Part shown: positions 1-38,081 of the stretch, one piece after another
Layout of the letters: each line of letters starts with the position of its first letter
Position numbering within the stretch: the first letter of the stretch is position 1
Source of the DNA: Marinobacterium sp.
GTDB taxonomy: Bacteria > Pseudomonadota > Gammaproteobacteria > Pseudomonadales > Balneatricaceae
Reading direction: 5' to 3'
DNA: 38,081 bases
NCBI GenBank assembly: GCA_003250495.1
Contig: QKGH01000286.1
Location: 1-38,081 of the forward strand
Program-made: the position numbers and the translations under genes
Notes under the pieces: model-generated
Database searches by the model: none
What the model saw: only the letters and a program-made list of their open reading frames with translations
What the model was told of the DNA's origin: nothing

Positions 1-53
1 TGAAAAAACTGGAGTAGACGCAACAGTGCAACGCCAATCGGCGCGCTATTTTC

Positions 54-62
54 TGCTAGAAT
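54..62 (+). promoter_or_regulatory. Extended -10 promoter candidate for the spermidine-synthase-like gene
   Basis: The sequence TGCTAGAAT matches an extended -10 element (TGN followed by a TATAAT-like hexamer, 5 of 6 bases). It ends 36 bases before the ATG at 99. I see no good -35 hexamer, which extended -10 promoters often lack. Inference from motif and position only. Confidence 0.35.
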
Positions 63-98
63 ACGCGTCCGATTGGCCATTTCCCCCTGTACGCACGC

Positions 99-855
99 AT
101 GAGTTTTCCCGGTAAAGAGATCCACCGCCACTACGACCGCTACGGCGTTATCCAGGTGTTCGACGACGGCACCAAACGCTACCTCTCCTTCGGCTCAGAA
201 GACGAACAGAGCTGTATCCTGAAAGCCGCCCCGGCGGTCCCGCAACTGGATTACGTGCGCGCCATGCTGCTGGTACTGATGTTCACGGTACCGCGCAAGG
301 CATTGTGCCTGGGGATGGGGGCCGGTTCGCTGAGCCACTGTCTGCACCTGGCGCTGCCCGGGTTGAAGCAGCAGATCGTCGAGCTGCGCCAGGGGGTGAT
401 CGACGCCGCCTACAAGTTTTTTCAGTTTCCCCGCAGTAAGCGGATCGATGTCTGCGAGATGGATGCGCATAACTACCTGATGAGCAGCGACAGCGATGAG
501 CAGCGACAGCAAAGCCGTGGATATCATCTTCAGCGACCTGTACGACCAGTATGGCGTAGCCGAACAGCAGCTGCGCAGCGACTACCTGTTCGAGTGCGCG
601 CAGCGCCTGACCCCGACCGGCTGGCTGGTGCTGAACTGCTGGAAGGAGCACCGCGGCGACGGTCTGCTGCAGGAGCTGGCGGAGCAGTTTTCCGAGATAC
701 ATACCTGTACGACACAGGATGGCAACTGGGTGGTGCTCGCCGGCAAGAAAGCCAGCGCCCTGAGCAGCGCACAGCGCAAGCAGACGCTGCGCGATCTGAG
801 CAACACGCTGGGCTTTTCGCTGACCCCCTACGCCAGCCGTCTGAATGAAGCCTGA
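99..855 (+). pseudogene. Spermidine-synthase-like methyltransferase-fold protein, frameshifted by a 16-bp duplication
   Basis: This gene encodes a SpeE-like protein with a Rossmann nucleotide-binding region, but two frames are needed to read it. Frame one starts at ATG 99 and carries the family-like glycine-rich segment LCLGMGAGSLSH and then IVELRQGVIDAA, through to NYLMSSDS. A second frame resumes with SKAVDIIFSDLYDQYG, the DLYD segment expected in polyamine-synthase-like proteins, and ends at 855. The break coincides with a perfect tandem copy of gatgagcagcgacagc (479-494 and 495-510). Removing one copy restores a single 246-residue frame. Without that change the first frame runs out of homology and stops near 848. 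The length without the duplication suits a short SpeE-like protein. These proteins are often not true spermidine synthases, so the substrate is unknown. No clear Shine-Dalgarno precedes the ATG. rsmE follows 74 bases downstream. Confidence 0.75.
479..510. repeat. Perfect 16-bp tandem duplication causing a frameshift
   Basis: The 16-base unit gatgagcagcgacagc occurs twice back to back. Because 16 is not a multiple of three, the second copy throws the reading frame of the spermidine-synthase-like gene. The absence of any mismatch between copies suggests a recent slippage event or an assembly artefact. Confidence 0.9.
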
Positions 856-929
856 GTGAAAATCCGCGGCTGCCGGACTAGCCTGTCCCGCTGCCGAACC
901 GCCCCTTACTGCGATGCCCGGAGTCTGGC

Positions 930-1643
930 ATGAACCTGATCCTGCTCTTTGCCGACGATTTCACCGCCCCCAATATCGTCCGTCTGCAGGGGCGGCGCCT
1001 GCGCCATATGAGCGAGGTGCAGCAACCCGCGATCGGTGACCGGCTCCGCGTCGGTCTGCTCGACGGCCGCGTCGGCAGCGGAACCCTGCTGACACTCGAC
1101 GACCAAGCCGCCGAGCTGCAGGTCGAACTGGAGCGGGAACCGCCGCCACGCCTGCCGCTGCGGCTGATCCTCGCCCTGCCGCGGCCGAAGATGCTGAAAC
1201 GTACGCTGCAGACCGTGGCGACCCTGGGGGTCGATGAGCTGTGGCTGATCAACGCCTACCGGGTCGACAAGAGCTACTGGAGCACCCCGCTGCTGGCACC
1301 GGAGGCGATCCGCGAGCAACTGATCCTGGGGCTGGAGCAGGCCGGCGACACCCGCCTGCCCGAGATCCAGCTGCGTAAACGCTTCAAGCCCTTCGTCGAG
1401 GATGAACTGCCCGCCCTGTGCGCTGGGCGCCGCGCGTTGGTCGCCCACCCCTACGATGCCCAGCCCTGCCCCGCCGCCGAGAACACCCCGAGCGTACTGG
1501 CCGTGGGCCCCGAGGGGGGCTTTATCCGCTACGAGGTCGACAAGCTGATCGAAGCCGGCATGCAGCCGATCCATCTCGGCCCGCGTATCCTGCGCGTCGA
1601 AACCGCGGTACCGGTATTGCTGTCCCGCCTGTTCCCAATTTGA
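930..1643 (+). CDS. rsmE: 16S rRNA m3U1498 methyltransferase RsmE
   Basis: RsmE methylates N3 of U1498 in 16S rRNA on assembled 30S subunits, using SAM. The 237-residue product has the family layout: an N-terminal PUA-like RNA-binding part (about 1-70) and a C-terminal SPOUT (trefoil-knot) methyltransferase domain. The knot motifs are plain: AVGPEGGFIRYEV (GPEGGF at 193-198) and LGPRILRVETAVP (about 216-228). The start at ATG 930 is backed by GGAG seven bases upstream. Length is near the usual 240-245 residues. It stands alone between the spermidine-synthase-like pseudogene and the iron transporter. High confidence from the C-terminal motifs. Confidence 0.95.
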   Translation: MNLILLFADDFTAPNIVRLQGRRLRHMSEVQQPAIGDRLRVGLLDGRVGSGTLLTLDDQAAELQVELEREPPPRLPLRLILALPRPKMLKRTLQTVATLGVDELWLINAYRVDKSYWSTPLLAPEAIREQLILGLEQAGDTRLPEIQLRKRFKPFVEDELPALCAGRRALVAHPYDAQPCPAAENTPSVLAVGPEGGFIRYEVDKLIEAGMQPIHLGPRILRVETAVPVLLSRLFPI

Positions 1644-1729
1644 ACCTCATCGATCGCGCCATCGCACCCTATATCAGGCATAACTAAAATAAGAATCATA
1701 TGCATCTGCATTGACTCTGCCAGCAAAAC

Positions 1730-1744
1730 TGATAACAATTCGCA
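1730..1744 (+). promoter_or_regulatory. Fur box candidate upstream of the ferric iron transporter
   Basis: TGATAACAATTCGCA matches the 7-1-7 Fur core TGATAATNATTATCA at 11 of 14 positions. A weaker AT-rich Fur-like sequence lies just upstream (1690-1704, about 9 of 14). The site is about 65 bases before the start of the periplasmic iron-binding protein gene. It implies iron-dependent repression by Fur; inferred from sequence. Confidence 0.55.
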
Positions 1745-1810
1745 TTAAGCCTAGGAGCCGGACCCCAGGTCCGCCCGCAATCCATTGCCGCCACAACCGG
1801 GAGCGTCCTG

Positions 1811-2836
1811 ATGACGATGCGAAACGTTCTGCTGTCTGCCGCCGTACTGAGTGCAAGCTTCACCACCTTGGCCCAGGCCGAAGAGGTCAACATCTACTCC
1901 TTCCGTCAGGAGTTCCTGATCAAGCCGCTGCTGGACCGCTTCAGCGAAGAGACCGGGATCAAGGTCAATGTGGTGTTCGCCAAGAACGGCCTGCTCGAGC
2001 GTATCGAGCATGAGGGGCAGAACACTCCGGCGGACCTGCTGCTGAGCGCCGACATCGGCCCGCTGTACGAAGCGGCCGAGCGCGATCTGGTCGCCCCGAT
2101 CCACAGCGACGTCGTCGAACGCAACGTCCCGGAACAGTTCCGCGACCCCGATGGCAAGTGGGTCGGCCTGACCTCCCGCGCGCGTATCATCTACGCCTCC
2201 AAGGAGCGGGTAAAACCGGGCGAGATCACCCGTTACGAGGAGCTCACCGACCCGAAATGGAAAGGCCGCATCTGCACCCGCAGCGGCAAACACACCTACA
2301 ACCTGTCGCTGATCGGCGCGATGATCGCTCACCACGGCGAGGCCGAAGCGGAGAAATGGCTGCAGGGTCTGAAGGCCAACCTGGCACGCAAACCCCAGGG
2401 CAACGACCGCGCCCAGGTGAAGGCGGTCAAGGAGGGGGTCTGCGACCTGGCGCTGGGTAACAGTTACTATTTCGGTGCCATGATCACCAACGACAAGGAG
2501 CCGGAACAGAAGGAGTGGGCCCAGGCGGTGAACCTGGTGTTCCCGAACCAGGCCGATAACGGCACCCACATGAATATCTCCGGCGCCGCGCTGATCAAGC
2601 ACGCCCCGCACCCGGAAGCGGCGGTCAAGCTGGTCGAATTCCTGACCCGCAAGGAGGCGCAGGAGATCTACGCCCAGGCCAACTTCGAGTTCCCGGTGCG
2701 TCCGAAAACGCCCTGGTCGCCGCTGCTGCAACAGTACATGAGCGACTTCAACGGCGACCGGATCAACCTCGGCGAGATCGGCAAGAACCGCACGCTGGCC
2801 GCGAAACTGGTCGATAAGGTAGGCTTCGATAACTGA
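1811..2836 (+). CDS. fbpA: Ferric iron ABC transporter, periplasmic substrate-binding protein
   Basis: This is the periplasmic Fe(III)-binding component of an FbpABC/FutABC-type importer. The 341-residue product opens with a Sec signal peptide (hydrophobic residues about 5-20, cleavage likely after AQA at 23). The mature protein starts EEVNIYSFRQEFL, typical of the FutA/IdiA subgroup of iron-binding proteins. The paired tyrosines of NSYYFGAM (Tyr219, Tyr220) match the conserved tyrosines that coordinate iron in this family. Start ATG 1811 follows GGAG with about seven bases spacing; ATG 1817 is possible. The permease gene starts 55 bases downstream, so the two are probably co-transcribed, and a Fur-like site lies upstream. 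Gene symbol is by family; afuA, futA and idiA are used for close relatives. Confidence 0.92.
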   Translation: MTMRNVLLSAAVLSASFTTLAQAEEVNIYSFRQEFLIKPLLDRFSEETGIKVNVVFAKNGLLERIEHEGQNTPADLLLSADIGPLYEAAERDLVAPIHSDVVERNVPEQFRDPDGKWVGLTSRARIIYASKERVKPGEITRYEELTDPKWKGRICTRSGKHTYNLSLIGAMIAHHGEAEAEKWLQGLKANLARKPQGNDRAQVKAVKEGVCDLALGNSYYFGAMITNDKEPEQKEWAQAVNLVFPNQADNGTHMNISGAALIKHAPHPEAAVKLVEFLTRKEAQEIYAQANFEFPVRPKTPWSPLLQQYMSDFNGDRINLGEIGKNRTLAAKLVDKVGFDN

Positions 2837-2891
2837 CCCTCAGGCCGGTCCGCGTATTAACGCGACCCGGCCGTTCGACTGGAGCCGACCG

Positions 2892-4583
2892 ATGAACGCC
2901 CCCGCCCCCGCCCTCAACACCCCAACGCCCCGGCGCTTTGCGCTGCGGCGCCTGCTGCCGGGCTGGTACGGGCTGGGCTGGGGCACCGCACTGCTGGTGA
3001 TGCTGCCGGTGCTGTCGGTGTTCTGGCTCGCGCTCTTTCCCACCGAGAACATCTGGCCCCACCTGACCACCACCGTGCTGCCGGTCTATATCCAGTCCAC
3101 GCTGATCCTGCTGGCCGGGACCGGTGCGCTGTCGGTGACCATCGGCGTCGGCTGCGCCTGGCTGGTGACCCTGTGCCAATTCCCGGGCCGGCGCCTGTTC
3201 GAATGGGCGCTGCTGCTGCCGTTTGCGATCCCGGCCTATGTCATCGCCTATATCTACACCGACCTGCTGGAGTACGCGGGCCCGGTACAGAGCCTGCTGC
3301 GCGGACTGTTCGGCTGGCACACCGCCCGCGACTACTGGTTCCCGGAGATCCGCTCCATCGGCGGTGCGATCCTGATGCTGACGCTGGTGCTCTACCCCTA
3401 CGTCTACCTGCTCGCCCGCGCCAGTTTCCTGGAGCAGTCGATGAGCATCCGCGATGCCAGCCGCATGCTCGGCTGTACCCCCTGGCAGAGTTTCCTGCGC
3501 GTCTCGCTGCCGATCGCCCGCCCCGCCATCGCCGTCGGCCTGTCGCTGGTATCGATGGAGACGATCAACGATTTCGGCACCGTCGACTACTTCGCGGTCA
3601 AAAGCATGTCCGCCGGCATCTACGACGCCTGGCTCAACATGGGCAATGTCGGCGCCGCCGCCCAGATCGCCAGCCTGACACTGGTGTTCGTGGTGCTGCT
3701 GATGACGCTGGAACGGCTGGCGCGGGCGCGGGTGCGCCAGTTCACCAGCCCCGACCGCTTCCGCTCCATCGACCGCTACCAGCTGCGTCCGCTGCAGGCC
3801 TGGCTCGCGCTGCTGGCCTGCGCGCTGCCGGTGCTGTGCGGCTTCCTGATCCCGTTCCTGACGCTGATCGAGTTTTCCAGCGCCCATCTGGAACAGTTCG
3901 CCGACAGCCGCTTTATCGGCTTCGCCGCCAACAGCTTCACGCTGTCGAGCAGCACCGCGCTGCTGGCGGCGCTGATCGCCATCGTCATCAGTTACAGCAA
4001 GCGCCTGCACGCCCGCAGCCGCTCGCTGCAGACCGCCGCCCGGCTCAGCAATCTCGGCTATGCCCTGCCCGGGGCGGTGCTGGCGATAGGCGTCATCGTA
4101 CCGCTGGCCGCGTTCGACAACGGTATCGATGCCTTCATGCGCGCCCACTTCGGTTTCGGCACCGGCCTGTTGCTGAGCGGTACCCCGGCGGCGCTGGTGT
4201 TTGCCTACTGCGTGCGCTTCCTGGCCGTATCCGGCGGCGCCGTCGACGCCTCGCTGAGCAAGGTCACCCCGAGCATGGATATGGCGGCCCGTTCGCTGGG
4301 CGCCAACACCCTGCGTACACTGCGCGAAGTGCACCTGCCGCTGATCCGCGGCGGCCTGCTGACCGGCGTGCTGGTGGTGTTTGTCGACTGCATGAAAGAG
4401 TTGCCGGCCACGCTGATCCTGCGCCCGTTCAACTACGACACGCTGGCGACCTACGTCTACCAGTATGCCTCGGATGAGCGCATCGAGACCTGCTCGCCCG
4501 GTGCGTTATTGATCGTGCTGGTCGGCATAGTGCCGGTGATCCTGCTCAGCCGCACCATCACGGCGACGCGCGACAGCCACTGA
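2892..4583 (+). CDS. fbpB: Ferric iron ABC transporter, permease (two fused permease halves)
   Basis: Inner-membrane permease of the Fe(III) importer. The 563-residue protein contains two BPD-transport-type membrane halves in tandem, as is usual for FbpB/FutB/SfuB. Hydrophobic segments fall in a first group (about 25-300) and a second (about 305-555). Each half has an EAA-type loop that contacts the ATPase: DASRMLGCTPWQSFLRVSLP in the first and MAARSLGANTLRTLREVHLP in the second. Start ATG 2892 has GGAG eight bases upstream. It follows the binding-protein gene on the same strand. The ATPase that should complete the complex is not downstream in line but convergent, beginning 105 bases beyond this stop. 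Confidence 0.93.
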   Translation: MNAPAPALNTPTPRRFALRRLLPGWYGLGWGTALLVMLPVLSVFWLALFPTENIWPHLTTTVLPVYIQSTLILLAGTGALSVTIGVGCAWLVTLCQFPGRRLFEWALLLPFAIPAYVIAYIYTDLLEYAGPVQSLLRGLFGWHTARDYWFPEIRSIGGAILMLTLVLYPYVYLLARASFLEQSMSIRDASRMLGCTPWQSFLRVSLPIARPAIAVGLSLVSMETINDFGTVDYFAVKSMSAGIYDAWLNMGNVGAAAQIASLTLVFVVLLMTLERLARARVRQFTSPDRFRSIDRYQLRPLQAWLALLACALPVLCGFLIPFLTLIEFSSAHLEQFADSRFIGFAANSFTLSSSTALLAALIAIVISYSKRLHARSRSLQTAARLSNLGYALPGAVLAIGVIVPLAAFDNGIDAFMRAHFGFGTGLLLSGTPAALVFAYCVRFLAVSGGAVDASLSKVTPSMDMAARSLGANTLRTLREVHLPLIRGGLLTGVLVVFVDCMKELPATLILRPFNYDTLATYVYQYASDERIETCSPGALLIVLVGIVPVILLSRTITATRDSH

Positions 4584-4596
4584 GGCCCTATCGGGC

Positions 4597-4629
4597 GATA
4601 GCGGCCTCCCCGTTCGGGAAACCGCTATC
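4597..4629. terminator. Hairpin between convergent iron permease and ATPase genes
   Basis: GATAGCGG (4597-4604) pairs perfectly with CCGCTATC (4622-4629), and an inner TCCC/GGGA stem extends the fold. It lies between two genes that converge, where a bidirectional terminator is expected. No T-run follows on either strand, so intrinsic termination is uncertain. Confidence 0.45.
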
Positions 4630-4688
4630 AGGAAGCATGGAGTACTGGGATCGGATAGGGGATCTGCGGTAGAGAAGTCCGCGCCCCA

Positions 4689-5741
4689 TCAGCGGTCGAA
4701 GAAGACGATCGGCCGGTGCGGCGCCACATGCAGCGCCAAACGTTCGCCTATCGGATAACGATGCATGCCGCTCTCCACCGCTTCCAGCTCGCGTCCGGAG
4801 GTCAGACGCAGACGGTACAGCGTCTGACTGCCCTGAAACTCGCAGCTGAGCACCTCGGCCGGCACCCCGCCTTCGTTATTCAGCTGCAGGTCGCAGGGAC
4901 GAATGAACAGGTGCAGCCCCGCCCCCTGGCAGCCATCGGTTCCGAACGGCTCGGCGAACTCCAACAGCCCCAGCTCGCACTCCAGGCTGTCCGGTCCCAG
5001 CGCCCGCCCCTCCAGCAGAACGCCCTTACCGACGAAGGCGGCGACCTCCGGTGACGCCGGCCGATAGAACAGCTCCTCCGGCGTACCCCACTGCTGCACG
5101 CGCCCGGCGGACAACACACCGAGCCGGTCGCCGAGGGTGAATGCCTCCTGCTGATCGTGGGTCACCATGATCGCCGCGATCTTCTGCTGTTTCAGGATCC
5201 GCCGCATCTCCGCCGACAGCTGCCGGCGCAGATCCGCATCCAGGTTGGAGAACGGCTCATCCATCAGCAGCAGGCGTGGCTTCGGTGCCAACGCCCGTGC
5301 CAACGCCACCCGCTGCTGCTGACCGCCGGATAGCTCATGCGGATAGCGCCGCCCCAGATCGGGCAGTTCGACCAGCGTCAGCACCTCGTCGACGATCCGA
5401 GCCTTGTCGGCCCGACCCAACCCCTTCAAACCGAACGCCACGTTATCGGCGATACTCAGGTGGGGAAACAGCGCGTAGTCCTGGAATACCATGCCCATGC
5501 CGCGCCGCTCCGGCGGGACGATCTGCCGCGGCGAACTGATCTCCTGCCCCGCCAGCTGGATGCTGCCCTGTAGCAACGGGATGAAGCCGGCGATGGCGCG
5601 CAGTACGGTGGTTTTACCGCAGCCGCTGGGACCGAGCAGGCAGGCGATCTCCCCCTCTGCGATCGAAAAGCTGACCGAATCCAGCACCGGCTGGGCCTGG
5701 TAGGCGCAGCCCAACTGGTTCACTCGCAAAAGCTCACTCAT
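4689..5741 (-). CDS. fbpC: Ferric iron ABC transporter, ATPase
   Basis: ATP-hydrolysing subunit of the iron importer, expected on the cytoplasmic face of the permease. From MSELLRVNQ the product is 350 residues: Walker A GPSGCGKTT (37-45), Q-loop VFQDYALFPH, signature LSGGQQQR (137-144), Walker B LLLMDEP (157-163), and a C-terminal TOBE-like region (about 270-345) typical of CUT/iron-type ATPases. An in-frame start at 5771 exists, but the ATG at 5741 is preceded by GGGGTGAGG and begins where the family begins. The gene faces the binding-protein/permease pair and has its own Fur-like site upstream, so iron control of both units is likely. No second permease sits beside it, supporting assignment to the same transporter. 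Confidence 0.92.
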   Translation of the reverse strand: MSELLRVNQLGCAYQAQPVLDSVSFSIAEGEIACLLGPSGCGKTTVLRAIAGFIPLLQGSIQLAGQEISSPRQIVPPERRGMGMVFQDYALFPHLSIADNVAFGLKGLGRADKARIVDEVLTLVELPDLGRRYPHELSGGQQQRVALARALAPKPRLLLMDEPFSNLDADLRRQLSAEMRRILKQQKIAAIMVTHDQQEAFTLGDRLGVLSAGRVQQWGTPEELFYRPASPEVAAFVGKGVLLEGRALGPDSLECELGLLEFAEPFGTDGCQGAGLHLFIRPCDLQLNNEGGVPAEVLSCEFQGSQTLYRLRLTSGRELEAVESGMHRYPIGERLALHVAPHRPIVFFDR

Positions 5742-5802
5742 CCTCACCCCTTCATCGTCGCCAACAGGCACAACTCGCTGTTATCGCAGGGCTAATAATA
5801 AG

Positions 5803-5817
5803 TGAAAATCATTCTTA
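5803..5817 (-). promoter_or_regulatory. Fur box candidate upstream of the iron ABC ATPase gene
   Basis: On the - strand TAAGAATGATTTTCA matches TGATAATNATTATCA at 11 of 14 positions. A TATTAT hexamer at 5795-5800 could be the -10 element, so Fur binding would overlap the promoter. It overlaps the last codon and stop of ampD. Confidence 0.6.
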
Positions 5818-6378
5818 ATTACCAGCCAGTAGCGTCCGGAAGCGCTCCCAGTCGAAGCGGGGACCGGGGTCGGTTTTACGGCCCGGTGCGATGTCGCTGT
5901 GACCGGTGATCCGCTCCGGCTCCAGCCCCGGATAGTGCGCCAGCAATGCGCCGACCACGGCGCTCAACACCTCATACTGGCGGTCGCTAAAGGGGGTATC
6001 GTCCGTCCCCTCCAGTTCGATGCCGATCGAGAAGTCGTTACAGTTTTCCCGCCCCGCGTAGCAGGAGCGCCCGGCGTGCCAGGCGCGCTTATCGAAGGGC
6101 ACGAACTGCGTCACCCGCCCCTCCCGGTCGATCAGCAGATGGGCCGACACCTCCAGCCCGGCAACTTCGCGGAAATAGGGATGGGCACCGGGATCCAGGC
6201 AGTTGCTGAACAGCTCGCCGATATGGCCGCCGCCGAACTGTCCCGGCGGCAAGCTGATGTTGTGGATCACCAGCAGCGAGATCTCGGCGTCCGGACGTTC
6301 GTTGTAGTTAGGCGAGAATAGCTGGACGGCCGGCTGCAGCAGACCGTCGATGACGGAAAACGCGGGTTGGGATTTCAC
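5815..6378 (-). CDS. ampD: 1,6-anhydro-N-acetylmuramyl-L-alanine amidase AmpD
   Basis: AmpD is a cytosolic zinc amidase that cuts the bond between anhydro-MurNAc and L-Ala in imported muropeptides. It feeds murein recycling and keeps AmpC beta-lactamase inducers low. The 187-residue product is full length (usual 180-190). It shows the Amidase_2 fold residues: His39 in LVIHNISLP, Glu122 in IGIELEGT, and His160 and Asp170 in ITGHSDIAPGRKTDPGPRFDW as the remaining zinc ligands. The start is GTG at 6378 with no strong Shine-Dalgarno. It diverges from nadC across a 136-bp gap holding a perfect dyad. MupP (21.6 kb) and MltF (31.9 kb) in this window act in the same turnover and recycling network. 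Confidence 0.95.
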   Translation of the reverse strand: MKSQPAFSVIDGLLQPAVQLFSPNYNERPDAEISLLVIHNISLPPGQFGGGHIGELFSNCLDPGAHPYFREVAGLEVSAHLLIDREGRVTQFVPFDKRAWHAGRSCYAGRENCNDFSIGIELEGTDDTPFSDRQYEVLSAVVGALLAHYPGLEPERITGHSDIAPGRKTDPGPRFDWERFRTLLAGN

Positions 6379-6454
6379 GGCAAACGCACTTCACACTCGT
6401 TGACGGGGTTAGCTAACGGCGAGCATAGCACATGCCGCTCAGGCCGCCGTGGCC

Positions 6455-6474
6455 ATGTTCGCAACTGCGAACAT
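6455..6474. promoter_or_regulatory. 20-bp perfect dyad, candidate operator between ampD and nadC
   Basis: ATGTTCGCA-AC-TGCGAACAT is a perfect 9-2-9 inverted repeat. It lies in the divergent ampD/nadC gap, 40 bases before the nadC start and just upstream of a TAAACT (6479-6484) that could be the nadC -10. A two-base centre is poor for an RNA hairpin but suits a dimeric repressor. The regulator is unknown. Confidence 0.5.
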
Positions 6475-6481
6475 TGGTTAA

Positions 6482-7351
<870 letters not shown>

Positions 7352-7354
<3 letters not shown>

Positions 7355-7377
7355 GGCGTCCCGGTAAGGCGTCCCGG
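7352..7377. repeat. 13-bp tandem duplication spanning the nadC stop codon
   Basis: TAAGGCGTCCCGG is repeated twice without mismatch (7352-7364, 7365-7377). The first copy contains the nadC stop. The repeat does not change the protein, but it is the same kind of event as the 16-bp duplication at 479. Confidence 0.85.
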
Positions 7378-7635
7378 TTCAGAGATAAGCAAACAGATAC
7401 CTAAACAGCGATAAACCGACGGGGATAAGCGGGTCAGCGATGGGGCCCCGGATCGCGGACCCAGATTGCAGCCTTAGCCGAGCCCGCGAAGGCTGGTGCG
7501 CTGGCCACCCCCGCGATAGACGGGTTGAGCGCGGCGGATCCGGGCAGCGGGTCGTCGGAAGGCAGAACCCCGGGCGCCAGCCCCCGCGATACACGAAACC
7601 GCCCAGCGCCCGGGCAAGTATGCCCAACTGGGGAC
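7378..7635. other. Gene-free, structured GC-rich stretch between convergent nadC and pyrF
   Basis: No convincing gene is present. There is an imperfect 32-base palindrome (7431-7462, arms GGGTC-GCGAT-GGG against its complement), a CAGCCTT/AAGGCTG hairpin (7469-7475 with 7489-7495), and an 11-bp direct repeat cccccgcgata (7508-7518 and 7581-7591) set in longer imperfect GCGC-bounded units. It could be a dispersed intergenic repeat, a bidirectional terminator region or a small RNA; none is proven. Confidence 0.45.
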
Positions 7636-8355
7636 TTAGCCCCCGTTGCGTGCCGCCTCGACCTCCCGCTGGATGGCGACGGCCGCCTGCGCGGGGTTTT
7701 CGGCGCGGGTAATAGGACGACCGACCACCAGATGGGTCGCGCCGGCACGAATCGCCGCGGTCGGCGTCAGGATGCGGCGCTGGTCGCCCTGTTCGGCACT
7801 GGCCGGCCGAATGCCGGGAGTCACCAACGCGAACGCCGGCCCGACCAGTTGCCGCAGCGCGGCGGCTTCCTGGGCGGAGCAAACCACACCGTCCAGCCCC
7901 GCGCTCTCGGTCAGCCGGGCCAGCCGCTCGACCTGTTGCAGCGGTTCGATATCGAGCCCGATCTCGGCCAGATCGGCACGTTCCATACTGGTCAGTACGG
8001 TCACCGCAATCAGCAGCGTGGAGGAGTGGCTGACCTGCTCCAACTCCTCCCGCGCCGCTTCCATCATGCGCCGACCGCCGCTGGCGTGCACATTGACCAT
8101 CCACACGCCGAGCTCCGCCGCCGCCCGCACCGCCTTGGCCGTCGTATTGGGGATATCGTGAAATTTCAGGTCCAGAAACACGTCGAACCCTTGGGTTTGC
8201 AGCCGCTCCACGATCGCCGGACCGGAGCGGGTGAACAACTCCTTGCCAACCTTGACCCGGCACAGCGTCGGGTCGAGCTGTGCCGCCATGTTGATGGCGG
8301 CTTCGGCATCAGGGTAATCCAGTGCCACGATCAGCGGCTTCTCATCGATAGACAT
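7636..8355 (-). CDS. pyrF: Orotidine 5'-phosphate decarboxylase
   Basis: PyrF decarboxylates OMP to UMP, the last step of de novo pyrimidine nucleotide synthesis. The 239-residue product starts [15 protein letters not shown], where the first beta strand and its Asp begin. The catalytic [10 protein letters not shown] motif (Asp62, Lys64, Asp67) is intact. The C-terminal segment [14 protein letters not shown] is the phosphate-binding end of the TIM barrel. ATG 8355 is preceded by GGAGA eight bases away; an upstream in-frame start at 8490 would overlap lapB and lacks family similarity. It is the last gene of the long - strand series, 32 bases after lapB, as in many Gammaproteobacteria. Confidence 0.96.
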
Positions 8356-8387
8356 AACAACGCTCTCCGTTTTTGACGCTGGGCGGA

Positions 8388-9578
8388 TTACTCCCCCTCC
8401 AAGCCCTGTACCGGGCGAATCACATTCCAACGACGACAGGAGGGGCACTGCCAGTGCAGCGTGCGTGCGACGTATCCACACTGCACACACTGATAGCGGG
8501 CTTTGCTCTGCTCCAGTTGCCCGGTCAGGCCACGCAGCACCGTAAGGCTTTCACGGGCGCTGGGAGAGCCATACTCCAGATACAGATCGATCAGCCGATT
8601 CAGGCCGCGGATCGAGGGCCGGCTCTTCAGTTCATCCGACAGGTAGCGGCCCGCGGCCACCACGCCGTTACGCTCCTGCACGCGCTCGGCGCGCGCGAGC
8701 ATCACCGTCGTCGAGGGCGAGCGCACCATACACTGATCGAGATAATTTTCATACTGCTGCAGATCGCCCAAGCGCTGATAGCAACGCCGCAGCAACTCGA
8801 CGCTCTCACTGATGAAGATCGGCTCCTGCTCCCGCACCCGCTTCAGCGCCTGTATCGCCGCGGGCCAACGCTCCTGCTCCATCGCCACCCGGGCGATCAG
8901 CAGACTGGCCCGAACCGCCGCGGGGTCCAGCGCCAGCGCATCCCTGGCGCAGGCGGCCGCCTCGCGCAGGCGCTGCCGCGGCAATAGGCCATCGGCGATT
9001 TCACAACAATAGTGTGCCGCGGCGACCCGCAACGCCTGATCCCCCTCTGCGATCAGCCTGCGTGCCTGCTCCAGCGCCTTCTGCCACTCCCCCTCCTTCT
9101 CATAGAGTTTGACCAGCAACGACTGGGCATCCTGGCGCAGCTCGCGTCCGGGGTTATCGCGGATGATCTCGAGCAACAGATTTTCCGCCCGGTCCAGCAG
9201 CCCGATGGCGTCGTAATCCCGCGCCAGCGCAAGCTGGATCTGCAGAAAATCCTGGTGGGCCAGCCCCGGCCGCGCCAGCAGGGTCTGATGCACGCCAATG
9301 GCACGCTCCACTTCGCCTTTGCTGCGCAGCAGACGTGCCAGTGAGAGATGAGCAGGGAGGGTATCGGAGTTGATCTCCAGGGCCTGGATGAAGCTCTCGA
9401 TCGCTTCGTCCGTACGCTCGTTCAGCAGATGGTTGAGCCCCTGGAAATAGGCTCGGTTCAGCTTCGGATCGCTGAAAGTGCTGCCCTGCGAGGAGCGCTT
9501 AGTCTCACGACGGCCGAGCCACCAGCCGATCGCCAGCGCCAGTACCAGCGCCAGCAGGAGCAGAAGATCACTCGCCAT
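8388..9578 (-). CDS. lapB: LPS assembly / LpxC-regulating TPR protein LapB (YciM)
   Basis: LapB is an inner-membrane protein that promotes FtsH-mediated turnover of LpxC and so balances LPS with phospholipid synthesis. The 396-residue product has one N-terminal membrane anchor (about 3-21), followed by the GRRE basic stretch, a series of TPR repeats (about 45-340), and a C-terminal rubredoxin-type metal knuckle with Cys at about 364, 367, 378 and 381 (CVQCGY...CPSC) followed by [12 protein letters not shown]. This matches E. coli YciM almost element for element. The ATG begins one base after the lapA stop, indicating translational coupling. The lapA-lapB pair is conserved. Confidence 0.95.
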
Positions 9579-9579
9579 T

Positions 9580-9885
9580 TCAGGCGTTTTGTTTCAGTGC
9601 CGCCGTACGCAAGCGATCGATCTCCTGACGCGAAGTCGAGACCTGACGCCGGGCCCTGCCAAGACGCGTGCGCAGTGCGAAGATCGTCACCGCACTGAGC
9701 AATACGCCACAGACACCGCCGGTTACGAACGCCAGAATCAACCACAGCGACAGGGTCGCCTCCGGTAACCGGAAGAACACCAGGTCGATGCTCACCATCT
9801 GGGTATTGTGCACGGTAAACAGTATGCCTACCGCGATGACCAGCAAACCGATGACGGTTGCCAGTAAGGTTTTAAGCCAGTTCAC
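9580..9885 (-). CDS. lapA: Lipopolysaccharide assembly protein LapA
   Basis: Small inner-membrane protein (101 residues) of the DUF1049/LapA family, partner of LapB. Two hydrophobic segments are visible (about 5-24 and 45-67), separated by NTQMVSIDLVFFRLPEATLSL, followed by a charged tail with coiled-coil character. The start is GTG at 9885 (MNWLKTLLATVIG), with GGAGAG about ten bases upstream. It lies between ihfB and lapB, the usual position. Its role is taken from the family. Confidence 0.9.
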   Translation of the reverse strand: MNWLKTLLATVIGLLVIAVGILFTVHNTQMVSIDLVFFRLPEATLSLWLILAFVTGGVCGVLLSAVTIFALRTRLGRARRQVSTSRQEIDRLRTAALKQNA

Positions 9886-9926
9886 CTGCCAGCACTCTCC
9901 TGTAGCTGTTTCAATTTGCGCAGCAC

Positions 9927-10223
9927 TCAGTAGTCATCGTTGAGACTGTCGTTGACCTGATCGCGCAGCTCCTTGCCCGGCTTGAAATGGGGGACGAACT
10001 TTTCCGGTAACGGTACCGACTCCCCGGTCTTCGGATTGCGTCCGATACGCGGAGCCCTGTAGTGCAGAGAAAAGCTGCCGAAGCCACGAATCTCGATGCG
10101 CTCACCGTTAGCCAATGCCTCGGTCATATGGTCAAGCATCGTCTTTACCGCAAGCTCCACATCCTTCACCGATAGTTGGGGATGTGCGTCTATCAGGTGC
10201 TCAATCAGTTCTGACTTGGTCAT
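9927..10223 (-). CDS. ihfB: Integration host factor subunit beta
   Basis: IHF-beta pairs with IHF-alpha to bind and sharply bend DNA at specific sites in replication, recombination and transcription. The 98-residue protein is full length: [10 protein letters not shown] start, the arm [22 protein letters not shown] with the conserved Arg-Gly-Phe-Gly and the intercalating-proline segment [10 protein letters not shown], then [18 protein letters not shown] 10223 has AAGGAGC at good spacing. It sits after rpsA and before lapA, as is standard in Gammaproteobacteria. HU is excluded by the IHF-beta-type N- and C-termini. Confidence 0.95.
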
Positions 10224-10252
10224 ATCAGCTCCTTGCCGGAGGTTCAGGCTGA

Positions 10253-10278
10253 CCAGCCGGCCGTCGCCGGCCGACTGG
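10253..10278 (-). terminator. Strong GC hairpin after rpsA
   Basis: A 26-base element folds into an 11-bp stem with one mismatch (CCAG...CTGG outer, CGGCCG-type inner) and a four-base loop, 12 bases downstream of the rpsA stop. There is no T-run, so it is more likely a processing or partial-termination signal between rpsA and ihfB than a full intrinsic terminator. Confidence 0.4.
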
Positions 10279-10290
10279 CTCCCAGGCCGA

Positions 10291-11973
10291 TCAGCTATCG
10301 CGCTTATCCATTTGCGCCTTGATCAGATCGCCTATAGTCGTCGGCCCGGCCGTTTCGGGCGTATGTTCCTGTACGGATTTCAGGGCCTCTTTCTGTTGCT
10401 GCATCTCCACCTGGCGTACCGACAGGTTGATCACGCGGTTACGGCGGTCGACGCTGATGATCGCCGCTTCGATCTCGCTGCCGACGCTCAGTTCGGTGGT
10501 CAGATCGTCGATCCGGTCGCGCGACAGCTCGGATACTTTCAGCAAGCCCTCGACCCCTTCGGTCAGCTCGACGGTAGCCTGGCGCGGCGTTACCTCAACC
10601 ACTTTCCCCTGCACCAGGGCGCCCTTGCTGTTCTGATCGACATATTCGATAAACGGGTCGGAGTTCAGCTGCTTGATACCCAGCGCGATGCGTTCCCGCT
10701 CCGGATCGACGGACAGGACCTGCGTATCGACCTCCTGCCCCTTGCTGAACTGTTTGACGACCTCTTCGCCGGCCTCATCCCAGGACAGGTCGGACAGATG
10801 AACCAGCCCGTCGATCCCCCCTTCCAAACCGACAAAGATACCGAAATCGGTGATCGACTTGATGGCGCCGCTGATACGATCGCCCTTCTTGTAACGCGAA
10901 GCAAAAGCCTGCCAGGGGTTCTGCTGGCACTGCTTCATCCCCAGCGAGATGCGGCGCCGCTGCTGATCGATATCGAGGATCATCACCTCGATCTCCTGAC
11001 CGATCTGCACCACCTTGGAGGGGTGAATATTCTTGTTGGTCCAGTCCATTTCAGACACGTGCACCAGGCCTTCGACCCCTTCGCCGATCTCGGCAAAACA
11101 GCCATAGTCGGTCAGGTTGGTGACCCGCGCCTTGACCCGGTCGCCGACGTTGTACTCCTTGGTCAGCTGCGTCCACGGATCTTCCTGCAGCTGCTTCAAG
11201 CCGAGCGATACGCGGCTGCGTTCGCGATCGAACTTGAGTACTTTGACATCGATCTCGTCACCGATCTTGAGCACTTCACTGGGGTGTTTGACACGTTTCC
11301 AGGCGATATCGGTGATGTGCAGCAGACCGTCGATGCCGCCCAGGTCGATAAAGGCGCCGTAATCGGTGAGGTTCTTGACCACACCCTTGACGACCACACC
11401 CTCTTCCATTTTTTCCAGCAGCTTTTCGCGCTCTTCGCTGTAGGCGGCTTCCAGCACCGCACGTCGGGAGACGACGATATTGTTGCTACGGGCGTCGAGC
11501 TTGACCAGTTTGAACTCCAGCTCCTGCCCCTCCAGATGGGAGGTATCGCGCAACGGCCGGACATCGACCAGCGAACCCGGCAGGAAGGCGTTGATGCCGT
11601 TGACGTCGACCGTCAAACCGCCGCGCACCTTGCCGGTGATATGACCGGTGACGGTCTCTTCCGCGGCATAAGCCTTTTCGAGGACCGCCCAGGCTTCGGC
11701 GCGCTTGGCCTTTTCACGTGACAGCAGAGTTGAGCCGAAACCGTCTTCGAGCGCTTCCAGCGCCACCTTGACCTCATCGCCGACCTTCAGGGTGATCTCC
11801 CCGTTGTCGTTGCGGAACTGCTCGACCGGGATGACCCCCTCCGACTTCAGTCCCGCGTTGACGATCACGAAATCGTTCTCGATCGCCACGACCGTACCGG
11901 TCACAATGGAGCCAGGCGCCATATCAAGCTCTTTCAGGCTCTCTTCAAACAGCTCAGCAAAACTCTCGCTCAT
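10291..11973 (-). CDS. rpsA: 30S ribosomal protein S1
   Basis: S1 binds mRNA on the 30S subunit and helps unfold and position structured leaders. The product (560 residues from [12 protein letters not shown]) contains six S1 OB-fold repeats, with the typical motif [19 protein letters not shown] in the third and related [18 protein letters not shown] and [19 protein letters not shown] segments in the next two. Length is the standard 555-560. An in-frame ATG two codons earlier (11979) is possible; the E. coli-like MSES start is preferred, with GAGG ten bases upstream. It follows cmk by 27 bases, the conserved cmk-rpsA arrangement. Confidence 0.97.
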
Positions 11974-12000
11974 CACCATCGGTCCTCAAAATGGAGCCGC

Positions 12001-12693
12001 TTAGCGCAGCCCTCTGTGTCTGGCTTCGTCCAGCACCGCCTGTAGCACCTCCTCAATCGTCATTTGGGTGGTGTCCAGAATCACCGCGTCTGGCGCCGGC
12101 TTCAGGGGCGCCACAGCGCGGTTCATATCGCGGGCGTCACGCACTCGGATATCGTCTAGTATTTCACCAAGGCTAGCACCCACACCCTTGCTAATCAACT
12201 GGTTATATCGACGCCTCGCGCGCTCTTCTGCACTCGCATCGAGATAGATTTTCAGATCGGCGGCGGGAAACACGACAGTCCCCATATCCCGGCCGTCGGC
12301 AATCAGCCCCGGCAGATGGGCAAAGTCGCGCTGGCGGCTCAACAGCGCATCGCGAACCGGACCGAGAGCGGCCACCACGGACGCTTCGGAACCGGTCTCC
12401 TCGGTACGGATCGCCTGGGTCACCTCCTCCCCCTCGAGGACGATCTGCAACTCATCGCCATCGCCGCTGACAAAGCGGACATCGAGGTGGGCGGCCAGTA
12501 CGACCAGCGCCTCCACATCGTCCAGTGCCACGCCGTGATGGCGTGCTGCCAGCGCCGTCAGGCGATAGAGCGCTCCGCTATCGAGCAGTTGCCAGCCCAG
12601 TCGCTGTGCCAGCAGCCGACAGATCGTTCCTTTACCCGATCCTCCCGGTCCGTCGACAGTGATGACCGGGACCTGTTGTTCGCGGCTGACCAT
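12001..12693 (-). CDS. cmk: Cytidylate kinase
   Basis: Cmk phosphorylates CMP and dCMP using ATP, recycling CMP from RNA and lipid metabolism. The 230-residue product has the P-loop GPGGSGKGT (15-23), the nucleotide-binding [21 protein letters not shown] segment, and the lid RARRRYNQL. The length fits the long bacterial CMP kinase with its NMP-binding insert. ATG 12693 overlaps the aroA stop by one base (TGATG) and has GGAGGAGGG upstream, so it is translationally coupled to tyrA-aroA. Confidence 0.96.
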
Positions 12694-14900
12694 CAGCCCT
12701 CCTCCTTATATATATCGATACCTAATCGGCGGGCCTGTTCGACGAACTCGGGGAACACCTGAGCCACGGAGCCGCACGCGCTGACTTCGATCTGGCCCTG
12801 GGCAATCGCGGCGGCCACCGTCGCCGCCATCGCCACCCGATAGTCGCCGCCGCAACTGATACAACCGGCGTGCAAGCGCCCGCCCTCGATCGCCAGCCCC
12901 TCGGCACCGCGCTCGATACGCGCCCCCAGGGCACACAGCAGCTCGACCATCCGCTCCACCGAGGGATAGCGGCTGCCGGCGTCGAATCGCAGGAGGGTAC
13001 GCCCGCTGGCCGCGACGGCGGCGACCAGCAGCAACGGCAACTCGTCCCGCATCGTCGTCCAGTGCTCGGGCCCGAATTCGCCCCCTCGCAACGGGGCATA
13101 ACGGATCTGCAGATCGGCGACCGGCTCCCCGCCCTGCTCCCGGCATTCGAGCAACTGGATATCGGCGCCCATCGCCGTCAGCACCGCCAGCAAGCCGTTC
13201 CGGGTCGGGTTGACGCCGACCCCCTGTAGCCGGATCTCGGAGCCCGGCGTGATGCTCGCCGCAACGATGAAATTGGCCGCCATCGACCAGTCGGCCGGCA
13301 CCCGCAGGCGCTGCGCCTGCAGGCTGGAAACCGCGCTGACACACAGCTGGCCCGCGTCATCGACCGGGGCACAACCGAAGCTCGCCAGCATGCGTTCGGT
13401 ATGGTCGCGGGTCGGCGTCTGCTGCGTCATGCAGATCGGCTCCTGGCTGTAGAGCCCCGCCAGCAACAGCGCCGACTTGACCTGGGCACTGCGCAACGGC
13501 AATGGCGCCGTTACGCCATGCAAGGTCTGTCCGCCGCGGATACGTAACGGCGGTCGCCCATCCTCTGCACCCTGGATATCTGCACCGATCCGGCACAGCG
13601 GCTCGATCACGCTGCGCATCGATTCGCACATCAGCCCGTCATCGCCATACAGCTCGGTATCGAACGGCTGCGCCGCCAGCAACCCGGCCAGCAGTCGCAT
13701 CGAGGTGCCGGAGCCGCCCAGATAGAGGGCACCCGCCGGGCGCCGCAAGCCGTGCAGTCCCACCCCATAGACCCGCACCATCCCCAGGTGCGGTCCCTCG
13801 ATCACGACGCCGAGATCACGCAGTGCCTGCAGTGTCGCCAGGCTGTCCTCGCTCTCGAGGAACCCCTCGATATCGCTGATCCCGTCGGCGAGCGCCGCCA
13901 GCATGATGGCGCGATGAGAGATGGAACGGTCGCCGGGGACCTCCGCCCGTCCAGACAGTGCGCCGGCGGCGCGGACGATGAAGCGTAACGGATGTTTGTG
14001 TAGATCGGGTGAATAGGCCGAGCGTGCCAGGATACGCGAGAAGTGTTCCCGCGACGCCTTGGCACGGGTGAAGATCCCCAGCAGCGACTGGCTGTCGCCC
14101 GCGGCGATCGCCGCGCGCAACCGTCCAACACCGGCCGTGAAGCGATCGATCTGCGCCAGCAACTGGTCGCGATTGGCAAAACAGATGTCGTGCCACATGG
14201 TCGGGTCGCTGGCCGCGATGCGGGTAAAGTCCCTGAAACCACCGGCGGCATAGCGGAAAATATCGGTATTCTCCGCCTCCTGCGCCAGCGTATCGACCAG
14301 CGAAAACGCCAGCAGATGGGGCAGATGGCTGGTCGCCGCCAACACCTCGTCATGGCGCTGCACATCCATCTGCAGCACCTCGGCACCGACCGCCTGCCAC
14401 AACCGCGCTAGCGCCAGCGTGGCCTCGGGGCTCGACTCCGGCAGCGGCGTCAGGATCACCTTGCGGCGCACGAACATCTCCGCATCCGATGCCGCCACAC
14501 CGCTCTTCTCGGTACCGGCAATCGGATGCCCCGGCACGAAACCCGGCGGCAGCCGTTCGAACTGCCGCCGCGCCGCGGCGACGATATTGCCCTTGGTGCT
14601 GCCGACATCGGACAACAGGGTATTGGGACGCAGATGGGGACGGACCTGGTCGAGTACCGTCTCCATCACCTTGACCGGCACCGCGAGGACCACCAGATCC
14701 GCCTCGGCCACTGCCGCCGGTAACGACTCGGCGACGCGGTCGATAACACCCAAGGTCACGCCGAGCTCGCACTCCGCCCGGTTGAGATCGTAGCCGACCA
14801 CCTCCTCCACGACATGCCGGCTGCGTAGCGCACGCGCCAGGGAGCCGCCGATCAGTCCGAGACCGACGATCAGCACCTTACGGGTGGAGAAACTCAGCAC
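12693..14900 (-). CDS. Fused prephenate dehydrogenase / EPSP synthase; EPSPS half looks degenerate
   Basis: A 735-residue fusion of TyrA and AroA, an arrangement known from pseudomonads. Residues 1-300 are an intact prephenate dehydrogenase: NAD motif GLGLIGGS (13-20), [20 protein letters not shown] (124-135), [13 protein letters not shown] and [17 protein letters not shown]. Residues about 310-735 align along the whole EPSP synthase fold ([34 protein letters not shown]), but active-site residues are changed. E. coli Lys22 is Arg325, Arg124 is Glu426, the Lys340-Glu341 pair of the KESDR motif is Pro646-Ser647, and His385 is Tyr687. Asp313 (Asp619), Arg344 (Arg650) and Arg386 (Arg688) remain. 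So tyrosine-pathway activity is likely and EPSPS activity doubtful. The GTG at 14900 overlaps the hisC end and has GAGG eight bases upstream; a TTG at 14930 is the alternative. Confidence 0.9.
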
Positions 14901-16000
14901 GCCAACACCCTCGCCAGCGCCTCCAGGCAACGACGGTTCTCCGCCTCCAGGCCGACGCTGATACGCAGGTGGTGCGGCATCGCATAGTTATCCAGCGGTC
15001 TCAAGATCACCCCTTCACGCAGCAGCGCCTGGTAGATCGGCGCCGTCGGCCGTGCCATATCCACGGTGACGAAGTTCCCGAACGACGGGATGTACTCGAG
15101 CCCAAGCGCCGTTAACCCGGCACAGAGCTGGCTCATGCCGGCGGCGTTGACCTCGATACTGCGCCGCAGGTACGCCTCATCGCCGAGCACCGCCTCTGCC
15201 GCGGCCAGGGCCGGGACATTGACGTTGAACGGCTCCCGCACCCGGTTCATCAGATCGGTGATCACCCGGTCCGCCACGGCGAAGCCGACGCGCAGACCGG
15301 CCAACCCGAACGCCTTGGAGAAGGTGCGCAACACCACCAGGTTCGGATAACGCGTCCGCAGCGCCAGCCCGTTGGCCAGCCCCTGGGCCGGATCGACATA
15401 CTCGGTGTAGGCCTCGTCCAACACCACGACCACCTGTTCCGGTACCGCATCGAGAAATGCCACCAGCTCGGGGCCAGTGAACGCGGTGCCGGTCGGGTTG
15501 TTCGGATTGGCTAGGAAGATGATGCGGGTACGCGGCGTCACGGCCGCCGCCATGGCAGCGAGATCGTGGGCGTAATCCCTGGCCGGGACAATCCGGGCCT
15601 GGGCATTGCACGCCTTGACCGCCATCGCATAGGCGATAAAGGAGTATTCCGAGTAGATCACCTCGTCATCCGGATGCAGAAACACCCGGGCGATCATATT
15701 CAGCAGTTCGTTGGAGCCGTTGCCGAGCGTGATGCACTCCGGGTCTATCCCATAGCGGGTCGACAGCGCCCGCTTCAGACGGTAGCCCGAACCATCCGGA
15801 TACAGGTGCATCTCGGCCAGCGCATCCCGCGCCGCGGCCAGCGCAACCGGGCTCGGCCCCAGCGGATTTTCGTTGCTGGCCAGCTTGACGATATCTTTCA
15901 CTCCCAACTCACGCTCCAGCTCGGATGCCGGTTTGCCAGGACGATAGGGTTGGAGTGAGGCAACGCCGCCGGTTGCCAGCGCAATAAAGTCAGCACTCAT
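14894..16000 (-). CDS. hisC: Histidinol-phosphate / aromatic aminotransferase, HisC-like
   Basis: PLP-dependent class I/II aminotransferase of 368 residues. Seen: LASNENPLGPSP near the N-terminus, ANPNNPTGTAF, the tyrosine-containing LDEAYTEYVDP, and the PLP lysine motif FSKAFGLAGLRVG, all HisC-type. HisC enzymes convert histidinol phosphate and 2-oxoglutarate. Copies placed between pheA and tyrA, as here, are thought also to transaminate aromatic precursors (phenylpyruvate, hydroxyphenylpyruvate). ATG 16000 follows GAGGA by nine bases. The stop overlaps the GTG start of tyrA-aroA. Confidence 0.9.
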   Translation of the reverse strand: MSADFIALATGGVASLQPYRPGKPASELERELGVKDIVKLASNENPLGPSPVALAAARDALAEMHLYPDGSGYRLKRALSTRYGIDPECITLGNGSNELLNMIARVFLHPDDEVIYSEYSFIAYAMAVKACNAQARIVPARDYAHDLAAMAAAVTPRTRIIFLANPNNPTGTAFTGPELVAFLDAVPEQVVVVLDEAYTEYVDPAQGLANGLALRTRYPNLVVLRTFSKAFGLAGLRVGFAVADRVITDLMNRVREPFNVNVPALAAAEAVLGDEAYLRRSIEVNAAGMSQLCAGLTALGLEYIPSFGNFVTVDMARPTAPIYQALLREGVILRPLDNYAMPHHLRISVGLEAENRRCLEALARVLAC

Positions 16001-16037
16001 GGTGCTTAATCCTCTCTATCCCGAACGGGGATACTGA

Positions 16038-16919
16038 TCAGAGAACGGCACAGGGAAAAGAACCGAGCCACTTGACGGCAGCGCCGGCAGACAGCAACGC
16101 CTGCTGCAACTGTTGCAGTGACTCCTCGTCCCCATGCCCCTGTAGTTCGATATAGAGTTGGCGAGAGTTGGAACCGTGCAGCGTCCGGGTCACCGGCGCC
16201 GCCTCGGCCTGGAGCAGCGCCAGCGGTTCGGACCCGGCGCCGGGTGTCAGCAGCAGGGCGCTCTTGTCCGCGCCGCTGGGGCCCACGTGCTGGCGACCGA
16301 GGACCAGAAACTCGACCCGGGTGTCGCTGTCGCCGCTGCGCCCGTGCTGGTGGATGCAGACCGCCACCTCGCCACAGGGACGCAGCTCGGTCAGCGCCAA
16401 CTGCGCGATCAGCGCATCGGCCACCGTGGCGCTCAGCGGCACCACTCCGTAATCGGCAGCTTTCTGCTCCAGGGCGCGAAACACGCTGGGCAGATCGTCC
16501 AGCACCGTGCACCGGGCGCTGTGACCGAAGTGCTTGGTCGCCGCCTGTTCGGCCAGCGCGGCGCCCACCCCGGGGGCGCCGGCAAAGACCACCTGCAGCG
16601 GTTGTTCATGCGCCAGGCAGACCGACATGATCTCCCGGAACAGACGCGCCACTTCCGCCGCCGGCAGCGGCCCTTCATTGCGGGCCATGACGGCCCGCAA
16701 TACCTGCGCCTCGCGTTCCGGCCGGTAGAATACGGCGTCCTCGCTGTCGAAACGGGCCTTGATCTGCGCTACCTGCTGCGCACATTGGGCCCGGGCGTTG
16801 AACAGTTGCTGGATCTCGCGATCGATGCGGTCGATCTCCCCGCGTACCACGGCCAGCGCCTGCTCCTGGGTTTCAACCACCCCTGAGTCACTGCCCGGCT
16901 GGGCTGTTGGTTCGGTCAT
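16038..16919 (-). CDS. pheA: PheA-like chorismate mutase with a degenerate, shortened prephenate dehydratase domain
   Basis: Pseudomonad P-proteins have about 365 residues; this one has 293. The AroQ chorismate mutase (about 18-106) looks complete: Arg26, Arg43, Lys54 and the YRPEREAQVL segment with Arg66 correspond to catalytic positions. The prephenate dehydratase part (108-209) is damaged. The GPEGTFS signature is AGAPGVGAAL and ENSTEG is LSATVAD. About 60-70 residues between CGEVAVCIH and FLVLGRQ are missing, and the Thr-Arg-Phe catalytic motif survives only as DTRVEF. The ACT regulatory region (about 217-293) ends with the expected LGSFPCAVL, but its phenylalanine-binding motifs are weak. 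It is in frame throughout. ATG 16919 has GGAGAGG five bases upstream. Likely a chorismate mutase with lost dehydratase activity. Confidence 0.88.
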   Translation of the reverse strand: MTEPTAQPGSDSGVVETQEQALAVVRGEIDRIDREIQQLFNARAQCAQQVAQIKARFDSEDAVFYRPEREAQVLRAVMARNEGPLPAAEVARLFREIMSVCLAHEQPLQVVFAGAPGVGAALAEQAATKHFGHSARCTVLDDLPSVFRALEQKAADYGVVPLSATVADALIAQLALTELRPCGEVAVCIHQHGRSGDSDTRVEFLVLGRQHVGPSGADKSALLLTPGAGSEPLALLQAEAAPVTRTLHGSNSRQLYIELQGHGDEESLQQLQQALLSAGAAVKWLGSFPCAVL

Positions 16920-16954
16920 CCGCACCTCTCCGTCACTCTCCCGCCACCCCATGT

Positions 16955-18037
16955 TTAGCCGTGTACCCGCTCAAACTCCTGCATGAACGCCACCAGCGCC
17001 GCCACCGACTCCTCGCCGACGGCGTTGTAGATACTGGCGCGCATCCCGCCGACGGAGCGGTGCCCTTTCAGGTTCAGCAGGCCGGCCGCTTCCGCCTCGC
17101 TGAGGAACGGCTTGTCCAGCGCACTGTCCGCCAGCGTGAACGGCACGTTCATGATCGAACGGTTCGGCTTGGCGATCGGGTTGGCATAGAAGGCGGAGGC
17201 GTCGATGGCGCTGTACAGCATCTCCGCCTTGCGCAGGTTGCGCTGCGCCATCGCCTCGACACCGCCCTGCGCCTTCAGCCACTTGAACACCAGGCCGGTC
17301 ATGTACCAGGCGAAGGTCGGCGGCGTGTTGTTCATCGAGTCGGCGTCGGCATGCAGTTTGTAGTCGTACATGCTCGGCGTGCCGGCCAGGGTCTGTCCCA
17401 GCAGATCCTCGCGCACGATCACCACGGTCAGGCCGGCCGGGCCGATGTTCTTCTGCGCCCCGGCGTAGATCAGGCCGTAACGGCTGACATCGATCGGACG
17501 CGACAGGATGTCGGAGGACATATCGGCCACCAGCGGCACCGCGCCGGTCTGCGGCACATAGTCGAACTCCAGACCGCCGATGGTTTCGTTGGTGGTGTAG
17601 TGCACGTAGGCGGCATTGCTGTCGAGCTTGAGCTCGTCCTGGCCCGGCACGCGCAGGAAACTGTCGGCTTCGCTGGACGCGGCCAGGTTGATGCTGGCGT
17701 AGCGCTTGGCTTCCTTCATCGCCTTGCCGGACCAGATCCCGGTGTTGATATAGTCCGCCGAGCCCTTACCCCGCAGCAGGTTCATCGGCACCATGCTGAA
17801 CTGACTGGTCGCCCCACCCTGCAGGAACAGCACCTTGTAGTTTGCCGGGATCGACAGCAGGTCGCGCAGGTCCTGTTCGGCGGTTTCGGCAACCGACACG
17901 AACTCGGCACTGCGGTGGCTCATCTCCATGATCGAGAGCCCTTTACCATGCCAATCCAGCATCTCCTGCTGAGCTTGTTCCAGAACCTCCTGCGGCAGCG
18001 CAGCGGGACCTGCGCTGAAGTTGTGCTTACGTGTCAC
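16955..18037 (-). CDS. serC: Phosphoserine aminotransferase
   Basis: SerC makes 3-phosphoserine from 3-phosphohydroxypyruvate with glutamate (and acts in the PLP pathway in many bacteria). The 360-residue product begins [19 protein letters not shown], the diagnostic SerC start. It carries [18 protein letters not shown] and the PLP lysine in [19 protein letters not shown], and ends [20 protein letters not shown]. Start is GTG 18037 with GGAG nine bases upstream; the in-frame extension to 18079 lacks family similarity. It lies between gyrA and pheA, as in pseudomonads. Confidence 0.96.
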
Positions 18038-18067
18038 TCTGTTTGACTCCAGACAAGGAAAACGGGC

Positions 18068-18088
18068 ACGGGAGCCCAAGGCTCCCGT
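18068..18088 (-). terminator. Hairpin just after gyrA
   Basis: ACGGGAGCC (18068-18076) pairs perfectly with GGCTCCCGT (18080-18088) around a three-base loop. It begins four bases beyond the gyrA stop. On the - strand a weak GTTTTCCTT follows a few bases later. It probably attenuates transcription between gyrA and serC. Confidence 0.55.
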
Positions 18089-18091
18089 TGA

Positions 18092-20692
18092 TCACTCTTC
18101 AGAATCGGCGGCGGATGGCGCCTCTGGCGTCTCTCCGTCCGGTTCAGTCACTTCATCACTCTCTTCGGGCTCCTCGATGCGGGCGATACCGGAGAGTTTC
18201 TCCTCCTCCGACAGCCGTATCAGCATCACCCCTTGGGTGTTGCGGCCCAACACCGAGATCTCTTCAACGCGGGTACGCACCAGCGTGCCGCGATCGCTGA
18301 TCAGCATCACGTCGTCACCATCGAACACCTGTACCGCACCGGCCAGCTGGCCATTGCGCTCGGTACACTGCATGGCGATAACGCCCTGGCCGCCGCGCCC
18401 CCGCAGCGGGTAGTCGTCGATCGCGGTCTGCTTACCGTAACCGTGCTCGGACGCCGTCAGTACCCGACCGCCGAGCTGCGGGATGATCAGGGCGATGACC
18501 GCCGCTGCATCGTCCAGCTTGACGCCGCGCACACCGCGCGCGGTACGGCCCATGGCGCGCACGTCATTCTCGTTGAAACGGATCGCCTTGCCGGCACTGG
18601 TGACCAGCATCACGTCGTCGTTACCGTTGGTAATGGAGGCGCCGATCAGGTTGTCGCCCTCGACGATCTCCAGCGCGATCAGGCCGGTGCTGCGCGGACG
18701 CGAGAATGCCTGCAGCGGGGTTTTCTTGACCGTGCCGTTAGCCGTGGCCAGGAACACGAAGCGCTCGCTATCGAACTCCTTCACCGGCAGGATCGCGCTG
18801 ATCCGCTCCTCTTCGGCCAGCGGCAGGATATTGACCATCGGCCGGCCGCGGGACGCGCGGCTGGCCTGTGGAATCTCGTACACCTTGAGCCAGTACACCT
18901 TGCCGTGGTTGGTGAAGCAGAGCACGGTGTCATGGGTATTGGCGATCAGCAGGTGCTCGATGAAGTCCTCGTCCTTCATCGCCGTGGCCGACTTGCCCTT
19001 GCCGCCGCGGCGCTGCGCCTGGTAGTCACTCAGCGGCTGGGTCTTGGCGTAACCACCGTGGGAGACGGTCACCACCATATCCTCTTCGGTGATCAGGTCG
19101 GCGATGGTCAGATCCTGCTGCGACGCGGTGATCTCGGTACGGCGCGGGTCGGCATACTCGGCCACCAGCGCTTCGAGCTCCTCGCGGATCACCTCCATCA
19201 GGCGCTCGTAGGAACCCAGGATCGCCAGCAGTTCGGCAATTTTTTCGATCAGCTCGCGGTATTCGGCGATCAGCTTGTCATGCTCGAGGCCGGTCAGGCG
19301 GTGCAGGCGCAGGTCCAGGATCGCCTGGGCCTGCACCGGAGACAGATGGTAATGCCCCTCGCGCAGGCCGTACTGCGGTTCCAGATCGTCCGGACGGCAG
19401 GCGTCCTCACCGGCACGCTCCAGCATGTCGAGCACGTTACCCGGCGCCCAGGGGGTGGCCACCAGGCGCTCTTTGGCATCGGCCGGCGTCGGGGAGTTCT
19501 TGATCAGCTCGATGACCGGATCGATATTGGCCAGCGCAACCGCCAGCCCCTCCAACACGTGTCCGCGCTCCCGCGCCTTGCGCAGCTCGTAGACGGTACG
19601 GCGGGTCACCACTTCGCGGCGATGGCGGATGAAGCACTCCAGGATCGATTTCAGATCGAGGATCCGCGGCTGGCCGTCGACCAGCGCCACCATATTGATG
19701 CCGAACACGCTCTGCAGCTGGGTGTGGGTGAACAGGTTGTTGATGACCACATCCGGCACTTCGCCGCGGCGCAGCTCGATGACGATACGCATGCCGTCCT
19801 TGTCGGACTCGTCGCGCAATTCGCTGATCCCTTCGAGCTTCTTCTCTTTGACCAGCTCGGCGATCTTCTCGATCAGGCGCGCCTTGTTGAGCTGGTACGG
19901 AATCTCGGTGACCACCAGCATCGGGCGGCCGTTTTTCGGGTGCTCTTCGACATGGTGCTTGGCGCGCACGTAGATACGGCCACGCCCGGTGCGGTAGGCC
20001 TGCACGATACCGGCACGGCCGTTGATGATGCCGCCGGTGGGGAAATCGGGCCCGGGGATGAACTCCATCAGTTCATCGACGCTGAGCTCCGGATTGTCGA
20101 TCAGCTCGATACAGCCCCTGACCACCTCGCCCAGGTTGTGCGGCGGGATATTGGTCGCCATACCGACGGCGATACCGGCGGAACCGTTGACCAACAGGTT
20201 CGGCACCCGGGTCGGCAACACGGCAGGAATCTTTTCGGTGCCGTCGTAGTTATCGACGAAATCGACGGTTTCCTTGTCCAGGTCGGCCAACAACTCGTGG
20301 GAGATCTTGGCCATGCGGATCTCGGTGTAACGCATGGCGGCGGCCGAGTCGCCGTCCACTGAACCGAAGTTACCCTGGCCGTCGACCAGCATGTAGCGCA
20401 TGGAGAAATCCTGCGCCATACGCACGATGGTGTCGTATACCGCACTATCGCCGTGCGGGTGATATTTACCGATCACGTCACCGACGACACGTGCCGATTT
20501 CTTGTAGGGTTTATTCCAGTCGTTACTCAGCTCGTTCATCGCAAACAGCACACGGCGATGCACGGGCTTGAGGCCGTCGCGCACATCGGGCAGCGCACGG
20601 CCGACGATGACGCTCATGGCATAGTCGAGATAGGACTGTTTAAGCTCATCTTCGATATTGACTGGCAGAACTTCTTTGGCTAGATCACCCAT
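18092..20692 (-). CDS. gyrA: DNA gyrase subunit A
   Basis: GyrA is the breakage-reunion subunit of the A2B2 gyrase, which introduces negative supercoils. From [17 protein letters not shown] the product is 866 residues. Numbering matches E. coli: catalytic Tyr122 lies in [12 protein letters not shown]. The quinolone region [12 protein letters not shown] has wild-type Ser83 and Asp87, so no target mutation for quinolone resistance is seen. The GyrA box is QRRGGKG, followed by the beta-pinwheel C-terminal domain and an acidic tail. The start at ATG 20692 matches the family; an upstream in-frame codon at 20725 is not used by relatives. A TATAAT -10 lies upstream at 20759-20764. Confidence 0.98.
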
Positions 20693-20758
20693 TCGTTCAG
20701 CGTTCCTTGATCCGGTAGGACACACGGGCCAGGGTAGGGCCGTGTTTTAAACCGCGGG

Positions 20759-20764
20759 ATTATA
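20759..20764 (-). promoter_or_regulatory. Candidate gyrA -10 element
   Basis: A perfect TATAAT on the - strand, 66 bases before the gyrA ATG, in the divergent gyrA/ubiG gap. No strong -35 hexamer is evident at 16-18 bases; gyrase promoters are often supercoiling-sensitive with weak -35 elements. Confidence 0.45.
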
Positions 20765-20861
20765 TCACAGACCGCCCCCGATCACGCTAACCACTGTGAC
20801 CCGGAGCCCTGCAGTCGTGTTAAGATGTGCCGCATCAGTTCAGCGACATAAGAGCAAGCGG

Positions 20862-21584
20862 ATGAGCGCCTCCCCCTCGCACAACATCGACCCCCAAGAG
20901 ATTGCCAAGTTTGAAGAACTCGCCAGCCGTTGGTGGGATCGCAACAGCGAATTCAAGCCCCTGCACGACATCAACCCCCTGCGAGTCGGCTTCATCGACC
21001 GCATCGCGCCGCTGGCGGGCAAAACCGTGCTCGACGTCGGCTGCGGCGGCGGCATCCTGGCGGAATCGATGGCGCTGCGCGGCGCCGAGGTGACCGGCAT
21101 CGACATGGGCGAAGCCCCGCTGAAGGTGGCCAAACTGCACGGCCTCGAAAGCGGCGTCAGCATCCGCTACAAGCGGATTACGGTCGAGGAGTTGGCCGAC
21201 GAGATGCCCGCCAGCTTCGATGTCGTGACCTGCATGGAGATGCTCGAGCACGTCCCCGACCCCGCCTCGGTGATCGCCGCCTGCGCCCGCCTGGCCAAAC
21301 CCGGCGGCCAGCTGTTCTTCTCCACACTGAATCGCAACCCCAAAAGCTACCTGTTCGCCATCGTCGGCGCCGAGCGCGTGCTGCAATTGGTGCCCGGCGG
21401 CACCCACGACTTCAAGAAGTTCATCCGCCCCGCCGAACTCGGTAGCTGGCTGCGCGGCAACGGCCTGCAGATCGAAGAGATCACCGGACTGGTCTACAAC
21501 CCGATCACCAAGGCCTATCGCCTCGACCCCGACGATGTCAGCGTCAACTATATGGTGGCGACTCAGCGGGCAGCCGGCGAATGA
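20862..21584 (+). CDS. ubiG: Ubiquinone biosynthesis O-methyltransferase UbiG
   Basis: UbiG performs both SAM-dependent O-methylations of the ubiquinone ring. The 240-residue product begins [26 protein letters not shown], where FxxLASRWWD is diagnostic. The SAM motif [11 protein letters not shown] is at 56-66, followed by [26 protein letters not shown] and [18 protein letters not shown]. An in-frame start at 20796 would add an unrelated 22 residues, so ATG 20862 is chosen. It overlaps the next gene by four bases (ATGA), indicating coupling. Presence of UbiG supports a ubiquinone-using proteobacterium. Confidence 0.97.
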
Positions 21585-22258
21585 GCGGGTTCCGTGCCGT
21601 CCTGTTCGACCTCGACGGCACCCTGCTCGACTCAGTACCCGACTTTCTGCGCATCATCAACGAACTGTGCCGGGAGCATGACCGCCCCGCCCTGGCCCCC
21701 GCCGCACTGCGCCAACGGGCGTCTGAAGGCGCCCGCGCCATGCTGCGACTGGCGTTCGACGCTGCAGGCGACGCCGAGCTGGATGCCCTGCAGCGGGTAT
21801 TTCTCGACCGTTACGCCGCCAACCCGGTACAGGACAGCATCCTGTTTCCCGGCATCGCCGAGACGCTGGAATGGCTCGACCGGATGCAGATCGGCTGGGG
21901 CATAGTCACCAACAAGTCCGAACGCTTCACACTGCCGATCCTGCACCGCCTCGCCCTGACCCGACGCTGCGGCAGCGTCGTCTGTCCGGAGCGGGTCAAA
22001 CATCCCAAGCCGGATCCCGAAGCCTTGCTGCTGGCCAGCCAGGAACTGGAGCAGCCGCCATCCAGCACGCTGTACCTGGGCGACCATCGGCGCGATATCG
22101 AGGCCGGACGGCAGGCCGGGATGCGTACCCTGACCTGCGCCTACGGTTATCTGAGCCCGGCCGACGACCCGCTAACCTGGGGCGGAGAGCACCTGGTAAA
22201 CGATGCGCGCGCACTGCAGCCACTGCTACAATGCCTCCATTCAGAGTGCACGCAATAA
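21581..22258 (+). CDS. mupP: HAD phosphatase, probable N-acetylmuramate 6-phosphate phosphatase MupP
   Basis: A 225-residue HAD-superfamily phosphatase annotated in many genomes as phosphoglycolate phosphatase (Gph). Motif I is [11 protein letters not shown] with nucleophile Asp10 and acid Asp12; motif II is IVTNKS; motif III is [11 protein letters not shown]; motif IV is [17 protein letters not shown]. The position between ubiG and a YciK-type reductase is exactly that of mupP in pseudomonads, where the enzyme dephosphorylates MurNAc-6-phosphate for the cell-wall recycling route that bypasses de novo UDP-MurNAc synthesis. The assignment rests on synteny; a phosphoglycolate phosphatase cannot be excluded from motifs alone. 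The ATG overlaps the ubiG stop. Confidence 0.8.
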
Positions 22259-22275
22259 AAGGAACTCCAACGCTT

Positions 22276-23031
22276 ATGTTCAGCTATCAAGCGCCGCAAG
22301 ATCTGCTCGCCGGACGCGTCATCCTGGTCACCGGTGCCGGCGACGGCATTGGCCGCGCCGCTGCGCATGCCTACGCCCGCCATGGCGCAACCGTGGTGTT
22401 GCTCGGGCGTACATTGGAAAAACTGGAGCTGGTCTACGACGAGCTGGAAGCCGCCGGCTATCCGCAGCCGGCGATCGTACCGCTGAACCTGGAAACAGCC
22501 GCCGAGCACGACTACATCGAACTCGCCAACCAGTTGCAGGACACCTTCGGCAAGCTCGATGGCATTCTGCACAACGCTGGCATCCTCGGCCCCATCACCT
22601 CCATCGAGGGGTACGACCCGATCATCTGGCAGCAGGTGATGCAGGTTAACCTGAACGCCCCCTTCCTGATGACCCAGACCCTGCTGCCGCTGCTGCGCCT
22701 GGCGCCGGAAGCATCGATCATTTTCACCTCCTCCGGCGTCGGCCGCCGCGGCCGCGCCCACTGGGGAGCCTACGCGGTCTCCAAGTTCGGCACCGAAGGG
22801 CTGGCACAGGTACTGGCCGACGAGCTCGAAAACATCAGCGCCATCCGCGTCAACTGCATCAACCCCGGCGCCACGCGCACCGCCATGCGTGTCTGGGCCT
22901 ACCCGGCCGAAAACCCGCAGAACAACCCGGCCCCGGAAGAGATCATGCCGCTGTATCTCTATCTGATGGGGCCCGACAGCAAGGCGGTAAACGGCCAGTC
23001 ACTGGATGCGCAGGGATCGGGAAGCGCTTGA
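22276..23031 (+). CDS. YciK-type short-chain dehydrogenase/reductase
   Basis: A 251-residue SDR of the YciK family, cytosolic and NAD(P)H-dependent; the physiological substrate is unknown. The cofactor motif TGAGDGIGRA is at 19-28, NAG at 100-102, the catalytic serine in FTSSGVGRRGR (about 152), and the YxxxK pair Tyr166/Lys170 in GAYAVSKFG. INPGATRTAMR follows as the typical C-terminal loop. ATG 22276 matches the YciK N-terminus MFSYQAPQDLLAGRVILVTG. It follows mupP by 17 bases, and a perfect bidirectional terminator closes the ubiG-mupP-yciK unit. Confidence 0.93.
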   Translation: MFSYQAPQDLLAGRVILVTGAGDGIGRAAAHAYARHGATVVLLGRTLEKLELVYDELEAAGYPQPAIVPLNLETAAEHDYIELANQLQDTFGKLDGILHNAGILGPITSIEGYDPIIWQQVMQVNLNAPFLMTQTLLPLLRLAPEASIIFTSSGVGRRGRAHWGAYAVSKFGTEGLAQVLADELENISAIRVNCINPGATRTAMRVWAYPAENPQNNPAPEEIMPLYLYLMGPDSKAVNGQSLDAQGSGSA

Positions 23032-23052
23032 GGAACCCGGTTAGGATGCAAT

Positions 23053-23082
23053 AAAAAACGCTGCGTTAACGCAGCGTTTTTT
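23053..23082. terminator. Perfect bidirectional rho-independent terminator
   Basis: AAAAAACGCTGCGTT followed by its exact complement AACGCAGCGTTTTTT, a 30-base perfect palindrome, lies between the convergent SDR gene and rluB. The A-run and T-run give both strands a GC hairpin followed by Ts. Confidence 0.92.
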
Positions 23083-23096
23083 AATTGCGGCACCGA

Positions 23097-23999
23097 TCAG
23101 ACCCGGCGCACCTTACGTTTCCCTACCGAACGCCCGCGCGGCTTGTTCGGATGCCGTTCGGCCGGCGCCGCGGACTCCGCATTCTGGCGCGCCCGCTGAC
23201 GCTTATAGCGCCGCTGCTCCTCCACCACCTGCTCCCGCGTCTTCGGCGCACCCTTGCGATGCGCCAACGCCAACTCGTCGGCCAGGACGTTGATCTCTTT
23301 AATCGCCAGCTCGCGCCAGGTTCCCACCTTCACATCGCTTGGTAGAAATACCGGCCCGAACCGGACCCGCTTCAGGCGATTGACCTGCATCCCCTGCGAT
23401 TCCCACAAGCGGCGCACTTCCCGATTACGCCCCTCCATAACGACACAGTGATACCATTTATTGGCACCCTCGCCGTCGAAGTAACGCACATCGCTGAATT
23501 TTGCCATCCCGTCCTCCAGCAGTATCCCCTGCTTCAAACGTTCCAGCATCGCCTCATCGACCTCCCCCAAAACACGGACAGCATACTCTCTGTCTATATT
23601 GGCGGAGGGGTGCATCATGCGATTGGCCAACTCACCGTCGGTCGTAAACAGCAATAACCCGGTGGTATTGATATCCAAACGGCCAATAATTATCCAGCGC
23701 CCCTGTTTCAACGGCGGCAGATTATCAAACACCGTGGGACGCCCTTCCGGATCGTGCCGAGTACACACTTCACCAATAGGCTTATTATAGATCAGCACCC
23801 GACATGGACTTTCGGCATCGAACAGGAGTTGTACCGGCTTGCCATTCAGCTCGACCTTATCCCCCTCCTTTACACGATCGCCCAACTTGGCCATTTCGCC
23901 GTTCAGCGAAACCTGCCCACTTTCTATTACCCGCTCCATCTCACGACGTGAGCCACAACCGGAGCGAGCCAAAACTTTTTGCAACTTTTCGTCTTGCAC
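23097..23999 (-). CDS. rluB: 23S rRNA pseudouridine2605 synthase RluB
   Basis: RluB converts U2605 of 23S rRNA to pseudouridine. The 300-residue product has an S4 RNA-binding domain (about 2-60, KLQKVLARSGCGSRREMERVI), then the RsuA-type catalytic domain with GRLDINTTGLLLFT and nucleophile Asp109, followed by EGRNREVRRLWESQGMQVNRLKRVRFGP. A basic Arg/Lys/Pro-rich tail (about 250-300) is typical of RluB. It appears to start at GTG 23999 with AAGG about ten bases upstream. Neighbours rluB-hns-yciO-rnmA resemble the E. coli yciL-yciO-yciV order, with the hns-like gene between. Confidence 0.94.
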   Translation of the reverse strand: MQDEKLQKVLARSGCGSRREMERVIESGQVSLNGEMAKLGDRVKEGDKVELNGKPVQLLFDAESPCRVLIYNKPIGEVCTRHDPEGRPTVFDNLPPLKQGRWIIIGRLDINTTGLLLFTTDGELANRMMHPSANIDREYAVRVLGEVDEAMLERLKQGILLEDGMAKFSDVRYFDGEGANKWYHCVVMEGRNREVRRLWESQGMQVNRLKRVRFGPVFLPSDVKVGTWRELAIKEINVLADELALAHRKGAPKTREQVVEEQRRYKRQRARQNAESAAPAERHPNKPRGRSVGKRKVRRV

Positions 24000-24020
24000 G
24001 TTGACATCGCCTTATAAATT

Positions 24021-24055
24021 AAAAAAGCTCTTCAGCACTATAGACTGAAGAGCTT
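24021..24055 (-). terminator. Rho-independent terminator after the hns-like gene
   Basis: AAGCTCTTCAG (24025-24035) pairs with CTGAAGAGCTT (24045-24055), an 11-bp perfect stem with a nine-base loop. On the - strand it is followed by TTTTTTAA. It separates the hns-like gene from rluB. Confidence 0.9.
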
Positions 24056-24080
24056 AATAACGCTTGGAGAGTAGCGAGAA

Positions 24081-24476
24081 TCAGTCGACCGTCGGCAACT
24101 GATCTTTGCTGATACCCTTCTCTTCCATATAGGCCGCAAATGCGACCGGAGTACGACCGCGACCGGACCAGAAGTGCTCTTCGCCGTCGGCATCGACAAT
24201 TTTGAATTTGGCTTTGACGCTCTTACGCGGAGCGGAATCGACCTGTACGGACAGATCATCAAGACCGATACCGGCATCCATCATCTGTTTACGGATCGCC
24301 TCGATCGCCTCGATTTTTGCGGCCTCCGCAGCAGCCTGAGCCGCTTCGTCCTCACGGCGCTCGTCGATAATATCGGTCAGATCCGCCAGCACTTTTTCCA
24401 GGTCAGCCACACCCAGTTCCAGGCACTGTTTACGCAGTGAGTTTTTGCGGGTCAGAATTTTAACGAAGTCAGTCAT
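24081..24476 (-). CDS. H-NS family histone-like protein
   Basis: A 131-residue nucleoid protein of the H-NS family. It has a helical N-terminal oligomerisation half (about 1-65, with coiled-coil character through ERREDEAAQAAAEAAKIEA) and a C-terminal DNA-binding domain (about 84-131). The latter carries FWSGRGRTPVAF at 102-113, matching the W-S/T-G-x-G-R-x-P AT-hook-like core. H-NS proteins bind AT-rich DNA and silence foreign genes. Start ATG 24476 has GAGAG upstream. It is monocistronic: its own terminator lies downstream and an AT-rich region with an inverted repeat lies upstream. It sits between rluB and yciO, which are neighbours in E. coli. Confidence 0.9.
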   Translation of the reverse strand: MTDFVKILTRKNSLRKQCLELGVADLEKVLADLTDIIDERREDEAAQAAAEAAKIEAIEAIRKQMMDAGIGLDDLSVQVDSAPRKSVKAKFKIVDADGEEHFWSGRGRTPVAFAAYMEEKGISKDQLPTVD

Positions 24477-24485
24477 TTTTCTCTC

Positions 24486-24522
24486 GGCGACAATTCAGGT
24501 TATATATACGGCAATTATCGCC
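24486..24522. promoter_or_regulatory. Inverted repeat around an AT-rich core upstream of the hns-like gene
   Basis: GGCGACAATT (24486-24495) and AATTATCGCC (24513-24522) form an inverted repeat with one mismatch. The 17-base spacer contains TATATATA, a possible -10. It may be an operator or autoregulation site of the hns-like gene; inferred. Confidence 0.4.
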
Positions 24523-24575
24523 ACTCATCATTTTTTTGCAAGAAAAGAGGCAAAATTAACAGCACATATATTTAC

Positions 24576-25196
24576 CTACCTAAAATCGCTGATATCACCA
24601 GCCCCCTCTCGAACAATCTCCGGGGTCTCACCCACCAGACTGATTACAGATGTCGCCTCCAAACCACAGTACCCACCATCAATAACCAGATCCACATCAT
24701 GCTGTAATAGATCTCGAATCTCGTAGGGATCGGTCAGCGGATCAGGATCTCCCGGCAGTATCAGCGAAGTACTCATTATCGGCTCGCCTAGCTGCTCGGT
24801 TATCGCCAGCGCTATCCGATTATCCGGGATCCGAATCCCGATCGTACGTCGCTTCGGGTGTAACAGCCGGCGCGGCACTTCACTCGTGGCATTCAAAATA
24901 AATGTATAAGCCCCCGGCGTGTGCGCCTTGATCGTCCGATAGTCCTTATTATCCACCTTGGCATAGGTCGCTATTTCAGACAGATCGCTGCAGACAAGGG
25001 TAAAGTTATGCTTATCGCCGAGCTGACGGATACGCTTGATCCGCTCCATAGCGTGTTTGTCACCTAAATGGCAACCCAGCGCATAGGCGGAATCGGTCGG
25101 ATAAACGATCACCCCGCCGCCCTGAATGATCTCCACCACCTGTTGAACAAGGCGTGCCTGTGGATTTTCGGCATGGATCTGGAAAAACTGACTCAC
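24576..25196 (-). CDS. yciO: YciO, Sua5/YciO/YrdC (TsaC-like) family protein
   Basis: A 206-residue protein equal in length to E. coli YciO. The family core is clear: GGVIVYPTDSAYALGC near the N-terminus, RIKRIRQLGDKHNFTLVCSDLSE, TPGAYTFILNA, PRRLLHPKRRTIGIRIPDN, PIMSTSLILPG and a final VREGAGDISDFR. The family makes threonylcarbamoyl-AMP for tRNA t6A (TsaC/Sua5) or acts in a related way; YciO's exact role is less settled. GTG 25196 is chosen because AGGAG stands six bases upstream and the protein then begins MSQFFQIHAENPQ as in E. coli; an ATG at 25223 is possible. It is 38 bases from rnmA and probably co-transcribed. Confidence 0.93.
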   Translation of the reverse strand: MSQFFQIHAENPQARLVQQVVEIIQGGGVIVYPTDSAYALGCHLGDKHAMERIKRIRQLGDKHNFTLVCSDLSEIATYAKVDNKDYRTIKAHTPGAYTFILNATSEVPRRLLHPKRRTIGIRIPDNRIALAITEQLGEPIMSTSLILPGDPDPLTDPYEIRDLLQHDVDLVIDGGYCGLEATSVISLVGETPEIVREGAGDISDFR

Positions 25197-25234
25197 ATTA
25201 TTCTCCTGGTTGAACTCGGTCATATCTGCAACTC

Positions 25235-26146
25235 TCAGTCGCCTCTCCACTCGGGCGCAAGGATATCGAGCACATGCGATTGCGCACTGAATGCGGGGAA
25301 ACGCCCCAAACCGGTCCAATGTTGAGCCGACGAGTGGAAATCACTCCCGGCGGAAACAAGCAACTCATTACGCGCGGCCAGTTGCAGCAGATCTCTAAGA
25401 TGATTTGGCGTTACCCCGGGATAGCTCGCTTCGATGCCAACGCCACCCAGGGATTTCAAGCAATCGCACAACTGACGAATACGGGTGAAAGTAAAGTTAT
25501 ACTTGGTCGGGTGCGCAAGTAGCGCCACACCCCCGGCGCCGATTACGGTGGCAACCGCCTCCTCCAGCGCAGGCCACTGGGCTTTGACATCGCCAATCTT
25601 GCCCTGCCCCAGATACCGGTCGAATGCCTGCTGCGGGTTATCGACCAATCCCGCCTCCAACATCGCCTGGGCGAAATGGGGACGCCCCAACTGACCACCC
25701 GCGGCAATGTGGCGCGCCGGTTCGAGCAGATCCGGCAGCCCCCGCTTCACCAGCTTCGCGGCAATCGCCTCACCCCGCGCCTGACGCAGCGTTGTCAACA
25801 ACGCGATATAGTCGGCCAACTGCGGGCTGGCCGGATCGATCGCCAACCCCAGCAGGTGGACGACACGCCCCTGCCACAGACAGGTCAGTTCAATGCCCGG
25901 CAAGAAATGGAGATCCGGAAGACTCTGCGCGGCCTGCGCCGCTTCGGCAATACCGTCGACCGTATCGTGATCGGTCAACGCCAGTATCCTCACCCCCGCG
26001 GCATAAGCCTGGTGGACCAATACGGACGGCGCCAGTACACCATCGGAAGCCGTGCTATGGCAGTGAAGATCGTAGCGGAGGGGCTGTTTCACTCTCTGGT
26101 AGGGACCTTTATACTGTTCGAAAAACCGCAACCCTTTCGGTGCCAT
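25235..26146 (-). CDS. rnm: PHP-domain 5'-3' exoribonuclease / 3',5'-nucleoside bisphosphate phosphatase (RnmA/TrpH/YciV)
   Basis: A PHP-family metal-dependent phosphoesterase; the E. coli homologue (YciV/TrpH/RNase AM) trims 5' ends of short RNAs and rRNA and hydrolyses 3',5'-bisphosphonucleotides. Seen motifs: YDLHCHSTASDG, ILALTDHDTVDG, FLPGIELTC, GRPHFAQAML, LLAHPTKYN and LLVSAGSDFHS, which supply the His/Asp/Glu metal ligands. Length 303 from the ATG at 26146, whose first bases overlap the divergent yciB ATG; a GTG at 26095 gives 286 residues, closer to the usual start. I cannot decide between them. yciO follows on the same strand. Confidence 0.92.
   Translation of the reverse strand: MAPKGLRFFEQYKGPYQRVKQPLRYDLHCHSTASDGVLAPSVLVHQAYAAGVRILALTDHDTVDGIAEAAQAAQSLPDLHFLPGIELTCLWQGRVVHLLGLAIDPASPQLADYIALLTTLRQARGEAIAAKLVKRGLPDLLEPARHIAAGGQLGRPHFAQAMLEAGLVDNPQQAFDRYLGQGKIGDVKAQWPALEEAVATVIGAGGVALLAHPTKYNFTFTRIRQLCDCLKSLGGVGIEASYPGVTPNHLRDLLQLAARNELLVSAGSDFHSSAQHWTGLGRFPAFSAQSHVLDILAPEWRGD
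26088..26115 (+). promoter_or_regulatory. Sigma-70-type promoter candidate for yciB-yciI
   Basis: TTCACT (26088-26093) and TATACT (26110-26115) are separated by 16 bases and lie 30 bases before the yciB ATG. The -10 matches at five of six positions. It falls inside the long form of the divergent rnm reading frame, which favours the shorter rnm start at 26095. Confidence 0.5.
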
Positions 26147-26690
26147 GAAAATTCTACTTGATTTCCTCCCTGTTATCGTCTTTTTTGCAGTTTATAAAAT
26201 TTCCGGCGACATCATTCTCGCCACCGCCATCCTGATTCCGGCCACGCTGGCGCAGATGGCTTATACCTGGTTCAAACTGCATCGGATCGAGAAGATGCAA
26301 CTCGTGACCCTGATACTGGTCGTACTGCTGGGCGGAGCCACGATTCTGTTCAACGACAAGACCTTTATTCAGTGGAAACCCACCGTCGTGAACTGGCTGT
26401 TTGGCGCCGCCTTCCTTATTAGTAGTTTCGTGGGCAGCAAAACGATCGTGCAACGGCTGATGGAGGGCAACATCGAGCTTCCCGCTGCGATCTGGCGCCA
26501 CCTTAACAACGCCTGGATACTGTTCTTTGCGCTGATGGGCGGAATCAACCTGTTCGTCGCCTACAACTTTAGTGAAGAGACCTGGGTCAACTTCAAACTT
26601 TTTGGCATGCTGGGACTCACACTAATCTTCATCCTGGGACAAGGAGTTTATATTTCCAAGCACCTTCCCCAGCACAATGAACACGATTAA
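26145..26690 (+). CDS. yciB: Inner membrane septation protein YciB
   Basis: A 181-residue integral inner-membrane protein of the YciB/IspZ family, linked to cell envelope and division functions. About five hydrophobic segments are visible. The start [22 protein letters not shown] and the segments [18 protein letters not shown] and [13 protein letters not shown] are family hallmarks. The length equals E. coli YciB (179). The ATG at 26145 overlaps the divergent rnm long-form start. yciI follows 19 bases downstream, the conserved yciB-yciI pair. Confidence 0.95.
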
Positions 26691-26709
26691 TATAGCCGGA
26701 GTAAAACGG

Positions 26710-27009
26710 ATGTATTACGCCATCATGGCCCAAGATATCGAGGATTCGTTGGAGCAGCGCCTCCAAGCCAGACCCGAGCATCTCGCCAGGCTTGAAGATT
26801 TGAAGACGCAGGGACGATTGTTGCTGGCCGGCCCACTACCCGCTATCGATAGCGAGGATCCGGGCCCCGCCGGATTTACAGGAAGTTTGGTTGTCGCGGA
26901 GTTCGAGTCTCTGGATGCCGCCAAGCGCTGGGCCGATGTGGACCCCTATGTGAAAGCCGGCGTGTACCGGCAAGTACAGGTAAAACCTTTCAAAAAGGTA
27001 CTTCCCTGA
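26710..27009 (+). CDS. yciI: YciI family protein
   Basis: A 99-residue YciI-like protein with a dimeric ferredoxin-like alpha/beta barrel fold; the function is unknown in the family. It is highly similar to E. coli YciI in motif order: [57 protein letters not shown], and [24 protein letters not shown]. The His-Asp type active-site candidates are His54-like in RPEHLAR and the DPY aspartate. ATG 26710 has GGAG eight bases upstream; the in-frame ATG at 26677 overlaps yciB and lacks similarity. Likely co-transcribed with yciB. Confidence 0.94.
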
Positions 27010-27146
27010 CGATAGGGCAAAATTGGGGGCCCAAGCTGCTTCTAGCTGTATCGCAGCAGGTTAACCCGTAGTTAATGAAAATTACGTTCTAATAGTCTAA
27101 CGTACTAGTACTGAATTCATCCCAAGACTGTCACAAGGATATGATG

Positions 27147-27752
27147 ATGAAGAAGATCGCGATCGCAGCAGGCCTCACCCTGGCTCTGGGCGCCTCTCTG
27201 GCTCAGGCTGAAACCTATTCCGGTTATGTCAACACTACAGATGGTTCTATCTGGCGCACCGGCTTCGGTGAATGCTGGCACGACGGCTTCTGGACTGAAG
27301 CTGACGCTGTAGTCGTGGGCTGCGACGGTGTGGTTGCAGCAGCTGAACCGGCTCCGGCCCCGGCTCCGGCTGAACCGACTTACACCATGATGGACGACAC
27401 CAAGAAGTTCGCCCTGTACTTCGACTTCGATAGCACCAAGGTCGAAGATGTCTCCAATATCGTTAACTACATCGGCACCCTGTCCGGCCTGAAAGAGATC
27501 AAGCTGGCTGGTCACGCTGACCCGATCGGTAGCGACAGCTACAACATGAAGCTGTCTCAGCGCCGTGCTGAAGCCGTTGCCAAAGAACTGGCTGCTGCTG
27601 GCGTCGACGCCGACAAGATGTCTATCACCTTCCTGGGTGAATCCGCACCGGTTGCCAACTGCACCGGCCGTGGCGCCGAGCTGATCGCTTGCCTGCGTCC
27701 GGATCGCCGCGTAGACGTCGAAATCTTCGGCGCGAAAAACGTTCAGCAGTAA
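27147..27752 (+). CDS. OmpA family outer-membrane/peptidoglycan-associated protein
   Basis: A 201-residue envelope protein. From the third of three tandem ATGs (27147, AAGGA seven bases upstream) it has a signal peptide of about 21 residues ending SLAQA before ETYSG. A short N-terminal module follows with WRTGFGECWHDGFWTEADAVVVGCDG, a Trp/Cys pattern known in OmpA-like proteins of other Proteobacteria, then an Ala-Pro linker (EPAPAPAPAEP). The C-terminal OmpA domain carries ALYFDFDSTKV, LAGHADPIGSDSYNMKLSQRRAEAV and LRPDRRVDVEI, which binds peptidoglycan. Two cysteines near the C-terminus (ANCTGRGAELIACL) may form a disulfide. Codon use (many GCT, GGT, CTG) differs from its neighbours and suggests high expression. 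There is no N-terminal beta-barrel of classical OmpA size. A strong terminator follows. Confidence 0.92.
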   Translation: MKKIAIAAGLTLALGASLAQAETYSGYVNTTDGSIWRTGFGECWHDGFWTEADAVVVGCDGVVAAAEPAPAPAPAEPTYTMMDDTKKFALYFDFDSTKVEDVSNIVNYIGTLSGLKEIKLAGHADPIGSDSYNMKLSQRRAEAVAKELAAAGVDADKMSITFLGESAPVANCTGRGAELIACLRPDRRVDVEIFGAKNVQQ

Positions 27753-27765
27753 GCTGATCCTGCAT

Positions 27766-27794
27766 AAAAAAGCCGGCATCTGCCGGCTTTTTTT
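27766..27794 (+). terminator. Rho-independent terminator after the OmpA-like gene
   Basis: AAAAAAGCCGGCA-TC-TGCCGGCTTTTTTT. The GCCGG/CCGGC stem with a T-run starts 14 bases after the stop codon. Confidence 0.93.
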
Positions 27795-27831
27795 GTTGTG
27801 TGATGATGCCTTCCACGTAAACGATAGCGAC

Positions 27832-27867
27832 AAAAAAACCGGGAGACATCTGCCACCCCGGTTTTTT
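27832..27867 (-). terminator. Rho-independent terminator after purL
   Basis: Arms AAAAAAACCGGG (27832-27843) and CCCGGTTTTTT (27857-27867) form a GC stem with T-runs on both strands. Twenty bases beyond the purL stop on the - strand it gives a hairpin followed by seven Ts. Confidence 0.9.
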
Positions 27868-27887
27868 CCGTTTAACCAAGCGCCGGT

Positions 27888-30800
27888 TTAACCAAGCTCT
27901 TGGCGTGCATTGCGGAACATCCGCATCCAGGCCCCATCCTCATTCCACTCATCCGGCGCCCAGGAGTTCTGGATAGCACGGAACACCCGTTCCGGATGCG
28001 GCATCATGATCGTTACGCGGCCATCCGTCGTCGTAATACCGGAGATCCCCTCCGGAGAACCGTTCGGGTTCGCCGGATACAGACTCGCGATACGACCGTA
28101 GTTATCCACATAACGCAGCGCCACGGTTCCGCTCTGCTGCAGTGCCTGCAGGTGCGCCGCATCACGGAACTCGGCCTGCCCCTCGCCATGCGCGACGGCA
28201 ATCGGCATCCGGGAACCTGCCATCCCCTGCAGGAAGATCGACGGCGACGACTGAACCTCGACCATCGCAACGCGGGCCTCGAACTGCTCGGACAGGTTGC
28301 GCACGAAGTGCGGCCACAGCTCGGCGCCCGGAATCAGCTCATGCAGGTTGGACAGCATCTGGCAGCCGTTGCATACCCCGAGCGCCAGCGTATCGCCGCG
28401 TTCGAAGAATCGACCGAACTGCTCGCGCGCACGGGCGTTGAACAGGATCGACTTGGCCCAGCCTTCGCCGGCACCGAGTACGTCACCGTAGGAGAAGCCG
28501 CCACAGGCGACCAGCCCCTGGAACTGCTCCAGCGTGATGCGACCTGACAGCACGTCGCTCATATGCACGTCGACCGCCGCGAAGCCGGCACGATCGAACG
28601 CCGCCGCCATCTCGATATGGCCGTTGACGCCCTGCTCACGCAACACCGCGATGCGCGGCCGCACACCGGTGGCGATGAACGGCGCCGCCACATCGTCATC
28701 CACATCGAAGCTCAGTTCAACATGCAGGCCCGGGTCCTTGCTATCGAGCAGACGATCGAACTCCTGCTGCGCGCATGCGGAGTTGTCGCGCAGCGCCTGG
28801 ATGCGGTATGAGGTTTCCGCCCACCAGCGCTGCAGCTGTACCCGGCTGCTGCTGTAGATCTCCTCTTCGTCGAAGAAGATATTGATCTGATCGTCCGGAT
28901 TCAGCGTACCGATCACCTTGGCGATCTCACCGATACCGGCAGCATTCAGCTCGGTCAGCACCTGCTCGGTATCCTCGCGGCGCACCTGGACCACAGCCCC
29001 CAGCTCCTCGGCAAACAGCGCCGCAACGATCTCCTGCTGATCGGCCGCCAGCAGGTCGAGACTCAGGTCGACACCGCAGTGTCCGGCAAAGGCCATCTCG
29101 GCAACGGTTGCCAGCAAGCCGCCGTCGGCACGGTCGTGGTAGGCCAGCAGCAGCCCCTGCGCATTCAACTCCTGCACCGCAGCGAAGAAGGTCGCCAGCA
29201 GGTCGGCATCGTCCACATCGGGCACCTCGCGGCCGACCTGGTTGTACACCTGCGCCAGAGCGGACAGGCCAAGGCGGTTCTGACCGTTACCCAGGTCCAG
29301 CAGGATCAGGTCGGTTTCGCCCAGATCGCTACGCAGTTGCGGCGTCAGGGTCCGGCGCACATCGGTCACCGGCGCAAAACCGGAGATGATCAGCGACAGC
29401 GGCGCGGTCACGCTCTTCTGCTCATCGCCGTCCTGCCAGACGGTGCGCATCGACATCGAATCCTTGCCGACCGGGATGGTGATACCGAGCTGCGGGCACA
29501 GCTCCATACCCACCGCACGGACGGTGTCGTACAGCTTCTCATCCTCGCCAGGATGCCCCGCCGCGCACATCCAGTTGGCGGACAGCTTGACGTCGGAGAT
29601 CTGCGCAATCGGCGTTCCCGCCAGGTTGGTCAGCGTCTCGCCGATCGCCATGCGCCCGGAGGCCGGTCCATCGACCAGCGCCAGCGGTGTGCGCTCGCCC
29701 ATCGCCATCGCTTCCCCGAGGTAGGAGTCGTAGGAGACGGTGGTAACCGCGCAGTCGGCCACCGGCACCTGCCAGGGGCCGACCATCTGGTCGCGCGCCA
29801 CCTGACCGGTGATCGAGCGGTCACCAATAGTGATCAGGAACGACTTGGACGCCACCGCCGGCAGCTTCAGCACACGCTCGATCGCATCGTCCAGCTCGAT
29901 ACCCGCGGTATCGAATTCGGCCACCTCGTAGGCCTTGCGCTGCACCGAGCGGTGCATCTTCGGCGGTTTGCCGAACAGCACGCTCATCGGCAGGTCGACC
30001 GGCTTGTTATCGAAATGGGTATCGCCCAGGGTCAGGTGGTGCTCCTCGGTGGCTTCGCCCACTACCGCGTAGGGGCAGCGCTCGCGTTCGCAGATCGCTT
30101 CGAAGCGCGCCAGATCCTCCGGTTTCACCGCCAGCACGTAACGTTCCTGGGCCTCGTTACACCAGATCTCCAGCGGCGACATGCCCGGTTCGTCGTTATT
30201 GACGTTGCGCAGCGCGAAGTTGCCGCCGCGCCCGCCATCTTTGACCAGCTCCGGGAACGCATTGGAGAGGCCGCCGGCACCGACATCGTGAATAAACGCG
30301 ATCGGGTTGGCATCGGCAAGCTGCCAGCACTGGTCGATCACCTCCTGGCAGCGGCGTTCCAGTTCCGGGTTACCGCGCTGCACCGAGGCGAAATCGAGAT
30401 CGGCAGAGGAGCTGCCGGACGACATGGAGGAAGCAGCGCCGCCACCGAGGCCGATCAGCATCGCCGGCCCGCCGAGGCAGATCAGTTTGGAACCGGTGCT
30501 GATCTCGCCTTTCTCCACGTGATCGGCACGGATGTTACCCATACCGCCGGCGATCATGATCGGCTTGTGATAACCGCGCACCTCTTCGCCGTTGGCCCCG
30601 TTGACCTTCTGTTCGAAGGTGCGGAAGTAACCGGTCAGGTTGGGACGGCCGAACTCGTTGTTGAACGCGGCACCGCCGATCGGCCCTTCCAGCATGATAT
30701 CGAGCGGCGACACGATACGTGCAGGCTTGCCGTAGCCCGACTCCCAGGGCTGCTCGAAGCCGGGGATGTTCAGGTCGGATACGGTAAAACCGGTCAGGCC

Positions 30801-31790
30801 CGCCTTCGGCTTGGCCCCGCGCCCGGTCGCACCCTCGTCACGGATCTCGCCGCCGGAGCCGGTGGCCGCGCCGGAGAACGGCGCGATGGCGGTCGGGTGG
30901 TTATGGGTCTCCACCTTCATCAACAGGTGGATATCCTGCTGCGAATAGCCGTACTCGCGGCTCTGCGGATCGGGGTAGAAGCGCCCGGCCTGATGCCCAA
31001 CCACCACCGCGGCGTTGTCCTTGTAGGCGGACAGCACATTGTCGCCGGCCAACTCATGGGTATTGCGGATCATCGCGAACAGCGATTTCTGCTGCGCCTC
31101 GCCGTCGATATCCCAGGAAGCGTTGAAGATCTTGTGGCGGCAATGCTCGGAGTTGGCCTGGGCGAACATCATCAATTCAACGTCGGTCGGATTACGGCCC
31201 AGGTCGATGAAAGCAGCCACCAGGTAATCGATCTCATCCTCCGCCAGCGCCAGCCCCAACTCGCTATTGGCACGGGCCAGTTCGGCGCGGCCACCGCCCA
31301 GCACGTCGACGGTCGACAGCGGTTTGGGCGTATCGTGACGGAACAAACAGGCCGCCTCAGCGATCTGATCCAGCACCGCCTCGGTCATCCGATCGTGCAG
31401 CAGCGCCGCTACCCGAGCGCGCTGATCGGCACTGAATGCAGCCGCGGTTTCGACGTAATAGACCGTACCGCGCTCCAGGCGCGACACCGCGTCGAGCCCG
31501 CAGTTATGGGCGATATCGGTCGCCTTGCTGGACCAGGGGGAGATGGTGCCAGGACGCGGCACGACCAGATAGAGGTCACCTTTTGGCTCCTCAATACTGG
31601 CATTGGGACCGTAGCGCAGGATACGATCTAGCACCTGCTGTTGCTCCCCCGTCAGATCAGCGGACAGATCGGCGAAGTGAACAAATTCAGCATAGACGCC
31701 GACAATACCTTCAACGGCACCCTGCAGGGCACTGAGCAGTTTATCGTGGCGAAAGGCTGACAGAGCGGGCGCTCCACGCAGTACGAGCAT
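27888..31790 (-). CDS. purL: Phosphoribosylformylglycinamidine synthase (FGAM synthase)
   Basis: The large single-chain PurL converts FGAR, glutamine and ATP to FGAM in purine synthesis. The 1300-residue protein is the usual proteobacterial size. In order: an N-terminal domain; the first ATP-binding AIRS-like half with [34 protein letters not shown] and [17 protein letters not shown]; a second half with [12 protein letters not shown]-like [15 protein letters not shown]; and a C-terminal class I glutamine amidotransferase with nucleophile Cys in [12 protein letters not shown] and the His-Glu pair in [14 protein letters not shown] 31790 ([14 protein letters not shown]) matches family starts. 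It diverges from mltF, as in E. coli and Pseudomonas. Confidence 0.98.
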
Positions 31791-31839
31791 GTTGATTTCG
31801 AGCCTCTTGATAGACCTGGAGATCAGGCGTTAACAGCAG

Positions 31840-31857
31840 AAATTTAGCGCTGAATTT
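31840..31857. promoter_or_regulatory. Near-palindrome between purL and mltF
   Basis: AAATTTAGCGCTGAATTT is an 18-base dyad with a single mismatched pair, centred on AGCGCT, in the 137-bp divergent purL/mltF gap. It may be a regulator site; it does not resemble the E. coli PurR box. Confidence 0.3.
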
Positions 31858-31927
31858 TACCCGATCAGGGACCGTGGATACCAGAGAACTATAGAGCCGA
31901 GCATGCGAACGAGAACAGGCAGCCTAG

Positions 31928-33436
31928 ATGTTTAGACTCAGACAAAAACCCTATTTTCGCGAACTGGTCTATCTCTGGGGCCTGATATCGATCGCCGGCA
32001 TTCTGGCGCTGATCAGTTTCAATACACCAACCCAGGTCGAAGCAATCCGCAGCAAAGGCGTGCTACGGGTCGCCACGCGCAACACGCCGATGACCTACTA
32101 CATCGATAAGGGACAACCCGCAGGCTTCGAATATGAGCTGGCGAAGGCATTCGCCGATTACCTGGGGGTCCGTCTGGAGCTGGTGATCCCCACCACCTAC
32201 TCCGACCTGTTCGAGACGATGCGTGAACACAACGCCCACATTGCGGCATCCAACCTGATCATCTCCAAAAAACGCCAGGAGCAGTTCGATTTCGGCCCGG
32301 CCTACCGCAGTAGCGCCCCGACCCTGATCTACCGCATCCGCCAGGGGCGGCCGCAGCCGACCGGTATCGATGACATCATCAACAGCAAGATCGTCGTGCT
32401 GGCCGGCTCCAGCCACGCCGAGTTGCTGGAAAACCTGCAAGCCAGCCATCCCGGACTGACCTGGGAGGAGTCGGACAGCGATGCGGCGACCGATCTGCTC
32501 GATCGCGTGCACAGCGGAGAGATCGACTTCACCATTCTCGACTCCACGGTATTCGACGCCCAAAAGTCGTTCTACCCCGGCCTGGCCAAGGGGTTCGCAC
32601 TCGAAGAGCCGCAGCCGATCGCCTGGATGCTGCCCAAACATTACGACGGCACCCTGAAGCAAGCGCTCGAAGAGTTCTTTGCCCTAGCAGAAACCCAGGC
32701 CCTGATCGCCACGCTGGAGGAGAAGTACTTTTCACGTCAGAACCGACTCAACTTCTTCGATACCACCGAGTTTCGCCGCGCCCTGACCGAACGCTATCCG
32801 CCGCTGGAGCAGTACTTCATGCTGGCCGCCCAGGAGAGCGCCATCGACTACCTGCTACTGGCCGCGATCGCCTACCAGGAGTCGCATTGGCGCGCCGATG
32901 CGGTCTCGCCGACCGGCGTTAAGGGGGTCATGATGCTGACCGAAGGGGCAGCCTCGGAGGTCGGCGTCAGCGACCGTACCGATCCGCACCAGAGCATCCT
33001 CGGCGGCGCCGCCTACCTCGTCGGCGTCAAGGCCAAGATTCCGGAGCGGGTCAAGGAACCGGACCACACCTGGTTTGCCCTGGCCGGCTACAACGTCGGC
33101 TTCGGCCATCTGGAGGATGCCCGCGTCCTGACCCAACAGGCCGGCAAAGACCCGGACCGTTGGGAATATGTGCGGGAATACCTGCCGCTACTGGCCAACG
33201 AGCGCTACTACAGCAAGCTGCGCCATGGCTACGCCCGCGGTTACGAGCCGGTGACTTACGTAGCCAATATCCGCAAATACATGGAGATGTTGCGCTGGGA
33301 AGAGCAGCTCTCGCAGATGCGGCGCAACCACGGCAGCGAACCGCCGGGGCCGGCGGAGGAGCCCGCCGCGCCCTCCACTCCCGCGACGACACCGCTGGTG
33401 CCGGAACCGATCCTGCAGCTCTCCCCCGCGCTATAG
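31928..33436 (+). CDS. mltF: Membrane-bound lytic murein transglycosylase F
   Basis: MltF cleaves murein glycan strands, releasing 1,6-anhydro-muropeptides. The 502-residue product has an N-terminal membrane/lipid-export segment (about 14-31), a periplasmic-binding-protein-like regulatory domain (about 44-268, GVLRVATRNTPMTYY, FEYELAKAFADYLGV) and a C-terminal lysozyme-like SLT domain (about 290-435). The catalytic Glu318 lies in AIAYQESHW, followed by SPTGVKGVMMLT and GYNVGFGHLEDA. A Pro/Ala-rich tail ends the protein. The position between tadA and divergent purL is conserved. The anhydro-muropeptides it makes are substrates of the recycling path that includes AmpD. Confidence 0.95.
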   Translation: MFRLRQKPYFRELVYLWGLISIAGILALISFNTPTQVEAIRSKGVLRVATRNTPMTYYIDKGQPAGFEYELAKAFADYLGVRLELVIPTTYSDLFETMREHNAHIAASNLIISKKRQEQFDFGPAYRSSAPTLIYRIRQGRPQPTGIDDIINSKIVVLAGSSHAELLENLQASHPGLTWEESDSDAATDLLDRVHSGEIDFTILDSTVFDAQKSFYPGLAKGFALEEPQPIAWMLPKHYDGTLKQALEEFFALAETQALIATLEEKYFSRQNRLNFFDTTEFRRALTERYPPLEQYFMLAAQESAIDYLLLAAIAYQESHWRADAVSPTGVKGVMMLTEGAASEVGVSDRTDPHQSILGGAAYLVGVKAKIPERVKEPDHTWFALAGYNVGFGHLEDARVLTQQAGKDPDRWEYVREYLPLLANERYYSKLRHGYARGYEPVTYVANIRKYMEMLRWEEQLSQMRRNHGSEPPGPAEEPAAPSTPATTPLVPEPILQLSPAL

Positions 33437-33470
33437 CCAGGGAAGCACTCAGCCCGGAGCACTCGCCCTA

Positions 33471-33967
<497 letters not shown>

Positions 33968-33997
33968 AACCCACCATCAGCATAAGCCCCACTCCTT

Positions 33998-36700
33998 TCA
34001 GCCCACAGAATCCCCAACTGCCCACGGCTGCAAAAACGCCTCGACCTTCGCTTCGATATGACTCTCGACGGTTTTCAAGCGGAGCAACGGGATCCCGCTC
34101 TTTCTCAGAATGCTATCTTTCAATGCATCCCGCTCGGCCTGAGGCTCCGCCTCATGAGATCCACCATCGACCTCGATCACCGCCAGCGGCGCTTTCCCCA
34201 CTTTGAAATACAACACAAAATCGCAACTGGCCCGGTTTCTCATAAAATCCCGCTCCCGCGCCGTCAAGGCCTCGTTGCTCAACGAGGCCAACTGGATCAG
34301 GGCGACCTGGGAGTGAAACGTCAGCGTTCGGTATGCCGCCCTGGACAACAGGTCGCGCAGTATCTGCGCCACAATCTGTTCCGACCTGTATCGAGAATCG
34401 CCTGGCCGCAGCCTGTTATTGAGGCGCTCCAGAGACTGATCGTATTCCTTGTAAAGCAGGTCGAAAGCCGATACGACAGGTGCACGATGAATCTGTTTTT
34501 CGCCCGCGTAGTATTCGATATACCGTACCAACGCCGCGATATGTCCGTTGCCTGCGGCAAAGACATCGTCCCCCGTCACCAGAGTAAACCTGTTCTTGGC
34601 CCTCGATACAGCCACATTGACCATGTGGGGATCATCCACAAAGCTTAAGCTTTTCTGGCCAGATCGCTTATCCGACACCGTGGAAAAAACAATCTCCTCA
34701 CACTCCTGCCCCTGAAATTTATGCACAGTATTTTTAACAAAGTCGGCTGGCAAATGCTTATGAGAAAGCCTGATCTGCTCGTTGTAAGGGGCGATGAATC
34801 CTCGTTTATGTTCTTCATCCCAAGCACTTACGCCATCCAACTTGAGCGTCTCGAGCAGTGAGTCCAACTCTCGCAGATTCGAATTGTTGCGTGCGTGATT
34901 TCCTTTAGCCGTGACCAGCAGCCGCAACGGCTTTTCACCGGCGTCCGTTGTCATCGGAACCAGCTGGTTGTCGTAAAACTGCTGGTTGCAGAACTGGATG
35001 ATCCGGGGATGGCAGCGATAATGCTCTTTCAATAACGTCGTAGGTATCGAATCCTTAAACACACCGATACTCGAGTCGAGCAGACTGTATTTCTCACAAT
35101 CGTAGTGCTCAGCGGGTGGCATGATACCCAGATGCACCGGAATATGGGGGAGCTGTTTTCTATCGCCGACGACGATCAGGTTCCTGGCACACCCCAACGA
35201 CAGTATCCCCGGGATGATGTCCTGCTGCGAGGCCTCATCGATGATGACATAATCGAGAATTGCCCCACGCCCGATCGAGTTGATGATGGAGTGCGTGCTG
35301 CTGCCGATAATCGGGAACCGTTGTACAAACTCATCAAACTGCCTACGGTAATTCTCCGCATCGAATGCTTTCCGCTGGGGGATACTCCGATGAAGATAGC
35401 GTTTGAAAAACGCCATCGATCCGGCAACCAACTCCTTCAGCAACGCCTTGACGTTGCCACGCGTCAACTCCGCCCGAAAACCGGCCAACGCCGCTTCCTT
35501 TTCCCGCCGTGATTGCTCGTAATAGTGCAGCTGTAAGGAGTAGATAGCGGTCTTGCGCCTTTCCCAATCCCTAAAGGGCTTCGTACGCAGGATCTTAAAA
35601 TTGAGCAACAGCTCGACCCGATCCTTAAGTCCAATACGTTTTTCAGCAAGAAGGGCCAGATATGCCATCAGATCTGCAACTTGCTGCGGAGCTAGCTTGT
35701 ACTTATCCAGCGGGACCGGGGACGATGCCAGATTTTCGCGCTGCCATTGCAGTAGATAGCGCTGCTCTATAGCCAACTCGTCAATCTCGACCTGGAGCCG
35801 TGCCACCTCATTTTGAGCATGAAGATACTGCTTCAACTTCTGCAGAACAGCTTGAATCTGTTCCATGCTGGGCGCTGACAGCGACTGAACCGATGGCACA
35901 GCGGGTAGATTGTCGAAAAAGCCCTTGCGATTATCGGTACTGCCCAGCTTAGCGACCAGATAATCCAACCCGGCCTTGCTCAGCTTTTCATAAACATTCG
36001 CCACCGCAGCATTGTTATTGGATAGAATCGCGACGCTGTTTCCGCGCAATACGATATTGGCGATGATATTCAATATCGTCTGAGTTTTACCCGTGCCTGG
36101 TGGGCCTTCGATTATGCTGACTTGCGAAGAGAAAGCCTGTTCAACCGCCTTGAGTTGACTTTCGTTGACACCGAACGGGTAGATGAAACTGCCGGTCTGT
36201 TCCCGCAGACGATTCCGCCCAGTGCAGTAGGCCTGCAGTACCGTATCCCCGAAAGGAAGTATGTTATCCAGCTGATGCAGCACATTGTCGGCAATCGGCT
36301 TGTCTTGCGGTTGCGCCCGCTCGGCTCGAGTTTTTGCCACACGCACAAAATAGCTGAATACTGCCTCATCCTTGAACCTGGCCTCGGGACTGAACGCAAT
36401 ATCACCCAGGTTCATTACGTAGATTTTTTGACTGCCCCGATACTGAACGACGGCATATGTCCCACCATAGATCTCCACACTATCGACAGCACTGAAGGTT
36501 CTCCCCCCATCGCTGGAGACGAGTTGCCCCCGCACCACTTCCGTGGGATCAATGCGGCAATCGCTGAGAGGTCTGTGAAAGGACTTTCCGGAGGGGAAGC
36601 GGCAGGTCAGCATCAACTCTCCCCGTTGATCTCCCCACCATATCTTCCAACTACTGATTTGCTTGGTTTTGTCTTCACCGTTTACGCAGATGGAAACCAT
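33998..36700 (-). CDS. SF1 (UPF1-like) helicase with C-terminal DUF2726-type nuclease-like domain
   Basis: A 900-residue protein not normally found between guaA and tadA. The N-terminal 150 residues are not recognised. The helicase core follows: NESQLKAVEQAF (Q-like), Walker A GPPGTGKTQTI (199-209), Walker B IIDEASQQD (486-494), VVGDRKQLPHIP, EHYRCHPRIIQFCNQQFY, TVHKFQGQECEEIVFSTV and NVAVSRAKNRFTLVTG, the AAA_11/AAA_12 type (COG1112-like). A charged coiled coil is inserted at about 280-325. The C-terminus (about 770-890) resembles DUF2726, a PD-(D/E)XK-like fold: SEQIVAQIL, CDFVLYF and VIEVDGGSH. GC content looks lower than in its neighbours. ATG 36700 has AAGG six bases upstream; TTG 36715 is alternative. 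A defence role is plausible but unproven. Confidence 0.85.
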   Translation of the reverse strand: MVSICVNGEDKTKQISSWKIWWGDQRGELMLTCRFPSGKSFHRPLSDCRIDPTEVVRGQLVSSDGGRTFSAVDSVEIYGGTYAVVQYRGSQKIYVMNLGDIAFSPEARFKDEAVFSYFVRVAKTRAERAQPQDKPIADNVLHQLDNILPFGDTVLQAYCTGRNRLREQTGSFIYPFGVNESQLKAVEQAFSSQVSIIEGPPGTGKTQTILNIIANIVLRGNSVAILSNNNAAVANVYEKLSKAGLDYLVAKLGSTDNRKGFFDNLPAVPSVQSLSAPSMEQIQAVLQKLKQYLHAQNEVARLQVEIDELAIEQRYLLQWQRENLASSPVPLDKYKLAPQQVADLMAYLALLAEKRIGLKDRVELLLNFKILRTKPFRDWERRKTAIYSLQLHYYEQSRREKEAALAGFRAELTRGNVKALLKELVAGSMAFFKRYLHRSIPQRKAFDAENYRRQFDEFVQRFPIIGSSTHSIINSIGRGAILDYVIIDEASQQDIIPGILSLGCARNLIVVGDRKQLPHIPVHLGIMPPAEHYDCEKYSLLDSSIGVFKDSIPTTLLKEHYRCHPRIIQFCNQQFYDNQLVPMTTDAGEKPLRLLVTAKGNHARNNSNLRELDSLLETLKLDGVSAWDEEHKRGFIAPYNEQIRLSHKHLPADFVKNTVHKFQGQECEEIVFSTVSDKRSGQKSLSFVDDPHMVNVAVSRAKNRFTLVTGDDVFAAGNGHIAALVRYIEYYAGEKQIHRAPVVSAFDLLYKEYDQSLERLNNRLRPGDSRYRSEQIVAQILRDLLSRAAYRTLTFHSQVALIQLASLSNEALTARERDFMRNRASCDFVLYFKVGKAPLAVIEVDGGSHEAEPQAERDALKDSILRKSGIPLLRLKTVESHIEAKVEAFLQPWAVGDSVG

Positions 36701-36728
36701 AAGCGCCTTACGCAACAGCGACTCAAAG

Positions 36729-36751
36729 GCCGGGTCACTTCCTGACCCGGC
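36729..36751 (-). terminator. Hairpin between guaA and the helicase gene
   Basis: GCCGGGTCA (36729-36737) pairs perfectly with TGACCCGGC (36743-36751) around a five-base loop. It lies 58 bases past the guaA stop and 29 bases before the helicase start. It lacks a T-run on either strand, so it may be a weak terminator of guaA or a leader structure of the helicase gene. Confidence 0.45.
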
Positions 36752-36808
36752 GAGAGACTCGCCTGCTCAATCAACCTCAGCTGATAGCAACAGGCATATG
36801 CTTACCCC

Positions 36809-38081
36809 TTATTCCCACTCGATAGTGGCCGGCGGCTTGCTCGACACATCGTAGGTCACGCGCGACACCTGGGCGATCTCGTTGATGATGCGCCCGGAGA
36901 CCGTTTCCAGCAGCTCGTAGGGCAGGTGCGCCCAACGCGCGGTCATGAAGTCGATGGTCTCCACGGCGCGCAGCGCGATAACGTATTCGTAACGGCGCCC
37001 GTCACCGACCACACCGACCGACTTGACCGGCAGGGAACGCCTGACTGGTCTTGTGGTACCAATCGGCATTGTGCAGCTCTTCGATGAAGATCGCATCGGC
37101 CTCGCGCAGGATATCGGCGTACTCCTTCTTCACCTCACCGAGGATACGCACCCCCAGACCCGGGCCCGGGAACGGGTGGCGGTAAACCATGTCGTAGGGC
37201 AGGCCCAGCTCCAGACCGATCTTGCGCACCTCGTCCTTGAACAGTTCACGCAGCGGCTCGACCAGCTCGAACTTCATATCCTCCGGCAGACCGCCCACGT
37301 TGTGGTGCGACTTGATCACATGCGCCTTACCGGTCTTGGCGGCGGCCGACTCGATCACGTCGGGGTAGATGGTTCCCTGCGCCAGGAAGCGACACTCGGT
37401 CAGACGCGCCGCTTCGTAGTCGAACACCTCGATGAAGGTGTTACCGATGATCTTGCGCTTGGCTTCCGGATCGGCAACGCCTTCCAGGCGGCCGAGGAAC
37501 TGATCTTCGGCATCGGAACGGATGACATTGACCCCCATGTTGCGGGCAAACATCTCCATCACCTGGTCGCCTTCGCGCTTGCGCAACAGGCCGTTGTCGA
37601 CGAACACGCAGGTCAGCCGATCGCCGATCGCCCGGTGCAGCAACGCCGCCACCACCGAAGAGTCGACACCGCCGGACAGGCCCAGCAGTACCTTCTCGTC
37701 ACCGACCTGCGCCTGCACCTTGGCGATCAGGTCCTTGATGATATTTTCCGCGGTCCACAGCGCCTCGGCACCGGCAACCTCACGGACAAAGCGCTCCAGG
37801 ATCCGCATCCCCTGCTTGGTGTGGGTTACCTCGGGGTGGAACTGCACGCCGTACAGGCCCCGCTTCGGATCGCACATGGCGGCCACCGGCGCCGACTCGG
37901 TCGAGGCGATGACATGGAAACCTTCCGGCAGCTCCACCACCTTGTCACCATGGCTCATCCAGACATCCAGCGACAGCACGCCGTTGTTGGCGATATGGTC
38001 CTCGATCCCCTCCAGCAGGCGGCTCGGGCTGTCGACCAGGCGCACCCGGGCGTAACCGAACTCGCGCTTGTCGGAGCTGGC
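36809..38081 (-). pseudogene. guaA: GMP synthase (glutamine-hydrolysing), 3' part, frameshifted near its C-terminal domain
   Basis: GuaA aminates XMP to GMP using glutamine and ATP. The right edge cuts off the N-terminus. Visible: the end of the class I amidotransferase domain ([11 protein letters not shown]), the ATP-pyrophosphatase P-loop [50 protein letters not shown], and the dimerisation domain [19 protein letters not shown]...KPPATIEWE. The reading frame breaks at about 37031-37038: the family has SQAF, three residues, then LPVKSVGV, but here codons for SQAF are followed by one base and then the LPVKSVGV codons. That is eight nucleotides short, so frame one ends in an unrelated tail and the last ~85 residues are out of frame. 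It is either a real null allele or an assembly error. Confidence 0.88.

Follow-up and report, generated by a model that had tools for sequence, protein, structure and literature searches.

The AroA half of a TyrA-AroA fusion protein in Marinobacterium sp. is, judging from comparative sequence analysis, probably a pseudoenzyme that is kept for the folding of the joint chain and for coupling to cmk after functional replacement of its reaction. The fusion lies in a 38,081-nucleotide stretch of DNA (contig QKGH01000286.1), here called the window. The original prediction had proposed, from this stretch alone, a retained pseudoenzyme domain, and that proposal is now well supported by a second, intact AroA, by a degenerate state common to whole genera and by omega values far below 1.

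The degenerate EPSP synthase domain

The fusion gene is encoded on the minus strand at 12693..14930 (745 codons from a TTG start, or 735 from a GTG at 14900) in an operon with the order serC, pheA, hisC, tyrA-aroA, cmk. Its neighbours are on the same strand. A class-V aminotransferase found by family scan (16955..18079) and an Aminotran_1_2 protein (14894..16000) are presumably serC and hisC, named from synteny, and the downstream, overlapping open reading frame (12001..12693) is one that we take, from its sequence and synteny, to be cytidylate kinase (cmk). Within the fusion, TyrA (prephenate dehydrogenase; PDH_N and PDH_C) and a linker occupy 13992..14930, minus strand; Pfam assigns the first 290 residues to prephenate dehydrogenase and residues 320-731 to PF00275, with 254 bits. 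The EPSP synthase (EPSPS) domain, residues 314-745 (12696..13991, minus strand), combines a full modelled fold with a degenerate active site; the interval first proposed for it, 12693-13950, located the domain and left out approximately 13 residues at its N-terminus. The whole protein passes the full-length TyrA/AroA bifunctional model NF011381 (933.5 bits; cut-off 902), whereas the aroA equivalog TIGR01356 is narrowly failed (282.5 bits against 287.25). A genome search of the window's assembly with PF02153 found the TyrA of the fusion as the only match.

Active-site residues were compared with E. coli K-12 AroA (b0908), whose numbering we follow, and the roles of the residues and their division into S3P-site and PEP-site positions are taken to be those described for the E. 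coli enzyme. On alignment, every replacement that had been predicted was present in the window's copy: Lys22 to Arg (13926..13928), Asn94 to Gly (13713..13715), Arg124 to Glu (13623..13625), Lys340-Glu341 to Pro-Ser (12960..12965) and His385 to Tyr (12840..12842), all on the minus strand. The assignment of K340 and E341 adjoins a three-residue gap, where the HMMER and MAFFT placements agree. This copy also carries N336G and K411Q, at sites where intact fused copies usually have E and T, and is unchanged at S23, R27, G96, T97, R100, S169, Q171, D313, R344 and R386. The frame is open and the EPSPS fold spans the whole domain in an AlphaFold2 model of the fusion (pLDDT 86.4; input alignment of 59 sequences, intact copies among them), in line with the conserved fold first claimed. 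Comparison with solved EPSPS structures gave Coxiella burnetii AroA (3slh) and the Acinetobacter baumannii EPSPS domain (5bs5, residues 312-756) as the closest folds, 42-44% identical over the domain; the model at 314-745 matches 3slh with a Z of 54.8 and an rmsd of 2.0 over 427 residues. In the alignment Coxiella AroA has the K, N, R, KE and DH residues of the canonical motifs, which the window's domain has lost.

We then scored 16 key sites in 106 distinct fused copies, calling a domain degenerate when at least four of them were changed. No changes were seen in 77 copies, one in 2 and four or more in 27, the last class including all eight copies of the window's genus group, its own among them. 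Given this split, and the position of the whole genus group within it, degeneration goes beyond chance. Of the 16 sites, His385 alone is altered in each of the 27 degenerate copies, the others varying by lineage, and S23, R27, R100, S169, A170 and Q171 are present in every one of the 27 while PEP-site residues are mostly gone. As a yardstick for retention we took the 159 positions that count as invariant because 98.5% or more of the 77 intact copies agree there. Outside the active site, degenerate copies retain 88% of these in lobe 1 and 65% in lobe 2; S3P positions are retained at 79% and PEP/catalytic positions at 42%. Measured per lobe, the excess loss at the active site has a p of 0.014 in lobe 2 and of only 0.13 in lobe 1.

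The surviving D313, R344, R386 and Q171 and the preserved fold of the window's copy, and the retention of K340, E341 and R124 in the Marinobacterium halophilum group and in two more distant genomes (G113 and G163), could be read as signs that EPSP is still produced at a modified active site, or that the domain has acquired a new enolpyruvyl-transfer reaction. We regard such activity as very unlikely. K22, R124, E341 and H385 are replaced together in the window's copy, the replacements differ by lineage in a manner more like drift than like a newly conserved site, and a separate intact AroA is present.

A stand-alone AroA and the distribution of degeneration

Three PF00275 proteins were found in the window's assembly, namely the fusion, MurA and, on contig C231, a stand-alone AroA. 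The search for a separate aroA that accompanied the original prediction is thereby answered by this gene (G000:C231), which is intact at 21 of 21 checked sites; across 39 copies, the window's own and those of 38 other genomes, no deviation was seen at the 21 sites. We label it class I from its likeness to E. coli. The gene adjoins ogt, a synteny shared by G001-G006, G012 and G026, and in a tree of stand-alone AroA it is placed with its own genus and G010, G025 and L123. Since the ogt-aroA arrangement is common and the protein groups with its own genus, we consider it native rather than contamination. This tree and the operon tree described below agree in 18 of 36 splits.

The window's assembly is made up of 490 contigs, with 87.5% completeness and 4.7% contamination, and either the contig bearing the stand-alone AroA or the unusual domain might in principle be foreign to the organism. 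That either is an assembly artefact or a contaminant seems to us extremely improbable. Among named isolates, M. lacunae, M. litorale and M. zhoushanense have the same degenerate domain, and their counterparts G002, G001 and G005 carry the stand-alone AroA with the same ogt synteny. Both genes, the fused one in its degenerate form, are also held by each of seven single-contig genomes (G009, G012, G025, G113, G126, G151 and G173), where the original prediction had named a closed genome lacking another aroA as the observation that would speak against it. On the evidence of the isolates and the single-contig genomes, an artefact was rejected for the lineage.

By its best matches among named loci, which are 60-67% identical, the organism is Marinobacterium-like. 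Residues were checked and AroA searched for in 75 genomes, comprising 41 of the 57 in a first set and all 34 in a second; the other 16 of the first set had no fused copy, a free-standing or partial one, or one whose sequence did not enter the comparison. The fused domain is degenerate in 27 of the 75, and 26 of these 27 have a stand-alone AroA. It is intact or near-intact in the remaining 48, nine of which have one (the near-intact copies, G018 and G030, each carry a single change, G96A). Seen from the other side, 39 of the 40 genomes in which no stand-alone AroA was found retain all 16 key sites. The association between stand-alone AroA and degeneration is strong when kinship is ignored (Fisher p 1.6e-11), and kinship-aware pairs, at four independent with about two agreeing and none opposing (p 0.5), are too few for power. 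The lone degenerate genome in which no stand-alone AroA was found, G007, is 90% complete at 2.4 Mb; it has chorismate synthase, and AroA and its ogt neighbour were both not found there, so that an assembly gap is the likely cause. Decay is not an automatic result of having a spare gene, as nine genomes pair one with a fused copy that is intact or nearly so. An intact fused copy accompanies the spare AroA in four Neptunomonas, in G017, G020 and G042, and, in addition to the nine, in G121.

A survey of the order covered 106 genomes, of which 12 showing a stand-alone AroA among the matches listed were taken further. Two further families, represented by six genomes, have a degenerate fused domain, accompanied by a stand-alone AroA in all six. 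At such divergence alignment is less certain, and with that qualification the fused domain of G113 and G163 carries K22R, N94Q, G96A and H385P, while G095, G126, G151 and G173 are all changed at R27, N94, G96, T97, R100, Q171, K340, E341 and H385 and retain K22, S23, S169 and R344, in open frames of 740-752 codons. In five other genomes (G110, G128, G141, G162 and G169) a stand-alone AroA is the sole EPSPS apart from MurA-sized proteins, and G040 and G048 have a free TyrA together with a stand-alone AroA.

To place these losses we used an operon tree of HisC, Cmk and TyrA from which the EPSPS columns were excluded (quick search, SH-aLRT support only). The Marinobacterium and Nitrincola lineages group in a single clade (support 88), whose 27 rows comprise 25 degenerate copies and 2 that are domain-free; monophyly of this main degenerate clade is only moderately supported. 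M. jannaschii, which has an intact domain, falls outside it, and G011 and G031 each stand apart. With 39 rows, a smaller tree instead places the M. rhizophilum group with the Neptunomonas group (92), which breaks the main clade, and so more than one loss may lie within it. If the two further families are separate origins, degeneration has arisen at least five times. The two domain-free genomes branch next to Nitrincola tapanii within the degenerate lineages, and both have the stand-alone AroA. In G029, hisC, a 316-codon tyrA and cmk follow one another with no EPSPS domain between, and the TyrA frame of G016 is short as well (333), again with no EPSPS fused to it. Given that both keep TyrA without the domain, TyrA does not strictly need it.

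Constraint on the retained domain

We evaluated selection by dN/dS over the domain, as the original prediction had suggested. Under a codon model the degenerate EPSPS domain gave omega values of 0.086 (g1), 0.132 (g3), 0.120 (g6) and 0.142 (g42), well under 1 in every clade and indicative of retained purifying selection, with dS near saturation in most of the omega comparisons. TyrA in the same genes gave 0.058, 0.050, 0.056 and 0.033, respectively, so that the degenerate domain stands at approximately 1.5-4.3 times the TyrA value, and intact EPSPS gave 0.032, 0.043 and 0.057 in three sets. Compared with TyrA, the dead domain is under relaxed yet still substantial constraint. The three closest degenerate pairs, from the M. 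rhizophilum group (dS 0.36-0.54), gave 0.09-0.11 for EPSPS and 0.04-0.07 for TyrA; other pairwise EPSPS values include 0.069 for G005-G006 and 0.218 for G024-L080. When the 11 degenerate pairs with dS below 1 were pooled, EPSPS stood at 0.235 and TyrA at 0.101, and 219 intact pairs gave 0.080 and 0.114. Three outlying pairs of distant taxa, G024-G000, G007-G000 and G007-G024, reached 0.42-0.54, values that we assume to reflect underestimated dS in GC-rich genes. Each of the four degenerate clades had a higher omega in lobe 2 than in lobe 1, although raw dN for the G095 group was higher in lobe 1.

The end of the gene offers one reason for keeping the frame. The TGA stop of the fusion (12693-12695, minus strand) overlaps the ATG of cmk (12691-12693, minus strand), and the sequence aaggaggaggg at the end of the EPSPS domain (12697-12707, minus strand) resembles a Shine-Dalgarno element and probably serves as one. 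In all 27 degenerate copies the fused stop lies -4 to +3 nucleotides from the cmk start, and many intact copies are alike. Coupling to cmk is thus an inherited reason for retaining the reading frame. The domain could then be a passive passenger, its frame held open solely to reach the cmk ribosome-binding site and its amino acids irrelevant, and the overlap or near-overlap in every degenerate copy, the raised omega relative to TyrA and the pooled value for close pairs all fit that account. We nevertheless think it unlikely. An omega of about 0.1, in both the clade models and the three closest pairs, needs constraint at the level of amino acids; lobe 1 residues outside the active site are 88% retained; and the AlphaFold2 model keeps the EPSPS fold, though its alignment included intact copies. 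Coupling does not explain the low omega along the domain, which favours folding of the joint chain together with coupling.

A regulatory role for TyrA, also raised in the original prediction, is possible and unsupported. In such a scheme the degenerate domain would be an allosteric module of TyrA that senses, for example, S3P through its surviving half-site, and the six residues kept in all 27 copies after most of the PEP site had gone, along with an omega well below 1, are what recommend it. Retention of S3P residues, however, is not above the background of the lobe (P 0.13; polar residues 0.37). R27, R100 and Q171 are lost in G095, G126, G151 and G173, where the domain persists and S23 and S169 stay, and G016 and G029 manage without the domain. 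The domain-free genomes and the loss of R27 and Q171 argue against general ligand sensing, and we hold a regulatory module to be distinctly unlikely, more so than a passive passenger.

These observations allow us to hypothesise a sequence of events for the preferred reading, a pseudoenzyme kept for folding and coupling. A stand-alone, E. coli-like AroA would have been gained and would have taken over the EPSPS reaction. The fused active site would then have relaxed, with His385 lost from each degenerate copy of the family and other residues drifting differently by lineage, while selection went on keeping the domain folded. A misfolded C-terminal half would presumably cost the cell TyrA, the only prephenate dehydrogenase found in the assembly, and translation would have to run through the end of the domain to the likely ribosome-binding site of cmk. 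The domain may therefore serve as a scaffold and coupler, and not as a catalyst.

The pheA gene, known systems and meaning

A second bifunctional enzyme of the operon is also decaying. A pheA gene is expected to encode chorismate mutase, prephenate dehydratase (PDT) and ACT. The window's pheA (16038..16952, minus strand) has an intact chorismate mutase half and a truncated dehydratase half, at 304 residues compared with approximately 365; PDT matches with 26.8 bits over positions 5-82 of 181, and little remains of the dehydratase domain's second part. A similar deletion occurs in 14 of 90 taxa, all of them EPSPS-dead or EPSPS-lost (12 of 27 degenerate, 2 of 3 domain-free, 0 of 1 near-intact and 0 of 59 intact), and requires at least four changes on the tree, with differing ends. 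In the other 15 degenerate taxa the PDT domain is full-length. A second PDT was present in 22 of 22 genomes searched and is intact in the window's own assembly, and CM_2 was found once in 10 of 10 genomes. Among seven truncated PheA proteins scanned, ACT was recognised in G007, G012 and G016, was weak in L121, and was not recognised in the window's copy, G010 or L123.

With both bifunctional enzymes of this operon half dead, what it still encodes here appears to be a tyrosine set of chorismate mutase, HisC and TyrA, and it may serve tyrosine synthesis. An extension of this idea, which we offer tentatively and think improbable, is that in this clade two half-dead bifunctional enzymes make the aromatic operon a tyrosine-only module, in which the dead halves (the truncated dehydratase with or without ACT, and the pseudo-EPSPS) would act as regulatory or assembly surfaces coordinating chorismate mutase, HisC and TyrA, and EPSPS and prephenate dehydratase would be supplied by genes under separate control. 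That PheA has suffered a parallel loss suggests that the operon as a whole is specialising, and that the decay is not an isolated accident.

The TyrA-AroF fusion of Pseudomonas syringae, where AroF is EPSPS, is a close parallel. According to Song et al. 2005 (PMC1173090), the EPSPS half of the same fusion is disabled and a stand-alone EPSPS has been acquired, and the authors already consider the EPSPS remnant as a possible regulatory domain. The two cases differ in that approximately 200 domain residues are deleted in P. syringae, whereas in the Marinobacterium case the whole domain is kept, the changes are substitutions and several genera are affected. The stand-alone gene that they describe is Agrobacterium-like, and the one here is E. 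coli-like. A second parallel is Aro1 of Candida albicans, another multi-enzyme of the shikimate pathway with a dead, full domain. According to PMC9074039, its dehydroquinase domain is complete and dead by substitution and Dqd1, an unrelated stand-alone isoenzyme, performs the step; the loss varies by species with the stand-alone gene and was shown biochemically. Aro1 differs in domain, kingdom and protein, and the Marinobacterium case is known from sequence and has a second fused enzyme in decay. Our search of the open-access literature, by title and opening of the abstract, gave no report of this full-length, dead TyrA-AroA case, and nothing in it joined 5-enolpyruvylshikimate-3-phosphate synthase with pseudoenzyme, or Marinobacterium with shikimate and AroA. 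A dead fused domain replaced by an isoenzyme is of a known kind, and the Marinobacterium variant of it is full-length, recurrent and partly paired with PheA decay.

Given that the fusion passes NF011381 and automatic annotation calls it bifunctional, metabolic models would wrongly credit the fused gene with EPSPS activity, and glyphosate-target predictions made from it would be wrong. For the family, the system is a replicated natural experiment on the fate of half of a fused enzyme once its reaction is done elsewhere. Intact copies with a spare gene, copies with one change (G018 and G030), full-length dead copies (27 and a further 6) and domain-free genomes (G016 and G029) coexist among relatives, and with all four states at hand the choice between folding, coupling and regulation can be asked directly.

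Range of states of the fused EPSPS domain

At the near-intact end, the fused copies at loci L048 (genome G018) and L050 (genome G030) carry G96A, the same change as in the glyphosate-insensitive E. coli EPSPS structure 1mi4, with the remaining key sites intact. A stand-alone AroA was found in addition to the fused copy in both genomes. Degeneration is extreme in the TyrA-AroA proteins of four further genomes (L234-L237 in G095, G173, G126 and G151, respectively), where the domain scores 132-162 bits and has lost the majority of its ligand residues; the frames are open over 740-752 codons.

The domain is absent at L154 (G029), where hisC, tyrA and cmk are consecutive and TyrA is followed by a short tail alone. 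The lineage formed by this locus and L155 (G016) is nested in the tree among lineages with a degenerate EPSPS domain.

Neighbouring genes and the cmk junction

Within the window, pheA (16038-16952, minus strand) retains an intact chorismate mutase half and a truncated prephenate dehydratase half. Deletion in the latter was observed in 14 of 90 taxa, in all of which the EPSPS domain is dead or missing. Elsewhere in the window, a 905-residue protein with AAA_11/AAA_12 helicase domains and DUF2726 is encoded at 33998-36715 (minus strand).

At 12691-12707 (minus strand), the end of the EPSPS domain meets the start of cmk, with a TGATG overlap. The final codons of the domain likely form the cmk ribosome-binding site.
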